Shown here: in pieces, positions 1 to 64,000 of the stretch
Numbering within the stretch: position 1 is the first letter of the stretch
Layout of the letters: the number at the start of each line of letters is the position of its first letter
Assembly: GCA_029262195.1 (NCBI GenBank)
Contig: JAJCZX010000004.1
Coordinates: 124,001 to 188,000, forward strand
DNA: 64,000 nt
DNA from: Gemmatimonadota bacterium
Lineage (GTDB): Bacteria; Gemmatimonadota; Gemmatimonadetes; Gemmatimonadales; GWC2-71-9
Direction: 5' to 3'
The notes under the pieces: generated by a model
What the model saw: the letters and a program-made list of their open reading frames with translations, nothing else
Told to the model about the DNA's origin: nothing
Databases searched by the model: none
Program-made: the position numbers and the translations under genes

Positions 1-87
1 TCCTGAAACTGGGTTCCGACACCATCGTCCAAACGGACTCCGTTTGAAACCTTTTCGAACTCGCCGATGTAAACTATACCTACTACG

Positions 88-100
88 GGAATAGTATTCC
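88..100. promoter_or_regulatory. Palindrome upstream of PadR gene, candidate operator
   Basis: Perfect odd palindrome GGAATA-G-TATTCC, 18 bases before the padR-like start codon. PadR regulators commonly bind dyads in front of their own gene, so autoregulation of the PadR-permease pair is a reasonable inference. No convincing -35/-10 pair could be placed around it. Confidence 0.4.
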
Positions 101-117
101 TTCACACGGAGATATGG

Positions 118-471
118 ATGCCCAAAGGAAAAAACGCTCCAACCGACTTCACTCCACTTTCCGAGCCGGTACTGCAAGCCCTTATATCGTTAAGCACCAA
201 CGACTTACATGGCTATGCCATCTTGAGAGACATCAGCGACCGCGTCGGTACTGAACCAGGATTGTCCACCTCTACGCTCTACGGAGCCATCAAAAGAATG
301 ATCCGAGACGGGCTCATCGAAGAGTCAGATTTCCGTCCTGATCGCTCCCTGGATGACGAGCGCCGCCGCTACTACCGCATAACCAAACTCGGGCAAAAGG
401 TGTTGAGATGCGAGGCGGCCAGGATCCAGAAACTGGCGGAGTCGGTTGGACACCTGGGTCTCGGGGGCTGA
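118..471 (+). CDS. PadR family transcriptional regulator
   Basis: A 117-residue winged-helix repressor of the PadR type. The family core is visible: LQALISL, then HGYAILRDI, the recognition region STSTLYGAIKRMIRDGLIEE, and the wing with RRRYYRITKLGQKVL. The start is an ATG preceded by CGGAG at 107-111, six bases away. The next gene, an ADOP permease, begins inside its 3' end, so the two are almost certainly co-transcribed and translationally coupled. The likely role is ligand-responsive repression of the permease; the ligand cannot be inferred. A 13-bp palindrome lies just upstream. The same regulator-permease arrangement recurs twice more in the window (18.6 kb and 40.3 kb). Confidence 0.92.
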   Translation: MPKGKNAPTDFTPLSEPVLQALISLSTNDLHGYAILRDISDRVGTEPGLSTSTLYGAIKRMIRDGLIEESDFRPDRSLDDERRRYYRITKLGQKVLRCEAARIQKLAESVGHLGLGG

Positions 472-3178
472 GTTGAACCGGTTTCCAAAATCACGCGGAT
501 CCAGAATTTTTTGTCAGTTCGCCCGCTGGTCGCTCCCAAAAAGTTTTCAGGACCGGTTCCTGGGCGACCTGCTGGTCGCTCAACGCTCGCGTTACCATGA
601 CCTTCTCAGCAAAAGCCCTCAGACCGTTAACAAAATTCGGTTTTGGACCATCGAAGTCGCGGGACTCTTGGCCACGGCGTTCCGCGAAAGGGTCGAGCAA
701 ATGGTCAACCTCATCCCGCTTCGTAGATTATCAAATAACCCAGGAGGATTGATGTCTCCGATCATTCAGGACCTACGCTTCGCGATCCGCACCATCACCA
801 AATCTCCGCTGGTCAGTCTTGTCGCTGTGGTTTCTCTTGCGATCGGAATAGCCGCGAACGTCACGGTGTTTGGACTTGTCAATTCATGGCTCCTGCGCCC
901 CCTTGAGTATCCCGACGCCCAGGAACTTGTTACCGTTTGGGCAAACGACGCCCGGGAATCGACGGACCAGGACGGACTGAGTCCGGCTGAATATTTTGAC
1001 ATGGTAGAACGCTCCAACGCGTGGGAATCGCTCTTCGCGATGGAGCTGGTCGAAATGAACCTCGTCGGAGTGGATCGCCCCGAGCGTTTTCGCGTCGCCT
1101 CGGTCACCCCAAATTTTTTCACAACCGTCGGGGTCCCGGCTGCGTTGGGCACCACATTTGATGCGGTACGAGTGGAGCCAGGTGGCGCACGTTTCGCAGT
1201 GATCAGCGACCACCTCTGGCGGGATCGTTTCGACCGCTCTCCGGACGTGCTGGGACAGCCTATCCGTTTCAACGGTACCTCATATACGATATCCGCAGTG
1301 ATGCCAGAAACATTCGACTTTTTCCTGGGGGATGTGGCTGCGTGGTTGTCCGCTGATTTCCTGGATCAGCGAGATATTAGAGATCAACGCAACCTGGTAG
1401 TCAGCGGACGTTTAAAAGACGGCACGTCTCTGGATTTCGCCTGGACGGAAGCCACTGCGATCAGTTCGGAGTTGGCGGCGCTCTATCCGGAAACGAATCG
1501 CCATTTCACGGCCAAACTCGTTCCGATTCGCAAGCAATTTCCGGGAGGAACAGATCGAGCGATGGCAATGGTCCTCATGACCATCGTCTTCATGGTCTTC
1601 GTCGGCGCCAGCATCAATATTTCCGGCCTTCTGCTGGCCCGTGCCGACGGGAGGCAGCGGGAAATGGCGATCCGATTGGCGCTCGGAGCGGGTTCCGGCC
1701 GCCTGTTGCGGCTGATGGGAATCGAAGCGGCACTCCTGGCTCTGGCAGCGGGTTTACTCGGCACGCTCCTCGGTAGTTTCGGGATAAGCGGCGTGGCCTC
1801 AACGATCCCCCCGATGTTACCTCGGGTCATGTTCCCGACCTTCGACGGCACGGTCGTGATGTTCAGCGTCATAGCGTCACTGGCAGGCGCGATAACCTTC
1901 GGCATCCCACCGGCGCGGCATGCGATTCTAGGTGCCCGTTCCAACCGTGTGACGGATTGGACCCGCGGGTCAGTTGGTACACGAAGTAGCAAGCGTCTCA
2001 GAAGCACTTTCGTTATCACACAATTTGCTGTGGCACTTGCAATCCTGGTGAGTTCGGGGATTCTCACCGACCTAATGCAACGGCGCCTCGCTATCGATCC
2101 GGGACTGGATGCCGAAAACCTCCTCAGCGTCGAAATGACGCTGCCCGAATTCAACTACTCCAATGACGAAGCCCTTATCGGGTTTTACACCGCGCTCTCC
2201 GCCAGACTGGATGAGAGGCTCGGCGAAGAGCACACCTTCGCGAGCGCACTTCCCCGGACAACTGAATTACCATACAGGCCTTTCCGACCAAACCATCAGG
2301 AAATGCCGGACGACCAGCGACCACGCACCGGCTGGCTCTCAATCTCTCCGGGCTACTTCGAGGGGATGAAGATTTCCACGTTGCAGGGAAGGGCGTTCCA
2401 ACAGGGAGACCGCGCCAACTCCTCTCCGGTGGTCGTCGTGAACAGAAAATTCGCTGAGATGTTTTTTCCTGACGAGGAGGTGGTTGGGATGCAGTTGGAG
2501 ATCGCGGGAGAAATCAGGGAGATCGTGGGAGTAACATCCAACATCGCACAATCCAGGTTGACAGGTTTGATGCCCTACGACCCCACTGTCTATTTTCCCA
2601 TTGAGCAGCACCCGGTACGAACGATGTCGATCCTTGCGCGCTCAGAAGGGAACGCTGCATTGCTGGCGAATCCGATAAGAGAGATTGTAAAAGCTATCGA
2701 CCCCGACCTGCCGATTGCAAACATAATTGAAGTCGAAGAACACATGGCTTTTCAACTGTCAGCGCCTAGCAGCATCGGTCAGATGCTTTTCATTGTCGGC
2801 TTCCTGGCGTTGGCTCTTGCTGTGATGGGGATTTACGGGATACTGGCTTACCACGTCGCGCAACAGACTAACGAAATTGGTATACGCATGGCGTTGGGCG
2901 CCAAAAGGAAAAACGTAGTGGGCGCTGTTTTACGGCATGGCGCGACTCTGGCGGGCATCGGTCTGGCAATAGGCACACCGATCGCCATCTTCTTGGTCAA
3001 CAGGCTGGGAAATGTGTTAGCCGGTAACAGTGAAGGCCTCGTTCTCGATAGCAGCGTTTCGGCCAGTTCAATGTTATTGCCCGTGGTAATTTTGATAGTC
3101 GCTGGCTTCACCGCTTGTGTGCTCCCCGCGCGGCGCGCGGCACGGATCGATCCGGTGGAGGCATTGAGGGCGGAGTAG
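446..3178 (+). CDS. ADOP-type ABC transporter permease (MacB/FtsX family) with prefix domain
   Basis: About 910 residues with the layout of acidobacterial duplicated orphan permeases: two copies of a MacB-like periplasmic core followed by FtsX segments. The N-terminal ~100 residues (RWSLPKSFQDRFLGDLL) resemble the soluble permease prefix domain 2. The first membrane helix follows at ~115-145 (LVSLVAVVSLAIGIAANV), and the C-terminus shows the usual NEIGIRMALGAKRKNV and ARRAARIDPVEALRAE. No ATPase gene is adjacent, as is usual for this group. The start is ambiguous: TTG at 446 overlaps padR by 26 bases, TTG at 473 directly follows the padR stop, and ATG at 752 has a strong AGGAGG at 742-747. 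The prefix homology favours an upstream start; the 752 site could give a shorter second product. Confidence 0.9.
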   Translation: MDTWVSGAELNRFPKSRGSRIFCQFARWSLPKSFQDRFLGDLLVAQRSRYHDLLSKSPQTVNKIRFWTIEVAGLLATAFRERVEQMVNLIPLRRLSNNPGGLMSPIIQDLRFAIRTITKSPLVSLVAVVSLAIGIAANVTVFGLVNSWLLRPLEYPDAQELVTVWANDARESTDQDGLSPAEYFDMVERSNAWESLFAMELVEMNLVGVDRPERFRVASVTPNFFTTVGVPAALGTTFDAVRVEPGGARFAVISDHLWRDRFDRSPDVLGQPIRFNGTSYTISAVMPETFDFFLGDVAAWLSADFLDQRDIRDQRNLVVSGRLKDGTSLDFAWTEATAISSELAALYPETNRHFTAKLVPIRKQFPGGTDRAMAMVLMTIVFMVFVGASINISGLLLARADGRQREMAIRLALGAGSGRLLRLMGIEAALLALAAGLLGTLLGSFGISGVASTIPPMLPRVMFPTFDGTVVMFSVIASLAGAITFGIPPARHAILGARSNRVTDWTRGSVGTRSSKRLRSTFVITQFAVALAILVSSGILTDLMQRRLAIDPGLDAENLLSVEMTLPEFNYSNDEALIGFYTALSARLDERLGEEHTFASALPRTTELPYRPFRPNHQEMPDDQRPRTGWLSISPGYFEGMKISTLQGRAFQQGDRANSSPVVVVNRKFAEMFFPDEEVVGMQLEIAGEIREIVGVTSNIAQSRLTGLMPYDPTVYFPIEQHPVRTMSILARSEGNAALLANPIREIVKAIDPDLPIANIIEVEEHMAFQLSAPSSIGQMLFIVGFLALALAVMGIYGILAYHVAQQTNEIGIRMALGAKRKNVVGAVLRHGATLAGIGLAIGTPIAIFLVNRLGNVLAGNSEGLVLDSSVSASSMLLPVVILIVAGFTACVLPARRAARIDPVEALRAE

Positions 3179-3241
3179 TGGGAGGTCGGGAAGTGGGGAG
3201 GTCGCAACGGCACCGGCCTCTTCACCTTCCTCAAGCCTAGG

Positions 3242-4534
3242 TCAGACTTCCTCCGGATTCACACGGGTCGGAGTTGCATCGCCATCGACTATTGTTCTGG
3301 CTCCCGCTGCAATCGCTCTGACCGTGTTGGTAAGGTGGTCCAGATCGAGCGTTTCGATCTCGTCGCTTACCTGGTGATAGTCTGTATCAACATCAATGGC
3401 GGTAGTGCTAATCGAGTGAGCAGGCACGCCAAGGCGGGCTAGCGTTGCGTTATCGGACCGGTAAAAGAGGTTCTGGTCCGGATACGGGTCGGGATAGAAA
3501 GAGAACACTGTGCCCTCAACCGCACGTTGCATTAGTTCCCCCATATCGGAACGATCAAAGCCGGTTATCCACGCTGTGTTCGGTCCCTGAATCCCCGGCT
3601 TGCCGATCATCTCTATGTTGAACATTGAGACGATCTGGTCCGGATCGAGTTGTTGCGAAAAATACGAAGACCCAAAGCCTCCCATTTCTTCGGCTGTAAA
3701 CGCCGCAAACACAAGTGTTCGTTCAGGCCGGCGCATCTCGTTGAAATACCGAGCCAACTCAACGACCGCGGCGATCCCTGAGGCATCGTCGTTGGCACCG
3801 TTGGAAATTGAATCCCCGTTGACTGCCCTGCTGAATCCGATGTGGTCGTAGTGAGCCGAGAACAAAACGATTTCGTCTGCTCGTCGACCCGGGATAACGC
3901 CCACAACGTTGGCAAGGCCTTGTTGTTCGACCGAGTTCGTAACCTGCACATCGACAGAAGAAATCTCCGCAGCATTGCCGAGAACCACCACCGTGTTCGG
4001 CCCAGCACCCAGGTCTAGCCGTCGGGTCGGGCGGGAAAGAAAGCCCCTTATCCTCTCGAAGAAGTCGCGATGAGAAGGATCAACGAACATCAACACATCC
4101 TCGTCGCCGTTTCGTAGCTCAAAGAACATCGCGCCGAAATCATCGTCCGGCCCGACGACCATCAATCGAAAATCGGCAGGGTCCGTCCACGACAGTCTCT
4201 CCGACGTGGTGGCCGCAGCCCTGTTCTCTTCCGCAATTTCGGCTCCGTTAATCGAAACCGTAAATTCTTCTCTGGTGAGAGATGACACGTGAAACGACTG
4301 GAGAAAACCTGCGTTTCCCTCAAAGGAAGACAGACCAATATCTTCGAATTCGGCGGCTAGAAAGGCCGCTGCTTTTTCAATCCCTGGAGTAAAGGTCTCG
4401 CGGCCTTCCATACTATCGGCGCTCAACGCCGACAGTACTCGAACAACGTGTTCCTGATCAATCTCGGGCTCCGCCACAGAGAGAAACGAGCACGCTGCAA
4501 AGAGAGGAAGCGAAAGAACGGATGCGATTTTCAT
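3242..4534 (-). CDS. M28 family metallopeptidase, probable lipoprotein
   Basis: A 430-residue exported zinc aminopeptidase-like protein. The N-terminus (MKIASVLSLPLFAAC) ends in a lipobox-like FAAC, suggesting a lipid anchor at Cys15. The M28 zinc and catalytic motifs are present in order: SAHYDHIG (H228), NGANDDASG (D249), AEEMGG (E282/E283), FNIEMIG (E308) and a C-terminal GVPAHS histidine. The fourth ligand is Glu where the type peptidases have Asp, a conservative variant. It is the last gene of a three-peptidase operon: its ATG lies one base after the stop codon of the DUF885 gene. It probably digests peptides in the periplasm or at the outer membrane. Confidence 0.9.
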   Translation of the reverse strand: MKIASVLSLPLFAACSFLSVAEPEIDQEHVVRVLSALSADSMEGRETFTPGIEKAAAFLAAEFEDIGLSSFEGNAGFLQSFHVSSLTREEFTVSINGAEIAEENRAAATTSERLSWTDPADFRLMVVGPDDDFGAMFFELRNGDEDVLMFVDPSHRDFFERIRGFLSRPTRRLDLGAGPNTVVVLGNAAEISSVDVQVTNSVEQQGLANVVGVIPGRRADEIVLFSAHYDHIGFSRAVNGDSISNGANDDASGIAAVVELARYFNEMRRPERTLVFAAFTAEEMGGFGSSYFSQQLDPDQIVSMFNIEMIGKPGIQGPNTAWITGFDRSDMGELMQRAVEGTVFSFYPDPYPDQNLFYRSDNATLARLGVPAHSISTTAIDVDTDYHQVSDEIETLDLDHLTNTVRAIAAGARTIVDGDATPTRVNPEEV

Positions 4535-4535
4535 T

Positions 4536-6314
4536 TCAAGGCCTTGTCTGGGGTATTTCCTCGCCGAGCATTCCCGCTCTGATTAGCGGCACCGGGATCG
4601 ACCCGTACGAGAGGAGTGTGTCATGGAATTCCCGTTGATCAAACGCATCGCCACGGAGCGCCATAAAATCGTTACGTAGTTTTTCGATCTGATCGTAACC
4701 GTACAGATAGCTCAGAGGTCTGGTCGGGTTACCGATATACCGACGCACTTCGGACCGTGCGTTGTCCTCGTCCATATCGACATTATCGACAAGGAATTGG
4801 ACCGCCTCATCAAACGACATCAGTTCCAGATGGAGGCTGACATCTATTATTACCCGCGCAGCCCGCCACACACGCATCATCAACATCGCCATCTCGGTTC
4901 CATCGTCTTCGAAGAAACCGAGTCGGTACATCAATTGCTCACTGTAAAGACCCCAGCCTTCTCCCAGAGTCGTAGTGTAGTAGTTACGCCGCATGGAACG
5001 GGCACTGATTCGAGAGGTTACGCTCTGCAAATGGTGCCCCGGGTAAACCTCGTGTACGGCAACTACTCGCGCCCAGTAATAGTTGTTGCCCCGCAGCCTG
5101 GTTTCCGCGACTGACGAATCTACATCAACCGGAGGTGGGCTGGTCAGAAACCTTCCGACCCAGTTTCGTCCCTGCAGCGAAAAACCGCCGTAGCCCCCGA
5201 ACGGATAAGTGTCCCAGGTGCGGCCTTCGGTCAGTTGCATCACGTTCTGGCGGGCGTTGGCCGGTATGGTGATGGCCCCGGTTTCGGCAAGTAAATCCAG
5301 CGCGCGGACCATCTCGTCGTATGCAAACTGCGGGAGGTCCGTTCGGGTAGGATGATTCTGTTTCAGGCGCTCCCATACCTCGTCGGGGGTGGCGCGTCGA
5401 TCGATTCGACGGGCAACCCGCACGATCTCTCCGGTTAGCGAGTCCAGCTGCCTCCGCCCAAATTCAAGAAGCTCCTCAGGCGTTTCATAGATCATGTGAC
5501 GGTTTCTGAGGATCGTGACGAAGCGTTCCCGACCGATCGGACTTCCCCAGGCCGCGTCGGTGTTTTCCAACTCGGGGATTACCTCGTCACCCAATCTCGC
5601 GGCAAAGGACTCAAGTCCTTCCGACACCGCCTCGGCCGCTTCAGCTATTCGGGTGTTCACCGAGTCGTCAAACCTGTTTTTCGCACGTTCAACCCAGGTA
5701 GTCAGGAAACGATCCAGACCCCGGGCGCGGGATTCAGCGGCCCGAACCAGGGTCAAACGCCCTTCCTCGGGCAGCGGCACCCAGGGTGCCGGGATGAGAC
5801 GCCTGGTTTCCTCTAACGCACCGATGGCACGGGATGCTGCGTGGGAGTCGACCAAACCGGTGAGTACAGGGAGACGTTCGCGGAGTCCGGCGGCCGGAAG
5901 CAATTCTCGGAGGAGAAGTTCGTCTGCCAGGCTCTCGACCAACCGTGCACGAAGATCGGCGGCATGGTGTGCTAATAATACAAGATCGATCTCATCATCA
6001 ACCGAGATCTGTAAACCTTCAACAGCCTCTCGGAATTGCTCCTCAAATAGATCAAGCGACTCCAGCGCCCACTCCGCATCCCTTCGATGAGTTGTCGAAC
6101 TGAGGCCAATTGCGGGTTGGAGTACGCTGCGCCGCAATTCGAGATATTCATCGATCTGGTCCCGCACCAAAAGGGCGGCCCGGGCCTCGGCCAACGCATC
6201 AACCAGCGAATCAGCTTCAATTTGAGCTCTCGCGGATCCGGGTTGGAATACGAGAAAAAACAATGCCACTGAACCCCATCGGATCTGGGCCATCACTCGT
6301 CGGCTTGAGGTCAC
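4536..6314 (-). CDS. DUF885 family protein, secreted putative metallopeptidase
   Basis: A 592-residue protein with an N-terminal signal (hydrophobic GSVALFFLVFQPGSARA). It carries the DUF885 hallmark HEVYPGHH at residues 421-428, a gluzincin-like metal site, followed by EGWGLYSEQLM and the GNPTRPLSYLYGYDQI segment typical of the family C-terminus. Start is GTG, overlapping the upstream M14 stop by one base (TAGTG), so translation is coupled. Bacterial DUF885 proteins are poorly characterised and are thought to be peptidases; the operon with M14 and M28 enzymes supports a role in extracellular peptide degradation. Confidence 0.9.
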   Translation of the reverse strand: MTSSRRVMAQIRWGSVALFFLVFQPGSARAQIEADSLVDALAEARAALLVRDQIDEYLELRRSVLQPAIGLSSTTHRRDAEWALESLDLFEEQFREAVEGLQISVDDEIDLVLLAHHAADLRARLVESLADELLLRELLPAAGLRERLPVLTGLVDSHAASRAIGALEETRRLIPAPWVPLPEEGRLTLVRAAESRARGLDRFLTTWVERAKNRFDDSVNTRIAEAAEAVSEGLESFAARLGDEVIPELENTDAAWGSPIGRERFVTILRNRHMIYETPEELLEFGRRQLDSLTGEIVRVARRIDRRATPDEVWERLKQNHPTRTDLPQFAYDEMVRALDLLAETGAITIPANARQNVMQLTEGRTWDTYPFGGYGGFSLQGRNWVGRFLTSPPPVDVDSSVAETRLRGNNYYWARVVAVHEVYPGHHLQSVTSRISARSMRRNYYTTTLGEGWGLYSEQLMYRLGFFEDDGTEMAMLMMRVWRAARVIIDVSLHLELMSFDEAVQFLVDNVDMDEDNARSEVRRYIGNPTRPLSYLYGYDQIEKLRNDFMALRGDAFDQREFHDTLLSYGSIPVPLIRAGMLGEEIPQTRP

Positions 6315-8878
6315 TAGAACGCGCTTCCGAAAAACACGGCGTTAAGCAGCAATCCGTTGGTACCATACCAGAAGGCTCTGAAGTTGGGGTCTTCTGTAAA
6401 AAGAACCACACGCCCACCACCTGATCTGGCCCCTATAATCGAAGCGCCACCTTCGAACAGTTCGTATACCGGCGGTGAAACGTAGCCACTCTCCAGGGCC
6501 TGTTGCGGAAAACGAGAAACATTCTCGCCAGCATCTTCAGACGGAATGAGAATAGTCCTGTTGGTCTTGAAGACCGACACCTGGGCCGGATGCCCGTACG
6601 CCAACGGATGAGTTGTATCCAGGGTGGTTTTGAAAATCGTGCCGCCAAGGAATTGAGCACCGGTCAAAGCGCTTCGATCAGCGTAGGGCGTTTCTCCATC
6701 TCCAACAGAGGGGACCTCTTTGGTCTCGGCGTCCACCAGTTCTTGTCGTATAGCCCAGGACACAGAAGAACCCGTCGCAATCAAAACTCCGCCGCGCCGG
6801 ACCCAGGTCTTCAGCTTCTCGACATCGCTTTCTGATAAACCGGATGAAAAACCCGTCATGAGGATCGTCGTGTAGCGTGAAAGGTCGGCCGAACCGAAGC
6901 GAGAAACGTCAAGCAACGAAACGGGAATACCCATGCGTTCGTTTAGGAGGTGCCATGCTTCCCCGACCCTGTAACCACTGGTACCTCTCCCGGACAACAC
7001 TGCTACGCTTGGCTGGCGCAAAACACTCGCCGAACCTGATCCGAGGTCTACTCCGGTCGGCGTACTACCACCGTCCAGTGCAAAGAATTCGATGTGGTCC
7101 TCGGAGGCGATGGTTTCCAAAAGGCCGCGCAACGCCTCTGGATCGGGACCTGCACCATCTCTCGACACAACAGGAATGACAATCGTCCCCCGGTCGAAAT
7201 CTCTTCTCTGTCCTTCCACAAAACCCGAAAACGGCGATGTCATCAATCTGGCTGCGACTCCAGCCCCCTGCAGACGCCACAGCGCACGGGCGGAATAGTA
7301 GCGGCCCCACTCGAACGCATAGGCAACATTCGATGTACCTCCTATCATGTCCCCGCCATCAAACACTGCAGACTCAACCCGTCCGCCCAGATAGGAGTTA
7401 AGGCTTCCATTTATTGGAGCATCAGGAACGCCGAACGCGAGGGGCATGGTCCAGGCGGAGACATCGTAAAACAAGGAATCAGTGAACTCTGTAACCCGCT
7501 CCATCATCGTTTTGACCAGACGCACCTGTGGTTGGTTCATCGGTATGACATAGGCGTCCCCAGGCTGAAATTCGCCAAACGGTTGAGCAAGCCGGTGGAC
7601 CTGGATCCGATGCCTCAACAACATCTCAACGAGAGCCTGAGTCCTGGTGCGGTATTCACCCGACCCGAACACATAACCGCTCATCGGCAGCGAACGTGCG
7701 ACCTCGGGGGAGTCTCTGTAAAAATCCCGCTGATGCCGCAACAAGCGACCCCGCATTTCGGTTGCCGCCCGCAAAGTAGACAAAGACGCGGTGAAATGAT
7801 TGCGCACGGTAAACGGATAACCGAGTTCTCCGTCAGAAGTCTCGGTTTTGAGAGCCCGCGACGAAGCCTGCTCGAACAGGATTCCGATAGCACCGTTTAC
7901 GTCCGGATAGGTAGAGCCTTTGCCATAGTAGAAATCGTCAAAGCTCTCCTCTGAGTAATAGAGCGAACCCATTTCGTCGAGGTATTGGGCGTGGTATGCC
8001 GCGATCTCCCCGGTAATGTCAAAGGTGCGCTGCGGCGTATTCGGGTTGGCCCGACTCGGAATACCGGGTTGGAAAAAGTAAGTCGCGTTGCCACCCATCT
8101 CATGGTAGTCGGTCAGGATTTGCGGGCGCCAGGAATGGAACAGTTCGAGTCGCCCCTGCGACTCGGGATGTTGAGCTGGCAACCAGTCGCGATTTAGATC
8201 GAACAGATAATGATTCGTCCTGCCCCCGGGCCACGGTTCATTGTGCTCGCGGTCGGCTCGATCTGTTGTCGCAACTCTGCCCCGATTGCGGTTCACCCAA
8301 TCTGCGAACCGATCACGTCCGTCAGGGTTGAGACTCGGATCGAGAATAATGACAGTGCTTTCCAGAAGTTCGTCTATTCCCCTGCCGTTTCCAGCCGCCA
8401 GATAGTAAAGCAGCAACATCCCGGCCTCCGAACCGGAAGCCTCGTTTCCGTGGACACTGTAGCCCATGTAAACGATGGCAGGCATGCCGGTCAGTTCCGC
8501 GTCAGTAACGTCGCTCGCTTCATCGGACAATCTGGTGTTCGCGGCGCGGATGGCGTCGAGATTCGCCAGGTTCGACCGTGACGACACAATCGCGTGAACA
8601 AGTGGACGCCCTTCATAAGTCATCCCGTGCCACCCCAATCGCACGCGGTCGCTCACTTCAGCGAGGGTTTCGAAATAGGTAACAATTTGATCCGGTCGAG
8701 TATGGTGTTGACCGATCTCGTGACCTATTACTTCCATGTGGGTGGGGATTTCGGAGTCATAAGACGCGACCCCTGGAGTCGGAACCGGCAGAGAAAAGGG
8801 CAGCTGTTGGCCACTCGCTCGGACCGGCAACACGAAACAGGTTAGGAAAAGAAAAAACTTCAGCGATTTCCTGAACAT
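6314..8878 (-). CDS. M14 family zinc carboxypeptidase, secreted
   Basis: An 854-residue exported protein with signal peptide MFRKSLKFFLFLTCFVLPVRASGQ. The M14 site is complete: HGNE (H143, E146), the NPDGRDRFADWVNRNRG substrate-binding segment, FDLNRDW, the third zinc ligand in DYHEMGG (H259), and a candidate catalytic Glu in GILFEQASS (E336). The C-terminal half carries a ThuA/GATase-like segment (VAVLSGRG, ILMTGFSSGLSESDVEKL, RRGGVLIATGSS), which is common in long bacterial M14 proteins. First gene of the operon M14, DUF885, M28, whose coding regions are separated by at most one base. Long intergenic DNA on its 5' side holds the promoter, which was not resolved. Confidence 0.92.
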   Translation of the reverse strand: MFRKSLKFFLFLTCFVLPVRASGQQLPFSLPVPTPGVASYDSEIPTHMEVIGHEIGQHHTRPDQIVTYFETLAEVSDRVRLGWHGMTYEGRPLVHAIVSSRSNLANLDAIRAANTRLSDEASDVTDAELTGMPAIVYMGYSVHGNEASGSEAGMLLLYYLAAGNGRGIDELLESTVIILDPSLNPDGRDRFADWVNRNRGRVATTDRADREHNEPWPGGRTNHYLFDLNRDWLPAQHPESQGRLELFHSWRPQILTDYHEMGGNATYFFQPGIPSRANPNTPQRTFDITGEIAAYHAQYLDEMGSLYYSEESFDDFYYGKGSTYPDVNGAIGILFEQASSRALKTETSDGELGYPFTVRNHFTASLSTLRAATEMRGRLLRHQRDFYRDSPEVARSLPMSGYVFGSGEYRTRTQALVEMLLRHRIQVHRLAQPFGEFQPGDAYVIPMNQPQVRLVKTMMERVTEFTDSLFYDVSAWTMPLAFGVPDAPINGSLNSYLGGRVESAVFDGGDMIGGTSNVAYAFEWGRYYSARALWRLQGAGVAARLMTSPFSGFVEGQRRDFDRGTIVIPVVSRDGAGPDPEALRGLLETIASEDHIEFFALDGGSTPTGVDLGSGSASVLRQPSVAVLSGRGTSGYRVGEAWHLLNERMGIPVSLLDVSRFGSADLSRYTTILMTGFSSGLSESDVEKLKTWVRRGGVLIATGSSVSWAIRQELVDAETKEVPSVGDGETPYADRSALTGAQFLGGTIFKTTLDTTHPLAYGHPAQVSVFKTNRTILIPSEDAGENVSRFPQQALESGYVSPPVYELFEGGASIIGARSGGGRVVLFTEDPNFRAFWYGTNGLLLNAVFFGSAF

Positions 8879-9053
8879 CTATCCTCCGAGGGTAAGCATG
8901 GGAACCGAACTGAGCCAGGGGCTCTTTAACTTAGTAAGCCAACCATTTTCGCATCTTTCGCATCGGAACATGCGATGGCGTCGGGCCAAACGCCAGCCCC
9001 TTGTACACGATCTGTCGAGGCTGGTTCAGAGGGCATTTCATGAGGAGGGAACG

Positions 9054-9392
9054 ATGGAAGAGTTAACCGGAAAAACTTGTGAGCCCTGTAGAATCGGTGC
9101 GCCACTTGTGACAGATGACGAAGCGGCAGAGTTACACAAACACATTCCCAAGTGGAGCTTCGCCGAGAAGGAGTATGTCAAACGCCTGGAGCGACGCTTC
9201 GAATTTCCCGACTTCGCGAAAGCGTTGGACTTCACAAATGGGATCGGGAAACTAGCGGAAGCCGAGGGGCACCACCCTGCGCTGTTAACCGAGTGGGGAA
9301 GGGTGACGGTTAGTTGGTGGACTCACAAAATCAAAGGTCTTCACAAAAACGACTTCATCATGGCGGCGAAGACAGACGAATTGTTCGGTTAG
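9054..9392 (+). CDS. phhB: Pterin-4a-carbinolamine dehydratase
   Basis: A 112-residue protein of the PCD/DCoH fold, which dehydrates 4a-hydroxytetrahydrobiopterin in pterin recycling. The active-site signature EAEGHHPALLTEWGRV is followed by SWWTHKIKGLHKNDFIMAAKTDEL, as in bacterial PhhB. The ATG at 9054 is chosen over an upstream in-frame start at 8898 because GAGGAGGG at 9042-9049 sits at proper spacing and family members begin here. No aromatic amino acid hydroxylase is adjacent, so its redox partner must lie elsewhere, or it may act as a moonlighting regulator. Confidence 0.93.
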   Translation: MEELTGKTCEPCRIGAPLVTDDEAAELHKHIPKWSFAEKEYVKRLERRFEFPDFAKALDFTNGIGKLAEAEGHHPALLTEWGRVTVSWWTHKIKGLHKNDFIMAAKTDELFG

Positions 9393-9419
9393 GTTACCCT
9401 GTGCCACATAGCCCCGGTG

Positions 9420-9622
9420 CCTCACGCGCGTAAACGCGCGCTGCCTGACGAATGCCCCCTCATAGAACTCCGAGTTCCTAACGCGCGTAAACGCGCGGCT
9501 CGGCTGACGAATGCCCCCTCATAGAACTCCGAGTTCCTAACGCGCGTAAACGCGCGCTGCCTGACGAATGCCCCCTCATAGAACTCCAGTTCATAACGCG
9601 CGTAAACGCGCGGCTCGGCTGA
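9420..9622. repeat. Four-copy REP-like hairpin array
   Basis: Four exact copies of the palindrome CGCGCGTAAACGCGCG lie at 9425-9440, 9482-9497, 9541-9556 and 9597-9612 (steps of 57, 59 and 56 bases). Copies 1 and 3 are followed by CTGCCTGACGAATG, copies 2 and 4 by GCTCGGCTGA, so the tags alternate. The intervening sequence (GAATGCCCCCTCATAGAACT) is also repeated. The array ends about 100 bases before a RAYT-type transposase gene, with another palindrome copy at that gene's 3' end. Together these define a REP family mobilised by the adjacent transposase. Confidence 0.88.
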
Positions 9623-9651
9623 TGTCGCTGGAAGTGACGGACTTCCTCTTC

Positions 9652-9706
9652 ATCCGCGTGGTTTTGATAGGTGATCGAAGAAAAAAGGTTATGCGACCAC
9701 GCGGAT
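9652..9706. repeat. 11-bp inverted repeat upstream of RAYT gene
   Basis: ATCCGCGTGGT (9652-9662) and ACCACGCGGAT (9696-9706) are exact reverse complements separated by 33 bases, ending 19 bases before the transposase start codon. The hairpin could be a transposase-recognised end or an mRNA structure limiting translation. Confidence 0.6.
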
Positions 9707-9725
9707 CGGTGTCCATTTTGGGTTC

Positions 9726-10262
9726 ATGAGAGATCGAATCTTTGTGCATGTAGTTTGGACAACCCGTGACCGAACCCGCGCGATCAATAAATCAATCGCG
9801 GATTTCCTCGCGGGGTTTCTTGCCGTTATCTGCAGGCAGGAGAGAGCACGCTTGCTGGAAGTTGGTGTGGTAGCGTCACACATCCACTTGCTCATTCGGT
9901 TGCATCCTACTACAGCGATTCCCCGTCTGATGCAACGGATGAAGGGCGGCAGTAGCGTGATTATTAACCGCTCTCGTTGGTCTCGCCAGGAATTGAAGTG
10001 GTCGAAAGGTTACAACATCCACTCGGTTGATCTTCGGAGCCTGGATGCCACGACTGAATACGTACGCAACCAGGACAAACGTCACCCTGCGGAAGCCATC
10101 AAAGGGTGGGGCTACGGACGAAAGTTCACAGACGGGTGTGGGTCATCATCGATCCACCACGCTAAGCCGGTTTACCGGCCTCAGCCGAGCCGCGGCTTAA
10201 GCCGCGTTAGGGAAAACGACAACGAAGCAACACCAACCATCGCGTCGCGATTTCGCGCGTAA
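9726..10262 (+). CDS. REP-associated tyrosine transposase (RAYT, IS200/Y1 family)
   Basis: A 178-residue HUH single-strand transposase. HVVWTTRDR opens the domain, the HUH motif is SHIHLLIRLHP (H52, H54), and the candidate catalytic tyrosine is Y112 in EYVRNQDKRH, matching the RAYT pattern of Y followed by NQ and basic residues. The catalytic domain ends near residue 130. The last ~45 residues are encoded by DNA full of hairpins of the adjacent REP family (10166-10179, 10191-10206), and the TAA stop itself is the loop of a REP palindrome at 10254-10269. The real protein may originally have ended earlier. Likely role: excision and spread of the flanking REP elements. Confidence 0.88.
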   Translation: MRDRIFVHVVWTTRDRTRAINKSIADFLAGFLAVICRQERARLLEVGVVASHIHLLIRLHPTTAIPRLMQRMKGGSSVIINRSRWSRQELKWSKGYNIHSVDLRSLDATTEYVRNQDKRHPAEAIKGWGYGRKFTDGCGSSSIHHAKPVYRPQPSRGLSRVRENDNEATPTIASRFRA

Positions 10263-10294
10263 ACGCGCGGCTCGGCTGGTGTCGCTGAAGCGAC
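10166..10294. repeat. REP-like hairpins at the 3' end of the RAYT gene (REPIN-like)
   Basis: Four hairpins occur in 130 bases: GCCGGT-TT-ACCGGC (10166-10179), CGCGGC-TTAA-GCCGCG (10191-10206), CGCGCGTAAACGCGCG (10254-10269) and GTCGCT-GA-AGCGAC (10281-10294). The second is preceded by CAGCCGAGC, the reverse complement of the GCTCGGCTG tag that follows the third. The two REPs are thus in inverted orientation, the geometry of a REPIN. Stem sequences vary while the T/A-rich loop and the tag are kept. Confidence 0.8.
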
Positions 10295-10377
10295 GAGCCG
10301 TCCAATCCACCGGTGCGAGGTGTGGAAGGCTATAGTATAGAGCAAAAGAAGCGGTTTTTGTGAAGCGACCAACGTCC

Positions 10378-11554
10378 TTAGTCGCCACCCACATCAGCCG
10401 ATCGAGCCATGATCAACAGCGCAGCGGCCGTTTTGTACTGCACCCCCCTGTGCGTGCGGGGATCCTGGTTGACCGCAACAACCACGGTAATTTTTGAATC
10501 CAGATCGTGAAGCAGCAGAGCTGAGCCGTCGGGAGTAACTCCGCTGTGGCCCCACGTGTCTCCGGTGCCCGCGAAGTTGTATTTCCGTACTCCTAGCCCA
10601 ACGGCAACGTCAGCACCCGATCCTGGAGGGGGAACCTCAGTGAGCATCTCGGCAATGGTGGACGCGTTCAGGATCTCACCCTGGAAGAGGGCGTGTCCCC
10701 AGAGCGCCATGTCCCGCGTGTTCGACTTCAAGCCGTATGCACCCCAACCAGTTTCCCGCACCACCGGCACCTCGAACGGCCCTACGCTTTGTAGCCCTCC
10801 CTCATCACCTTGTGTCCAAACCGACGCGAGAGTACCCCCCGGCTCTTCCCCACTCGCCAGGAAGACCGATTCCAAAGCCAGTGGTGTCCAGAACCGGCGG
10901 CGAAATTCGTCAGCAATAGAAGAGCCGGTAACTGAATCGGCAATCATACCAAGCAACAACGAATTCGAATTCGAATAAATGGTCCGCTCACCCGGCGTGG
11001 ACGACGCCGGTCGTATGAACGCCCGCGCCAGCTCGATTGGCTGCCACGTTCTTTCGGGGTCGGCGAAAATCGAATCGCCAAATGCCGGATGCCGTGCGTA
11101 GTTTTGGATGCCGCTGGTATGATTGAGGTTGCCGAATAGTTGCTCGCAAAGGGATGTTCGCAATTTCGGGTAACCAGTTCCCGATGGGATCGTCCAGCTC
11201 GATTGCACCTTCCTCGACCAATTGAAGAATCAATGCGCCGGTTGCCGTCTTGGTGAGACTCCCAACACTACTGGCCATGTCCGGTGAAAAGGGTGTGGTG
11301 GAATCGGAAAGACCAAAGGACCCAACCCAGGTACCCGCACCCGGAAAATGCACGGCAGCGGAGATTCCGTTCGCACCAAACGCCGAAGCCGTGTCTTCGA
11401 TTACCTGTTGGAGTGATGTGCTCAACTCCAGACTTATTCCGTCCTCAGAACGATTATCATCCTGGGCCAGCAATCCACCATGCGGCGCGTAAACCGATAA
11501 AAGGAAAGCTAGGAGGGTTGAAGCCTTTATTCGAATCGCCGACATAGCCGTCAC
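10378..11554 (-). pseudogene. Serine hydrolase (beta-lactamase family), single frameshift
   Basis: Two adjoining frames together encode a secreted class C beta-lactamase-like serine hydrolase. The 5' part (from ~11554, or ATG at 11545) has a signal peptide and the catalytic SLTK motif in SVGSLTKTATGALILQL. The 3' part has NHTSGIQNYARH, the second motif YSN (IYSNSNSLLLG) and HSG (WGHSGVTPDG). The break is at about 11128, inside TIRQ/LNHTSG: compared with the family RQLLNHTSG, two bases appear missing (or one extra). All active-site motifs survive, so this is either a very recent pseudogene or a sequencing/assembly indel. It sits alone between the RAYT locus and the kinase-permease gene. Confidence 0.85.
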
Positions 11555-11562
11555 TTTTTGAA

Positions 11563-11581
11563 TATAATAAAATTTATTATA
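11563..11581. promoter_or_regulatory. AT-rich palindrome upstream of serine hydrolase
   Basis: TATAATAAA-A-TTTATTATA is a perfect 9-bp inverted repeat with a one-base centre, 9-18 bases upstream of the hydrolase start codons. It includes a TATAAT on either strand, so it could be promoter -10 DNA, an operator, or both. Confidence 0.4.
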
Positions 11582-11687
11582 CTCGTTTTAATCTATGTGG
11601 CGAGAAATGTTCCGCTTCTGGATTCCACTGAGAACGCACGAATCCGTCGGCAGGAGTCCGTGACACGCCTTAATGCCGAGCACCCGG

Positions 11688-14600
11688 TCACTCTTCTCGA
11701 ATGGCCACCAGGGGGTCAACTCGGGTTGATCGCCGAGCGGGTAGGTAACAGGCTGCCATGCCGACAGCGAGGATGAGGCTGATGGCCCCGGCAAAGGTCA
11801 CTGGATCCAGGGGCGTAACCCCGAACAGCTGACTCCTGAGTAACCTCGTAACTCCAAACGCCATTGCAAGGCCGACGGCCAAGCCAATCCCGAGGACCAG
11901 AACCATCTCCCGCACGACGGTGAATGTGATCTGCCCGGCCTTGGCGCCAAGGGCCAGTCTAATACCCATTTCCTTCGTGCGACGCGCTACCGAAAATGAA
12001 AGAACGCCGTATGCCCCGGCGGCGACAAGAAACAGGGAGGCTATCGCGAAGGCTCCAAATACGAACGCGGTAAACCGCCGGTCTGCAACCGATCGAGTAA
12101 TACCGTCGGAGATCGTCGAGAACTCGGCGGGAATGTTTGGATCAAAGCGTTCGAGTGCAGATCTGATTGGGGGAACAAGCCGACCGGGCTCAGCGGTGCT
12201 CCGCGCCACGACAACCATCGCTCGGGCGATGGCTGGCCGTTGCCGGTAGTTGATATAGTAAACTCGGTGGCTACCTGCCGGAACGTTCCACTGGCGGGCT
12301 TCGCCGACCACTCCGATGATGGTGAGAGGAGTACCCCGATAAGGGTCCATTCCCGGCAAAGAGATTTGTTGCCCGATGGGGTCGGCATCGGGCCAGTAGC
12401 GATCAGCCATGCTTTTGTTAATGACAACCACGTGGTCCGAGTCAGGACCGTCACCTGAGTTGAACAATCGCCCGCTGATCAAGGGAATCCTCATGGTATC
12501 GAAGTAACGTTCATCGGCCAGTCGATAATGCGCAGAAATCTCCTCTCGTTCTTCTGATCTGCCATCATGAAACGAGAACGGCCCCACGAAACTGCCGCTG
12601 CCCCACATCGGAAGCATAGAAACAACGCCCGCTGACGCTACACCGGGAACAGCTCGCACTTGCGCGAGGATGCCATCGTAGGCTGAGGTGATCCCGGCTA
12701 CTCCGGGATATCTTGAACTGGGGACAGATATTTCAACACTGAGCACCCCTATTGCATCATACCCTGTGTCTTCGTCGAGGATGGAAGCAAAGCTCCTGGC
12801 CAACAAACCGGCTCCGGCCAACAACACGATTGCCAGAGCTGTTTGAGCCCCAATCAACCCGTTCCAAATCCATTTCTTTGCCGCACCAGTCGAGTGGGCA
12901 GAAACACGCAACGATTCCGCGAGTCGACTATCCACCAACTGAAAAGCCGGAAACAGGCCAAAAACTGCCGCGGACAAAAGAGATATTGACGCCGCGAATA
13001 GACCTACCCGAATGTCCAAGGTCAGTGGGTTGCTCTGAGGAAGGGCTGGTCCGAATACGCTAGCCGCCCGGATGAGCACCCAGGCAAGGGCAAGCCCGCC
13101 AACACCGCCCAGGACCGCCAGCACCAAACTCTCGGATGTGAGCTGCCTTATCAGCCGGCTTCTCCCCGCCCCAAGCGACGTCCGAATGGCGAACTCACGT
13201 GACCGAGCCGCCCCGCGAGCCATCAGACTGCTTGCAACGTTGCTGCACGCAATAAGCAGGAGAACCCCTGCTGCGCCGAAAAGTAGCAAGAGAGGCTTCC
13301 TCGTATCCCCAACTACCCACTCCTTCAGACTCATTACAGCCACCCCCACCGCTTCCGTGTCGTCTCCGTAACGGTCCTTCAACAGCCGGGCAATCCCATC
13401 AAGTTCTGCTGCAGCCGCAGCAGCTGACGTCCCAGCATTCACCCGGCCCACGACTCTGACCACATGTGCTCCCCGGGCGTTCCACGGTATGCTCTGCTCA
13501 AGTGGATACCACAAATCGACCTGGTCGAGCATTTCAAACCCAGGCGGCATGACACCGACCACTTCTGCGACATCGTTTCCAATGGTTATTGTCACTCTAC
13601 CCAATTCAGAGGGAGCGCCGAGGAAAGTCTCCCACAACCGATGACTTATGACCACAACCGGGGGCCCGCCTGGTCGGTTTTCCTCCGGAGTGATCGGTCG
13701 GCCAACCGCGAGAGGGACTCCCACCACGCCAAAGAAATCGGGACTCACTCCGGCAACCGGGGCCTTGGTGGCTGCGCCGTTGGCGATCAGAGTCATCCTT
13801 GAGCGAAAAGTCACCGCCACCATCCCGTCGAACCCCGTGGCCTGATCTCGCCAGTCGAGGAAATTGGGATAAGATGGCCACATCGTTCTCCCTTGTTCGC
13901 CTCTCTCGCGCAGCATCACGAGGTTGGCAGCGTCGGGAAACGGGAGTGGACGCAGCAAAAGGCTGCTGACAATCGAAAAGATCGCAGCGTTAGCACCAAT
14001 ACCCAGGGCAAGTGTCAACGCTACCAGCAAAACGTGAGATGGTGCCCGCCGCAGAAACCGCCATGCGAACCGAAGGTCCCGAACGAAACCGCCGACGAAA
14101 TTAAAAAACCCGGCGAAAGCTGAATAACCGCTTGTTTTCGGAGCAACCAAACGACCAATTCCATCCCCCAACCTCATCAGACGCTCAGTCACGCGTGACC
14201 AAACAGAACCCGGACCGAGCGATGCTTTTTCGAGCGCCTCGCTAAAAAGACCGACTCGAAGAGTACGACGATCGAGGTCGACTTCCATGGCCTCCCGAAT
14301 CGCCTGCGCTACAGACTCCGGGACGTGCGGAGCAAGCTCTCGTACATCAGGCGTTTCCGATGTGAAACGCCTAGAAACCGTTTCGAGGGTGGTACGCCCC
14401 TCAAAGGGAGGCCGGCCCGCCAGCAACTCGTACGCAACACACGCGAGACTGTAAACGTCGGTACGCCCGTCAATCTCAGAATCTCCACTGGCCTGTTCGG
14501 GGCTAACGTATGCCGGAGTCCCGGCAGAAGAATCGATACCGTTTCGCTTGCCCCACGCTCTTGTTTCTGCATGGATAACACGGGCGATTCCAAAATCTGC

Positions 14601-15284
14601 GACGTACGGATGATCGTCCGAAAGCAGAATGTTTTCCGGCTTCACATCGCAGTGCATCACGCGCTGCCGGTGGGCATATTCCAGCCCTGCCGACACCCCT
14701 TTTATGACCGATACCGTTTCGTCGACTGTCAATCGGGACTTCTCATCGAGCAGCGTCCGGAGAGAACCACTCCGCGCATAGGGAATTACGTAGTAGGGTT
14801 GACCAGCGGCGTTACCTGAATCCAGCAAGGTCAAAATGTTGTGATGCTCAAGGCGCGCGGTGTGCCGGATTTCTTTCAGAAATTCCGATGCCCCCACCCC
14901 GCTCACTACTTCCGGCGACAACACCTTGATCGCAACTCTACGACCGTGCTTCAACTCCCTGGCAAGGTAGACCACCCCCATTCCGCCACGCCCGATTTCG
15001 GAGTCAATCAGATACCGATCAGCCAGCGCAGCCTGAAAATTGGCTAGCCCCTTCTCAACAAGACCGGGAGCTTCGTCTTCTTCTTCAAAAAGGTCTTCGA
15101 ATTTCACCCCAAACCCGTCCAAAAAACGTTGCTGAGTTTTGACCGACGGATAGGGATGTTTCCCATTGACTAGATCGGAAAAGTGGCCTCGTGAAAGACC
15201 TAGTTTTATAGCCCAGTGATTCTGGCTTAGCCCACTCTCGGCAATTAGTCCTAGCAGCTTGGTGCGGTCGAGTTTTACTCTCAT
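11688..15284 (-). CDS. HTH - Ser/Thr protein kinase - ADOP permease fusion
   Basis: A 1198-residue protein with three parts in one frame. Residues 1-70 form an XRE-like helix-turn-helix (SGLSQNHWAIKLGLSRGHFSDLVNG). Residues ~91-345 are a bacterial Hanks-type kinase: GRGGMGVVYLA loop, K120 in VAIK, E138, HCDVKPEN (D213, N218; a non-RD kinase with Cys for Arg), DFG at 230-232 and SPEQASG. Residues ~400-1198 are a complete ADOP permease with the first helix at ~417-440 and a C-terminal RRSTRVDPLVAIREE. All catalytic kinase residues are present, so it should be active, on the cytoplasmic side of the permease. Unlike the other three ADOP genes here it has no PadR neighbour. ATG start at 15284. Phosphorylation controlling transport, or membrane-tethered DNA binding, are inferences. 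Confidence 0.9.
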   Translation of the reverse strand: MRVKLDRTKLLGLIAESGLSQNHWAIKLGLSRGHFSDLVNGKHPYPSVKTQQRFLDGFGVKFEDLFEEEDEAPGLVEKGLANFQAALADRYLIDSEIGRGGMGVVYLARELKHGRRVAIKVLSPEVVSGVGASEFLKEIRHTARLEHHNILTLLDSGNAAGQPYYVIPYARSGSLRTLLDEKSRLTVDETVSVIKGVSAGLEYAHRQRVMHCDVKPENILLSDDHPYVADFGIARVIHAETRAWGKRNGIDSSAGTPAYVSPEQASGDSEIDGRTDVYSLACVAYELLAGRPPFEGRTTLETVSRRFTSETPDVRELAPHVPESVAQAIREAMEVDLDRRTLRVGLFSEALEKASLGPGSVWSRVTERLMRLGDGIGRLVAPKTSGYSAFAGFFNFVGGFVRDLRFAWRFLRRAPSHVLLVALTLALGIGANAAIFSIVSSLLLRPLPFPDAANLVMLRERGEQGRTMWPSYPNFLDWRDQATGFDGMVAVTFRSRMTLIANGAATKAPVAGVSPDFFGVVGVPLAVGRPITPEENRPGGPPVVVISHRLWETFLGAPSELGRVTITIGNDVAEVVGVMPPGFEMLDQVDLWYPLEQSIPWNARGAHVVRVVGRVNAGTSAAAAAAELDGIARLLKDRYGDDTEAVGVAVMSLKEWVVGDTRKPLLLLFGAAGVLLLIACSNVASSLMARGAARSREFAIRTSLGAGRSRLIRQLTSESLVLAVLGGVGGLALAWVLIRAASVFGPALPQSNPLTLDIRVGLFAASISLLSAAVFGLFPAFQLVDSRLAESLRVSAHSTGAAKKWIWNGLIGAQTALAIVLLAGAGLLARSFASILDEDTGYDAIGVLSVEISVPSSRYPGVAGITSAYDGILAQVRAVPGVASAGVVSMLPMWGSGSFVGPFSFHDGRSEEREEISAHYRLADERYFDTMRIPLISGRLFNSGDGPDSDHVVVINKSMADRYWPDADPIGQQISLPGMDPYRGTPLTIIGVVGEARQWNVPAGSHRVYYINYRQRPAIARAMVVVARSTAEPGRLVPPIRSALERFDPNIPAEFSTISDGITRSVADRRFTAFVFGAFAIASLFLVAAGAYGVLSFSVARRTKEMGIRLALGAKAGQITFTVVREMVLVLGIGLAVGLAMAFGVTRLLRSQLFGVTPLDPVTFAGAISLILAVGMAACYLPARRSTRVDPLVAIREE

Positions 15285-15462
15285 CGGTTGACAGCCATCT
15301 CGGTGGTTTCAACCTCAGGATACACCACTTTGATGACCACCGCATCCGTGCGCTCCCAAAAAGTGTTCGGTTGGGGGTTCGGAGGCCGCACATTTCGGGA
15401 AAAAACGGCCACGGCGTTTACACAGATGGATTGCGAGTATATGCCCAGAGAACGCCCTCTAA

Positions 15463-16191
15463 TTCCAACTAGAATATGGGACTGACGGCCTGCTTGATCG
15501 AATCACGGAGGCACGAAAGACAAACCGCGCCTTCATCAACAGGGCCGCCCATCAGATAAAGACACCTCTTACCATCGTTCGCGGAGAAAGCGCCCTCAGT
15601 CTCAACCGTGAAAGGAGAGGAGACGACTACCGCGATGCACTCAGAAGAATCAGCGACGCCGCGGAGCAAATGTCGTCGCGTGTCAAGGATCTATTCCTCA
15701 TCGCCTCTTCAGAAGCCGGTGACATACCATCGTTTACAGATGACGTTGAGCTGTCCGGCCTGGTTGTCGAATGCGCCGACCTGATGCGAGGACGGGCTCG
15801 GTCGATGGGCCATGTTTTTGAGATCAATTCACACGGCAGTCTTCACGCCCAGGGCAACGAGCAACTTCTCAGGGAGGCATATCTTGAATTGATCGAAAAC
15901 GCAGTCAAGTACGGAACGCCGGGCGAGCCGATCAAACTCGGAGCGTATTTGAAAGATTCAGGCTTTTGTCTTGAGGTCTCGAATGAACAGGGCCATGTCG
16001 TGACCCCCGCGGCGGATTCCTACGGACTAGGCCTTTCGATCGTCGACTGGATCGCCAATGTTCACGAGGGCAAATTTGTAACACGCGAAGGCCATGGGCG
16101 CGTGTCACAGGCTCTCTGCTGGGCGGGGGGCGGGAAATTCGGCTTCGACAACACGCCACAACCCGCCCCAGAACCTGCTCTGCCCGGGTAA
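15463..16191 (+). pseudogene. Sensor histidine kinase remnant (HisKA-HATPase, 5' truncated)
   Basis: The open frame after the TAA at 15460 encodes a clear histidine kinase core. A HisKA helix runs from ~15490 (LLDRITEARKTNRAFINRAA) with the phospho-acceptor H box HQIKTPL, its His codon at 15550-15552. The N box ELIENAVKYG and the G box SYGLGLSIVDWIANVHEG follow. No ATG, GTG or TTG occurs in frame before an ATG at 15670, which lies after the H box, and no sensor or membrane segment is found upstream. The gene is therefore 5' truncated; translation from 15670 would give only the ATPase part. It lies divergently from the kinase-permease gene, 178 bases away. Confidence 0.78.
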
Positions 16192-16213
16192 CGGTGAAAG
16201 GACCCGCTCGAAT

Positions 16214-16609
16214 TTACCGGTTAGGTCCCTCTTCACCTTGCTCCCCATCATCATCTTCGTCGTCGCCCGCTTCATCGTCGTCTGTACTTCGCTCTTTCGT
16301 TACCCTCCCCGTCATTGCATCGACCAGGACCTCGAACCGGTCGGATTCGCCTTCGACCTCGATGTCGAATGAGTACACCAGAACGTTGTCATCTTCGTAC
16401 TCGATTTCGGCCTCCACGATGATCCCGCCGGGTACTTTTCGAATCGCCGCCGTGCGGGCATTGTCGGGCGAAAACGTTGCTCTACGCAAGAGGCCCGGGG
16501 TTTCCTCAATTATAGGAACGGCGGGTTCGCGAGTGGAATCCTGCGCCGCAGCCGTGCAGCCCGACAAGGAAACAGCCACTATGAATACGGTCAGGCGTCG
16601 AAAAAACAT
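16214..16609 (-). CDS. PepSY domain lipoprotein
   Basis: A 131-residue exported protein. ATG at 16609 is chosen because GGAG lies six bases upstream and the product then begins with a lipoprotein signal (FIVAVSLSGC). Residues ~50-110 match the PepSY pattern (KVPGGIIVEAEIEYEDDN, YSFDIEVEG, VLVDAMTGRVTKE). The C-terminus is a strongly acidic tail rich in Asp and Glu. PepSY domains often inhibit or modulate peptidases, and an M28 peptidase gene lies directly upstream on the same strand, so a partner role is plausible but unproven. A strong hairpin separates the two genes. Confidence 0.8.
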   Translation of the reverse strand: MFFRRLTVFIVAVSLSGCTAAAQDSTREPAVPIIEETPGLLRRATFSPDNARTAAIRKVPGGIIVEAEIEYEDDNVLVYSFDIEVEGESDRFEVLVDAMTGRVTKERSTDDDEAGDDEDDDGEQGEEGPNR

Positions 16610-16701
16610 GTCTAGCTCCGTCTTGGAATTGGTGTTGGTGGTTGCCACTTTAAATATCGGGGCTGCTGGTGACACCAGGATGACAGAGCGCACTTCCTGC
16701 G

Positions 16702-16752
16702 CGTCTATTGTGCGGCTGGCGAGGCTTTACTCAATCAGCCGCACAATAGACG
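16702..16752 (-). terminator. 17-bp perfect inverted repeat between M28 and PepSY genes
   Basis: CGTCTATTGTGCGGCTG (16702-16718) and its exact reverse complement (16736-16752) flank a 17-base loop, starting 10 bases past the stop of the M28 gene. It is a strong hairpin in RNA but no U tract follows, so it may be a processing or attenuation element rather than a classical terminator. Confidence 0.5.
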
Positions 16753-16761
16753 ATACAACTC

Positions 16762-18285
16762 TTACTGAGTCAGTTCTTTCCTCGGTATCATCTCGTCACG
16801 CATCGCCAATTGATAGGCGGTGGCGGCAACAACAACCGCTGCCTGCTTGAGATCATCGATCATCAGATGGTCGTACGTATCGAGATAGGTATGATGCGTC
16901 CTCGAACTGTATTCGATCGGATCCTGAATGAAGTTGAAACCAGGAATCCCTGCTGCATCAAAGGCGAGGTGGTCGGTTCCACCCGTATTGCCGTGCCGCA
17001 CCGCCACAACGCCGAGATCGCGGAACGGCCACAGGATCTGCTCGAAAACCGGGATAGCGGCACTATTCATCTGATCCCAGATACCGCGAATCTTGCCGGT
17101 GCCATTATCGACGTTGAGATACGCCGAGATCTGATCGTGCTCCTCTGGATGATTGGCAACCCAGGCACGGGACCCTAACAACCCCTGCTCTTCTCCACTC
17201 CATAGCGCAATCCGGATGGTTCTCCGCGGCTGCAGATCGAGTGCCCGAAGGATTCGCATAGCTTCCATCATCACGACTGAACCGGCAGCGTTGTCGGTTG
17301 CGCCTGTGCCCATGTGCCACGAATCAAAGTGGGCGCCGATCATTACGTATTCATCAGCTTTGTCCGAACCCGGGATCTCACCCAGGGCGTTGTACTCCTG
17401 AAGGTCGTCATCGAAGAAACGGTTTTCGACGTTCACTTCCAATTCAACGTCAACACCGTTTTCGACATTACGGTACATCAGCCCATATTGCTCGGGAGAG
17501 ACTACCAATTGCGGCATGGGTTCAGGATTACTTGCGTCCCTACCGGCAGGGTTTCCGTTCACGCTGCTCAGAATCCCGTACTGCCGAGAGGCCGGGCGCA
17601 ACACAGCCGCAGCACCCTGCTCTTCGATAAACGTTGATAACGTACGGCGGAATGCCCTCCGAGCACGAAACGCCTGTAGCTGCTCGTCGGTGAACCGGCG
17701 ACGCTGTTGTGGAGGGTCATCTGACGGCGGACTCGGCATCAGCGAATCCACATCGAACCGACGCACCCTTTGGTTGAACTCGGGTTCCATTTCAAGAGGG
17801 TTTTGCATCAAAACGAAAGCGCCTCTGAGTTGCCCCCTGTATTGCTCCAATTCCTCTTCACTGCTCGCATTAACAATCATGACGTTGCCACGTTGCGTCC
17901 CATCAGTACTTCCGGTCCAGGAAACCGGCTCGGCGTGCAAAGGTTGAACGAAGGGACTGATGATTCTCCCTGAGTATTCCACCCTCTCCCATCCTCGTCC
18001 GAATTCACCCCACGGTTCCACCACAACGTTCTGCAGGCCCCATTCCCGGTACTTGCCAGCGGCCCACTGGTTGGCCCGGTCCATCGCCGGTGATCCGGTT
18101 AGCCTTGGCCCCAGCACCTCGGTCATGTACTGAGCCATCTCGGGGATCTGGGATCTTTCGAGACCCTCCTTCCGGATGCGTTGGACCACTGAGAGGTCGA
18201 CGGATTCCTGCGCGACCTGTGCCATGGCACCCATTGGTAGCAACGAGGCTGCCAGGGTTAGCAACAACTGTTTTTTGGTCAACAT
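16762..18285 (-). CDS. M28 family metallopeptidase (glutamate carboxypeptidase-like), secreted
   Basis: A 507-residue protein with signal peptide (KKQLLLTLAASLLPMGAMA). It has a protease-associated insert in the middle and the M28 catalytic domain after ~residue 300: GAHFDSWHMG (H319), ATDNAAG (D331), WSGEEQG (E365/E366), NVDNG (D393) and RTHHTYLD (H464/H465). The layout is that of plasma glutamate carboxypeptidase-like enzymes, which release amino acids from dipeptides. It is probably periplasmic. The start is the ATG at 18285, and the promoter must lie in the ~300-base region shared with the divergent PadR gene. Confidence 0.92.
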   Translation of the reverse strand: MLTKKQLLLTLAASLLPMGAMAQVAQESVDLSVVQRIRKEGLERSQIPEMAQYMTEVLGPRLTGSPAMDRANQWAAGKYREWGLQNVVVEPWGEFGRGWERVEYSGRIISPFVQPLHAEPVSWTGSTDGTQRGNVMIVNASSEEELEQYRGQLRGAFVLMQNPLEMEPEFNQRVRRFDVDSLMPSPPSDDPPQQRRRFTDEQLQAFRARRAFRRTLSTFIEEQGAAAVLRPASRQYGILSSVNGNPAGRDASNPEPMPQLVVSPEQYGLMYRNVENGVDVELEVNVENRFFDDDLQEYNALGEIPGSDKADEYVMIGAHFDSWHMGTGATDNAAGSVVMMEAMRILRALDLQPRRTIRIALWSGEEQGLLGSRAWVANHPEEHDQISAYLNVDNGTGKIRGIWDQMNSAAIPVFEQILWPFRDLGVVAVRHGNTGGTDHLAFDAAGIPGFNFIQDPIEYSSRTHHTYLDTYDHLMIDDLKQAAVVVAATAYQLAMRDEMIPRKELTQ

Positions 18286-18518
18286 TTTCTTTGCCGGTTC
18301 GGGTTTGACGAAGCTCCTATCTGCTAAAATGCCGGAGCGGCCTCAAAAGAACAAGCCACAACACGGCAGAGATACTGTAGCCCTGCTACTCCACCCTTCG
18401 CAGTCCGTTCCGACCTCAGTCCTCCGCAGACTCCGAAGGCCTGTGAACCTCAACAACAAGCAAAACGGCCCCAACCGGCAATCCACTGTCGGCTCGCGAA
18501 CGCTGCCTTTGAAAAAAA

Positions 18519-18570
18519 TTGACCTAGAACATCTAGGTTATTGGAGTGTACCTCACCTAGAACAACTAGG
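18519..18570 (+). promoter_or_regulatory. Two tandem palindromes in PadR promoter region
   Basis: CCTAGA-ACA-TCTAGG (18523-18537) and CCTAG-AACAA-CTAGG (18556-18570) are near-identical 15-mers whose centres are 33 bases apart, about three helical turns. They lie 15-60 bases before the padR-like start. The first overlaps a -35-like TTGACC at 18519-18524. Two phased copies of one dyad are good candidates for the PadR operator. The rest of the 300-base intergenic region back to the M28 gene shows no further feature. Confidence 0.65.
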
Positions 18571-18584
18571 CCAAGGTCGGAAAA

Positions 18585-18923
18585 ATGACAAAATCACTAG
18601 ACATAATGCAGGGAACTCTGGAGCTGTTAATTCTCAAAACACTGAGCACAGCCGAATCAATGCACGGGTTTGAAATCCTCCGGTGGATTCAGACATCTAC
18701 ACAGGGTGTCCTGACGGTGGAGGAGGGGAGCCTCTACCCGGCCCTACACCGGATGCAGAACCGCGGACTCCTCACAGCGGAGTTCGGAGTCTCCGACAAG
18801 GGTAGGCGCGCGAAATACTACCAACTCACCACGAAGGGCCGAAAGAGAATGGTCCGGGCCGAAACAGACTGGGCAGACTACGTACAAGCCGTGGGCCAAT
18901 TAGTCGAGGCAGCGAAAACGTGA
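18585..18923 (+). CDS. PadR family transcriptional regulator
   Basis: A 112-residue winged-helix protein: MQGTLELLILKTLS, MHGFEILRWI, the VEEGSLYPALHRMQNRGLL recognition helix typical of PadR, and RRAKYYQLTTKGRKRM in the wing. Its stop codon overlaps the GTG start of the following ADOP permease by four bases (GTGA), so the pair is translationally coupled. Two phased palindromes upstream suggest autoregulation. The effector is unknown; in PadR-ADOP pairs it may be a toxic compound or a membrane stress signal. Confidence 0.93.
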   Translation: MTKSLDIMQGTLELLILKTLSTAESMHGFEILRWIQTSTQGVLTVEEGSLYPALHRMQNRGLLTAEFGVSDKGRRAKYYQLTTKGRKRMVRAETDWADYVQAVGQLVEAAKT

Positions 18924-21571
18924 GATTTCGGGAGCCATTTGAACGGATCCTGGCCCGCCGCAGAATCAAGGCCAAAATCGAAAAAGAAATACGCGAAGAA
19001 ATAGAGATGCACATCGCGGAGCGGACGGAATGGCTGGTCGAACAGGGAGCAGACATGAAATCAGCTCGAAAACGCGCCGAGGCCCTGTTCGGGAACCAAT
19101 CAACAATAGCAGGCGATTGCCGCCAAATGGGATATGAAAGAGAGGGAAGAATGAACAACGCTCGTTTTTTAGGGTCACTCGTTCAAGACGTGAGGTATGC
19201 GCTACGATCGTTTCGACGACAGCCAGGATTCCACATCGCCCTTGTTGCGACTCTCGCTTTGGGAATAGGAGCAAACGTTTCGGTGTTTTCGGTTGTTGAC
19301 GCCCTATTGCTCCGTCCTCTCGCATTCAGCCACCCCGAACAGTTGATCTCAATTAGATCGTACAACCCGGAAAACGGAAACAGTAGCCAGGAAACTCCTT
19401 TCGTCCGGGCTGTAGAATTCGCTGCCAACTCCGATTTTGTGGATATCGGGTTCTCATCAACTCGGAGCGTCGTGAGGACCGACGGGGCGGCACCGCAACA
19501 CGTCGGCGTCACCGGAGTGTCTGACAATTTGTTTAACATCCTCGGAGTCAACGCAGCAATCGGGCGATCCATAGTTCCCGGCGATGACCACGTTGTTGTT
19601 TTGAGCGATCAACTATTCCGGCGGTGGGGGAGTGACACAGCGCTCCTCGGCACAGACATAGTCCTCGACGACGAGTTGTTTACTGTGATCGGTGTGATGC
19701 CCAGTTGGTTTCGATATCCGAGCCCAAGAAGCGGTCGTGCTTGGGTGCCAATGGGGGCCGCGGGCAGATTTGGAACCACGGTGGCGAGAGGAGCCCAACT
19801 CATCGGACGTATGACTGATGGGATAAATGAAGAAGTCGCCCAGCAGCAGACCGACGCACTCGTCGCAGGGATGGAAGATCTACCGCAATTTGACTATAAC
19901 GCGTTCCAAATAACGCCCTTGGAAGAAAGCCGGGCAAACGGCGACCTGAGCAAAGCCCTCTGGACTGTTCTCGGTGCCGTTTCGATAATGCTGTTTGTCG
20001 CAATCATCAACGCAGTCAATTTGCTTCTGGCTCGAAGCGTCACAAGAACACGCGAGTTGGCAATTCGTCTATCCGTTGGCGGTTCCAAAACGCGGATCAT
20101 AAGGCAATTGTCGACAGAGACGATATTACAATCGGCGATGGGAGGTATTCTGGGTGTCGCCCTGGTGTGGCTGAGCCTTGACGTGTTAGTAGCGATGCTT
20201 CCTTCCGAGATCCTGCTAACTGCGGTAAGAGACATAACGGTAGACGGCCGGACCTACCTTTACACCTTCGGATTATCCGTGGGCGTGGGTCTGCTAGCCG
20301 GTTTGTTACCGTCGATCACAATAGTACGAGCCCTGGGTACAGGTAATCTCGGAGCGATGGGTTCTTCCCGCACCGGCACTGGTTTCTGGAAGAAATGGGG
20401 TCAACCACTGGTCATCACAGAGGTCGCCATGTCCGTGTTACTCCTGTTTGCCGCCGGTCTCCTTGGGAAGAGTTTTCTAAATATTGTGAATGTTGACCCC
20501 GGCTTTGATCCCGACAAAGTGATCGTGGCGTCGCTCCAACTTTCGGGTTCCAGATACGATGACGACTCAGCCCGCCTTTCGTTTTTTCAAGAGTTGAAGA
20601 GCCACATTTCTGGCCTGCCCGGTGTCACCGGGGTTTCTCGCGCCCTCGGGGCCCCTCCGGGATCCAATTTCCGTTTTCCAGTGGCATTGGAAACAGAAGA
20701 TGGGGGACTCATTCCTGGAGAAATGCCCAACGTGCTCAACTTCGCCCAGGTTGACTCCGAATACTTCGACGCTTTCGGGTCAAAAGTCGTTGCAGGTCGA
20801 CTTTTTTCCAATAGCGACGTGCCGAGTGAGAGGTCCACGGTGATCGACCTCGACCTCGCGACGAAGTTGTGGGGAGACGAATCTCCGATCGGTCGACGCT
20901 TTCGAGTTAACGACGAGACCAGCTGGGTTACAGTGATAGGAGTAATAGAAGAGTTACAGTTGGGAGGATTGGACTGGAGGGCCAGTGCGGATTTTTCAAT
21001 GTTTTCCCCTATCAACCCCGCTCGTTCGCCGAGGTTCATGCAGATACTGATTGGTACTGACGGCAACACAAACGCAGTGGCCGAGACTTCCAGAAAGGCA
21101 ATTTCTGAAATCGATCCGCTACAACCTATTTGGCAGCTAGGGCCGCTTTCGGTTCCCATGGGACAGGCCATCCACCGCAACAAGTTTTACGGAATAGTGA
21201 TGACCGTTTTCGCCGCGGTGGCCCTGGGCTTGACCGGCATCGGAGTGTTCGGCCTCCTCGCCTTCGCGGTGGCACAACAACGACGCGACCTTAGCGTTCG
21301 AATGGCCCTGGGAGCCAGGGCGCGGACTTTAGTAGCCGGCATTGTTACGAGAGGTTTGGCCCTCGCTGTTGTTGGCTGCGTACTCGGATTGGCCGTCTCG
21401 CTCACATTTTCGAAAATACTCGCAGGGTTTTTGTTCGAAACGAGGCCCACGGACCTTTCCGTGCTTGCAGGAGTGTCGTTCCTTGTCCTGACCACTTCCG
21501 GCTTGGCATGCTTCATCCCTGCCAGGCGAGCTCTTCGCATCGATCCGGCCAGGGTACTCATGGAGGAGTAG
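18920..21571 (+). CDS. ADOP-type ABC transporter permease (MacB/FtsX family)
   Basis: 883 residues with the classic ADOP layout. The N-terminal ~75 residues form the helical prefix domain 1 (IEKEIREEIEMHIAERTEWL, RAEALFGN). Helix 1 (IALVATLALGIGANVSVFSVV), the MacB-like periplasmic domain, three FtsX helices near residues 350-480, a second copy starting at ~500, and the C-terminal ARRALRIDPARVLMEE follow. GTG start at 18920 overlaps the padR stop. No ATPase gene is adjacent. These permeases are thought to belong to MacB-like macrolide/lipoprotein export systems, but substrates are unknown. Confidence 0.92.
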   Translation: MRFREPFERILARRRIKAKIEKEIREEIEMHIAERTEWLVEQGADMKSARKRAEALFGNQSTIAGDCRQMGYEREGRMNNARFLGSLVQDVRYALRSFRRQPGFHIALVATLALGIGANVSVFSVVDALLLRPLAFSHPEQLISIRSYNPENGNSSQETPFVRAVEFAANSDFVDIGFSSTRSVVRTDGAAPQHVGVTGVSDNLFNILGVNAAIGRSIVPGDDHVVVLSDQLFRRWGSDTALLGTDIVLDDELFTVIGVMPSWFRYPSPRSGRAWVPMGAAGRFGTTVARGAQLIGRMTDGINEEVAQQQTDALVAGMEDLPQFDYNAFQITPLEESRANGDLSKALWTVLGAVSIMLFVAIINAVNLLLARSVTRTRELAIRLSVGGSKTRIIRQLSTETILQSAMGGILGVALVWLSLDVLVAMLPSEILLTAVRDITVDGRTYLYTFGLSVGVGLLAGLLPSITIVRALGTGNLGAMGSSRTGTGFWKKWGQPLVITEVAMSVLLLFAAGLLGKSFLNIVNVDPGFDPDKVIVASLQLSGSRYDDDSARLSFFQELKSHISGLPGVTGVSRALGAPPGSNFRFPVALETEDGGLIPGEMPNVLNFAQVDSEYFDAFGSKVVAGRLFSNSDVPSERSTVIDLDLATKLWGDESPIGRRFRVNDETSWVTVIGVIEELQLGGLDWRASADFSMFSPINPARSPRFMQILIGTDGNTNAVAETSRKAISEIDPLQPIWQLGPLSVPMGQAIHRNKFYGIVMTVFAAVALGLTGIGVFGLLAFAVAQQRRDLSVRMALGARARTLVAGIVTRGLALAVVGCVLGLAVSLTFSKILAGFLFETRPTDLSVLAGVSFLVLTTSGLACFIPARRALRIDPARVLMEE

Positions 21572-21599
21572 GCAAGGAACGGTGCGGGAACCCACCACG

Positions 21600-22328
21600 C
21601 TAGTCCTGAACAGTGGCTCCAGGAAAATCTGAATGCACTAACACCAGAAAACTGGCAGCCGAAATCCCCGACGCACCGAAGATCATGCACATCACCATGA
21701 TCTGATACCGCGCAGCAATGAACGGCGACACACCCGAAAGGATCTGTCCTGTCATCATCCCGGGCAGCGACACGAGCCCTACAGCAAACAAAGAATTGGT
21801 TATCGGAATGAGGGCCGCTTTGAGCGCTTTGCCACGAGCATCGCAATAAGCGACACCACGCCCCACCTCAGCCTCGAGACGTTCGCCAGCCAAACTCACG
21901 CTATTCATCGCGCTCGCGAAAATCATCCCGGCCAGCGGAACCACATAACTCGGCGCGTACCACGGCTCGAGACGCAGGACTCCCGCAGTGACAAGGAAAA
22001 GAATGAGAACCCCGGCCGGAGCAATCGCGCCCAGTGATTTGAGATACAGCGACTTTCGGGGAATTTTCATCGTCCTCAACGCAATCCAACTCGACGAGAA
22101 TAGCATCACAGCCAGAACAGCCAGTACAACTACGGGGTTGTCGGCCCCAAAGATGTACGCCAGGAAATAGCCGATCAAAAGAAGCTGCATCAGCATTCGG
22201 AACACAGCGTACAGCGAGTTGGCGTAGCCGAGATTCCAGCGCCAGATTATTGCGACAACAACGGCAACCGGAATGAATGCTAGAGCAAGGTTTAGAAGCG
22301 GAATAGTCGCGATTGAACTCATACACAA
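21600..22328 (-). CDS. fetB: FetB/UPF0014 family ABC permease
   Basis: A 242-residue polytopic membrane protein (about seven helices) of the FetB/YbbM type, linked in E. coli to iron export together with the ATPase FetA. Family features are AVFRMLMQLLLIGYFLAYIF near residue 40 and SLPGMMTGQILSGVSP near 200. The start may be TTG at 22328 (AGG five bases upstream) or ATG at 22322. No fetA-like ATPase is adjacent, so it is an orphan or paired in trans. Confidence 0.85.
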   Translation of the reverse strand: MCMSSIATIPLLNLALAFIPVAVVVAIIWRWNLGYANSLYAVFRMLMQLLLIGYFLAYIFGADNPVVVLAVLAVMLFSSSWIALRTMKIPRKSLYLKSLGAIAPAGVLILFLVTAGVLRLEPWYAPSYVVPLAGMIFASAMNSVSLAGERLEAEVGRGVAYCDARGKALKAALIPITNSLFAVGLVSLPGMMTGQILSGVSPFIAARYQIMVMCMIFGASGISAASFLVLVHSDFPGATVQD

Positions 22329-22466
22329 ACTTGCCTAAGAGTGTACAAATAAGACAGCGTCTACTATCCACCTTTTTTCCGCACCATAGGATCAGTGGCC
22401 AGGCCAACTACCCGGGCCGCCTCAGCCGAGATCACCCGGCGCCCGAAATCGGTCAAACCGTCGCGC

Positions 22467-22521
22467 CCCTCAGTCTAACCGGCCTGTTCTAACCGCCTTT
22501 TTCTACCCACCGCTTTACCCG
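22467..22521. repeat. Degenerate ~14-nt tandem repeats at 3' end of alkD-like gene
   Basis: Four successive 12-15-base units of the type CC-T/G-rich-TCTAACCG (for example GCCTGTTCTAACCG) run into the stop codon of the AlkD-like gene. The same unit occurs seven times at 58190-58288, also directly 3' of a minus-strand gene. On the transcribed strand the unit reads roughly CGGTTAGAACAGGG. Confidence 0.6.
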
Positions 22522-23237
22522 ACCTTTTTCCCCAAATACCTCTTCCTCATCCCCTCTGGAAACTTTTCGATCGCATACCTGAGCATCGTCCGGGGCATCG
22601 TTGCCGCGTGAGCATCCAGGAAATCGCGCTCCGCACGAATGTCCCGATTCCCGACCTCTCGCAACATCCATCCAACGGCCTTATGAATCAGGTCATGGTC
22701 GTCTTGCACCAAAATTTCCGCGATCTTCATTGTATGAGTGAATACTCCCTCGCGTATAAAAGCATAAGTCGAAAGGATGCTCATCCGACGAGTCCACAGA
22801 TTCTTACTCTTGACCCACCGGTACAACTTCATGGTTTCCCCAGGAAAACGGACCATATACGGTCCGACAATCTTGGGACCGGCGCAATCGACCATGTCCC
22901 AATTATTGATCCCGGCCATATTCGCCAGAGTGAAGCGGTAGATTTCCTTTCGATCCGGGGCCGTTTTCGCCCTCTCATACCGAAGCTCCAGGATAAAAAC
23001 GGCAGTGAGTCGATGCTCATGAAAGGAGCTTCCAAGCAGACGCCGCAGCTGTGGAAACGACAGTTCTTTAAACTTTTTAGCGATCTTTCGTTGATCGGGT
23101 ACCACAACGCCCAGAAACTTATCCCCCTCCCCGTATTCCCCTTTTCCTGTCTTGAAAAAGCGGGGATAGAACGCTGCTTTTTCCGGCTGAACACATGCGG
23201 CAAGAGCAGATTCTAGATCTCTTAGTTGATTAGACAT
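22515..23237 (-). CDS. AlkD-like DNA alkylation repair protein
   Basis: About 240 residues of the HEAT-repeat DNA glycosylase family (DNA_alkylation). Typical features are FLGVVVPDQRKIAKKF near residue 50, HEHRLTAVFILE and NNWDMVDCAGPKIVG. These proteins excise bulky N3/N7-alkylated bases. ATG at 23237 (MSNQLRDLESAL) is preferred; the in-frame extension to 23369 has no family similarity. Monocistronic by appearance, between FetB and the divergent MscS gene. Confidence 0.87.
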   Translation of the reverse strand: MSNQLRDLESALAACVQPEKAAFYPRFFKTGKGEYGEGDKFLGVVVPDQRKIAKKFKELSFPQLRRLLGSSFHEHRLTAVFILELRYERAKTAPDRKEIYRFTLANMAGINNWDMVDCAGPKIVGPYMVRFPGETMKLYRWVKSKNLWTRRMSILSTYAFIREGVFTHTMKIAEILVQDDHDLIHKAVGWMLREVGNRDIRAERDFLDAHAATMPRTMLRYAIEKFPEGMRKRYLGKKVG

Positions 23238-23406
23238 AGCAACAAATATGTGGCAAGGAACGCTACGTGGCACGGCCGCTCGGAAGCATGTCGAAGCAGA
23301 CCCGACCAATTGGGCCATTTCCCGCTTCTCTTTTTCCGCCACCTTGTTTCGATCAAATCTGTGACCCATTCTTCACAACCAGTTTTTGAGAATAATTCAC
23401 GATACG

Positions 23407-24288
23407 ATGGAGGATGTTTTGGACCTGGGAGTTTTCATTGAATCAGCGAAGGAGTACCTGACCTTCGAATTTTTCAAAATCGGCGCGACGCCTGTCACGG
23501 TGATGTCGCTTTTCACCTTCGCGGTCATCCTCGCCGTCACGCTTGTCGCATCCCGATTAATTCAACGCACGATTCGCAAAATGTTGAGCGGAAGCGAATT
23601 AGCCGATGGTGGTGGACTTGGCAATGCACTACGCCTGGTCCACTACGCGGTCTTGCTGATTGGAATCGGAATCGGCCTCGACACGATGGGAATATCTCTG
23701 AAGGCCGTTTTCGCCGCTGGTGCTATTTTCGCATTCGCAATCGGGTTCGCGATGCAGAACATTGCCCAGAACTTCGTATCTGGAATCATCCTCCTTATCG
23801 AACGCACAATCAAAATCGGCGACGTGCTAGAAGTCGAAGGAGAGATTGTGCGAGTAACTCATCTGGGGATAAGGGCCACAACCGCCCGCACCCGAGACGA
23901 AACTGAAATGTTGATCCCCAATTCGACTCTCGTGGGCTCAACCGTAAAGAACTACACGCACCAGGACTCAACTTTCAGACTAAGGGTCCCCGTTGGTGTA
24001 GCCTACGAAACCGACATCCCGGGCGCCATGGAGGCCCTCAAGTCGGCCGGTGAAAGTATCGATTGGAACCTGAGAGCCCAGAACCCCAAGGTCTTGTTGC
24101 TCGACTTTGCCGATTCGTCGATCATCCTCGAACTATCTGTCTGGATCGACGACCCGTGGATGGCCCGGTTCCATTATTCCGAGCTGCGCGTGCTGGTATG
24201 GAGAACACTGAAAAAGCACAACATCACCATTGCCTTCCCGCAACTAGATGTGCATTTCGATTCAGGAATTGGTGGAAAAACTGGGTGA
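23407..24288 (+). CDS. MscS family mechanosensitive ion channel
   Basis: About 293 residues with two N-terminal helices, the pore helix region with the GAIFAFAIGFAMQNIAQNFVSGIILLIERTIKIGD signature split across TM3 and the beta domain, and the C-terminal cytoplasmic alpha-beta domain. These channels open at high membrane tension during hypo-osmotic shock. ATG at 23407 is preferred; TTG at 23386 is an in-frame alternative without a ribosome site. Confidence 0.93.
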   Translation: MEDVLDLGVFIESAKEYLTFEFFKIGATPVTVMSLFTFAVILAVTLVASRLIQRTIRKMLSGSELADGGGLGNALRLVHYAVLLIGIGIGLDTMGISLKAVFAAGAIFAFAIGFAMQNIAQNFVSGIILLIERTIKIGDVLEVEGEIVRVTHLGIRATTARTRDETEMLIPNSTLVGSTVKNYTHQDSTFRLRVPVGVAYETDIPGAMEALKSAGESIDWNLRAQNPKVLLLDFADSSIILELSVWIDDPWMARFHYSELRVLVWRTLKKHNITIAFPQLDVHFDSGIGGKTG

Positions 24289-24307
24289 GGGATTCGCCCG
24301 TCAGAGT

Positions 24308-24772
24308 TCAGCCTTTGGAGATGATCCTCTTGATTTCCTGAAGCACGAGGATGTCGGCTTCGTCCTGAGGGCGATTTGTGCGTTTGGACGCTATCAGATG
24401 GTCGATTGAAGCGGTTGGCACCTCAACGCCTTCGACTTCGAACACCCTCGCATCCGGGTGGGCGTGCGAGTAGAGGACGGACCAGGCCACGGTTAAGATG
24501 TCGACCCTGGGAGAATCGCCGATCACGGTCACGGGTTTTCTTATTACTTCTTCCGCCAGCCACTCCTTGGCCAATCCAAACCCAACTTGTGAAAGCCCCG
24601 ACAACACCAACCTAGCATTTTCAACGGTTGGATCTATGAGGATGTCGATGTCCCGCGTTGCTCTAGCACTACCCCAAAGCTGCAACGCCGTCGCTCCAAC
24701 CACCACATAGTTCGCACCATGTTGGTTGAGGCGTAAGCACACTTCAGCGACTCTTGTTTTATACGCGGTCAC
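24308..24772 (-). CDS. Nucleotidyltransferase-fold protein (AbiEii/MNT-like), possible toxin
   Basis: A 154-residue nucleotidyltransferase-fold protein. YVVVGATALQLWGSARATRDIDILID holds the G-A/S motif and the DxD pair (DID) that bind metal and nucleotide; a conserved DHLIASKRTNRPQDEADI lies near the C-terminus. GTG start overlaps the stop of the upstream ribbon-helix-helix gene (GTGA). A DNA-binding small protein coupled to a nucleotidyltransferase is the arrangement of AbiE- or MNT-like toxin-antitoxin systems, which modify tRNA or the partner. A second such pair lies at 59.1-59.9 kb. Confidence 0.82.
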   Translation of the reverse strand: MTAYKTRVAEVCLRLNQHGANYVVVGATALQLWGSARATRDIDILIDPTVENARLVLSGLSQVGFGLAKEWLAEEVIRKPVTVIGDSPRVDILTVAWSVLYSHAHPDARVFEVEGVEVPTASIDHLIASKRTNRPQDEADILVLQEIKRIISKG

Positions 24773-25149
24773 GGAATGCTAATCCGCTCCCGGTCGGACC
24801 AGTCGAGATAGTCTTCATAGCTATCAAATAGAATTATTCGTTCGCGGGACTCGCCGCTTTCTCGCAACCCGGACAACTCCAAAGTCGCCTGGGCTTCCTT
24901 GACGCGCGACGTGGGCGACAATTCGAGGTCGCTTTTCAACTGTTCGCATCGAGAAGCATCAAGCCGCAAGGCAACCGAAGGATTCGGGCCCGACCAGTCG
25001 GGGGCCCTCGCGTAAACCCGGAGTGACTCCAGCCCCAACCGTGCGGCTTCGGACAAGACCCAGCTGCGGGATCTGTCGTTTTCCGCAGCAAGTTTATCGG
25101 CTAGATCGACGGTTTCGACCGGTATGGTGATAGTTATTCGCTTTAACAT
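24769..25149 (-). CDS. Ribbon-helix-helix protein, putative antitoxin
   Basis: A 126-residue protein. Residues 1-45 (KRITITIPVETVDLADKLAAEN, then SWVLSEAARLGLE) form a CopG/RHH DNA-binding domain; the remaining ~80 residues (ending FDSYEDYLDWSDRERISIP) presumably bind the partner nucleotidyltransferase. It is the first gene of the pair and overlaps it by four bases. An AT-rich inverted repeat lies four bases before the start codon, as expected for an autoregulating antitoxin. The family of the C-terminal part was not recognised. Confidence 0.75.
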   Translation of the reverse strand: MLKRITITIPVETVDLADKLAAENDRSRSWVLSEAARLGLESLRVYARAPDWSGPNPSVALRLDASRCEQLKSDLELSPTSRVKEAQATLELSGLRESGESRERIILFDSYEDYLDWSDRERISIP

Positions 25150-25152
25150 ATA

Positions 25153-25177
25153 TCATATACCATCATACTTTATATGA
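25153..25177. promoter_or_regulatory. AT-rich inverted repeat upstream of RHH gene
   Basis: TCATATA (25153-25159) and TATATGA (25171-25177) form a 7-bp dyad immediately in front of the RHH start at 25149. It overlaps the 3' end of the preceding gene. It is a likely operator and promoter for the RHH/nucleotidyltransferase pair. Confidence 0.5.
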
Positions 25178-25627
25178 CAACGTAACGAAATCGGCCCAAA
25201 ATGTACAGAACACGCGATTCGTACCGGTTTGATCCCTTGCTCCACGCGTACGTGCTAAACACGTGGCGATGTTGCCGAAACGCTCGATCTTTCTCGACGT
25301 TTCATATTCGTAAAAATCGTTGGCAGCAAAGTAGGGCTCGGCGCGCTCGATAAACCCATCAACGCTCATGACATCCACAACCCACCCGCCAGACTCGGCT
25401 CCATGAGCTGGCATATGCCTCGATTCCGGATGAAATAAGGACCGCTCCCGGTCCCAATCGCGCTGCTCGTCAGCGCTCCCAGAAATCAAGTCATAAGAGG
25501 CATCGATTATCGCTCCAATCGTTGCTACGTCCTCGGGTGCCGCGGCCGGTCGTTCCTGAGAGGCTCCTGTCTGCGGAATACATAGACCGAAAAACAACAA
25601 ATTGGCCAACATCGATTGTTTTTTCAC
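25163..25627 (-). CDS. Small secreted protein, NTF2/SnoaL-like
   Basis: A 154-residue exported protein (signal MKKQSMLANLLFFGLCIPQTGASQ). The body, with DASYDLISGSADEQRDWDR, FHPESRHMP and the SVDGFIERAEPYF segment, resembles secreted SnoaL-like proteins that adopt an NTF2 cone fold. The usual C-terminal strand with a GNSIQL/RWWI pattern is missing after RIERFGNIATCLA, so the last 25 residues may be altered by a frameshift. GTG start supported by GAGGAG five bases upstream. Function unknown. Confidence 0.65.
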   Translation of the reverse strand: MKKQSMLANLLFFGLCIPQTGASQERPAAAPEDVATIGAIIDASYDLISGSADEQRDWDRERSLFHPESRHMPAHGAESGGWVVDVMSVDGFIERAEPYFAANDFYEYETSRKIERFGNIATCLARTRGARDQTGTNRVFCTFWADFVTLSYKV

Positions 25628-25640
25628 TTTCGCTCCTCGT

Positions 25641-25946
25641 TCAATTCCATAGGGAATCGCTGTATGAACCTGCTTGGAAGGAATCGAAAAAGTCGTCTAT
25701 CTCCGGGTGTACGATCGGATCGCCACTTACGTCCAGTTCGAGGTGGCGTTCCGCGACATACGTCCGATGGAGCGCCTGATGTACCAGAACGTGGTACCAG
25801 GGCCGGTCTTTTGGCGGACGCGACCGGGCAACAACATTATACCACTGGTCCGTTCCTTGAAATTTTTCGTCCACACCAATTACCACACCACGGTAGCCGA
25901 ATTTGGTGTGACGAATCGTCTGCCCTATCGTGTATTCGCCTGGCAT
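25641..25946 (-). CDS. hspQ: HspQ / YccV-like hemimethylated-DNA-binding domain protein
   Basis: A 101-residue protein with the YccV fold: IGQTIRHTKFGYRGVVIGVD, then WYNVVARSRPPKDRPWYHVLV and the TYVAERHLELD segment. In E. coli HspQ is a Lon substrate and specificity enhancer and was first described as binding hemimethylated DNA. It is the third gene of a run HhH protein, membrane protein, HspQ on the minus strand. ATG start at 25946. Confidence 0.88.
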   Translation of the reverse strand: MPGEYTIGQTIRHTKFGYRGVVIGVDEKFQGTDQWYNVVARSRPPKDRPWYHVLVHQALHRTYVAERHLELDVSGDPIVHPEIDDFFDSFQAGSYSDSLWN

Positions 25947-25956
25947 GCCGATCTTC

Positions 25957-26424
25957 CTACCAAGAGATTGATCTCAACACAGGGTGCCTGTAACAAAAAA
26001 CCAGGCCAACCAACCCCAGAAGAGCGATGGCCCCGGGAGCCAGCGTAGGGGTCGCTCCCTTGAGCGCTTCCCAGAACAACTCAAACCCGGCCATCGAAGG
26101 ATACATTTCCTTTTCGAATTCAATATTGCCCACTAAGTGCAAATAGACCCCAAGCGCGCCGTTAACAACCAGGACAGTCATCAAAACGCGCACCGTCTGG
26201 ATCAGCCGACGGGTGGGCCGAAGGTGAACTACCAACAAAAGCAGTGAGGTTATTCCAAGTAGCGCAACCGGTGTCCACTGCCAGAAATCTTCGGTATGCT
26301 CGAGCAGAAGCAATTCTACAATCGTTCCGATCGACCCGAAAACGAGCAACGCAACAATCAGTCGCCGCATCTTATGCGAGACGGTCTCTTCGGCGGCGGC
26401 GCGCGCATCAATCGCGTCAGACAA
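25957..26424 (-). CDS. Integral membrane protein, four helices
   Basis: A 155-residue protein not assigned to a family. Four hydrophobic segments are visible (LIVALLVFGSIGTIVELLLL; PVALLGITSLLLLVVHL; VRVLMTVLVVNGALGVYLHL; LAPGAIALLGLVGLVFCY). The start is either TTG at 26424, four bases after the HhH gene, or ATG at 26370. It is spaced tightly between the HhH and HspQ genes and is likely co-transcribed with them. Confidence 0.65.
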   Translation of the reverse strand: MSDAIDARAAAEETVSHKMRRLIVALLVFGSIGTIVELLLLEHTEDFWQWTPVALLGITSLLLLVVHLRPTRRLIQTVRVLMTVLVVNGALGVYLHLVGNIEFEKEMYPSMAGFELFWEALKGATPTLAPGAIALLGLVGLVFCYRHPVLRSISW

Positions 26425-26428
26425 AAAC

Positions 26429-27058
26429 TTATCTAACTTCCACGTAGCGCTCTAGTCGCGCGACCTCATCGTCGTCTACATACTTGCCGATCTCCCTGCG
26501 GAAGACCTCGATCCTGGCGTACGGGCGGTACTCCATAAACTCGTGGACCATTCGATTGCCCATACCCGGAATCGTGTGGAAGTCTTCTTCGGTAGCGGTA
26601 TTGAGATCCATAGGCACGAAGACATACTGTTCCATCCGCGCAACCTCGTCGTCATCGACATACTTGCCCATCTCGCGACGGAACTGGGCGATGTTGACGT
26701 AGGCACGATACTCCTCGAATTCGTGAGCCATCCGGTTCCCGATCCCCGGAATCAAAAGAATGGTTTCACGACTCGCGGTGTTCAGATTTAACGGCAACCA
26801 GAGGTGTCGGTACAACTCCTCCAGCTGGGCTTCGCCGAGCGTTGCCGACAACAGGTCATGTAAAGGCGAAATGCCCCGGAATGGACGTCCCCGAATAATC
26901 GCTTCTACAAGTTGCTCACTGAGCCCCGGTGCGGCAAGCAAATCCTCTTCGCTGGCGAGATTGGGATTGAGTAAAGTTTCGTTGGTACCGACCTGCGCCT
27001 CGGCAACGTCCGCAAAGGCAAGTAGAATTATTGCTGAAACAACAAAAAAGTGCCGCAT
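26429..27058 (-). CDS. Secreted helix-hairpin-helix protein with internal duplication
   Basis: A 209-residue exported protein (signal MRHFFVVSAIILLAFADVAEA). It has three ComEA-type helix-hairpin-helix units; units two and three are near-identical ~60-residue repeats, each with LNTA-IPGIGNRM, EEYR/MEYRPYA, FRREMGKYVDDDEVARME. HhH units bind DNA or act as structural motifs; a periplasmic location parallels ComEA, but no competence genes are nearby. ATG at 27058 with GGAG five bases upstream. Confidence 0.82.
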   Translation of the reverse strand: MRHFFVVSAIILLAFADVAEAQVGTNETLLNPNLASEEDLLAAPGLSEQLVEAIIRGRPFRGISPLHDLLSATLGEAQLEELYRHLWLPLNLNTASRETILLIPGIGNRMAHEFEEYRAYVNIAQFRREMGKYVDDDEVARMEQYVFVPMDLNTATEEDFHTIPGMGNRMVHEFMEYRPYARIEVFRREIGKYVDDDEVARLERYVEVR

Positions 27059-27233
27059 ATCATCTCCGATGATTGTTATTGCCGAAAATTTAGTCTGCCT
27101 CGGGAGAAAAGCCGACCCTTAGCGACTGCCGGAGTTCTAGCTCCGACGCTGCACCTCCCCCTCCCGGTTGCCATAACGAACCTATTATCCTGAACGTTGT
27201 ACCAATGCTGATGGCTGAGATTCAACTGACCAA

Positions 27234-29129
27234 ATGATTTCGACACTACTTCTCACCCTGGCGACACTTGGATCTCAGGCCCAGGGCAACGGCCTTGATC
27301 GAATTCGCGCGCTTCATGCTTCGGGAGAAGTGGTCCGAGCCCGTTGGATGGCAGAAGCGGCGCACGATAGGGACCGATCCGACTATGAGGCCACAATGCT
27401 CCTGGCCGACATTCACTATCAACGACCCGTAATAGGGCGCTACGAGGCCCTCAGACTCTACCGCCACGCAGCAAACCTGGAGCCGGACAGCCTCGAACCG
27501 CTCTACGGAGTCATTAACGTTGGCCGGTACCTGGCAAGCGACGAAGGCGAAACGATTGCTCGAAACGCCATCTACAAAATCTGGGCAGTTGACCCGGACT
27601 ACCGGGACACCTGGGATCTCTGGCAACAATTTTTCATCGGCGAATCGCAGTACGGGAGGGCGATCGAAATTTTGTCCCGCTACGTAAACCGTTTAGATGT
27701 CCGACTGAGGATCGCCTCGATGTTCTTGGATTTGAACAGGTTTGTGGAAGCAGATTCAGTCGCGCGACAAATTCAGGCCGACGGTCATAGGGATGCATCC
27801 CTCTGGGCGATCCGCGCAGAAGCAGCCTTCGCAAACCAGGATATCAAAACCGGCACTTCACTTCTATTCACCGCCATCGATAGTTCGGCATACGATACTA
27901 CCGACTATCTATTCCGACAGGTAGCTACCGTCGCCAACACAACGGAGGTCGAAGAGTACGCCGAAACCAGACCCGGAGATCGCCCGTCCTTTTGGCAGGC
28001 GTTCTGGGAAAGTCGGGAGCCGGATTTGACCACTCCTGAAAACGAACGCATCTACGAACATTTCTCTCGGCTCCGGAAGGCCCGCCACGACTTCCGCCTG
28101 CGCCATCCATACGGTCGCCTTGCACATGACTTCGCCGGTGAATCTGAATTCCGAGTGGGAACGGGTGCATCTGGCTGGGACATCATGACGGACGACTCCC
28201 TTTCCCGATATAGACGGCTCGGCATGGACGGACGTGGGGTGACGTTCATGCGGTACGGAGAGCCCAGGATACGGTGGAAGGACGGAGACAGAGAGGGATG
28301 GAATTATGACATCGATGGCGTCAACGCCTGGATAACATTGGCTATCGATCAGGGTGACTACCTCCTGCGTCCCATCGACATTCCCTTTCACAGGTTTGAG
28401 GTCGGGCCTACCCCGGGGAATCCGGTTTTTCATGACTACGACGAGATAGTCGAGACAGATCGCTCAAGCATTGTTCCCGACCTGGAATTGCAGTTTTGGG
28501 CGGCTCAGTTCCGTGGCGATGCCGGCGCCACGTCGGTGTTTGTCCGCACAGATCCCGAGGGGGTACATGCCCGAATATGGGACGCGTATTGGGTTGTAGA
28601 AGATTCCACTACGGGAGCTGGAGTCATAGAATTGGAATCAAGCGGCGGGTCCTCCCATATCGGAATCGACTTCCGCAACGATGATAATTTCGGCAGCGTG
28701 AGGGGCGACCTGCTTGTGCACGCCTTCCCCGAGGGGCGGCTCAAGTTATCAAGCCTCCTCGTAGTTCCCGGCGCCCACCCCGATCTGGACCGAAACTCGG
28801 CACTGTCCCTCATGCCGGTTGATCTGGAATTCTCTACAGACTCCGCGATCACTCTCTTCACGGAAATTTATTTCTTGCGCGCACACCCGGATGGTCGTTT
28901 CAAGTACGACCTTGAGTACCGTTTCGTACCTGTAGGCGAATCAGACGAAGACGCAATCGTAACCTTTGAGTATAACCGCGACCGGCAGGCGCTCCCGACG
29001 ACACTTGAATCTGTTGTTATTGATCCCCGCCGAATACGAAACGGCGAGTACGACATCATAATCCGCGTAACGGACCGGGTGACCGGAAGCGTTACGCTGG
29101 TGAGTCGAGTGGCGGTGGGACTAAACTAA
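27234..29129 (+). CDS. GWxTD domain protein with N-terminal TPR-like repeats
   Basis: A 631-residue exported protein. The first ~230 residues are helical TPR-like repeats (AANLEPDSLEPLYGVINVGRYL region). From ~240 the GWxTD domain follows (FWQAFWESREPDLTTPENER, YEHFSRLRKARHDF), then a long beta-rich C-terminus. GWxTD proteins are typical of Gemmatimonadota and related phyla; their role is unknown. The ATG at 27234 gives a short signal peptide (STLLLTLATLGSQAQG). Confidence 0.82.
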   Translation: MISTLLLTLATLGSQAQGNGLDRIRALHASGEVVRARWMAEAAHDRDRSDYEATMLLADIHYQRPVIGRYEALRLYRHAANLEPDSLEPLYGVINVGRYLASDEGETIARNAIYKIWAVDPDYRDTWDLWQQFFIGESQYGRAIEILSRYVNRLDVRLRIASMFLDLNRFVEADSVARQIQADGHRDASLWAIRAEAAFANQDIKTGTSLLFTAIDSSAYDTTDYLFRQVATVANTTEVEEYAETRPGDRPSFWQAFWESREPDLTTPENERIYEHFSRLRKARHDFRLRHPYGRLAHDFAGESEFRVGTGASGWDIMTDDSLSRYRRLGMDGRGVTFMRYGEPRIRWKDGDREGWNYDIDGVNAWITLAIDQGDYLLRPIDIPFHRFEVGPTPGNPVFHDYDEIVETDRSSIVPDLELQFWAAQFRGDAGATSVFVRTDPEGVHARIWDAYWVVEDSTTGAGVIELESSGGSSHIGIDFRNDDNFGSVRGDLLVHAFPEGRLKLSSLLVVPGAHPDLDRNSALSLMPVDLEFSTDSAITLFTEIYFLRAHPDGRFKYDLEYRFVPVGESDEDAIVTFEYNRDRQALPTTLESVVIDPRRIRNGEYDIIIRVTDRVTGSVTLVSRVAVGLN

Positions 29130-29390
29130 CTGAGACGCCGGTTGACCTATCACTGCCTCCGGCCCACGAAAATCATCAAACAACAATTCGGAGACTCTAC
29201 CTGATGCATCTCGCCTGAAATGCAACGTTGACCAGAATCGTCGATACACGAACTCAAGCTCGGACCCCTCCACCGGCATCATCCAATCACCACCGTAGAA
29301 CAGATGCCCATTCCGGACAGTAAACCTGGCGTTTCCGTTCGGTCTGTAAAAATCGGCGCCGAATTGATACCACTTAATACTACTTTTTTA
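29121..29390 (-). pseudogene. 3' fragment of a secreted hydrolase gene
   Basis: The minus-strand frame from ~29383 to a TAG at 29121 reads as a protein C-terminus (KWYQFGADFYRPNGNARFTV, FYGGDWMMPVEGSELEFVYR, LHFRRDASGRVSELLFDDF) of the beta-rich kind attached to serine hydrolases and peptidases. It has no start codon and a stop immediately upstream, so only the 3' end of a gene remains. The rest of 29391-29533 shows no gene. Confidence 0.5.
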
Positions 29391-29533
29391 TATAACACAG
29401 TATCGTAGCACTCGAACATTGTATGCAGGTTTCTTTCCTTCTGCCCCGGCCCCACCCGTCGACCCCGGACAAACGACGTCAGAAAACTGTGAGGTTTCGC
29501 GGTCGCTTGTGACCTCATCAATATCCCGCGGGT

Positions 29534-29556
29534 AATGTGTTCATAATGAACACATT
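29534..29556. promoter_or_regulatory. Palindrome overlapping the start of the lipoprotein gene
   Basis: AATGTGTTCA and TGAACACATT, 10 bases each, are exact reverse complements around TAA; the ATG start of the next gene (29546) lies inside the dyad. It could be an operator, or in RNA a hairpin hiding the start codon. Confidence 0.5.
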
Positions 29557-30010
29557 TGAAAGACAGAAGTCGTGCTATAGAGGAAGGTTTTCTGGACATT
29601 TAATTCCTTTTGCCTGCCTTGCAATGGTTTTCGCATGCACCACAGTTGTGAACGAAAACGGGACGGCGGCAGGCGGCCGCTTCGACTATGTAGCCAGAGA
29701 TTCGGCGGGGACCATGGTTGCGAACGGTACCCTAGAATTCGAGCTCGCTCCCGACTCTTCAATTACCGGTCGGTGGGCAATCGAAGCCGATCCGATGGTG
29801 GCCGGCCCCCAAAACGGGACGGGACAACTGGTCGGTTTCCTAACTCAAGAAGGTCAGGTTCGACTCAACCTGAATCCCCTGGTCTCCGACGGTAACGTTT
29901 TCCTAAACTGGGCCGCCGAGCAAAGGGGAAACACTATCGCAGGCACCTGGGTGCAAATCGGTCTCATAGGACCGCGCTCATCTGGTACTTTCGTGGCTGA
30001 ACGGCGTTAG
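29546..30010 (+). CDS. Small lipoprotein of unknown function
   Basis: About 154 residues with a lipoprotein signal: basic N-terminus, LIPFACLAMVFAC as hydrophobic core and lipobox. The mature part is beta-rich and repetitive (LEFELAPDSSITGRWAIEAD, GTGQLVGFLTQEGQVRLNLNP, SSGTFVAERR), like small lipocalin-type or META-type envelope proteins. Start ATG at 29546; GTG at 29537 is also in frame. No family recognised. Confidence 0.65.
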   Translation: MNTFERQKSCYRGRFSGHLIPFACLAMVFACTTVVNENGTAAGGRFDYVARDSAGTMVANGTLEFELAPDSSITGRWAIEADPMVAGPQNGTGQLVGFLTQEGQVRLNLNPLVSDGNVFLNWAAEQRGNTIAGTWVQIGLIGPRSSGTFVAERR

Positions 30011-30029
30011 CCCGGTTCCCCCCGCGCGT

Positions 30030-30599
30030 TCACCTACTCCACGGCGGAACGATCCGATTCATTCGCGCGTAAGCAATCGACTGTCCCAGGTGCTCGTGCA
30101 TGTCGTTTGCCATGAGCGTAATTGCAGTGGCCACATCAACATCAAGGCCGAAGAAATTCACGTCGCGCGCCCTGTCGGCATCGGACATCCCCTCCATAAG
30201 CGCTGCGGCGTGGTCGAAACCGCGCACGATCTCGGCAATCAACTCGGTTTTGTTCAAAGCATGCAGTCGCTCCTGCTCCGGCCCAAAGCCCCCCGGGGTG
30301 GTCCATGCAGGTGCGTCGTAGCCCCACATAGTCGGGAACAACACACTCTCCGTCGCCACCAGCACCATTACGTCCTTCACAGAACGCACACCCTCCATGG
30401 GACGCCAGTCATAAAGGCTGTCGGGGAAAGCGTCAGCAAGGGAGCTGAACTTCGTACCCATTGAACGTAGATCAGCGACCTGGGTTTCTTCGAAGGTCTT
30501 CTCACCTCCGCCCAGGTACTGTGCTTCCAGGTTCACCCCAACAGTTGTTGCCGGTATAACGGCGGCCAGGACCGTGGAAAATACTTTCAAGACGCGCAT
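30030..30599 (-). CDS. DinB family protein, secreted
   Basis: A 189-residue protein with an N-terminal signal (MRVLKVFSTVLAAVIPATTVG) followed by a DinB/YfiT-like four-helix bundle: DLRSMGTKFSSLADAFP, then YDWRPMEGVRSVKDVM, and a C-terminal MANDMHEHLGQSIAYARMN. DinB proteins usually carry a metal-binding His triad; here the first His after VRS is replaced and the DMHEH histidines are kept. ATG at 30599 is supported by GGAGAGGAA seven bases upstream, in place of an in-frame start at 30641. Confidence 0.85.
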   Translation of the reverse strand: MRVLKVFSTVLAAVIPATTVGVNLEAQYLGGGEKTFEETQVADLRSMGTKFSSLADAFPDSLYDWRPMEGVRSVKDVMVLVATESVLFPTMWGYDAPAWTTPGGFGPEQERLHALNKTELIAEIVRGFDHAAALMEGMSDADRARDVNFFGLDVDVATAITLMANDMHEHLGQSIAYARMNRIVPPWSR

Positions 30600-30813
30600 T
30601 ATTTCCTCTCCTTTATGCTGCAAACTTTCGCCAGAGCCCATTTACCCCCTGGAGGAGCGTTTGGTTCGCGGGTACGGCCCTGAATCGTGTCGTACCATCC
30701 TGCCTTCCGCATCTATTGACATTCACATCTCCCGCGCGGTAGCCTCACATGCGTCACCCGGACCACCCATGCCGGATCAGACTTTTTTCAATCAGACAAG
30801 AGAGGATCTACTA

Positions 30814-33800
30814 ATGTCTCGTCGCTGCTCGCCGAACCTGTCCCGACCCCTTCGTCACCTCTTGGTGCTTGCCGGGTTACTGGCCGCGCCAGGGGCCGCA
30901 GCCCAGGACTCAACAGCTACCGCTACCGACTCGATTGAAACAGCTGATGACGAGTGGGATATCGAAGGCAACCATGGACCTTCCGACACGCTTCGTTTCG
31001 AAACCGACGAGGGAACATGGATGAACCTTGATGTCAGCCCCGACGGGAGGTGGATCGCTTTCGATCTGCTCGGCGACATCTATCGCGTTCCTATTTCCGG
31101 GGGCCAGGCCGAGCTTTTATCCGGTGGTGTTTCGTGGGAACACCAACCACGGTTTAATCCGGATGGCACGCGCATAGCATTCACAAGTGACCGGGGCGGG
31201 TCCGACAACATCTGGGTGATGAATGCCGACGGCGACAATCGCGAGCAGGTCACCGAACTTTCGGAAACCCTCCCAACCAATCCGACGTGGCTTCCCGATG
31301 GCGATTATATCGTCGTCAAACGCCACGTAACGAACACACGCTCCCTCGGCGGTGGTGAAATCTGGATGTACCATGTCGACGGCGGATCGGGTATCCAGTT
31401 AACAGAAAAATCCAGTTTCACCTCCGAGCAAAACGAGCCCTACCCTTCGGCTGACGGACGTTGGGTTTACTTCAGTGTTTCTGGGCCCTTCGACTACAAC
31501 AAGAATCCACACGCCGGGATTTTTCAGATCAGACGTTTCGATCGACACACGGGTCGGAATGAAGCGGTGACATCCGGCGGAGGGGGCGCTGTGCGCCCGA
31601 CCCCATCCCCCGACGGAAGGTCGCTCGCGTTTGTTCGGAGAATCGGCCTCAACACTGTCCTGATGATTAGAGACCTGGAGACCGGAGCAGAACGGGTCCT
31701 GTTCGACGGACTCGACCAGGACCAGCAAGAGACCTGGGCGGTACACGGTGCTTATCCGGGCTTCCAGTGGACTCCAGATTCCGAAAATATCGTGGCCTCG
31801 TTTGGAGGAAAGCTCTGGTCGATATCGCTCGAAACCGGCCTGCCGACAGCGATACCCTTCAGGGCATCTGTGCAGCAGGTCGTTGCACAGGCGCTTCGCT
31901 CGGAACGGCGACTGACCGATGATTCCGTGTCGGCACGCATGATTCGCTGGCCCAGTATGTCGCCTGACGGAAACCAGTTAGCGTTCCAGGCCCTGGGGCA
32001 CATCTGGACCATGGAATACCCCGGCGGCACGCCCAGGAGAGTTACCAACCTCGAGGCGTTCGAGTATTCACCGAGTTACTCCCCGGACGGCAGATGGATA
32101 ACTTTTGTCACCTGGGATGACGATGATCGAGGGGCGGTATGGAAGGTCCGATCGTCGGGTGGAAACCAGAGCCCGGAGCAACTCACCACAAATCCTAACC
32201 AATACGCAAACCCGCGCTTTTCGCCGGATGGTGAGAGTATCGCCTTTGTACACGGTAGCGGTGTGGTCAATCGGAACGCTGGGTTAGGATCCGAAACGTT
32301 CTTGCACGTCGGTTATGTTGACGCGGGCGGCGGGACTATCCAGCACGTGACCGAAACCGCCAATCGTGGATCCAACAGCCGGATGCCACGAGTCTCCTGG
32401 TCAGCTGATGGAACCAGACTTCTTTTTCACGAAAACTCCGAGGGCAACACGGTCCTCACATCAGTAAAACTCGACGGCACGGACCGGCGGCAACTCGTCA
32501 CCAATGAGAATGCCGAAGAGATTGTTGTTTCTCCCGATGGCAACTGGGTGGCATTCAAAGACATGCACAACGTCTACGTAGCGCCCCTGCCCCGGGCCGG
32601 AGGAGACCCGGTCGCGCTGGGCCGCGGCAGTGACAACGTAACCGTGACCAAGCTCTCGAATTACGGCGGCGACTGGATCGATTGGCGCCCCGATTCCAGG
32701 TCTCTTACCTGGGTCCTCGGACCAGCTTTCTACCATCAGACTCTGGCAGCAGCGGGCTACGGTACTAGCGGCGGGGAAGAAGACGAGGAGGCAAGCGACG
32801 AATCCGATTGGGTTGAGGCGAACGCAGCGGTCGATGCGACCATAACCCGGATCGATCTCAAGGTACCCCGCTCGACTCCAACCGGGACAGTGGTTTTGAG
32901 CGGGGCGCGGATTGTAACGATGGATGGCGACCTCGTCATCGAAAACGGAGATGTCGTCGTAACAGAGAATCGGATCGTTGAAGTGAGGCGGCATTCTGAG
33001 AACGTCCCCGCCGGAGCCAGGGTGATAGATGCGTCGGGAAAAACCGTAATCCCGGGGCTGGTTGATGTCCACGCACATATGGGTTACCTCGCCCTGGACA
33101 TAAACCCTGAACGGACGTGGGAGTACTACGCCAACCTCGCTTACGGAGTGACAACGACTCACGATCCTTCGGCTTCCACTCAACTGGTTTTTTCCCAATC
33201 AGAAATGGTCGAAGCCGGCCTAACGGTGGGACCGAGAATTTTCTCGACCGGTTTCATCCTCTACGGTGCGGTTAATGACAGCCGGGCCACGGTCAACAAC
33301 CTCGAAGACGCCGTAGGCCATCTCCGACGCCTTAAAGCCGTGGGTGCATTCTCAGTTAAGAGTTACAACCAGCTCAGTCGCAACGCACGCCAATGGATCA
33401 TCCAGGCCGCTCGAGATGAAGACATGCTCGTGGTGCCTGAAGGGGGATCGATGTGGCAGCAGAACATGACTCAGATTCTCGATGGTCACACAGGCCTGGA
33501 ACACGCGATTCCACTGGCTCCGCTTTACCGTGACGCCCTTACGCTTCTGTCCTCCAGCAGGACCGGATACACCCCGACGCTCGTAGTTGGGTACGGAGGA
33601 ATCTGGGGTGAAAACTACTGGTATCAAGAATCCGATGTATACGCCAACGAGAGACTGCAACAATTCGTACCCCGGACAATCCTCGATGCCAGAGCACGCC
33701 GGCGGATTTTGATCCCCGACGACGAGTTCTATCATTTCCGACTGGCTGAAACAGCGCGCGATGTGGTCCGGGCCGGAGGTTCGGTGCAACTCGGGGCTCA

Positions 33801-34107
33801 CGGCCAACTCCAGGGCCTGGGAGCGCACTGGGAATTGTGGATGTTCGCTCAGGGAGGTATGACCCCCATGGAAGCGATTCGGTCTGCCACCCTTTCCGGC
33901 GCTCAATACCTCGGTCTGGGCGCTGACCTCGGCTCCGTCACTACCGGGAAATTGGCCGATATGGTCATCCTGAACTCCAATCCACTCGAGAACATCAGGA
34001 ACTCCGAAGACATTTCGATGGTGATGAAAAACGGGGTTCTTTACGACCAGGATATGAATCAGATCTGGCCCGAGGCCGTCCCTATGCCAGAACTCAGGGT
34101 TCGATGA
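30814..34107 (+). CDS. TolB-like propeller - amidohydrolase fusion, secreted
   Basis: A 1097-residue exported protein. After a signal peptide (LRHLLVLAGLLAAPGAAAQ), residues ~50-680 contain many PD40/WD40-like repeats (LDVSPDGRWIAFDL, FNPDGTRIAFTSDR, YSPDGRWITFV). From ~690 an imidazolonepropionase-like amidohydrolase follows: GARIVTMDGDLVIENGDV, the metal motif GLVDVHAHMG, a candidate lysine in VKSYNQ, GLEHA, LGAHGQ and GKLADMVILN. Such proteins are thought to recognise peptides with the propeller and hydrolyse them with the metal domain. ATG at 30814 has AGAGAGGA upstream; the next gene overlaps by four bases. Confidence 0.92.
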   Translation: MSRRCSPNLSRPLRHLLVLAGLLAAPGAAAQDSTATATDSIETADDEWDIEGNHGPSDTLRFETDEGTWMNLDVSPDGRWIAFDLLGDIYRVPISGGQAELLSGGVSWEHQPRFNPDGTRIAFTSDRGGSDNIWVMNADGDNREQVTELSETLPTNPTWLPDGDYIVVKRHVTNTRSLGGGEIWMYHVDGGSGIQLTEKSSFTSEQNEPYPSADGRWVYFSVSGPFDYNKNPHAGIFQIRRFDRHTGRNEAVTSGGGGAVRPTPSPDGRSLAFVRRIGLNTVLMIRDLETGAERVLFDGLDQDQQETWAVHGAYPGFQWTPDSENIVASFGGKLWSISLETGLPTAIPFRASVQQVVAQALRSERRLTDDSVSARMIRWPSMSPDGNQLAFQALGHIWTMEYPGGTPRRVTNLEAFEYSPSYSPDGRWITFVTWDDDDRGAVWKVRSSGGNQSPEQLTTNPNQYANPRFSPDGESIAFVHGSGVVNRNAGLGSETFLHVGYVDAGGGTIQHVTETANRGSNSRMPRVSWSADGTRLLFHENSEGNTVLTSVKLDGTDRRQLVTNENAEEIVVSPDGNWVAFKDMHNVYVAPLPRAGGDPVALGRGSDNVTVTKLSNYGGDWIDWRPDSRSLTWVLGPAFYHQTLAAAGYGTSGGEEDEEASDESDWVEANAAVDATITRIDLKVPRSTPTGTVVLSGARIVTMDGDLVIENGDVVVTENRIVEVRRHSENVPAGARVIDASGKTVIPGLVDVHAHMGYLALDINPERTWEYYANLAYGVTTTHDPSASTQLVFSQSEMVEAGLTVGPRIFSTGFILYGAVNDSRATVNNLEDAVGHLRRLKAVGAFSVKSYNQLSRNARQWIIQAARDEDMLVVPEGGSMWQQNMTQILDGHTGLEHAIPLAPLYRDALTLLSSSRTGYTPTLVVGYGGIWGENYWYQESDVYANERLQQFVPRTILDARARRRILIPDDEFYHFRLAETARDVVRAGGSVQLGAHGQLQGLGAHWELWMFAQGGMTPMEAIRSATLSGAQYLGLGADLGSVTTGKLADMVILNSNPLENIRNSEDISMVMKNGVLYDQDMNQIWPEAVPMPELRVR

Positions 34108-34979
34108 AACTCCTCCACCTAGCACCTGTTTTTTTTCTGGCGTTGCCATGCTACGCTCAGAACCCTGGACAAACGGATATCTGGGTAGGCTCGTTTGACG
34201 ACGCGGCAGCAGCTCCGGTGCGCGGACTGAGCAACATCACCAACCAACCGGGCTACGACAATCAGCCTCATTTTGCACCCGACGGGACCCTGTTCTACGC
34301 TTCCGTTCGCGGTGAACGCCAACCGGACATTTTTCGTTACGACCCGAAAACCGGAATCACCGAGCAAATAACCAACACCGACGACGGAGAGTACTCACCC
34401 ACGGTTATGCCAGGCGGTGGATCGTTTTCGGTCATCCGCGGCTCAGAACAGTGGCTATGGCACTACGGACTCGACGGCAACGATCTGGGTGCAGTGTTTG
34501 ATGGCCCCAGACCGGTGGGATATCACGCCTGGGGAGACGAGCGCACAGTGGCGATGTTCATCCTGCCCGACGGCGCCACGGGAACGCCAATCACTCTCCA
34601 GGTGGCCAATATCGAGACCGACTCGGTGGAGATTATTGCAGACAGCATCGGGCGGTCATTGCACCCGGTCCCAAACACCAACGCCATCAGCTACGTAGAC
34701 AAAAGCTCCGCGCCATGGTGGATTGTTTCACTTGATCTCGCCACTATGTCAAAGACTCATCTCACCGAAACACGCCCTGCGAACGAGGACTATGTATGGA
34801 CTCCGGACGGTTCGATAGTAATGGGAGAGGGGAGTGAATTGCATATCTGGCGGGTGGGAAACGGTTGGCGCTTGCTAGCCGATTTGGAAGACGCTGGGAT
34901 AACAAACATTTCGCGTCTATCGATAAACCGGGAAGGTGACATGATAGCTGTCGTCGGAGTTGCGGAAACGACCCACTAG
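34104..34979 (+). CDS. TolB-like beta-propeller protein, secreted
   Basis: A 291-residue exported protein (signal MKLLHLAPVFFLALPCYAQ). PD40-type repeats are visible (NQPHFAPDGTLFYASVRGER, DDGEYSPTVMPGGGSFSVI, YVWTPDGSIVMGEG). It overlaps the propeller-amidohydrolase gene by ATGA and is therefore co-translated with it. It probably acts as a periplasmic binding or scaffold protein for the same substrate. Confidence 0.85.
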   Translation: MKLLHLAPVFFLALPCYAQNPGQTDIWVGSFDDAAAAPVRGLSNITNQPGYDNQPHFAPDGTLFYASVRGERQPDIFRYDPKTGITEQITNTDDGEYSPTVMPGGGSFSVIRGSEQWLWHYGLDGNDLGAVFDGPRPVGYHAWGDERTVAMFILPDGATGTPITLQVANIETDSVEIIADSIGRSLHPVPNTNAISYVDKSSAPWWIVSLDLATMSKTHLTETRPANEDYVWTPDGSIVMGEGSELHIWRVGNGWRLLADLEDAGITNISRLSINREGDMIAVVGVAETTH

Positions 34980-35157
34980 CGGCTGACTCACCTTCAGTTT
35001 GAATTGCGCGGTTTCTAGAGCAAACCGCTACTTCGATGAAACTCTCACAGCCAGGCGGGTTACCAGACTAAATATACTGTTTTTCATCATACTTACTCAA
35101 AGCAGTTATCGACAATCGACAATTAAGTCTGAAGCAACACCAACCCCACGGCCACCT

Positions 35158-37377
35158 ATGTCATACGAACAACACCAGATCCTCGCAGTTCTCCTCTTTG
35201 CAACTTTTGCAATCACCGAGCCTGTCGCCGGACAGCAATCCATTCGGGTTGCGCGGACTGACCAACCCATCGTTCTCGACGGTCAAATCGACGAGGCAGC
35301 CTGGGCTGGAACCACCGCCCATCAGATGGTTACGCTCAGTCCAATTGCCGGGAATCGTCCGACCTACGTATCAGAACTCAAGCTCCTATACGACGATGAC
35401 TACTTTTACGCCGCCGCACGCTTTCTGGTTGGGGACCCCTCCGAAATCCGCGGTTATTCTCTCCAGCGAGATCGGATCGGTGCCGACGATTGGTTTCGTC
35501 TCATGCTGGACACTTTTAACGACAACGAAAACGGACTCGGCTTTCTGACAACCCCTGCCGGCATTCGAGTCGACATGTCGATCACGCAGGACGGTGCCTC
35601 TGTGAACCCGAGTTGGAATGGATTCTGGGACGTGGCCAGCCACCAGGACCAACAGGGCTGGTACTCTGAGATGAGGATCCCTCTCTCAACACTTCGTTTT
35701 CAGAACATCGACGGCGAGGTCACGATGGGACTCATTGCAGCCCGCTACTCAGCGGCGACCAACGAGACCTCGAGCTACCCCGCCGTGTCTCCCACCCTGT
35801 CCAACCCGCTATCACGAAACTCCGTCGCCGCGAAGATAATACTGGAGGGTGTCGACAGTCGTGCCGAAAAACACTTCACTCCCTATTTACTTTCCGGGCT
35901 CGACAGAAACGCGGTTCTAGCGAACCCGCCGGTCCGTTTTGACCAACAAAACGATTCCAAATTCGAAGCTGGTTTTGACCTCAAATACGGTCTTACTTCC
36001 AACCTCACCGCCGACCTCACCGTCAACACCGATTTTGCCCAGGTTGAAGCCGACAACCAGCAAGTCAACCTCACTCGATTCAGTTTGTTCTTTCCCGAAA
36101 AGCGCCAATTTTTTCAGGAGCAGTCGGGCATTTTCGCGGTGTCGACGGGGGCAGTACAGGACAACAGCAACTTCTTCCACAGCCGACGAATCGGTTTGAC
36201 CGACCGGGGGGAACAGCTGCGTATTTACGGAGGTGCCCGGGTATCTGGGCGAGTCGGTGTTTGGGACGTGGGCGCGTTGACGATGCAAACCGAGACTGAA
36301 ACTTCCGGTGTGAGCGAAAACTTCGGAGTCATGCGCTTGCGCAGGCGGGTCTTGAACGACCAGTCGACGCTCGGAGCGTTGGTGACAACGCGGATCGACA
36401 CAGACGGGAATACCAACGTGGCATACATCGCGGACTCTCGGTTACAGGTGTTCGCCAACGACTATTTGACAGCACAGTGGGGGCAGTCTTTCGACAATGA
36501 GCAGAACGAGGACAACTTCAATTCTGGAATGGCCCGACTGACCTGGGAACGCCCCGGGACACTCACCAGCCAGGGATTGGCTTACCGCTTCAGTGCCAAG
36601 TGGGCGGGAGCAGAATTCAATCCCGGGATCGGCTTTCAACCGCGAACCGATTTCTCCCACTTCGTACTAAACGGTCGCTACGGCATCTTTCCCGGAGAAG
36701 AGTCGTTGTTCCGAAGCATCCAACCGAGCCCGCTCGTGAGTGTCTTTCTAAGGAATCAGGACGGATCAGTCGAATCGGCATTCACTGCCTTTTTCGTCAA
36801 CTTCGAGATGAAGTCAGGAGTTTTCGGTTATCTCGGGCTTCGCAGGCAGACTGAGGACCTGAGGCAACCGCTGGTTCTGTCACCGGATGCCAGCATTCCC
36901 GTGGGGAGGCATTCATTCAATAGCGCTCAACTCGCAATCCACCCGTCGGACGGAGCACGCTTCGGTGTGTCCGGGGAGATCGAAGCTGGAGAGTTCTACG
37001 ACGGTAGCCAGTTCAACTTGTCGATCGAGCCACAGTTCAACGTAAACCAACATCTCGAAATTTCAGCAGAATATAACTTCAGCCGCTTCAACTTTTCGGA
37101 CAGGTCCGAAGAGTTTGACGCAGACATTTTCAGATTGAGAGCCCAGTTGGCACTGGACACACGACTCTCGCTCAACGCGTTCGTACAATACAATCAGGCC
37201 GCTGACAGGGTGGGCAGCAATATCCGCTTACGATATCACTTCGCGGAGGGGCGGGATCTGTTCGTGGTGTACAACAACACTCTAAACACCGATATCAGCC
37301 GAAATCCGCAGTTGACGTTACCTCGTTCACAGAGCCAAACACTATTGGTGAAATACACCTACACGCTGTCTGGGTGA
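35158..37377 (+). CDS. DUF5916 outer-membrane protein with CBM9-like domain
   Basis: About 739 residues. A signal peptide (LAVLLFATFAITEPVAGQ) is followed by a carbohydrate-binding-family-9-like domain (VLDGQIDEAAWAG ... LYDDDYFYAAARF) and a DUF5916 beta-barrel (FFPEKRQFFQEQSGIFAV is characteristic). The protein ends in alternating strands and YTYTLSG, as outer-membrane barrels do. Start ATG at 35158; upstream in-frame codons to 34999 are not part of the family. Substrate unknown; the neighbourhood points to peptide or glycan uptake. Confidence 0.88.
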   Translation: MSYEQHQILAVLLFATFAITEPVAGQQSIRVARTDQPIVLDGQIDEAAWAGTTAHQMVTLSPIAGNRPTYVSELKLLYDDDYFYAAARFLVGDPSEIRGYSLQRDRIGADDWFRLMLDTFNDNENGLGFLTTPAGIRVDMSITQDGASVNPSWNGFWDVASHQDQQGWYSEMRIPLSTLRFQNIDGEVTMGLIAARYSAATNETSSYPAVSPTLSNPLSRNSVAAKIILEGVDSRAEKHFTPYLLSGLDRNAVLANPPVRFDQQNDSKFEAGFDLKYGLTSNLTADLTVNTDFAQVEADNQQVNLTRFSLFFPEKRQFFQEQSGIFAVSTGAVQDNSNFFHSRRIGLTDRGEQLRIYGGARVSGRVGVWDVGALTMQTETETSGVSENFGVMRLRRRVLNDQSTLGALVTTRIDTDGNTNVAYIADSRLQVFANDYLTAQWGQSFDNEQNEDNFNSGMARLTWERPGTLTSQGLAYRFSAKWAGAEFNPGIGFQPRTDFSHFVLNGRYGIFPGEESLFRSIQPSPLVSVFLRNQDGSVESAFTAFFVNFEMKSGVFGYLGLRRQTEDLRQPLVLSPDASIPVGRHSFNSAQLAIHPSDGARFGVSGEIEAGEFYDGSQFNLSIEPQFNVNQHLEISAEYNFSRFNFSDRSEEFDADIFRLRAQLALDTRLSLNAFVQYNQAADRVGSNIRLRYHFAEGRDLFVVYNNTLNTDISRNPQLTLPRSQSQTLLVKYTYTLSG

Positions 37378-37425
37378 TGAGACTGACGGGGGCCATGATC
37401 CAATTCCCGCCGCCCCTCAGGTTAG

Positions 37426-40152
37426 TCACTCGACACGTAGACACTCGACCGGATCAATTCGGGTAACCCGGATGGCTGGTACGTATGCTGCCACGGAAGC
37501 GACGAAAAACACAGTGAATACTGCGACCGCGACAACACCTACCTCAAGAGGTTTGACACCATACAGAAACCCTCCGATGACGGGGGACAAAAAAGCGACA
37601 ACCAATACGCCGGTCAGGCCGCCTATAAACACCGAACCGCCAGCTCGTAGCATCACCCCGAGCAAAACGGACCCAGGCGAAGCACCCACGGCCTGGCGGA
37701 TTGCGAATTCACGCCGCCTAGAGTTAACCGAATGCGATACCACCGAATAAAGGCTCAGTACGGATAACAACAGGCTGGTCGTCGAAAAAGCCGCCAGGAG
37801 TTGCATGGCAAGCTTTTCTCGAGAAACCTGTCTTTCGATCAAATTTTCCATACCGCTGACTTTTTCCAGCGGCAAACTAGCGTTTACTTGCCGCAGCGCG
37901 TCTCGAGTGGCTCGGGCAGCGATCTCAGCCGAGACGCCCGCCCTGCCCCTGACCACAAGGTGCATGGTCGAGAGTGACGTGTACCCACCCTGGGTTAACG
38001 GGAAATAGACTTCCGGCCGACCTATCTCAGCCAGATTCCCCCTACGCACATCGCCTACAATCCCAACTACGGTTCGCCACTCCCGCGGGCCGTCGGGCAC
38101 CCCGCCAAGTTTCAAGCGAGAACCAACCGCCGCTCCGTTGGGCCACATATTGGCTACGGATTCGGAAATAACTGCGGTGAACAATCCGTCATGTCGGTCG
38201 GAGGTATCAAACGTGCGACCCTCCAAGAGATCAAGCCCCATGGCCTCGAAGTAACCCTCACTTGCGACCGTGAGTTCAATCACCGGAGCGCTGGCTCCTG
38301 GATCCATCCCTTCAAGCCACATCGCGGAAGCTTCCTGTGTCCCTCCCATGGGAATTGGCGACACGGCACCAGCGTGGGTTACGTCCGGGTGCTCCCTCAA
38401 ATCATTCAGAAACAACCTATAAAACTGTGACACTGCACCTTCTGTCTCAGAGCGGGAGCGGGCCCTTTGTACACTTTGCGCTCTGGCAGCATCCGGATAA
38501 CTAGCTTCCGGCAAAGTGACTTCGGCAACCATCACTCCAACCGGGTCAAACCCCGGTTCGTTCTCAAGCAAGCCCACGACGGTCCGAAAAAGCAGCCCTG
38601 ACACCAAAACCAGTACTACGGTCACTGCCACTTCCCCACCCACCACCCAGTCCCCCATACGCGCTGTCGTCTGCCCGGACACACGTTGCGTTGAAAGTGT
38701 CCCCATACTTGCGAGCTCGCTCAGCTTAATCGACGGAAACGCCCCGAAGATTGCGGCACTCAGAGTGCCCAGCAAAGCCACGAACACAAAGCTTTTCACA
38801 GAAATAGCCAGGGTGTCTAGTCCACGAATTCCCTCCGGTGCCACCGATTGGAGGATTTCGGCGGATGCCCACCCGACGGCCAGGCCACCGGCAACGGAGC
38901 CAATTGCCAAAATAGCATTTTCGAAAAGAAGATAGCGCACCACCATCCATCGCGAAGCGCCCAGTGCAACCCTAATCGCCAACTGGTTGGACCGCTCATA
39001 GCCGCGAGTAAACGACACTCCTGAGACATTCGCTGCAGCTACCAGTAAGATTAGTCCAGTAGCAGCAAACAACCCCACTATTATCGGTCGAATCTGACCA
39101 ACGGCCTGTTCCTGAATCGGCAACACACGGTGGGTAGCGAACCCGTCCCAACCAGAATTCTCCTCCACCACAGCCTCAGTTAATGCGTCGAGCCGTTCCT
39201 GCAGCAAGGCCACTCCACCCTCCCCAACTACTCTCGCGACAACACCCAGGTCGGAGGGACCTCGCAATGGGACCTGGTGCGGAATCCACAAATCGGGTCG
39301 GTCTGGAAAGTGGAACGCACTAGGAACATCAATGCCTCTGGGGAACCCGAAGTCAGCGGGCATCACCCCAACCACTTCGTAAGGTTCGCCGTTAAAGTTG
39401 ACCAACCTTCCGACGATTGCTGGATCTGCACCGAAAAGCGATGACCACACCTTGTGGGATAAGACAACAACCTTTTCGTTTCCCACCAAACCTTCGGGAA
39501 ATCCGACACCGATCATCGGGGAAACCCCGGCCACCCGAAAAAGATCGGGGGTCGTCCGAAGTCCTTCCAACCGCACAGGCCGATCATCGGCGCTGAAGTT
39601 AAAAAACTCTGTCCTAAATCCGGCTACATATTCAATTCCTTCCAACCGTGTAAACCTGTCAAAGAAACTTCCATGTACAGGTTGTCGGCGCATTCCCTCG
39701 CCCAACTGCGGAATGAAATTGTGAATAGACACAACCTCAGAGGGATACCTCACTCCGGCGTCATCAAGAAGAACATTCTCGGCGACTGAGAACATCACCA
39801 TGTTCGCCCCCAGAGCTATCGAAAGAGTCACTACGACAGCGGCCGAGTAGGCGGGAGCTTTCATCAGTGACCTAACCGAGTGTTTAAAGTCCTTGATCAG
39901 AGACCCACCACCATGGCGCTCAGCCCGGGGTTTCACCCCCGATATCGACTGAAGCTCCTGTTGGAGTCTCGTCACATTCCCGAAACGGTTCCGAGCCAGG
40001 TCCCGTGCTTCGCGGCCTGACAGACCCTCTGCTCTGAGCCGTTCTTGCTCAAGAGTAATATGCTGTCGAATATCCTGTTCAATGTCGCGCAGCACCGCGT
40101 CGCGTCTGAGGATCGCCTTAACACGAAATCCCATTTTGCTCACCCAGTTCAT
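37426..40152 (-). CDS. ADOP-type ABC transporter permease (MacB/FtsX family)
   Basis: 908 residues. The prefix domain 1 is clear (LRDIEQDIRQHITLEQERLRAEG, ARNRFGN), then helix 1 (AAVVVTLSIALGANMVMFSVAE), two MacB-like periplasmic domains and FtsX helices, ending RVTRIDPVECLRVE. The ATG at 40152 overlaps the padR stop as ATGA, which decides against the longer in-frame start at 40200. It faces the DUF5916 gene convergently, with a 48-base gap holding an imperfect G/C-rich dyad. Confidence 0.92.
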   Translation of the reverse strand: MNWVSKMGFRVKAILRRDAVLRDIEQDIRQHITLEQERLRAEGLSGREARDLARNRFGNVTRLQQELQSISGVKPRAERHGGGSLIKDFKHSVRSLMKAPAYSAAVVVTLSIALGANMVMFSVAENVLLDDAGVRYPSEVVSIHNFIPQLGEGMRRQPVHGSFFDRFTRLEGIEYVAGFRTEFFNFSADDRPVRLEGLRTTPDLFRVAGVSPMIGVGFPEGLVGNEKVVVLSHKVWSSLFGADPAIVGRLVNFNGEPYEVVGVMPADFGFPRGIDVPSAFHFPDRPDLWIPHQVPLRGPSDLGVVARVVGEGGVALLQERLDALTEAVVEENSGWDGFATHRVLPIQEQAVGQIRPIIVGLFAATGLILLVAAANVSGVSFTRGYERSNQLAIRVALGASRWMVVRYLLFENAILAIGSVAGGLAVGWASAEILQSVAPEGIRGLDTLAISVKSFVFVALLGTLSAAIFGAFPSIKLSELASMGTLSTQRVSGQTTARMGDWVVGGEVAVTVVLVLVSGLLFRTVVGLLENEPGFDPVGVMVAEVTLPEASYPDAARAQSVQRARSRSETEGAVSQFYRLFLNDLREHPDVTHAGAVSPIPMGGTQEASAMWLEGMDPGASAPVIELTVASEGYFEAMGLDLLEGRTFDTSDRHDGLFTAVISESVANMWPNGAAVGSRLKLGGVPDGPREWRTVVGIVGDVRRGNLAEIGRPEVYFPLTQGGYTSLSTMHLVVRGRAGVSAEIAARATRDALRQVNASLPLEKVSGMENLIERQVSREKLAMQLLAAFSTTSLLLSVLSLYSVVSHSVNSRRREFAIRQAVGASPGSVLLGVMLRAGGSVFIGGLTGVLVVAFLSPVIGGFLYGVKPLEVGVVAVAVFTVFFVASVAAYVPAIRVTRIDPVECLRVE

Positions 40153-40481
40153 GCACGCCTCCGTATCACCCTCGACATAGCATGCACGAACGCGTTCCAA
40201 CTTGACATCTCAACCTCCAGGTGCTTTCGACCTGAGCTGGTAATTTTGTAGACCTTTACAGGTCGACCCGTATCCGACACCCCTTTTTGCGAATTAACGA
40301 AGCCCGCCCGTTCCAGGCGGTAAAGAGCAGGATATATTGACCCCTGTTCGACGGAAAGAACGGCTTCGGACAAATCTTCGATTCGCCGCGCTATGGCATA
40401 ACCGTGCGCGTCCCCGTCAGAAAGAAGGCGTAATACGAGGAGCGGAAGAGTTCCCGGCACCAATTCAACTGTTTTCGACAT
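40149..40481 (-). CDS. PadR family transcriptional regulator
   Basis: A 110-residue PadR: VPGTLPLLVLRLLSDGDAHGYAIARRI, LSVEQGSIYPALYRLERAGF and GRPVKVYKITSSGRKHL. It overlaps its ADOP partner by four bases (ATGA). The upstream region carries an imperfect dyad TGTCTACACGTCGACA at 40512-40527, a weaker operator candidate than those of the other two PadR genes. Confidence 0.92.
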   Translation of the reverse strand: MSKTVELVPGTLPLLVLRLLSDGDAHGYAIARRIEDLSEAVLSVEQGSIYPALYRLERAGFVNSQKGVSDTGRPVKVYKITSSGRKHLEVEMSSWNAFVHAMSRVIRRRA

Positions 40482-40647
40482 ATGGACACCCTATTCGTTT
40501 CTACCTATGCATGTCTACACGTCGACAAAAGAAGAGATCCGCGGAGTTTTGAATTAAACCACGGAGGATGGGTAGCCCATCGGAACTCCTTCCCTGAGTG
40601 CGAGTTCTAACGGAGGCGGTGGTGCGAAAAAGAGGAACTCGGCAGAC

Positions 40648-40908
40648 TCACTCCGTAGTGTTGCCTTTCGTCAACAGCCGCTCTGCAAAGTCGAGCCGCT
40701 CCTGGAGTTCTCCGATTTCTTCGCGATTGAGTTCGCCCTGATCCCGAAGTTCTTCAAGTTGCTCCAGCAGCCGATCCAATTTCGCCGGATCAATCGTACC
40801 TGACTCCAAACGATTCAGCCGATTCACCAACCAACTGTAAAACGCGACGGTGGCTCCGGTGCCAATGATCGCCGCAAACAAAACCATCATTCCAATTATG
40901 CCGAACAA
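40648..40908 (-). CDS. Small membrane-anchored coiled-coil protein
   Basis: An 86-residue protein with one N-terminal helix (IIGMMVLFAAIIGTGATVAFYSWLV) and a C-terminal charged coiled coil (LDRLLEQLEELRDQGELNREEI, LQERLDFAERLL). Size and layout recall PspB-type envelope stress proteins but the match is not specific. The start is TTG at 40908, chosen because GGAGG lies four bases upstream; the ATG at 40890 lacks a ribosome site. Confidence 0.7.
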   Translation of the reverse strand: MFGIIGMMVLFAAIIGTGATVAFYSWLVNRLNRLESGTIDPAKLDRLLEQLEELRDQGELNREEIGELQERLDFAERLLTKGNTTE

Positions 40909-40981
40909 TTTTCCTCCTCAAGGAAATCGTGTCTCCCTGTTGGTTCTGGAATCTACATCCGCCCGTCACCATCCCGAGGCC

Positions 40982-41425
40982 TCAGACTCCGTACTGCCTG
41001 AGGTGATGGTCGAAGTGTTTGTGACAAAAAACACCCCAGATCTTCCGGCTCATAGAACCAAAGATGGGATGATCGCACATCTCCCGTCGGGTTCCTCGCT
41101 TACGAACCTCTCCACCCGGGCAATCAGTTCCTTAACAGCAGCCTTCCAGTTACCGGTGGAGTGACAAACGCTTCCGGCGGGCCCTTGACCTTCCCCTTTG
41201 ACCAGGAAACGACGTAGAGGATCATATATTTCAGAGCGGAAAACGCGGGAGCCCATAAACCGGTTTGGCCTCCAACTCGCCCAGGGTCAGGAGCATCTGG
41301 TCGCCGAGGTGGGCGATCATTTCGGGGGCAGACATTTGACCCCGTAGGGATGACAGGTCGGGATCTAATTTCCTGAGCCGCTTCAGGATATTGGAGCGGT
41401 CGGCGGGGTTCAAAATGGTTTTCAT
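40982..41425 (-). pseudogene. DUF1569 family gene broken by three frameshifts
   Basis: The family sequence can be followed through three frames. MKTILNPADRSNILKRLRKL to YGLPRFP (from ATG 41425) is in frame one. LKYMILYVVSWSKGKVKGPP and EAFVTPP are in a second frame. KAAVKELIARVERFVSEEPDG is in a third. DHPIFGSMSRKIWGVF and FDHHLRQYGV, ending at a TGA at 40982, are back in the first. The shifts lie near 41238, 41150 and 41085. The start lies one base after the stop of the class V aminotransferase gene, so it was once the next gene of that operon. Confidence 0.75.
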
Positions 41426-41426
41426 A

Positions 41427-42707
41427 CTATCCTAACACCTGTGCGGTAGCGCCCATAAAACGCGCAATGTCCTCTTCGGTGTTAGCCACGTTGGGCGATA
41501 TCCGAACCGTGTTGAGTTGATCAGTGGCAAAAGCCCTCATGACGAAGCCGTGCTCCCTGAACATTTGCGTGGCGAACGCATTGGCTCTCATACCATTGAC
41601 CTCAAGGGCGTAAAGCGACGCGGATAAACCAGAGTCAGTTGGCGATCGCCAGGTGAATTCGTTCGAGCCGGCGACTTCCTGCATAAACCTGTTTCTTAAG
41701 GAAGCATAGTGAGCGTCTTTGGTCTCTTGCCCAATCGCAACCTGGAAATCAATCGCATTGCCCAGAGTCAACAACTCGGCGAGGTTTCGAGTACCATAGT
41801 CTTCGAATCTCCTGGCACTATCAGGCCATCTGGCCTGGCCCCACGTAACCCACATGGGGCTGAGGTGTTGCTGAACGTCATTGCTCAAGTAGAGGACTCC
41901 GAGGCCTTTGGGAGCCTGGAGCCATTTGTGCGGGCTGGCGCTGAAAAAATCGACTCCGGAATCTCCAACCTCGATGTCCAACATACCGAGCGTCTGCGCC
42001 CCGTCCACCGCAACAAATTCAACACCATTGCTTTTCGCCATCCGAGCTAACTCGGACATGGGGTGCCTCAAGCCCACCGTATTGTCGACGTGCGGGACAA
42101 CCAGCACCCTGGTTCGTGGCGTGATTTGTTCCTCATAGCGCCCGAGCAGTTCATCGGTCGTCATCTCCATAACGCGGTCCCAGGGAAAATCGAACCTCTT
42201 CACGCTGTACCCGCGCGTCGCTCCATGGTGCTCCCAACACACACTTGCCCCCGGGTGATTGATGGAGCTGAACAGAACTTCGTCGCCGACACCCAGTGGC
42301 AGACCGGCTGCAAGAACGTTGAACCCTTCGGTCGTATTGTGTGTGATAGCCACTTCGGAGATTTGGCAGGAAAGCAGAGTAGCGACTTTGGCCCGCACAA
42401 TCTCCCGAGGTTCATCCCACTCCCCCGACCACATGTAGAACCAGGGATTTGTCTCCATCAATCTCAAATAGGCGATGTGCGCCTCGTGGACGGTGCGCGG
42501 CACGGTGCCGATTGACCCGTGATTGAAATAGGTGACCGCGGGATCAACCATGTACCGGTCTTTATACCTGAAATTACGTACGCTGCCCCGGCGTTCGATC
42601 AAATCAACGTCGGCGGCGAATGTCCGATCAGTATCGACTATCGAACTTACCCCGGCCATTCCGGCAATAGCTGAGATCTGCTTGAGAAACGCTCTACGAT
42701 GGTTCAT
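41427..42707 (-). CDS. Class V PLP-dependent aminotransferase-like enzyme, Tat-exported
   Basis: A 426-residue protein of the isopenicillin N epimerase / cysteine desulfurase-like group. It starts with a twin-arginine signal (MNHRRAFLKQISAIAGMAG). The PLP fold shows THNTTEGFN (phosphate side), VAVDGAQ (D235 to the pyridine N) and SASPHKW with the Schiff-base Lys261. Export by Tat fits a cofactor-loaded enzyme. Substrate unknown; neighbours include a Tat-exported D-aminoacylase, suggesting periplasmic amino acid chemistry. Confidence 0.88.
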   Translation of the reverse strand: MNHRRAFLKQISAIAGMAGVSSIVDTDRTFAADVDLIERRGSVRNFRYKDRYMVDPAVTYFNHGSIGTVPRTVHEAHIAYLRLMETNPWFYMWSGEWDEPREIVRAKVATLLSCQISEVAITHNTTEGFNVLAAGLPLGVGDEVLFSSINHPGASVCWEHHGATRGYSVKRFDFPWDRVMEMTTDELLGRYEEQITPRTRVLVVPHVDNTVGLRHPMSELARMAKSNGVEFVAVDGAQTLGMLDIEVGDSGVDFFSASPHKWLQAPKGLGVLYLSNDVQQHLSPMWVTWGQARWPDSARRFEDYGTRNLAELLTLGNAIDFQVAIGQETKDAHYASLRNRFMQEVAGSNEFTWRSPTDSGLSASLYALEVNGMRANAFATQMFREHGFVMRAFATDQLNTVRISPNVANTEEDIARFMGATAQVLG

Positions 42708-42761
42708 GGAGGTCCAATATTGAAGTTCTTAGCCGTCGAGTACATGCCTTGACTACACGCA

Positions 42762-44384
42762 TTAATTTCTCCGTCCCAACAAAATTCTTCCCGGTGTAGC
42801 ACCCGTGTGCTCACCATCTCGCACCACCATAGTCCCATTTACACAAACGTGTTCCATCCCGACAGCATATTGATGTGGCGCCGCAAACGTGGCTGTATCC
42901 TGAATTGTTTCCGGGTCAAACACAGCGATGTCGGCGAAGACACCAGGCTCAAGCCGACCTCTCCCGCGAAGTCGAAACAGATCGGCTGGCATGCTCGTCA
43001 TTTTTTTAACCGCATTTTCAAGAGACAAAAGACCGCGCTCTCGAACGTAGTACCCCAACAACCTTGCGAACGAACCGTAGGACCGCGGATGTGGGGTTCC
43101 CTCCCCCAATTCACCATGAGTGGCCAACGCCGAACCGTCGGAACACAGCATCCCCAACGGATGGGCCAACATGCGTTCGGTATTCTCTTCGCTCATTCCG
43201 AATCCCACTATACCCGTGCTATTGCGATCCTCAATCACCAGTTGCACCGTCAGGTCGTAGGGATCAACTCCACGCTCGCTGGCAAGAGTACCCAGACGTT
43301 TCCCCTCGGCCCACCGCAATTGGCTCGACGCAGTGGAGCTAATCTGAACAGCATCCCAGGACCCCAGTTTCGCGACCTTTTCGAGCACCGCGCCTCTAAT
43401 ACCCGCGTGTCCGTTGGCCAGTCGGCCGATGAAGGCATCGGTGCCGCCGTTTCGCACCCACGGCGGAAAGAGTGATGCCAGGCCGGTGCTGTACGCCACG
43501 TAGGGATATCGGTCGAACGACACTCCCTGCCCGGCATCTGACGCACGCTGAAGAGTTGCAAGCGCCACCTCGGCTTTCCACCAATTCCGTTCACCCTGGG
43601 CTTTGAGGTGGCTTACGTTAACGGGAACCCCGGCAGCCACCCCGATTTGCAGAGCCTCCTCAATGGCCGCAAGCAATTCATCATCTTCGTTTCGCATATG
43701 GCTTGTATACGGCAAACCGGTGCCCCGGAACTCGGCTGCCAGCCGCACAAGTTCCTCCTTGCCTGCAAACACTCCTGGCACGTACTCAAGCCCTGACGAC
43801 AGGCCCAACGCGCCACCCGACCTCGCCTCACCAACCAACATGGCCATCGTCTCCAACTCTTCCGGCGTAGCGGGTCGATCATCGAAGCCAACCACCGCAC
43901 CTCTAACCGTGCCTGCCCCTATCGAGCTGCCAAGGTTAACCGATGGCCCCACCTCGGCGATCGAAGCCAGGAACTCGGACAGCGACCCCTCGCCCGAACC
44001 GTCTCCATTCCACAATCCTTTTGAACTGCCGTCTTGCCCACAAATTTCGGTGGTCACGCCCTGCCGGATCTTGCTGTCGGCTGACGGGTTGATGAGGAGC
44101 TCGTCGTCAGTATGCGAGTGGGGATCGATAAAGCCCGGAGAAACCGCCAGACCACGCGCATCGATCTCATGTGTACCCACCGACGAAAGGTTCGCCCCGA
44201 TCGCAACGACGATGTTGCCCTCAACTGCTACGTCAGCAACGATCCCGGGATTGCCCAGCCCGTCGAATACGATTCCACCCCGAAAAACCAGCGACACCCT
44301 GGGGGGCGCGTCGACATAAACAGGAAGCAAAAAAGAGCCGGCTGCCGTAGCACCTGCGTGCAAAAAATCGCGTCTTTTCATCAT
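42762..44384 (-). CDS. N-acyl-D-amino-acid deacylase (D-aminoacylase family), Tat-exported
   Basis: About 540 residues of the amidohydrolase superfamily. N-terminus MMKRRDFLHAGATAAGSFLLP is a Tat signal, which decides the start at 44384 (or 44381) over the in-frame codon at 44492, which lies inside the upstream gene. The metal site begins with PGFIDPHSHTD; later GLEYVPG, PYTSHMRNED, NVSHLKAQG and LCSDGSALATHG match D-aminoacylases. The reaction is hydrolysis of N-acyl-D-amino acids, probably in the periplasm. Confidence 0.9.
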   Translation of the reverse strand: MMKRRDFLHAGATAAGSFLLPVYVDAPPRVSLVFRGGIVFDGLGNPGIVADVAVEGNIVVAIGANLSSVGTHEIDARGLAVSPGFIDPHSHTDDELLINPSADSKIRQGVTTEICGQDGSSKGLWNGDGSGEGSLSEFLASIAEVGPSVNLGSSIGAGTVRGAVVGFDDRPATPEELETMAMLVGEARSGGALGLSSGLEYVPGVFAGKEELVRLAAEFRGTGLPYTSHMRNEDDELLAAIEEALQIGVAAGVPVNVSHLKAQGERNWWKAEVALATLQRASDAGQGVSFDRYPYVAYSTGLASLFPPWVRNGGTDAFIGRLANGHAGIRGAVLEKVAKLGSWDAVQISSTASSQLRWAEGKRLGTLASERGVDPYDLTVQLVIEDRNSTGIVGFGMSEENTERMLAHPLGMLCSDGSALATHGELGEGTPHPRSYGSFARLLGYYVRERGLLSLENAVKKMTSMPADLFRLRGRGRLEPGVFADIAVFDPETIQDTATFAAPHQYAVGMEHVCVNGTMVVRDGEHTGATPGRILLGRRN

Positions 44385-44421
44385 ATGGTTAACAAGCGCG
44401 GGCGGACCATACCTGGGCCTT

Positions 44422-45084
44422 TTATTCTCTTCTGCCGCGGGACGGCCCGATTTGACCAACGTTTCCGCCGGTTGAGAGAAAGGCTCCATCAATCGACATC
44501 ACTTTTATTTCCACCGCCGCCATCACCGCGACTCCGGTTATCCGAAGCAAAGGGAGGTCCGGGTCAATATCAATCGTGCCCCGTTCGAGAGAATCGAATT
44601 GGCCCAGTATACCATCGCCGTCGCACTGGACCTGGAGATCGGGCGGGACAATCACTTTTACGCTCCCCATCACACTGGTAACCTCAACTTCCGTGAGACC
44701 CGCCCCGAGGTCTGCTTCCCTGAAGTCCAGCAACACCTCGCCCATCACGCTAATCACTTTGAAATACTCGGGAACGTACCAGGTGCCCTGCCGCTTGGCG
44801 GCGTTGAGAATTGACAGTACCCGTTTGGGGCGAGGCACAAACGCGGCATCGTTCGCGGGTGCAGTGTCGCCACGGATCACCACACCGGTAGCCGAGCCTC
44901 CAAGATCTGTCAGAAGGGCCTCAAGTTCGTCTCCGGTTTCGGCCCGCTGTGCCAACGCCAGCCGGCGGTCGAACTCATCGGTGTCCAGCTGAGCTGAAGC
45001 GAAGTAAGAGGTGAGGACATCCATTACCTCCTCACGCCTTTCGTGCAGTGCCATCCCCGTAGTTTCGTCTTCGTTGGTCACCAT
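44422..45084 (-). CDS. DUF1707 and LiaF-like C-terminal domain protein
   Basis: A 220-residue protein. Residues ~12-60 (LHERREEVMDVLTSYFASAQ, TDEFDRRLALAQRAET) form the DUF1707 helical domain. Residues ~105-200 (ISVMGEVLLDFREADL, TSVMGSVKVIVPPDLQV, LRITGVAVMAAVEIKV) form the beta-helical LiaF/cell-wall-active antibiotics response fold. It lacks a membrane helix. Possible envelope-stress sensor. First gene of the run toward the D-aminoacylase. Confidence 0.85.
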   Translation of the reverse strand: MVTNEDETTGMALHERREEVMDVLTSYFASAQLDTDEFDRRLALAQRAETGDELEALLTDLGGSATGVVIRGDTAPANDAAFVPRPKRVLSILNAAKRQGTWYVPEYFKVISVMGEVLLDFREADLGAGLTEVEVTSVMGSVKVIVPPDLQVQCDGDGILGQFDSLERGTIDIDPDLPLLRITGVAVMAAVEIKVMSIDGAFLSTGGNVGQIGPSRGRRE

Positions 45085-45176
45085 GAAAACCTAGTTCGCG
45101 CGGCGGGTTACCGGAAGCGCAAAGCGGACCCTGAACGAGCCACACAACATTCTTTAAGGAACTAATTGATACCAAT

Positions 45177-45185
45177 TGATATAAT
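45177..45185 (+). promoter_or_regulatory. Extended -10 promoter element
   Basis: TG-A-TATAAT, a perfect extended -10, lies about 49 bases before the start of the propeller gene at 45234. TTGATA occurs twice just upstream but not at 17-base spacing. The region is markedly AT-rich compared with its surroundings. Confidence 0.5.
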
Positions 45186-45233
45186 ACAATAACAGTAGTT
45201 CCCTCAGGCGAAACTTTGGAACGGGAGACATAA

Positions 45234-46124
45234 ATGAAATTAGGAATACTGTCGTTTGGCATCCTGGCCTCAGGCACCCAAATGCTGGCCGCGACCCAGG
45301 TTGAAGAAATATCGGTATTCGCAGAGGACATCGTGTCTGTTGAAAATGACAACCTCTTCCGTGGGAATTTCTCCCCTGACGGAGACTCGTTCTACTTCTT
45401 CAGAAAAATTGATCCCGACGCGGAAGACTACCGTATCTGGGTAACAACCAACAACGGAGAAAGGTGGGGCCAACCCATACGTGTCGTCCTCGGTGAGGAT
45501 GGCCACTCAGATCTCTATCCAACCATCTCACCGGATGGGGAACGACTGGTTTTTTCTTCATACCGTCCGGTCGATGGCGACACGTCCAATCACCCCAACG
45601 CTAATCTCTGGATGTCACGACGAAACGGGAGCGGTTGGGGAGATCCCGTCCTGCTTGGCGCTTCGACGACTCTCGCCAACTATGATGCCGGTCCCTGGAT
45701 CGATGGCGATGGCGTTTTGCACTGGGTAAGTACTACGCCGGACTGGCGCAATCGTATGCCCAGGCTCAGCAGACCTACCGAGAACGGATACGCAGCCTTC
45801 GAATCCGATCCGAAGCTGGATCGGTGGGCAAATCTCAGCGGTCAGTTCCGATTGTGGGACGCTATCCCGAGCCCGGACGGTTCATTCGTTATCCTCGGAG
45901 TATCAAGACTCGAAGGAAACCGTCCTTTGCCATCGGACCTCTGGATTGCATTTAGGCAGGGTTCTGGTTGGTCCGAACCTGTGTCCCTCGGAGAGACTGT
46001 GAACTCAGCTGGTAACCACGAAAATTTCGTCACCTTCGACCCAACCTCCGGCGACATGTTGTTCGTACGGGCTTTCGCAACCTACTTCAGAGTGTCCCGG
46101 GAGTCGCTAATACGATTGAGGTAA
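45234..46124 (+). CDS. TolB-like PD40 propeller protein, secreted
   Basis: A 296-residue exported protein (signal LGILSFGILASGTQMLAA). PD40 repeats occur at GNFSPDGDSFYFFRK, PTISPDGERLVFSSYR and AIPSPDGSFVILGVS. It belongs to the exo-acting TolB-like proteins of unknown function. It has its own promoter candidate and stands alone, convergent with the lipoprotein hydrolase. Confidence 0.8.
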   Translation: MKLGILSFGILASGTQMLAATQVEEISVFAEDIVSVENDNLFRGNFSPDGDSFYFFRKIDPDAEDYRIWVTTNNGERWGQPIRVVLGEDGHSDLYPTISPDGERLVFSSYRPVDGDTSNHPNANLWMSRRNGSGWGDPVLLGASTTLANYDAGPWIDGDGVLHWVSTTPDWRNRMPRLSRPTENGYAAFESDPKLDRWANLSGQFRLWDAIPSPDGSFVILGVSRLEGNRPLPSDLWIAFRQGSGWSEPVSLGETVNSAGNHENFVTFDPTSGDMLFVRAFATYFRVSRESLIRLR

Positions 46125-46142
46125 TGCCTTGCGCACATTACC
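46120..46142. terminator. Hairpin between convergent genes
   Basis: GGTAATG (46120-46126) and CATTACC (46136-46142) pair around a 9-base loop, covering the stop codon of the propeller gene and placed between convergent genes. There is no T tract, so bidirectional termination is only a suggestion. Confidence 0.35.
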
Positions 46143-46155
46143 AAAGACGTGATGC

Positions 46156-47019
46156 TCACATGATCCCGTGGTCCGCCATCCAATCATCAATGTCGGGCCA
46201 AACCATGGCGCCACACAGCTGAAGACAGTGGCCGACATCTGGATAAACCACCCATGAAAACGGTTTCGTCCCGGACGAGGTGATGTCTTCCAAAATGGCT
46301 ACGCTTTCAGCGGTGGGGATACTACGATCGGCCGCTCCGAAGAGCCATAGTCCGGGAACAGTTTGCCCCTCAATGTCACTCCTCGGATCGAAACCGGGAG
46401 ACCCATTGAACCCGTTCAGGATGTCCGAAAGCTCGGCGAAAGTTCTGGACTCGTTTTCAGCCGCGTTGCTGTATGCGTTTTCTATCCCTATCGAGACGGT
46501 TGGGCCCACCAGCAAGATAGTAAAACTCACGTCCTGAGATAGCGTAACCGTTCTCGGAATAATCCAGCCGGCCTGGCTCACCCCAACGAGGCCGATTCTA
46601 GTCGGATCTACCAGCGGATTCTTTTTCAACTCAGCAATTGCAGCTGCTACGTCTGAGGCAAGAAGAGGAAGCCTCGCCTCCGAATTACCCGTCGACACAG
46701 AAACAAAATCTCCGCTCGAGAACCCGGTTCCGCGTTTGTCGTAACGCATGGCAATAAACCCTCTGCTAACCATTTGATTCGTGACGTTCGTATTCCAGGT
46801 TTTGGTCTGTTTACCCGATCCGTTGACCATCACAAATGCTGGAAACCGGCCACCTACAGTGGTGTCGGGAAAATCAATTGCGTAATGGAGACTGTCCGTT
46901 CCGTTCAGGAAAAACGTCGGAGCTTCCCCGGGCGGCAATTCAGGGCCGGTGCCGGTAGCACACGCCCCTCCCGAAAAGGCAACAATTATGGCTAAAATTC
47001 CGCGTTTTGGGTTTTTCAT
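46156..47019 (-). CDS. Alpha/beta hydrolase, lipoprotein
   Basis: A 287-residue protein with lipobox FSGGAC. The alpha/beta-hydrolase fold shows FPAFVMVNGSG (oxyanion strand), GVSQAG (nucleophile Ser), GAADRSIP (Asp) and YPDVGHCLQL (His). YDKRGTGFSSGDF resembles the dienelactone hydrolase/esterase group with a lid domain. It is probably an outer-membrane-anchored esterase or peptidase. Confidence 0.87.
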   Translation of the reverse strand: MKNPKRGILAIIVAFSGGACATGTGPELPPGEAPTFFLNGTDSLHYAIDFPDTTVGGRFPAFVMVNGSGKQTKTWNTNVTNQMVSRGFIAMRYDKRGTGFSSGDFVSVSTGNSEARLPLLASDVAAAIAELKKNPLVDPTRIGLVGVSQAGWIIPRTVTLSQDVSFTILLVGPTVSIGIENAYSNAAENESRTFAELSDILNGFNGSPGFDPRSDIEGQTVPGLWLFGAADRSIPTAESVAILEDITSSGTKPFSWVVYPDVGHCLQLCGAMVWPDIDDWMADHGIM

Positions 47020-47287
47020 TTTATAAATCCTGTAAAGACCTGTCGTTAACTATGCTTATTTTAATGACTGTACACCTGACGATGGGCCAGGTTCATATGC
47101 AGTGGCGGACCACAGGACTTTATTGAAGGCGCCTGGAGCCTGAAATGGGGCGTGCGGTACAGACTGGACTCCGTTATTTTCCAGACCGGGAAACTTAACC
47201 CTGGCCCTGACCGAATTAGTCAGCTTTTCGTTTGATCGGTGGTCGAATGGCAGGCAAACGAGCATCACGAGAGAGTGGATCGTCGCA

Positions 47288-48757
47288 ATGAGCAACGTTA
47301 AGAAATATGTTCCGTCAGATCGAGCACAAGCCTTTCTCGATACGGTGGAGAGCCCCAAGTACGAACGCAACAACGTCAATGGTTTAAAGCCTTTTCTCGA
47401 CGACCGCGTTTCGGAAAACATGCAGGGTTTTTATTCCCCTGATGAATTGGAAGCACTACGGACCCTCAAAGGGACCGAACGTGACGTGGAAGCCAGGATG
47501 CCGGTCAAGATGACCCAGCACTATTTCGACATGGCGCAGCGGAGCCCGCACCTGAGGCGTTTGGTTAAAGCCACCCCTGACGAGACAAAAAGCCTCGCCG
47601 GCTCGGAAGATCCCGGGTACCAGATGGACTTCAGTCCCGTGGAGGGAATGCTGCACAAATATGAAATCGGTCTCCTCTACGTCATTTCGACCTGCTCGGC
47701 GCACTGTCGGTTTTGTTACAGAGAGGAGTTGATCAGCCGCAAGGAAGTGGAACGACAGGATGGGACGGTCGCGAAGAAGGGCCTGGCCCGGATAGAAGAC
47801 GTTACCGACTACATCATTTCCCACAACCGGATCGTGGATGAAAACGACGGCCGCCACCCCGAAACGGGCCGCGAACGCCTGCGTGAGATTTTGTTGTCCG
47901 GTGGCGACCCGATGGTTTTGCCAAACATCAAGATCGCCGAGTGGCTTTCCGCGCTTGCTGAGGCGGGGATCGAATCCATGCGCATAGGCACTAAGGAAAT
48001 GGCGTTCTTCCCCGACCGTTTCGACGAGTCCTTCCTGTCAATGCTGCGAGGATTCCACGAAACGTACCCTGATGTCGGGCTCCACTTCATGGTGCACTTC
48101 AACCACCCGGACGAGTTCCTCGAAAAAGATTCTACCGGAGAGTACGTCGAAAACCCGAACGGGTCGCTGAAATGGAATGATTCCGCAAAGAGGGCCGTGG
48201 AAGGACTCACGGACCTCGCCTGGGTGACCGTCGAAAATCAGTCACCCATCATCAGTGGCATCAACGACGATGCCGATGCCTTGCGAATCATGCAACGCTC
48301 ATTAAAGCGAGTCGGAGCGGAGAACCATTATTTCTTCTGCGGACGTGACATTGTCGCCCACGAGGCCTTCAATGTCCCGATCGAGACCGCCTGGTTTACG
48401 TTAAACGAATCGCAAAAAGGCCTATCGGGCGTCGAAACACGAGCACGACTTTCGATTACCCATTACAAGGGTAAAACCGAAGTGGCCGCTGTTACCAATG
48501 AGCCGATTCCAGGCCTCGCAGGTTCCGAAAACGGTGTCGTGATTTTCAAGATCCTTCGTAACGCCCTCGGTGCTCCGGATCGCGGCAAGGTTTGCATCGT
48601 GGCACGGAATCCGGAAGCAATCTGGTTTGACGGCTATGCAGATCGGGTATTATTCGACGAAGCTGGCCTGTTTGATTATGATCGGGTAAAGGCTGAGAGA
48701 CTTAAAGCCGCAACATTGCCAACTGCAGTCGACACCGAACACTCCATCGCCCGGTAG
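47288..48757 (+). CDS. KamA-like radical SAM 2,3-aminomutase
   Basis: A 489-residue protein. The radical SAM cluster motif is CSAHCRFC (C136, C140, C143), followed by ILLSGGDPM (201-209) as in lysine 2,3-aminomutases. The PLP-lysine region differs: the usual PGGGGK is replaced by THYKGKTEV with K396 at the aligned place. This marks a divergent branch, so the substrate may not be lysine. Enzymes of the family move an amino group from the alpha to the beta carbon. ATG start at 47288. It heads an operon with a two-subunit CoA-transferase and a class III aminotransferase (gaps 29 bases, overlap 4, gap 26). Confidence 0.88.
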   Translation: MSNVKKYVPSDRAQAFLDTVESPKYERNNVNGLKPFLDDRVSENMQGFYSPDELEALRTLKGTERDVEARMPVKMTQHYFDMAQRSPHLRRLVKATPDETKSLAGSEDPGYQMDFSPVEGMLHKYEIGLLYVISTCSAHCRFCYREELISRKEVERQDGTVAKKGLARIEDVTDYIISHNRIVDENDGRHPETGRERLREILLSGGDPMVLPNIKIAEWLSALAEAGIESMRIGTKEMAFFPDRFDESFLSMLRGFHETYPDVGLHFMVHFNHPDEFLEKDSTGEYVENPNGSLKWNDSAKRAVEGLTDLAWVTVENQSPIISGINDDADALRIMQRSLKRVGAENHYFFCGRDIVAHEAFNVPIETAWFTLNESQKGLSGVETRARLSITHYKGKTEVAAVTNEPIPGLAGSENGVVIFKILRNALGAPDRGKVCIVARNPEAIWFDGYADRVLFDEAGLFDYDRVKAERLKAATLPTAVDTEHSIAR

Positions 48758-48786
48758 AACAATGCAACAATCCGGGTACCGGTAAA

Positions 48787-49497
48787 GTGATCAACAAAAA
48801 AGTTGCGAACGTTGAAGAGGCGGTCGCAGACGTGTTCGATGGTGCAACGGTCATGATAGGCGGATTCGGGGAAGCTGGCAGTCCGATCGAGCTCATCCAT
48901 GCATTGATTGATCAGGGCGCCACTGACCTAACCGTGGTAAACAACAACACCGGCAGCGGTGAGGTGGGACTCGCCGCACTGATTAAAGCTGGCCGCGTTT
49001 CCAAAATGATCTGTTCCTATCCGCGCAGTACCAACTCCACCGTTTTCCCGGACAAGTATCGCAGCGGACACACTGAGTTGGAATTGGTCCCCCAGGGAAC
49101 CCTCGCCGAACGTATTCGTGCCGGTGGCGCAGGGATACCTGCCTTTTACACACCCACTGCAGTCGGGACGCCATTGGGTGAGGGCATGGAGGTCCGGACG
49201 TTCGACGGCCGCCAATACCTCATGGCCTACGGCCTCACCGCCGACTTCGCACTGCTAAAAGGAAAAACAGCCGACTACCACGGCAACGTTGTCTACAACA
49301 AAACGGCCCGTAACTTTGGCCCCCTCATGGCGACGGCTGCGAAGGTCACCATCGTGCAGGCAGCCTCAGTCGTGTCGATCGGTGAACTTGATCCGGAAGT
49401 GATCGTGACACCGGGAATTTTCGTGAAGCGCGTTGTCGCAGTTCCCGACCCCCAACATGAGTCCACTCTGGTTGCCGCAGGGGTTTCTTACCCATGA
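48787..49497 (+). CDS. 3-oxoacid CoA-transferase subunit A (PcaI/AtoD-like)
   Basis: A 236-residue CoA-transferase alpha subunit. GGFGEAGSPIELIHAL is the family glycine motif; ELELVPQGTLAERIRAGGAG and ELDPEVIVTPGIFVKRVV follow. The overall pattern is closest, by eye, to the alpha subunit of 3-oxoadipate:succinyl-CoA transferase, though acetoacetate enzymes are similar. GTG start at 48787. It overlaps subunit B by four bases (ATGA). Role: with subunit B, transfers CoA from succinyl-CoA or acetyl-CoA to a 3-oxo acid. Confidence 0.92.
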   Translation: MINKKVANVEEAVADVFDGATVMIGGFGEAGSPIELIHALIDQGATDLTVVNNNTGSGEVGLAALIKAGRVSKMICSYPRSTNSTVFPDKYRSGHTELELVPQGTLAERIRAGGAGIPAFYTPTAVGTPLGEGMEVRTFDGRQYLMAYGLTADFALLKGKTADYHGNVVYNKTARNFGPLMATAAKVTIVQAASVVSIGELDPEVIVTPGIFVKRVVAVPDPQHESTLVAAGVSYP

Positions 49498-50159
49498 CTG
49501 AACAAAAAGAAATCGTAGGCCTGACTCGCGATCAGATGGCTCAGCGGTGCGCGCTCGATATCCATGATGGCTCCTATGTGAACCTCGGAATCGGCATTCC
49601 AGAATTGGTAGCCGGATACGTTCCAGAAGGCAGAGAAGTTATCTACCACACCGAGAATGGCCTGCTCGGCATGGGCCAGCCACCCGAACCCGGCAAGGGC
49701 AACCCCGAACTGATTAACGCCGGCAAGAAACAGGTCACCGCCAACCCCGGGGCAGCTTACTTTCATCACGCAGATAGCTTCGCGATGATCCGGGGTGGTC
49801 ATCTGGATGTGTGCGTACTCGGCGCTCTTCAGGTCTCACAGACCGGTGATCTTGCCAACTGGTCGACCGGAGCGCCAGGAGCGATTCCGTCGGTAGGCGG
49901 AGCGATGGACCTCATCGCCGGTGTCAAAACCGTTTACGTGATCACCCAACACACCACGCGAGACGGTGAGCCCAAACTCGTGGAGTCTTGCACCTTTCCG
50001 TTAACGGGACTGGGTGTTGTTCATCGGATTTACACCGACCTTGCAGTTATCGATGTCGTCGATGGTCAATTCAAGGTTGTCGAGTTGAGCCCCGGAATCG
50101 ACGTTGACTACGTCCAGCAACGGACTGGCGCCACGCTGATTCCATTGGCTGACACTTAG
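49494..50159 (+). CDS. 3-oxoacid CoA-transferase subunit B (PcaJ/AtoA-like)
   Basis: A 221-residue beta subunit. The catalytic glutamate is E54 in HTENGLLGMG. YVNLGIGIPELVA, GAYFHHADSFAMIRGGHLD and DLANWSTGAPGAIPSVGGAMD are family segments, again most like 3-oxoadipate CoA-transferase. ATG at 49494, translationally coupled to subunit A. In this operon it would activate the beta-keto acid made by the neighbouring aminotransferase. Confidence 0.92.
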   Translation: MTEQKEIVGLTRDQMAQRCALDIHDGSYVNLGIGIPELVAGYVPEGREVIYHTENGLLGMGQPPEPGKGNPELINAGKKQVTANPGAAYFHHADSFAMIRGGHLDVCVLGALQVSQTGDLANWSTGAPGAIPSVGGAMDLIAGVKTVYVITQHTTRDGEPKLVESCTFPLTGLGVVHRIYTDLAVIDVVDGQFKVVELSPGIDVDYVQQRTGATLIPLADT

Positions 50160-50185
50160 AACCCAGTTAGCGGGAGCACGACAAC

Positions 50186-51499
50186 GTGACTGACACACAG
50201 ACACTTTCGGCCAGCGCAAGCCTTTACGAACGGGCACTCAAAATCCTGCCCGGCGGAGTTAGCCGTAACACCGTTCTCCGAAAGCCTCATCCTCTTTACG
50301 CCCACCATGGCACCGGCGCGCGGATAACAGACATCGAAGGTGTCGAGAGAATCGACTTCGCTAACAATATGGCTTCGTTGATTCACGGGCACGCACACCC
50401 AACAGTGGTTGCTGCGGTGACTGAGCAATTACAAAGGGGTACCGCGTTTTCTGAAGGAACCGAAATCGAGGTTCGATTTGCCGAACATCTTGTTAGCAGA
50501 TGCGGTAGCTTCGAAAAACTTCGTTTCGTTAACTCCGGCACTGAAGCTGTGATGAGTTGTTTGAAGGCTGCGCGAGCGTTTACCGGCCGCCCCAAAATTG
50601 CAAAAGTCGAAGGAGCCTACCACGGGCAGTACGATTACGCGGAGGTTAGTCAGAATCCCAACCCCGACAACTGGGGCGATGAAGATGCTCCCAACGCAGT
50701 GCCAGTCGCCCATGGTACGCCACTCAATGCCCTGGCCGACGTTATTGTCATTCCTTACAACGACACCGAACGCGCCCTCGCCCTTCTTGATCAACACAAG
50801 GGTGAAATTGCCTGCGTGCTAATGGACCTGATGTCTCACCGGGTCGGACTTCGACCCGCGGAAGCAGGATTTGTCAAAGCGATGCGGGATTGGACCGAAG
50901 CCGACGGCTCACTGCTGGTGCTGGATGAGGTAATAACGTTTCGATCGGAATACGGCGGTGCCCAGACGTGGTACGACCTCACACCCGATCTCACCGCGAT
51001 GGGCAAGTTCATCGGAGGCGGGTTTCCGGTTGGAGCTCTTGCGGGAAGAGCAGACGTAATGGACGTCATGGACCCTCTGGCAAAGGTCGTCCAGTTCCCT
51101 CACTCTGGCACGTTCAGCGCCAATCCGATTACGATGACCGCAGGCCTGACAACGATGGAGTTATACGACCAGGCAGCCGTGAAGTATATAAACGACATGG
51201 CCGTCCACCTGCGCGAAGGTATCGAAGAGGTGATACACGCGACCGGGGTGAAGGCATGTGTCACCGGCGGAGGATCGCTGCTCCGCATACACGCTCGCGA
51301 AACACCGCCGACCAATTACAGAGAAGCTTTTTGGACGCATGAACAACGCAGCAAACTCACAGGGCTTATCAACCATTTTTTCGCTGCCGGAATCACCATG
51401 ATCAACACCTGCACCGTAGCGATGTCTACTGTTCTCGGCGAGTCGGAGATTGATACCTTACTATCGGCGCTTGAGAGTGGGTTTGCAAAGTGGGAATGA
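50186..51499 (+). CDS. Class III aminotransferase (GSA-like, candidate beta-transaminase)
   Basis: A 437-residue fold-type I PLP enzyme similar to glutamate-1-semialdehyde aminomutases and beta-amino-acid transaminases. NSGTEAVMSCLKAAR binds the phosphate, VLDEVITFR holds D247, and the Schiff-base lysine is K274 in AMGKFIGGGFPVGAL; PHSGTFSANPITM follows. Haem biosynthesis is unlikely given the operon. After an aminomutase, a transaminase acting on the beta-amino group would yield a beta-keto acid. GTG start at 50186, 26 bases after subunit B. Confidence 0.88.
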   Translation: MTDTQTLSASASLYERALKILPGGVSRNTVLRKPHPLYAHHGTGARITDIEGVERIDFANNMASLIHGHAHPTVVAAVTEQLQRGTAFSEGTEIEVRFAEHLVSRCGSFEKLRFVNSGTEAVMSCLKAARAFTGRPKIAKVEGAYHGQYDYAEVSQNPNPDNWGDEDAPNAVPVAHGTPLNALADVIVIPYNDTERALALLDQHKGEIACVLMDLMSHRVGLRPAEAGFVKAMRDWTEADGSLLVLDEVITFRSEYGGAQTWYDLTPDLTAMGKFIGGGFPVGALAGRADVMDVMDPLAKVVQFPHSGTFSANPITMTAGLTTMELYDQAAVKYINDMAVHLREGIEEVIHATGVKACVTGGGSLLRIHARETPPTNYREAFWTHEQRSKLTGLINHFFAAGITMINTCTVAMSTVLGESEIDTLLSALESGFAKWE

Positions 51500-51599
51500 A
51501 GCAACTGAATTGCGAATGGTGAATGGCGACTTGAGAGTCTAGAATGGCCATCGTTCCGAACCTGACTGCCGCCTTCAACCCGTCATAACCCGAGATGCC

Positions 51600-52031
51600 C
51601 TAACCACTTCCAAAGAGAAGAGCTTGCAGTGCGCGCGATCCGAAGAAGACGACCCCGGCGATAATCGGTAGTTGTATCCAGGAATAACTCCGGGATTGCT
51701 TTCGCCACTCTATCTTGCTGATGTCGTCGATGGCTACCACAAAATCGAAGTCCGGCGCGGAGTCATCCTCCCTGTAAGCAGTCCCGGCAATAGCTTTTTC
51801 AGCTAGCCTCGCGTCCTCCAAAACGAACCGGGTCCCTTCCGCAGTAGTTATTCGCACGAGAGACGGTGAATCCGAAGTCATCACCGATTGCGGGTCAGTT
51901 GACTCCCGCTGCCAGGGGTACGGCGTGCGATACAGCGCGGTCCTACTGGGTCCGACACAGGAAGTCAGGCCCAACGCTAGGGCAACAATGAAGAAAACAC
52001 GAGCGTGTAACGATTTGACCACCACAGACAT
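51600..52031 (-). CDS. Lipoprotein of unknown function with C-terminal helix
   Basis: A 143-residue protein with lipobox GLTSC after FFIVALALGL and a short hydrophobic segment near the C-terminus (LPIIAGVVFFGSRALQALLFG). The middle part (VRITTAEGTRFVLEDARL, FDFVVAIDDISKIEWRK) resembles small envelope proteins with an Sm-like beta barrel found in several phyla. No function recognised. Confidence 0.65.
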   Translation of the reverse strand: MSVVVKSLHARVFFIVALALGLTSCVGPSRTALYRTPYPWQRESTDPQSVMTSDSPSLVRITTAEGTRFVLEDARLAEKAIAGTAYREDDSAPDFDFVVAIDDISKIEWRKQSRSYSWIQLPIIAGVVFFGSRALQALLFGSG

Positions 52032-52193
52032 ACCACCAACCCATCCTTTTTGTTATTTGTCGCTGTTGGGGAACTGATCGCAGCAAATTGCAAATCCGAC
52101 ACCTAAAAAGCAAGGTGCCCTGCACACACCAGGGTTCACCTGCGGTTGACCATAGCCGCGCTAAAAACACGGGGAATCTGGGCAACTTGCCAC

Positions 52194-53072
52194 TTACCGA
52201 GGCCTCGTATAGAATAAGCTTGAACCCGCTGGACGCTCCTCTGATCCCTGTTCGAAGGGGCGCGAGAACGAAGCATCATAAACAATGTGGGACCCCATCA
52301 CCGAGTTGCCGTCTTCGGTCATCCTAATGGAAGTGTAGTTGCTTGGAATGATAAGGCCGTCGACTTCTGTGTATTCGTCGATCAAACGATAAATCGATCC
52401 CCGTAGAGTAGAATCCGGCGGTGATGGAAACACTGCCCCCGGTAGATCGGGCATGGCGGCTGTCTGACCGATGCCACGGAGGAGGTCTGTTTCGGGATCA
52501 ACGAACAGTTCGTAGCGACCTCCCCCTTCTTCCCCGAACGTGAGATCGAGAACCACAAGGTCTTCGTAATAGCCAAGTGATTCAGTATTGTCTCGCTGCC
52601 GCAGACGGGCATTTGACGTTTGAGTAAGCCACGGCAAATTCAACATGCTGTAGTGGAAGTACAACAGCCCGGCCGGGCCATCGTTGAAGTTAGGAATATC
52701 GAACCCGTAGCTCTGATACCAGATGTCCGTACCGTCATACCCAATGATCGGTTCATCGGCACCATCATCTGGAAGGAAAACGAACCCCTGGGATGTCTTA
52801 GGTTCAACCGCAACCGAGTAGTGGCGCCAATTGTTGCCGTACTTGCGTCCGTCAATGATCGGCAGTTGCGGTAGGTACATCGCTATCGAAAAAGAAAAAG
52901 AAGGTGCCTCTTCCCAGGGGTTCATACCGCCGTGGGCGGCGATCATTCTCTCGGTAGTCTCACGGGCCTCCCGAGTCGCGTATGTTTGCCCCATGACAGC
53001 GCGCGGTCCCAAAATTGTCAAGGCCACAAAAAGTAAAGCCGATGCAAGTTGATACTTTTTATTCATCTTCAT
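52194..53072 (-). CDS. Secreted protein of unknown function, LolA-like fold suspected
   Basis: About 292 residues after the ATG at 53072 (MKMNKKYQLASALLFVALTI begins a signal peptide; the in-frame extension to 53273 is unlike protein). AHGGMNPWEEAPSFSFSIAM, IGYDGTDIWYQS, ELFVDPETDLLRGI and EVDGLIIPSNYTSIRM follow the order of LolA/outer-membrane lipoprotein-sorting-like half-barrels. No specific family identified. Confidence 0.7.
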   Translation of the reverse strand: MKMNKKYQLASALLFVALTILGPRAVMGQTYATREARETTERMIAAHGGMNPWEEAPSFSFSIAMYLPQLPIIDGRKYGNNWRHYSVAVEPKTSQGFVFLPDDGADEPIIGYDGTDIWYQSYGFDIPNFNDGPAGLLYFHYSMLNLPWLTQTSNARLRQRDNTESLGYYEDLVVLDLTFGEEGGGRYELFVDPETDLLRGIGQTAAMPDLPGAVFPSPPDSTLRGSIYRLIDEYTEVDGLIIPSNYTSIRMTEDGNSVMGSHIVYDASFSRPFEQGSEERPAGSSLFYTRPR

Positions 53073-53218
53073 TGCAATCCCGTCGCCGCTGTGAACGCGT
53101 CCGTTTAGGATGCAGCGAAAAGCCCAACGGCACATAACGCGAGCTTCTAAACTGGGGGGCAAGCCAGGTTCCGCGAACAAAGTTAGGAGGTTGTTAGGTT
53201 TCACATTGAACCAGCCTC

Positions 53219-53700
53219 TCAGTCGTTTTGCCGAGGGCGGTCGGTGGCACGGTCGACGCGGCGGTCCAAGCAATTGACAATTTCGAACCTGTCGCTCGAA
53301 TTCCGTTCGGCGCCCGTGGCCGCCATGTCGTGGTTATAGGCGACGTAGCTTGTTACGAAAGCGCCGCCAGCAATGAACGGCCCGGCGACGGCTCCGCCGC
53401 ACCAAACTTAGGCAACACGATTTGCCAACGGGGAATCGGTGAAAGGGTAAGATTCGCCAGCGTACGATCTTCCACCTCATTGGCGAAGGCTACACTTGCA
53501 ATGGCAACAATGATCAGCGGCGCGATCGACCCTGCAAACATCGTGTTGATCACAACCATCTCGAAGTCCGCCACCGAAGGGGATGTCGCGTCTAAGAACA
53601 TCGCTGTAAAAAGGACCGGCCCGACAGAGAGCAAGGCCATTATCGTCATGCGCCATTTACCCGACAACTGTCTCAACGTAAGTGCAAAAACCGAATTCAT
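53219..53700 (-). pseudogene. ABC-2 type permease remnant
   Basis: The 5' part (MNSVFALTLRQLSGKWRMTI to LTLSPIPRWQIVLPKFGAA) is the N-terminal half of an ABC-2 permease. The frame then shifts near 53404 and the other frame continues GAVAGPFIAGGAFVTSYVAYNHD before degenerating into non-membrane sequence and stopping at 53219. At least two helices of the usual six are lost. It follows the ATPase remnant by two bases. Confidence 0.7.
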
Positions 53701-53702
53701 AA

Positions 53703-54307
53703 CTATCGCTCCACCAGGTAACCGAACACGCTTTCGAGAGAATCGTCCAACGGCTCCACCCGGCGCAAAGTTATTGAAGCATCCCGAGCAAGCCGAGGTA
53801 GCTCGACCTGGAGATCCCTGACGTTGCGGCTCAAAACGACTATGGCCGCATCGGGATCCACGTTTACCGCGTCGACCGATTCAAGCCCGATAACCGAAGC
53901 GGCCAGTTTGCCATTCACTATGAGTAGGACAGTTTCGGCAATCTGCTCCACCTCTTCGAGGATATGGGATGAGAGGACAATCGTGCGACCGTCCTCTGCC
54001 AGTTGACGTAACAGGTTTTGGAAATGAAATCGCTGCCGTGGTCAGCCCCGTTCAGCGGCTCGTCGAGAATGAGAACGTCAGGATCGTGAACCAGTGTGGC
54101 GGCCAGCCGCATTCGCTGTCGCATTCCCCTCGAGTAGGTACCCATGGGCCGGTCGGCAGCATCGGTAAGATCGACCAGTGCAATCGCGCGTTCGGTCGCG
54201 GCGTCAAGGTCGGGCACCCCTCTTATGTGCCCCATCATTCTCACAAAATCACGCCCCGTCATGAAGGTGTAGGCCGTCTCATGTTCCGACATGACGCCAC
54301 CGACCAC
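53703..54307 (-). pseudogene. ABC transporter ATPase remnant (no Walker A, frameshifted)
   Basis: The reading begins at about residue 85 of an ATP-binding cassette (ETAYTFMTGRDFVRMMGHIRGV), has the signature YSRGMRQRMRLAATLVHDPD and Walker B VLILDEPLNGAD, then shifts frame near 54025. The second frame carries LLRQLAEDGRTIVLSSHILEEVEQIA with the switch histidine. The first ~85 codons including Walker A are absent; the DUF427 gene starts 18 bases away in the opposite direction. With the broken permease this is a dead exporter operon. Confidence 0.8.
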
Positions 54308-54324
54308 TTGCCGAAAGGAAACTT

Positions 54325-54762
54325 ATGAGCGACGGGACCTATACCATGGTGGAGCGACGAAAAGCCAGCCCCAACGGCGCCGGGCACTACCATATTTCAG
54401 ACCACTACCCCTACAGGGTCCGCGTTTCAATAAACGATCAGGAAGTGGCATCGACCTCCAATGCCATTATCCTGAAAGAGGTTGGCAAATCCGTTTACAA
54501 CCCGGGCTTCTACATACCCGCCGAGGACGTGAAGAAAGATCTCTTCAAACTCGAATCAGGGTTCACAACACATTGCCCCATCAAGGGCGAAGCATCCTAC
54601 TGGGGATTCGTCGGTGGACCCGAACCGATCGAACGAGTTGCCTGGAGCTATGAAGCGCCACTGGAGTATTCCGCCATGATCGCCAAACACCTGGGCTTCG
54701 ACCAGAGATTCGCAACAATCGAGATCAGCCCCGCCTCCAGTTTGGGAAACACCATGCCGTAG
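54325..54762 (+). CDS. DUF427 family protein
   Basis: A 145-residue protein with the DUF427 pattern: VSINDQEVASTSNAIILKE, GFYIPAEDVKKDLFK, the conserved THCPIKGEASYWG and AWSYEAPLEYSAMIAKHLGFD. The family is widespread and uncharacterised, with a small beta fold. ATG at 54325 has AAAGGAAA upstream. Divergent from the ABC remnant. Confidence 0.9.
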   Translation: MSDGTYTMVERRKASPNGAGHYHISDHYPYRVRVSINDQEVASTSNAIILKEVGKSVYNPGFYIPAEDVKKDLFKLESGFTTHCPIKGEASYWGFVGGPEPIERVAWSYEAPLEYSAMIAKHLGFDQRFATIEISPASSLGNTMP

Positions 54763-54898
54763 ACCGACAGGCTTCTTTATTGTGGATCATCTTAGGACGC
54801 CCCTGAGAGGGGCAAGGCGCCGGCTAGCAAACGAGCCCAGCGACTCTGCTGGTCGCGATTGCGATGAGCAACAGGCAGGAACTCAGCTGTGGCGACCA

Positions 54899-54966
54899 AG
54901 GTCGCCGGAAACGTTTTTACGTCGTCTCAGCGGCGACCGCCGAGTAGCGACTTTTAGTCGCATCCT
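54899..54966 (-). repeat. Two-hairpin repeat R, copy A
   Basis: On the minus strand: stem GCGACT-AAA-AGTCGC, then TACTCGGC, then an 8-bp stem GGTCGCCG ... CGGCGACC enclosing ACGTAAAAACGT. A second copy lies at 58102-58170. The pattern of hairpin, CTCGGC tag and second hairpin matches the REP elements near the RAYT gene at 9.4-10.3 kb. This copy directly follows kinase-leader remnant A. The remaining gene-free DNA in 54763-54898 shows only scattered G/C-rich dyads. Confidence 0.7.
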
Positions 54967-55063
54967 AAATCCTAAACAGTGCCCATCCTCCCTCGCCGAA
55001 GCGCGAAAGAATTTTGTATCTGTCGGCCAGGGCCGTCGAGAGGCGTTCGGTGGGTTCAGGCAT
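54965..55063 (-). pseudogene. Kinase 5'-end remnant K, copy A
   Basis: A 32-codon frame from ATG at 55063 reads MPEPTERLSTALADRYKIL, then SRFGEGGWALFRI and stop. This is the beginning of a Hanks-type Ser/Thr kinase up to the glycine loop (GEGG), cut off before the lysine. Three more copies of the leader occur at 58.1, 59.1 and 59.9 kb, all on the same strand. It lies 90 bases downstream of the aspartoacylase-like gene; those 90 bases contain nothing recognised. Confidence 0.65.
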
Positions 55064-55152
55064 AGATCAAAGTGGGAGGCCAAAACGCAAAGACGGAAGG
55101 TTCGAAGCACCGTTCCAAACAACCTGGCGTTAGGTCTTCGGTGCTCCAGGTT

Positions 55153-56217
55153 TCATTCGCCCTCTTTCGTGACCTGAATATTGGTTGCGAGATCGTCACG
55201 CAATCTTTCATCGACCCCACCCCGCACCTGATTCTCAAGGGCTTTGCGAATCGGCGCCACTCCATCGCGCGGAATCGCGATGTGACACACCGGGTCGCCC
55301 GGTTTGACAGCGGGGAGGGTAGTCATTCCCAGCACGACACCCGAGACGGGCGTGCAAAGCACATTCTGTTCCCCACCCAGCAAGTCTGAATTGGTCGCCA
55401 GCGGCTGGCCCTTGTCCACCACGTCACCGGGTGACACGTGAAACTGTAGCAGTCCACCATAGTCGGCACGCACCCATTTGGTCTTGTCGACCCGCGCCTG
55501 ATAGGCCGGCAGCTGGATATCCCCGGCGACCATCTCCAGGCTTTTGAGTACGTTGGTCACTCCGCGCGTGCCCACGTCGACCACAGCGCGTTCGATCTTC
55601 CAAACTTCGCCCGCTTCGAGGATGATCGTGGGACAACCAGCCTCGAGACAGGAGCGGCGCAATGACCCTTGCGGCCCCATGCTATTGACGACGATTTCAC
55701 ACCCAAACGCCCAGGCCATCTTTTTAGTGGCTTCATCGGTCAGGTCGGCGCGTACGTTGGCGAAGTTAGTGCGCCTTACCGCAGCAGAATGAAGATCGAT
55801 GCCGAAGTCGCATTTCTTGAGCACATCGAATATCGCGCCGGCATACCTCCTCGCCATACTGCCTTCAGACGAACCCGGGAACGATCGATTCAGGTCGCGT
55901 CGATCCGGCAGGTAACGCATGTGACGCTCGAAGCCCAGCATATTCACGACCGGGATCAGAACCAACGTACCGGATTCGAGCACGAAAGGTGGATGCAACA
56001 TCAACTCGCGAACGACACCGGTTCCGTTCAACTCGTCGCCGTGTACTGCCGCGGTTACGAACACTGTCGGCCCCGGGCTCTCGGCGCGGATTACCTTGAA
56101 CGGCAGGTAAAGGGGAAGGCCCGCAAAGCTGGCAGACACCTCTAATTGCAGATTTGTGGTTTCGCCCGGCTCAACCTGCTTCCCGGCGAACTCTATATCG
56201 GAAGCCGAGTGCGTCAA
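55153..56217 (-). CDS. Succinylglutamate desuccinylase/aspartoacylase family protein
   Basis: A 354-residue M14-like zinc deacylase. The metal motif is AAVHGDELNG (HxxE), the substrate arginines lie in DRRDLNRSFPG, and the third ligand is in DLHSAA. The C-terminal half (GGLLQFHVSPGDVVDKGQPLA) is the extra beta domain of this subgroup. TTG start at 56217 overlaps the rimK-like stop (TTGA). In rimB-rimK-linked clusters this protein may cleave an N-acyl or glutamyl modification; its substrate is unknown. Confidence 0.87.
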   Translation of the reverse strand: MTHSASDIEFAGKQVEPGETTNLQLEVSASFAGLPLYLPFKVIRAESPGPTVFVTAAVHGDELNGTGVVRELMLHPPFVLESGTLVLIPVVNMLGFERHMRYLPDRRDLNRSFPGSSEGSMARRYAGAIFDVLKKCDFGIDLHSAAVRRTNFANVRADLTDEATKKMAWAFGCEIVVNSMGPQGSLRRSCLEAGCPTIILEAGEVWKIERAVVDVGTRGVTNVLKSLEMVAGDIQLPAYQARVDKTKWVRADYGGLLQFHVSPGDVVDKGQPLATNSDLLGGEQNVLCTPVSGVVLGMTTLPAVKPGDPVCHIAIPRDGVAPIRKALENQVRGGVDERLRDDLATNIQVTKEGE

Positions 56218-57419
56218 GCGTCGTCCCCCGATGGTTCCGCAAGGGGCACGAGCTCCGGCGGCAGCCTCTTAGTTCTTCGGCGACGTTTTGTCGTCGGCAG
56301 AAATTCTTTCATCGCCTCTCGTTTGCCAAAACAGACGAGGCGGTCACCGTTCATGATTTCGCGCCCCGGGTCCGGATTCGAGACCACAAGGGTGTCGCGT
56401 TGGATCGACAGCACGACAATGTCCCTGTCCTTGAGGCCGGAATTTTCAATTGTTTGCCCGACGAGGAGCGACTTCTCGCCGATGTTGAATTCACTGACGC
56501 CGTAGCTCTTGCTCACCGTGAGTTTCTGACGTATATCGAGTTCGGGGAAACTCACGCCTTCAGCGACAAAATCGATAATGGCTCCGGCGATATCCAGCCC
56601 GCTCGACGCCTCGATCCCCTCGAGACCTGGCGAGGAATTGACCTCCATCACCTGGGGGCCGTTGGTTCCTTCGAGCATGTCCACTCCGGCTACCTGGAGT
56701 CCCATGATCTGGGCGGCCCGGATGGCGGTCTTTTCGTAGATCGGATCGAGCTTTATCGATTCGGTAACGCCGCCGCGATGAACATTGCTGCGAAACTCCT
56801 GGCCCTGCGCTACCCGTCGCATCGCGGCAACCACCTGATCCCCGACCACAAAAGCACGAACGTCTTTCCCCTTACTCTCCGCCACAAACTTCTGGATCAA
56901 AACGTTTTGTTTGGCGCTCTGTAGTGTCTCGATGATCGCCTCGGCGACCTTCAAAGAGTCGGCCAGAATCACACCAACGCCCTGGGTTCCCTCCAGCAGC
57001 TTGATGATGACCGGCGCTCCGCCGACGCGTTCGATCGCCGGGAGTACGTCCTTTTTGTCGCGGACGAACTCCGTGGCGGGAATACCGACGTCGTGCCTGC
57101 TCAGCACCTGCAGCGCGCGAAGCTTGTCGCGAGAATTAGCGATACCCGAGGACGAGTTGGCGCAGAAGACGCCCATCTGTTCAAACTGTCTCACTACGGC
57201 GGTACCGTAGTACGTGATCGAAGCACCGATCCGCGGGATAACCGCGTCGTAGGTCGACAGCGGTTTACCCCGAAAGTAGAGGTCAGGGTACTCGTGTTCG
57301 AGGGAAATCGCGAACCGGGTCGTGTCCAGGACCTTTACCTTGTGTCCCCGGTGTAGAGCCGCGTCCTTCAGTCGTTTGGTGCTGTAGCTCATGCTGCGTG
57401 AGAGAATCCCGAGTTTCAC
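56214..57419 (-). CDS. rimK: RimK family ATP-grasp ligase with C-terminal TrkA-C domain
   Basis: A 401-residue protein. Residues 1-290 form a RimK-type ATP-grasp glutamate ligase (GVFCANSSSGIANSRDK, APVIIKLLEGTQGVGVIL, GKDVRAFVVGDQVVAAM, VMEVNSSPGLEGIE). Residues ~300-375 (SEFNIGEKSLLVGQTI, NSGLKDRDIVVLSI, NGDRLVCFG) resemble an RCK_C/TrkA-C regulatory domain, not present in E. coli RimK. GTG start overlaps the rimB-like stop (TAGTG). Probable role: ATP-dependent glutamate addition to ribosomal protein S6 or another target, gated by a small ligand. Confidence 0.87.
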   Translation of the reverse strand: MKLGILSRSMSYSTKRLKDAALHRGHKVKVLDTTRFAISLEHEYPDLYFRGKPLSTYDAVIPRIGASITYYGTAVVRQFEQMGVFCANSSSGIANSRDKLRALQVLSRHDVGIPATEFVRDKKDVLPAIERVGGAPVIIKLLEGTQGVGVILADSLKVAEAIIETLQSAKQNVLIQKFVAESKGKDVRAFVVGDQVVAAMRRVAQGQEFRSNVHRGGVTESIKLDPIYEKTAIRAAQIMGLQVAGVDMLEGTNGPQVMEVNSSPGLEGIEASSGLDIAGAIIDFVAEGVSFPELDIRQKLTVSKSYGVSEFNIGEKSLLVGQTIENSGLKDRDIVVLSIQRDTLVVSNPDPGREIMNGDRLVCFGKREAMKEFLPTTKRRRRTKRLPPELVPLAEPSGDDA

Positions 57420-57871
57420 TATTTGCCCCTTTCGCCCTTCTTACGGGGCTGGCTCAAGACATACTTCTCGCTCGTGTCGACGAGGAAATCGCCGTCGAGC
57501 GCCTTCCGTCCTATCAACATGCGACACGTCATGGTGGCTCGCGACACCAGACTGGTCTCGATGACTTTTGTCACCGAACCCATCTTGATCTTCGCTTCCA
57601 CAACGTAACGCTTCTGTTGATGGCCGCTGCTAGACCTGACCGTGGTAATACGAACAACCTTCGCCCTTACGGCGACCTTGTTGTCGAGGCCCTTGCGGCT
57701 CACCACGACATTGAATCGAATCATTTTGTCCGACAGTTCGGTGATGTCGTCAACGTGGAGAGCGCTGGTGCGGGCACCGGTGTCAATCTTCGCTTCGACA
57801 CCCGCGATCTTCCAGTCGGGAAACTCCACTCGCTCGCGCCAGCCGATCGTTCGCTTCATTCGGTGCGGCAC
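57419..57871 (-). CDS. rimB: RimB-like retropepsin/ATP-dependent zinc protease family protein
   Basis: A 150-residue protein of the PF05618 type. IGWRERVEFPDWKIAGVEAKI leads into DTGARTSALHV, the aspartic-protease-like DTGA motif; LIGRKALDGDFLVDTSEKY is the conserved end. In Pseudomonas RimB acts on RimK-modified S6. First gene of the coupled operon rimB, rimK, aspartoacylase. GTG at 57871 (GAGG eight bases upstream) or ATG at 57859. Confidence 0.85.
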   Translation of the reverse strand: MPHRMKRTIGWRERVEFPDWKIAGVEAKIDTGARTSALHVDDITELSDKMIRFNVVVSRKGLDNKVAVRAKVVRITTVRSSSGHQQKRYVVEAKIKMGSVTKVIETSLVSRATMTCRMLIGRKALDGDFLVDTSEKYVLSQPRKKGERGK

Positions 57872-58020
57872 TGGCAGTTCCTCAAAACGGGGGGTTGTGA
57901 ATCACGCTCCCTGCCGGCCACTCCGCGGGGGCATTGTCCATCGTCTTGGAAAATAGTCGATCGGGAAGGATTCGCACCCTACGGGTTTGGGGAGGACGGA
58001 AATTTCTCTCTTCCCAACAT

Positions 58021-58101
58021 TTATTTCTCGCCCTCGATGCGGGACTGGATTTTGTAGCGATCGGCTAACGCGGTCGAGAGACGGGAGGTGTTTTCGGTCA
58101 T
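58021..58101 (-). pseudogene. Kinase 5'-end remnant K, copy B
   Basis: A 26-codon frame from ATG at 58101 reads MTENTSRLSTALADRYKI, QSRIEGEK, stop: again the N-terminus of a Ser/Thr kinase truncated at the glycine loop. It lies 150 bases upstream of the rimB-like gene and is directly preceded by repeat R copy B. The gene-free stretch 57872-58318 is made up of this remnant, repeat R and the 14-nt tandem repeats. Confidence 0.65.
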
Positions 58102-58170
58102 AGGTCGCCGGAAACGTTTTTACGCCGCTCTCAGCGGCGACTGCCGAGTAGCGATTCTTAATCGCGTCCT
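58102..58170 (-). repeat. Two-hairpin repeat R, copy B
   Basis: Minus strand: GCGATT-AAG-AATCGC, TACTCGGC, then GTCGCCG ... CGGCGAC enclosing CGTAAAAACG, ending one base before the start codon of kinase remnant B. Compared with copy A the first stem differs by paired changes (C-T and G-A) that keep the helix. Confidence 0.7.
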
Positions 58171-58189
58171 ACACCCAAATTTCTGATCG

Positions 58190-58288
58190 CCCTTTTCTAA
58201 CCGCCCTGTTTTCAACCACCTGTTTTTAATCGCTCGTTTTTAACCGCCCCGTTCTAACCGCCTTTTATTACCCGCCCTCTATTTACCG
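58190..58288. repeat. Seven degenerate 14-nt tandem repeats
   Basis: Seven units (one of 15 bases) follow each other: CCCTTTTCTAACCG, CCCTGTTTTCAACCA, CCTGTTTTTAATCG, CTCGTTTTTAACCG, CCCCGTTCTAACCG, CCTTTTATTACCCG, CCCTCTATTTACCG. They lie 31 bases beyond the stop of the vapC-like gene. The same unit occurs at 22467-22521. Confidence 0.75.
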
Positions 58289-58318
58289 CGACCTTACGAT
58301 GATGTTTTACATCAGATC

Positions 58319-58711
58319 TCAGTAATCCACAGCCGCAACGTCTGTGTGTGAAAAATCGTCACCCTTGAAAAGAACCGGTTCGCCGGAGTGCTCGGCGAGC
58401 GCGAAGGTGCAACAGTCACCGATGTTGAGCGGTGCCGAGTGGTGCCCTCGACCGAAACGCCGCCATGCGCTTCTGGCAAGCTCGGCCTGCCCGGGGACCA
58501 ACGACACTACCTCAATTGCGGCACGATGCAGCAGGAGATCCAATTCGCGTCCCCCGGCTTCCCCCTTTTTGGCCTCCATCACCACCCCTGCCTCCAGCAA
58601 GGTGAAAGCGGAAATCAAACGCTTGCCATCTTCGGCGATTGCGTTGGCGAGTCGTTCCGCTTCCGGTTCGCCCAGCAAAATCGCAACCAACGCCGAAGTA
58701 TCAATTACCAT
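58319..58711 (-). CDS. vapC: VapC-like PIN domain toxin
   Basis: A 130-residue PIN ribonuclease. Acidic active-site residues are visible: MVIDTSALVAILLGEPEAE (D4), LLEAGVV (Glu), LNIGDCCTFALA (Asp) and a final GDDFSHTD. The ATG at 58711 lies five bases after the antitoxin stop. Such toxins usually cleave tRNA or rRNA. Confidence 0.92.
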   Translation of the reverse strand: MVIDTSALVAILLGEPEAERLANAIAEDGKRLISAFTLLEAGVVMEAKKGEAGGRELDLLLHRAAIEVVSLVPGQAELARSAWRRFGRGHHSAPLNIGDCCTFALAEHSGEPVLFKGDDFSHTDVAAVDY

Positions 58712-58716
58712 TGGCT

Positions 58717-58977
58717 TCAGCGGTCCTCAAAAGTGCCATCTGCTCCGTAGCCCAGGATCTCGTCGGCTGATCGTTTATCGATGTCAGGAAGCGACGCGCA
58801 TCTTTCGGAAACGCGCATTATCTCGCTCGCCACGTCAGGAATGGTGCTCCGACCGGTGAGCCTCTCAAACCTCTCTTCGAGGGCCTTGATGATGGCCTGA
58901 GTCATGGATTCGCCCGTTTTCTTTGCAACTTCACGGGCCAATCGCTCCGCATGGGTGTTTTTGATGCTTATTGGCAT
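58717..58977 (-). CDS. vapB: VapB-like antitoxin
   Basis: An 86-residue protein. The N-terminus (MPISIKNTHAERLAREVAKKTG, SMTQAIIKALEERFERL) is the DNA-binding domain of PSK-type VapB antitoxins; the C-terminal tail (DEILGYGADG) is the usual toxin-binding strand. ATG at 58977 lies two bases from an AT-rich operator-like dyad, leaving almost no 5' leader. Confidence 0.9.
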   Translation of the reverse strand: MPISIKNTHAERLAREVAKKTGESMTQAIIKALEERFERLTGRSTIPDVASEIMRVSERCASLPDIDKRSADEILGYGADGTFEDR

Positions 58978-58979
58978 AA

Positions 58980-59004
58980 TATAGAATATATAAAAGATTC
59001 TATA
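58980..59004 (-). promoter_or_regulatory. vapBC operator/promoter dyad
   Basis: TATAGAAT (58980-58987) and ATTCTATA (58997-59004), perfect 8-bp arms around 9 AT-rich bases, start three bases upstream of the vapB start codon. The dyad is probably the VapBC-bound operator over the -10 region; the transcript may be leaderless. Confidence 0.65.
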
Positions 59005-59043
59005 TCACATCAAGATAAACTTGCTCTCCTTGGCGTCCTCGGC

Positions 59044-59109
59044 CTAGCTATTCCGTTTCGCTAGGCGGCGGATGGAAGCGGTCGAGAGGCGGGTAGTGTT
59101 TTCAGTCAT
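59044..59109 (-). pseudogene. Kinase 5'-end remnant K, copy C
   Basis: The frame from ATG at 59109 reads MTENTTRLSTASIRRLAKRN, S, stop. The first 11 residues match copies A and B; the rest has diverged. The ATG overlaps the 3' end of the nucleotidyltransferase gene (ATGACTGA). Confidence 0.5.
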
Positions 59110-59668
59110 CGTTCGTGCCCCCACCAACTGCCTCTGCCCATTGCCCGGTCAGTCCGAGCGCTTCAACCCAACGATCTATGTAACCCCGGTCCAGTCGGTC
59201 GAAGTTGACGCGCACCAACGCGGCGACATCTTCGATCTGGCGAGCAGACGCGCCAAGTTTCGCCCACTCGAGCTTGGCCACGATGACGTCCTCAACGGTG
59301 GCCACCCAGATCGGGCATCCCTCGTATTCAGCCGGCATACGGCGCTCCAACTCCGTAGTGCTGAACTCCCGCTCTTTGCGGACGATCAGATCCGCCTTCC
59401 ATCCGCTCTCGGTATCCACGACGTTGAACATGGCTCGCGCCGCGAGTGCTTCCGCCGCAGCGTCGTCCGACACGTACACTCCGATGTCCTTGAGCGAGTG
59501 AACCAGCGCCACCAATTGCGGTGCAGTTGGGTCGATGACCAGGTCGATGTCCATCGTGGCCCGACCGGCTCCGTGGTATGCTGCTGCCAGGGAGCCCGTC
59601 AGCATGAACGGCACCCCCGTGTCCTCCAGGGCCGCAACAACCGTACGAAGCAGCACCGCCACTGTCAC
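59102..59668 (-). CDS. Nucleotidyltransferase-fold protein (AbiEii-like), possible toxin
   Basis: A 188-residue protein with FMLTGSLAAAYHGAGRATMDIDLVID (glycine-serine motif and DID metal pair), then ADLIVRKEREFSTTELERR and VEDVIVAKLEWAKLGAS, as in AbiEii-like nucleotidyltransferases. GTG start overlaps the upstream small gene (GTGA), the same coupling as the pair at 24.8 kb. Probably the toxin or enzyme half of a two-gene module. Confidence 0.82.
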   Translation of the reverse strand: MTVAVLLRTVVAALEDTGVPFMLTGSLAAAYHGAGRATMDIDLVIDPTAPQLVALVHSLKDIGVYVSDDAAAEALAARAMFNVVDTESGWKADLIVRKEREFSTTELERRMPAEYEGCPIWVATVEDVIVAKLEWAKLGASARQIEDVAALVRVNFDRLDRGYIDRWVEALGLTGQWAEAVGGGTNDD

Positions 59669-59886
59669 GACGCGCCGCCCGGCCGATCCGGGATGAGCGG
59701 GGTGCCGACCAGGAGTTCGACCAATTCGAAGTCCGTACGGTCTGCATGGAGTTGCCGGAGTCGCCCGAGCGCAAACGCGCGGGCCGACTCGCTCAGTTCG
59801 AGCGCCTGTACCATCCTCTGGACCGGCTCGATGCCGCGGATGGTTTCCAACCGCGCCTGTTCAGCCGCTGGAGACGTGTCACGCAT
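59665..59886 (-). CDS. Small partner protein of the nucleotidyltransferase
   Basis: A 73-residue helical protein (AAEQARLETIRGIEPVQRMV, LELSESARAFALGRLRQLHA, FELVELLVGTPLI). No family recognised; no ribbon-helix-helix is visible. Position and the four-base overlap suggest an antitoxin or accessory subunit. ATG at 59886. Confidence 0.6.
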   Translation of the reverse strand: MRDTSPAAEQARLETIRGIEPVQRMVQALELSESARAFALGRLRQLHADRTDFELVELLVGTPLIPDRPGGAS

Positions 59887-59938
59887 CGGGCATAGGCGCG
59901 GCGAGCGTGAGGTGATGGGAGGTGTTTTCGACAGTCAT
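59879..59938 (-). pseudogene. Kinase 5'-end remnant K, copy D (weak)
   Basis: The frame from ATG at 59938 reads MTVENTSHHLTLAAPMPDA, stop. The MT-ENTS start and the L-T/S-A spacing resemble copies A-C, but similarity is limited to about ten residues. Its stop overlaps the start region of the 73-residue gene. Confidence 0.3.
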
Positions 59939-59968
59939 GACGCCTGAGAAGATGCCACAGGAGCGGGG

Positions 59969-60136
59969 TTACCGCCAGTAAACCGGTGTTGTAACCCGAT
60001 TCGGTTGCGTGCTCAGGCTCTGATGCACGTGGCCGGAGAAAATCCCCGGCCAGCGGGTTTGATCCCCGCGCGGTTCAACTATCACCAACTCCATAACCCA
60101 CACGTCGCTCTCGTGGAAGCCGATCGTGAGGTACAT
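59969..60136 (-). CDS. Possible small ORF downstream of the RND operon
   Basis: A 55-codon frame from ATG 60136 (GGGGCGG just before it) begins MYLTIGFHESDVWVMELVIV and ends NRVTTPVYWR. Composition is protein-like but no family is recognised. It follows the membrane fusion gene by 29 bases. It could be a chance frame or a gene tail. Confidence 0.25.
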   Translation of the reverse strand: MYLTIGFHESDVWVMELVIVEPRGDQTRWPGIFSGHVHQSLSTQPNRVTTPVYWR

Positions 60137-60165
60137 CCGCCCCGCAACTATCGATCTGGCCCAAA

Positions 60166-61233
60166 TCAGTCGCGTTCGAGCAATGTAAGGGCAACAGGAG
60201 CCCCGGGGAAAAGGCGTTCTAAACCACCGACCACAACCTGCTCGCCCGGTGCTACGCCACTCAGGATCTCTACGTAGCCAGGGGACCTGACTCCAACCTC
60301 AACTTCCCGACGCTCGGCAGAGTTATCGCTAACCACCCATACGAAAACCGCACCTTCCAGGGGTAACAACGCGTCCTCGGGAATGGTTGTGGCGTCGAGC
60401 CGTACCTCTGTAACCAGACGTACCTCGATAAACATACCGGGCCTGAGATCCCGCTCGGCGTTGCCGACCCGGGCACGCACCGCTATCGTGCGCGCCGGCA
60501 GAGTGACATTGGGTCCAACGAAATCGACCTCACCAGTGTATTGCCTGCTGGTTGAGGCCACACTGAACGAAATGGTTTGTCCCACCGCCACGTCACCGGC
60601 GTAACGTTCCGGTATCTGGAATGCCGCCCATTGCGGGTCCACTGTTTGGAGCGTGGTCAAACGGGTTGCGTTGTTGAGATAGTCGCCGAGGCTAACCAGC
60701 CTCCTCCCTACGATTCCGGTAAACGGAGCCCTGACTACGGTCCGCTCCAGCCGGAGTTCTTGAAGGTCGAGCTGCGCCTGACTGCTCCGGGCGGCGGCCT
60801 CCGCCTGCTCAAGGTCCGCAGCCGACGATGCGTTGCTCTCAATCAGCCCCCGTGTACGGGCCAACGCCTGGGCTGCAAGATCCCGTTCCGCTTCCAGTCG
60901 GGCAACCTGGGCCCGTAACTCCGCGTCATCGATCCGGAAGAGAGGCGTCCCAAGCCGTACTTCCACTCCTTCCCGCGCCAGGATCTCAACCAGCCTTCCC
61001 TCGACCTCCGGTCGCAATTCGATGAATTGGACCGCTTCAATTTGTCCAGTGGCTGTGATCGCGTCGACGACAGTGTCGGATTGCGCGGTCATCACCTCGA
61101 CAGGAGTAGGCGGTCGTGGACCACCCTCTCCCGGTGGTCCATCGGTTTCCCCGCCAACCTCGCTCCCACATCCGATCAGTAGCGCCGAAGCAGCGATGAT
61201 TACCGGCAAGCGCAGAATTTTCTTGTTAGTCAT
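60166..61233 (-). CDS. RND efflux periplasmic adaptor (HlyD/AcrA family), lipoprotein
   Basis: A 355-residue membrane fusion protein with lipobox ALLIGC. The barrel-sandwich hybrid (ITATGQIEAVQFIELRPEVEGRL, VRAPFTGIVGRRLVSLGDYL) brackets a coiled coil (RLEAERDLAAQALARTRGLI ...), followed by the beta-barrel (DPQWAAFQIPERYAG) and membrane-proximal domain. Third gene of the operon pump, TolC, adaptor. ATG at 61233. Confidence 0.93.
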   Translation of the reverse strand: MTNKKILRLPVIIAASALLIGCGSEVGGETDGPPGEGGPRPPTPVEVMTAQSDTVVDAITATGQIEAVQFIELRPEVEGRLVEILAREGVEVRLGTPLFRIDDAELRAQVARLEAERDLAAQALARTRGLIESNASSAADLEQAEAAARSSQAQLDLQELRLERTVVRAPFTGIVGRRLVSLGDYLNNATRLTTLQTVDPQWAAFQIPERYAGDVAVGQTISFSVASTSRQYTGEVDFVGPNVTLPARTIAVRARVGNAERDLRPGMFIEVRLVTEVRLDATTIPEDALLPLEGAVFVWVVSDNSAERREVEVGVRSPGYVEILSGVAPGEQVVVGGLERLFPGAPVALTLLERD

Positions 61234-61259
61234 GTCAACTCAAATATTTCATTGTGGAC

Positions 61260-62534
61260 TCAAAAGAGTCTTCGCCCCAGGATCGCTTCTATACCTGCCA
61301 ACGCAAGTCGCGTCGCGTGGCGGGCCTGAACCAGACGGGCTTCGGTCTCGGAAGCATCAACTTGAGCTGTGACGAGATCGATTATAGTGGTCGCACCTGC
61401 GCGGTACCTCTCGCCCTGCACCCGCAGGTTTTCGCTCGCGACTAACACGGCCTCGGCCGCAAGTGCCGCACTGGCCCGCGCTGTTTCGTATGCCTGGTAC
61501 CCATCGATTACGTCCCGCCGCAATTGGATCTCCGCGTCGCTACGAACTGCGCGAAACACGTCCCTGTTGGTGGCCGCAGCGGTAAGTGCAATTTCTCGTT
61601 GTCCCTGATTCCAGATCGGAAAACTCACGGTCACGCCGAAAAGGGATCTCGTTGTGCCGTTAGGAAAAAACGCGTCGTCGAACGCAGTAAGTTGAGCAAA
61701 GAGGTCCACCTGCGGCAGGTAACTACCCCGGGTCGACCTGTAACTTGCTTCCGCGGCGCGTTCGTTAGCTCGAGCCGCAATCACCGAAGGTGCCCCGGAC
61801 ACCGCGATAGCTACGGCCTCCGCCTCGCCAATTGGAAGCGCAGGGGCAGGCAGGGAATCGAGAGACGCCGCATCGACTTCGCCTCCAAAACCGATCCTCC
61901 GCCCCAGGTCGAGGCGCGCCACCCGCAACGTCGATCGTTGTAACAACAAGTCCAACCGCGCACGGTTTAATTCCAGCATCAATTGTAGTGAGTCCGATTG
62001 TACGGCAGCACCCGAGACTACACGCGCCCGAGCGACCCCAAGCTGCTCCGTGGCGCGGCGAACCCGGTCCTGGGCCACCCGGCTCAACTCACGTTCGGCC
62101 ACAACCTGGTAATAGCTCGACTCGGTCAACAGAGCCACACCGAAGCGCGCCTCGATTTCACTAGCGTTGGCAGACTCCAGCTGCGCAGCGCTCCGGCTCA
62201 GTTCGGCGAACTTAGAGCCGCCCCTGAAGAGCGGGTAGCTGGCTTGTATTCGGGCCTCAACGATCTGCGTCGCGAGGTCGTTCGTACCTGTGTTGAAGAT
62301 TTCCGTCGAGAATTTAGTCATCTGGGTCAAGGCAGTAACCGACGGAGTTATGAACGCCAGCCGGGCAGCACGCCGACCCCACTCAGCATTGGCGACACTA
62401 CCAATGGCAGCAACATAGTTGGGATCGACAGCAGCACTGAGTCGCAGTGCTTCGGGTAGTGTTACCACTCGCAAGGTCGTGTCCTGGACGGGCGATATTC
62501 CGGCCAACAGGGCCAATCCCAGATGAACCATCAT
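61260..62534 (-). CDS. TolC family outer membrane efflux protein
   Basis: A 424-residue protein with a short signal and two repeats of long helices and short strands typical of TolC (LPEALRLSAAVDPNYVAAIG; YPLFRGGSKFAELSRSAAQLES; SFPIWNQGQREIALTAAATN; GATTIIDLVTAQVDASETEA). ATG overlaps the pump stop by one base (TGATG). Completes the tripartite pump. Confidence 0.92.
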   Translation of the reverse strand: MMVHLGLALLAGISPVQDTTLRVVTLPEALRLSAAVDPNYVAAIGSVANAEWGRRAARLAFITPSVTALTQMTKFSTEIFNTGTNDLATQIVEARIQASYPLFRGGSKFAELSRSAAQLESANASEIEARFGVALLTESSYYQVVAERELSRVAQDRVRRATEQLGVARARVVSGAAVQSDSLQLMLELNRARLDLLLQRSTLRVARLDLGRRIGFGGEVDAASLDSLPAPALPIGEAEAVAIAVSGAPSVIAARANERAAEASYRSTRGSYLPQVDLFAQLTAFDDAFFPNGTTRSLFGVTVSFPIWNQGQREIALTAAATNRDVFRAVRSDAEIQLRRDVIDGYQAYETARASAALAAEAVLVASENLRVQGERYRAGATTIIDLVTAQVDASETEARLVQARHATRLALAGIEAILGRRLF

Positions 62535-64000
62535 CAGGAAGCCTCAATCGGTTCGAGAGGCACGGCCGGTTCCACAGTCCGAGCACGCAATCGGGCCGTG
62601 AGGCGGTCCAGTGTCACATAAGCAACCGGTACCACGTAAAGCGTCAGCACCGTAGAAAACATCAAACCTCCCACAATCGCATAACCCAAAGGCCTCCTGC
62701 TCGCGGCACCTGCGCCGAGTCCGAGTGCGATCGGCATCGTGGCCATTATGGTGGCAACCGATGTCATCAGGATTGGCCGCAGTCTGATACGGCCCGACTC
62801 CAAAACAGCTTCCACAGCATCGAGGCCACTGGCTCGCAGCTGATTGGCATACTCGACGAGAAGAATAGAATTTTTCGTCACGAGCCCCACCAACAATATC
62901 ATCCCGATCTGGCTGTAGAGATTGAGCGTCGATCCCACCAAAAGAAGAGTTGTCAGCGCTCCGGTCACGGCCAGCGGCACCGAGAGGAGTATCGTCAAAG
63001 GATGGATCAAGGATTCAAACTGCGCTGCGAGCACCATGAACACAACAATGATTGAGAGCGCGAAGGCAAAGTATAGAGCGTTGCCGCTTTCGTTCAACTC
63101 GCGGGACTCTCCCGAGAGGGCGATACTGCTGCCTGACGGCAAAACCTCGGACAATCGGTCCAATGAATCGAGGGCCTCGCCGAGTGTAAAGCCGGGCGCC
63201 AGATTCGCAGTGAGCGTGAACGAACGCACTCTGTCGAAGTGGTTCAACTGTCGTGGTCCCAATCCCTCTCCAACGCTCGCAACGGCATCAAGCTGGATCA
63301 AATCACCACCGCCCCCCCGCACGTAAATACCTGTCATATCGCTCGGAGTCGACCGCGAATCTGGATCGAGTTGAGCAATAACGTCGTAGAGTTTGTTGTT
63401 GCGGGTGAACGTACTGATACGCTGTCCCCCGAGTAGTGTTTGCAGTGCGGTCGATACGTCCCGGATCGAAACGCCGAGATCTTCGGCGCGGTCTCGATCG
63501 AATCTCACGGTTAGCTCCGGCTTGTTCACCCGGTAGTCCGTATCGACGTTGATGAGTCCCGGTATTGCACGAGCTCCGGTTACAATGCGGTCCATGCCAG
63601 CGGCCAGAGAATCGAAGTCAGGATGTCGTACCACGTATTGCACGGGATTTCCGAATCCGCCGAACGCAGGCGGATTGTTGGCGAAGGCGAAGATACCGGG
63701 AATGGCAGAGAACTGAAGCTGTACCTCTCCGAGTATTTCTTGCACTGATCGGTCGCGCTCCTCCCATTCGTCGAGCCTCGCGAAGATGATCCCCGAATTG
63801 ACACGTCCCCCGAATCCTACGATGGAGAAATAGGCTTGAATGCCTTCGGTGCGGCTGAGTATTTCTTCAAGTTGTTTCTGATATCCATCGGTGTAGTCGA
63901 GTGACGCACCCTCCGGTGCCACCGTGAATGCGACGAAGAAGCCTCTGTCCTCGGGCGGGATAAACTCGCGCTCAAGATTAGCAAACACCAATACCGCCGC
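62534..64000 (-). CDS. RND efflux transporter, C-terminal half (runs off window)
   Basis: The last ~489 residues of an AcrB/MdtB-like pump; the open frame continues past the right edge, so the start is outside. The second porter repeat (EREFIPPEDRGFFVAF; FGGRVNSGIIFARLDEWEER) is followed by TM8-12, with the family segment AAQFESLIHPLTILLSVPLA and QIGMILLVGLVTKNSILLVE. It heads the operon with TolC and the adaptor. Confidence 0.93.
   Translation of the reverse strand, partial: AAVLVFANLEREFIPPEDRGFFVAFTVAPEGASLDYTDGYQKQLEEILSRTEGIQAYFSIVGFGGRVNSGIIFARLDEWEERDRSVQEILGEVQLQFSAIPGIFAFANNPPAFGGFGNPVQYVVRHPDFDSLAAGMDRIVTGARAIPGLINVDTDYRVNKPELTVRFDRDRAEDLGVSIRDVSTALQTLLGGQRISTFTRNNKLYDVIAQLDPDSRSTPSDMTGIYVRGGGGDLIQLDAVASVGEGLGPRQLNHFDRVRSFTLTANLAPGFTLGEALDSLDRLSEVLPSGSSIALSGESRELNESGNALYFAFALSIIVVFMVLAAQFESLIHPLTILLSVPLAVTGALTTLLLVGSTLNLYSQIGMILLVGLVTKNSILLVEYANQLRASGLDAVEAVLESGRIRLRPILMTSVATIMATMPIALGLGAGAASRRPLGYAIVGGLMFSTVLTLYVVPVAYVTLDRLTARLRARTVEPAVPLEPIEAS

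Follow-up and report, generated by a model that had tools for sequence, protein, structure and literature searches.

The four genes listed in Table 1, which lie in the window (the whole 64,000-nucleotide stretch of Gemmatimonadota DNA that was analysed), likely form the core of a breakdown pathway for lysine and 2-aminoadipate. No enzyme activity was measured; the individual reactions, the substrate, whether transamination precedes CoA transfer, and the direction of the pathway are all inferred. In the proposed route, lysine would be converted to L-2-aminoadipate by lysine 6-dehydrogenase or a saccharopine-type enzyme together with an L-piperideine-6-carboxylate (P6C) dehydrogenase, and a radical SAM, PLP-dependent 2,3-aminomutase would then move the amino group to the next carbon, giving 3-aminoadipate. 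A beta-transaminase would produce 3-oxoadipate, a PcaIJ-type transferase with succinyl-CoA as the CoA donor would form 3-oxoadipyl-CoA, and a PcaF/PaaJ-type thiolase, whose gene adjoins the operon in some relatives and lies elsewhere in the window's genome, would release succinyl-CoA and acetyl-CoA. Such a route would bypass 2-oxoadipate, retain all six lysine carbons and feed the TCA cycle directly.

Few amino acids are degraded by pathways as varied as those for lysine, and the known bacterial routes almost all finish at glutaryl-CoA (PMC5653290). A search of open-access literature turned up no description of the proposed pathway. On balance, and by a modest margin, we lean towards an undescribed pathway that runs via a beta-amino acid, depends on a new activity (L-2-aminoadipate 2,3-aminomutase), joins amino acid and aromatic breakdown at 3-oxoadipate, and has spread by horizontal transfer among Planctomycetota, Acidimicrobiia, Acidobacteriota, Gemmatimonadota, Woeseiaceae and Mesorhizobium. 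If true, this carbon-saving 3-aminoadipate route would extend the range of radical SAM substrates, account for pcaIJ/pcaF-like genes that are orphans in bacteria lacking ring-cleavage enzymes, and set right annotations that many uncultured lineages carry, among them "GSAM", "lysine 2,3-aminomutase" and "aromatic degradation". It could also connect lysine biologically to 3-oxoadipate, which is of interest for adipate chemistry.

Gene layout and conserved order

The original prediction, made from the sequence alone, was that the locus encodes a KamA-like aminomutase, both subunits of a CoA-transferase and a class III aminotransferase, and this held for all four genes at the positions in Table 1. 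Gene identities, families and synteny are shown, as are the linked thiolase and dehydrogenase genes of relatives and a changed residue in the substrate site of the aminomutase, while chemistry and substrate are inferred; the overall interpretation is supported, with its chemistry still inferred and the enzyme activities untested. The genes are separated by 29, -4 and 26 bases, the two CoA-transferase genes overlapping by 4 bases, and scans for promoters and terminators at the locus returned nothing clearly above chance.

Table 1 Genes of the proposed pathway core in the window
Gene	Position	Strand	Remarks
Radical SAM/PLP aminomutase	47288..48757	+	489 aa ORF
CoA-transferase subunit A (PcaI-like)	48787..49497	+	236 aa ORF, GTG start
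CoA-transferase subunit B (PcaJ-like)	49494..50159	+	221 aa ORF
Class III aminotransferase, beta-transaminase type	50186..51499	+	437 aa ORF, GTG start

All four genes occur in the same order on one strand in 69 of 81 distinct homologous loci from at least six phyla, a recurrence indicating that the gene set is more than chance. The order was found in Gemmatimonadota, Planctomycetota, Acidobacteriota, Actinomycetota and others, and Pseudomonadota and Chloroflexota have variants of it; most of the departures are explained by contig ends, and one locus (L075) has the aminomutase without partner genes. A failure of the genes to co-occur in other genomes, which would have refuted the prediction, was therefore not observed. 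Two natural, non-orthologous gene swaps preserve the same pathway logic: Mesorhizobium carries a glutaconate-type CoA-transferase, and in Woeseiaceae (L027) the replacement is a MesAT-like beta-transaminase, linked to both CoA-transferase subunits, PcaF and a lysine-dehydrogenase-like gene. One carrier is an isolate, Mesorhizobium sp. 113-3-3, which has its aminomutase gene on a plasmid.

The aminomutase

The nearest solved structure to the aminomutase, and its best fold match (E 1e-11), is lysine 2,3-aminomutase (LAM, 2a5h). The structure models were of moderate quality (pLDDT 75.5 and 72.5) and were used for fold assignment alone. The CxxxCxxC motif (C136/C140/C143) is invariant across members, as are R145, aligned with LAM R134, which we take to be the alpha-carboxylate arginine, and K396, aligned with LAM K337, which we take to be the PLP lysine; the same roles are assumed here. 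With these residues and the LAM fold, the protein qualifies as a divergent member of the radical SAM KamA superfamily. The score against the superfamily model TIGR00238 was 85.8 bits, under the cut-off of 199.2, and neither the AblA/KamA model lys_2_3_AblA (TIGR03820, 66.9 vs a cut-off of 525.4 bits) nor the glutamate 2,3-aminomutase (EAM) model (TIGR04368, 63.8 vs 650 bits) was met, so the label "KamA-like" holds at superfamily level only. The operon aminomutases form a single clade with support of 100/99; deep joins among the KamA-like branches, which are very long, are not trusted, and only the unity of this clade was used.

A plain LAM supplying a beta-lysine pathway through 3-oxo-6-aminohexanoyl-CoA would share this superfamily and fold, and a route from beta-lysine through a beta-keto acid to a CoA ester is known in a Pseudomonas. 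We consider this reading very unlikely. Asp293 and Asp330 of LAM, which we take to be the ligands of the lysine side-chain amine, are both lost in the alignment: the Asp293 position is occupied by R353, an arginine in 83/83 members, and the 330 region reads LSITHYKGK, with no Asp or Glu. The LAM C-terminal domain (PF12544) had no match in the window's genome and was detected in five control genomes, and the P6C dehydrogenase linked to the operon at some loci would serve no purpose. Together with the score far under every curated model, this means that the original prediction was not refuted on this point. Other KamA-like branches that are uncharacterised (L003, L149-L152) share the arginine at the Asp293 position, and R353 therefore argues against lysine as the substrate more than it establishes an acidic one. 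We propose that the enzyme is an L-2-aminoadipate 2,3-aminomutase, an assignment that is inferred without any measured activity.

CoA-transferase, thiolase and aminotransferase

Both CoA-transferase subunits scored above the cut-offs for PcaIJ/ScoAB-type 3-oxoacid CoA-transferases (subunit A against TIGR02429, 336.5 vs 128.5 bits; subunit B against TIGR02428, 296.4 vs 243.55 bits). Subunit A is 57-62% identical to PcaI of pcaIJF operons and 44-52% identical to two subunits of other types, and its tree places it on one branch with four such PcaI proteins at 100/100 support, a small test since only two outside references were included. The claimed resemblance to 3-oxoadipate enzymes thus held. 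A PcaF/PaaJ-like thiolase gene flanks 16 loci, with remnants at two more (L051 and L053), answering the question of whether a thiolase of 3-oxoadipyl-CoA type joins the operon. Four linked thiolases (L027, L023, L056, L062) scored 603-680 bits, above the TIGR02430 (PcaF) cut-off of 597, and three (L069, L074, L083) fell under it with PcaF-type models as their best match; these three and the thiolase of the window's genome span 534-573 bits. This lower part resembles the beta-ketoadipate pathway (PcaIJ and PcaF), except that the 3-oxoadipate would derive from an amino acid rather than from aromatics.

The best structural relative of the aminotransferase is the Sphaerobacter beta-amino-acid transaminase St-TA (6k8h, ~45% identity), and its R27, present in 69/69 members, corresponds to R36 of St-TA, the proposed carboxyl-binding residue of the P pocket. 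Its nearest relatives (St-TA, MesAT and VpAT) are known as biocatalysts for aromatic and aliphatic beta-amino acids, whereas a dicarboxylic beta-amino acid is proposed for the operon enzyme, a putative 3-aminoadipate:2-oxoglutarate transaminase whose action on the free beta-amino acid is likewise inferred. A haem-pathway GSAM, which would have counted against the pathway, is excluded by a score of 325 bits against TIGR00713 (HemL, cut-off 527), with another locus of the same genome scoring 544. R32 was also considered as a second carboxylate clamp and dropped, as seven Phycisphaerales members have Trp at this position.

With the same substrate and enzymes, CoA could instead be added first, so that the aminotransferase acts on 3-aminoadipyl-CoA as Kat acts on 3-aminobutyryl-CoA in lysine fermentation. 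Kat, too, is a HemL-like enzyme of lysine metabolism, and it acts solely on CoA esters (PMC3149608). This order appears unlikely given the similarity of the aminotransferase to an enzyme that transaminates free beta-amino acids, the retained carboxyl-binding arginine, and the Woeseiaceae substitute, which is closest to solved free-acid beta-transaminases; Kat is moreover reported to be just 24% identical to the Mesorhizobium beta-transaminase, although no Kat sequence was compared here. The position of the CoA-transferase genes ahead of the aminotransferase gene does not decide between the two orders. Clostridial lysine fermentation with Kat shares with the proposed route, in which transamination comes first, an initial aminomutase, a HemL-like beta-transaminase, a CoA-transferase and a thiolase, but its aminomutase acts on lysine itself, and KamDE, Kdd and Kce follow. 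None of these three is part of the conserved cluster, as had been claimed for the lysine fermentation genes.

Linked lysine genes and genome-wide distribution

A P6C dehydrogenase gene lies ~0.1-1.6 kb from the aminotransferase gene at four loci (L059, L019, L049, L060), and the three tested exceed the NF050084 cut-off of 730 bits (816.7, 807.1 and 736.2 for L059, L019 and L049). At L059 and L019 it is followed by a saccharopine/lysine-dehydrogenase-type gene; the lysine-dehydrogenase-like gene carries PF16653 and PF03435, has PH1688 (3abi) as its nearest structure and matches no NCBIfam model. Adjacency is limited in extent, to only 16 loci for the thiolase and only four for the P6C dehydrogenase. 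The best CoA-transferase match, on a Tistrella plasmid (L099) beside HglS, P6C-dehydrogenase-like and aminotransferase genes, is only suggestive because there is no aminomutase there and an NRPS-type region follows.

The substrate had been guessed to be dicarboxylic, for example 2-aminoadipate or glutamate; this guess is strengthened, and 2-aminoadipate is favoured because P6C dehydrogenase genes are linked. With glutamate, the products would be beta-glutamate, 3-oxoglutarate and 3-oxoglutaryl-CoA, followed by thiolysis. Known EAM enzymes use glutamate, and EAM has a basic residue, Lys, at the Asp293 position, where the operon enzyme has Arg. The glutamate reading is nevertheless very unlikely, as the EAM model is missed by a wide margin, the CoA-transferase groups with PcaI, the linked thiolases match 3-oxoadipyl-CoA thiolase, and the linked P6C dehydrogenase yields 2-aminoadipate, not glutamate.

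A biosynthetic role, in which the enzymes would produce 3-aminoadipate or a different beta-amino acid as an osmolyte or natural-product piece, is also very unlikely. Most steps are reversible, and KamA relatives produce beta-lysine or beta-glutamate osmolytes. However, the CoA-transferase, the 3-oxoadipyl-CoA thiolase and the linked lysine-degrading dehydrogenases suit breakdown, and the surroundings of the operon loci hold no conserved gene for biosynthesis or export.

Genome-wide, a P6C dehydrogenase was present in 41/52 operon carriers compared to 50/200 genomes of the window's phylum. The comparison was phylum-matched for that phylum only, where it gave 4/5 carriers vs 49/199 (p = 0.017). 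Many carriers are incomplete MAGs; a PcaF-like thiolase at the stringent threshold was found in only 26/52 and a PF16653 dehydrogenase in 31/52. Service of the CoA-transferase and thiolase in aromatic degradation was rejected for most carriers, since the intradiol ring-cleavage dioxygenase family PF00775 is missing in 40/52.

In the known 2-aminoadipate branch of lysine breakdown, 2-oxoadipate is an intermediate that is turned into glutaryl-CoA or, through HglS, into 2-hydroxyglutarate (PMC5653290, PMC7286885). Its upper part, from lysine through the semialdehyde to 2-aminoadipate, would be common to both routes, consistent with a P6C dehydrogenase that is linked or present, whereas the proposed route would leave 2-aminoadipate via a beta-amino acid instead of alpha-transamination; HglS (PF07063) is missing in 47/52 carriers.

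Neither a ring-cleavage dioxygenase nor HglS was found in the window's genome. This genome encodes a P6C dehydrogenase (785 bits, above the NF050084 cut-off), a PF16653 dehydrogenase and, in a separate cluster with phenylacetate-type genes, the PcaF-like thiolase (534 bits, below the cut-off of 597), and so has candidates for every step of the proposed pathway.

Gene content and conservation of the four-gene set

The original prediction of an aminomutase, both CoA-transferase subunits, and a class III aminotransferase held on open-reading frames and family scores. The four frames are tightly packed, with spacings of 29, -4, and 26 bases read at the junctions, and the genes flanking them in the window bear no relation to the set.

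Coordinates and basis of assignment of the four genes in the window
Feature	Position	Strand	Basis
Radical SAM protein, KamA superfamily	47288-48757	+	ORF reading, profile scores
3-oxoacid CoA-transferase, first of two subunits (A)	48787-49497	+	above curated cut-off
3-oxoacid CoA-transferase, second of two subunits (B)	49494-50159	+	above curated cut-off
Class III aminotransferase	50186-51499	+	family assignment

On curated models, the aminomutase is remote from every named KamA member, scoring 85.8 on TIGR00238 (cut-off 199.2), 66.9 on lysine 2,3-aminomutase (LAM; cut-off 525.4), and 63.8 on glutamate 2,3-aminomutase (EAM; cut-off 650), and it lacks the LAM C-terminal domain.

A scan of the genome collection returned 293 encoded aminomutase relatives, of which the best 80 were retained; with a Mesorhizobium plasmid locus, these make 81 distinct loci, L002 and L010 being apparently the same contig and counted once. 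All three partners were present at 71/81 loci, and at 69/81 the order aminomutase, A subunit, B subunit, aminotransferase was kept on one strand, so that the gene order, a check proposed with the original prediction, is indeed conserved elsewhere. Five of the ten loci without the full partner set are truncated at contig ends, and at two Woeseiaceae-type loci the transferase genes lie on a divergent arm, where the contig stops. By their labels, the carriers belong to Gemmatimonadota, Planctomycetota, Acidobacteriota, Acidimicrobiia/Actinomycetota, Gammaproteobacteria, and Chloroflexi. The family is patchy, occurring in only 2/395 genomes of the window's phylum (G000, the window's own, and G274) and in 9/294 genomes of the phylum of one Planctomycetota carrier, which suggests horizontal transfer. 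A third match in the window's phylum (37% identity) belongs to a different KamA-like branch and was not counted. An RpiR-type regulator (HTH_6 + SIS), mostly divergent and immediately upstream, was found at 41/82 scanned loci (L002 included) and is not present at the window locus.

Linked genes and the proposed route

An aldehyde dehydrogenase gene adjoins the aminotransferase gene at four loci (L059, L019, L049, L060), and the three proteins tested (L059, L019, L049) scored 816.7, 807.1, and 736.2, all above the equivalog cut-off of 730 for L-piperideine-6-carboxylate (P6C) dehydrogenase, whose product is L-2-aminoadipate. At L059 and L019, this gene is followed by one of saccharopine/lysine-dehydrogenase type. 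In the Woeseiaceae genome of L027, a linked run comprises A subunit, B subunit, thiolase, beta-transaminase, and a lysine-dehydrogenase-like gene. The nearest structure is 3abi, a lysine 6-dehydrogenase whose file gives only the name PH1688; that name does not separate lysine from saccharopine specificity. Genome-wide, P6C dehydrogenase was found in 41/52 carriers versus 50/200 genomes of the window's phylum, and within that phylum in 4/5 carriers versus 49/199 (p = 0.017).

Whether a thiolase joins the four genes, also raised with the original prediction, is answered by a PcaF/PaaJ-like thiolase adjoining 16 loci. Four of the seven linked thiolases tested exceeded the 3-oxoadipyl-CoA thiolase cut-off of 597 (L023, 680; L027, 657; L056, 616; L062, 603), and the other three had 3-oxoadipyl-CoA thiolase models as their best matches, at 553-573. 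A PcaF-like thiolase was present in 26/52 carriers at a stringent threshold, eight of them above the cut-off. Thiolase N-terminal remnants lie right after the aminotransferase gene at two further positions (L051:14094-14558; L053:14128-14394, the latter by eye), as though a linked gene had perhaps been lost or frame-shifted.

The best reading, which we consider likely with all reactions and the substrate inferred, is lysine breakdown via 2-aminoadipate, 3-aminoadipate, and 3-oxoadipate. Lysine would pass through 2-aminoadipate semialdehyde to L-2-aminoadipate, which would be converted to 3-aminoadipate, then to 3-oxoadipate and 3-oxoadipyl-CoA, and finally cleaved to succinyl-CoA and acetyl-CoA. 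The likely CoA donor would be succinyl-CoA, re-formed at the thiolase step; lysine C1-C2 would enter acetyl-CoA and C3-C6 succinyl-CoA, with all carbon retained. The weakest step is the inferred order of transamination before CoA transfer, because Kat, the HemL-like enzyme of lysine fermentation, is active on CoA esters only (PMC3149608).

The window's genome encodes a P6C dehydrogenase (785 bits), a PF16653 dehydrogenase, the four genes, and, away from the operon amid phenylacetate-breakdown-looking genes, a PcaF-like thiolase (534 bits), and thus holds a candidate for each step by which lysine would be turned into succinyl-CoA and acetyl-CoA, the activities being inferred. Phenylacetate breakdown likewise yields 3-oxoadipyl-CoA. 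The intradiol ring-cleavage family PF00775 was not found in this genome, leaving no obvious aromatic role for the CoA-transferase, and neither was HglS, an enzyme of the known 2-oxoadipate route. A separate hemL scores 544 bits; the operon aminotransferase reaches 325 on the hemL model. Near the P6C dehydrogenase of this genome (contig C30, L147:4379-6928), an 849-aa fusion protein that joins a phosphotransferase-like domain to a class III aminotransferase was noted by eye.

Known 2-aminoadipate routes proceed via 2-oxoadipate (PMC5653290, PMC7286885). No pathway of the kind proposed here was found in the open-access literature searched, whether for 3-aminoadipate, for aminoadipate together with an aminomutase and oxoadipate, or for the combination of CoA-transferase, thiolase, and aminotransferase with an aminomutase; an earlier description is not excluded, as most subscription papers fell outside the search. 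The enzyme classes are all known already, and it is probably their specificity and combination that are new.

Active sites

The family profile aligned to LAM without gaps around the substrate site. LAM Asp293 and Asp330 bind the lysine side-chain amine, and EAM carries Lys and Asn at these positions. The Asp293 column holds Arg353 in the aminomutase, invariant in 83/83 members, and no acidic residue occurs in the stretch aligned around Asp330; R145 and K396 are kept, as are all three cysteines. EpmB and two rhizobial proteins retain Asp at the Asp293 column. Arg353 counts against lysine as substrate and is merely compatible with an acidic side chain, since Arg occupies this column in several further KamA-like branches as well. 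Uncharacterised Arg-bearing branches (L003:1300-2478, minus strand; L149:565-1644; L150; L151:247-1533; L152:2635-4014) likewise probably act on substrates other than lysine; at L003, from the window's bacterial family, the KamA-like gene adjoins an acyl-CoA synthetase-like gene.

The nearest relative of the aminotransferase is the beta-amino-acid transaminase of Sphaerobacter (profile score 507 bits; 45% identity by structure comparison), in which R36 is the proposed binder of the substrate carboxyl group (PMC10589169). The equivalent Arg is present in 69/69 members.

Natural replacements

In Mesorhizobium sp. 113-3-3, the genes after that for an aminomutase of 63% identity encode a ferredoxin, the same aminotransferase, and a CoA-transferase that belongs to another branch, nearest to glutaconate CoA-transferase. 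The Woeseiaceae carry a replacement aminotransferase nearest to the MesAT and VpAT beta-transaminases. Where a non-orthologous enzyme with the same function takes the place of a part, that function gains support.

The Mesorhizobium ferredoxin gene (L004:13480-13803) lies between those for aminomutase and aminotransferase, with a GlxA-type regulator after, and its product could conceivably be the electron donor of the aminomutase. On a Tistrella mobilis plasmid (L099), the closest plasmid relative of the A subunit adjoins genes for HglS (DUF1338), a P6C-dehydrogenase-like protein, and an aminotransferase, after which comes an NRPS-type region. Elsewhere in the window (55153-57419, minus strand), overlapping ORFs for a 354-aa aspartoacylase/succinylglutamate desuccinylase-family-like protein and a 401-aa RimK-like ATP-grasp protein were seen by eye.
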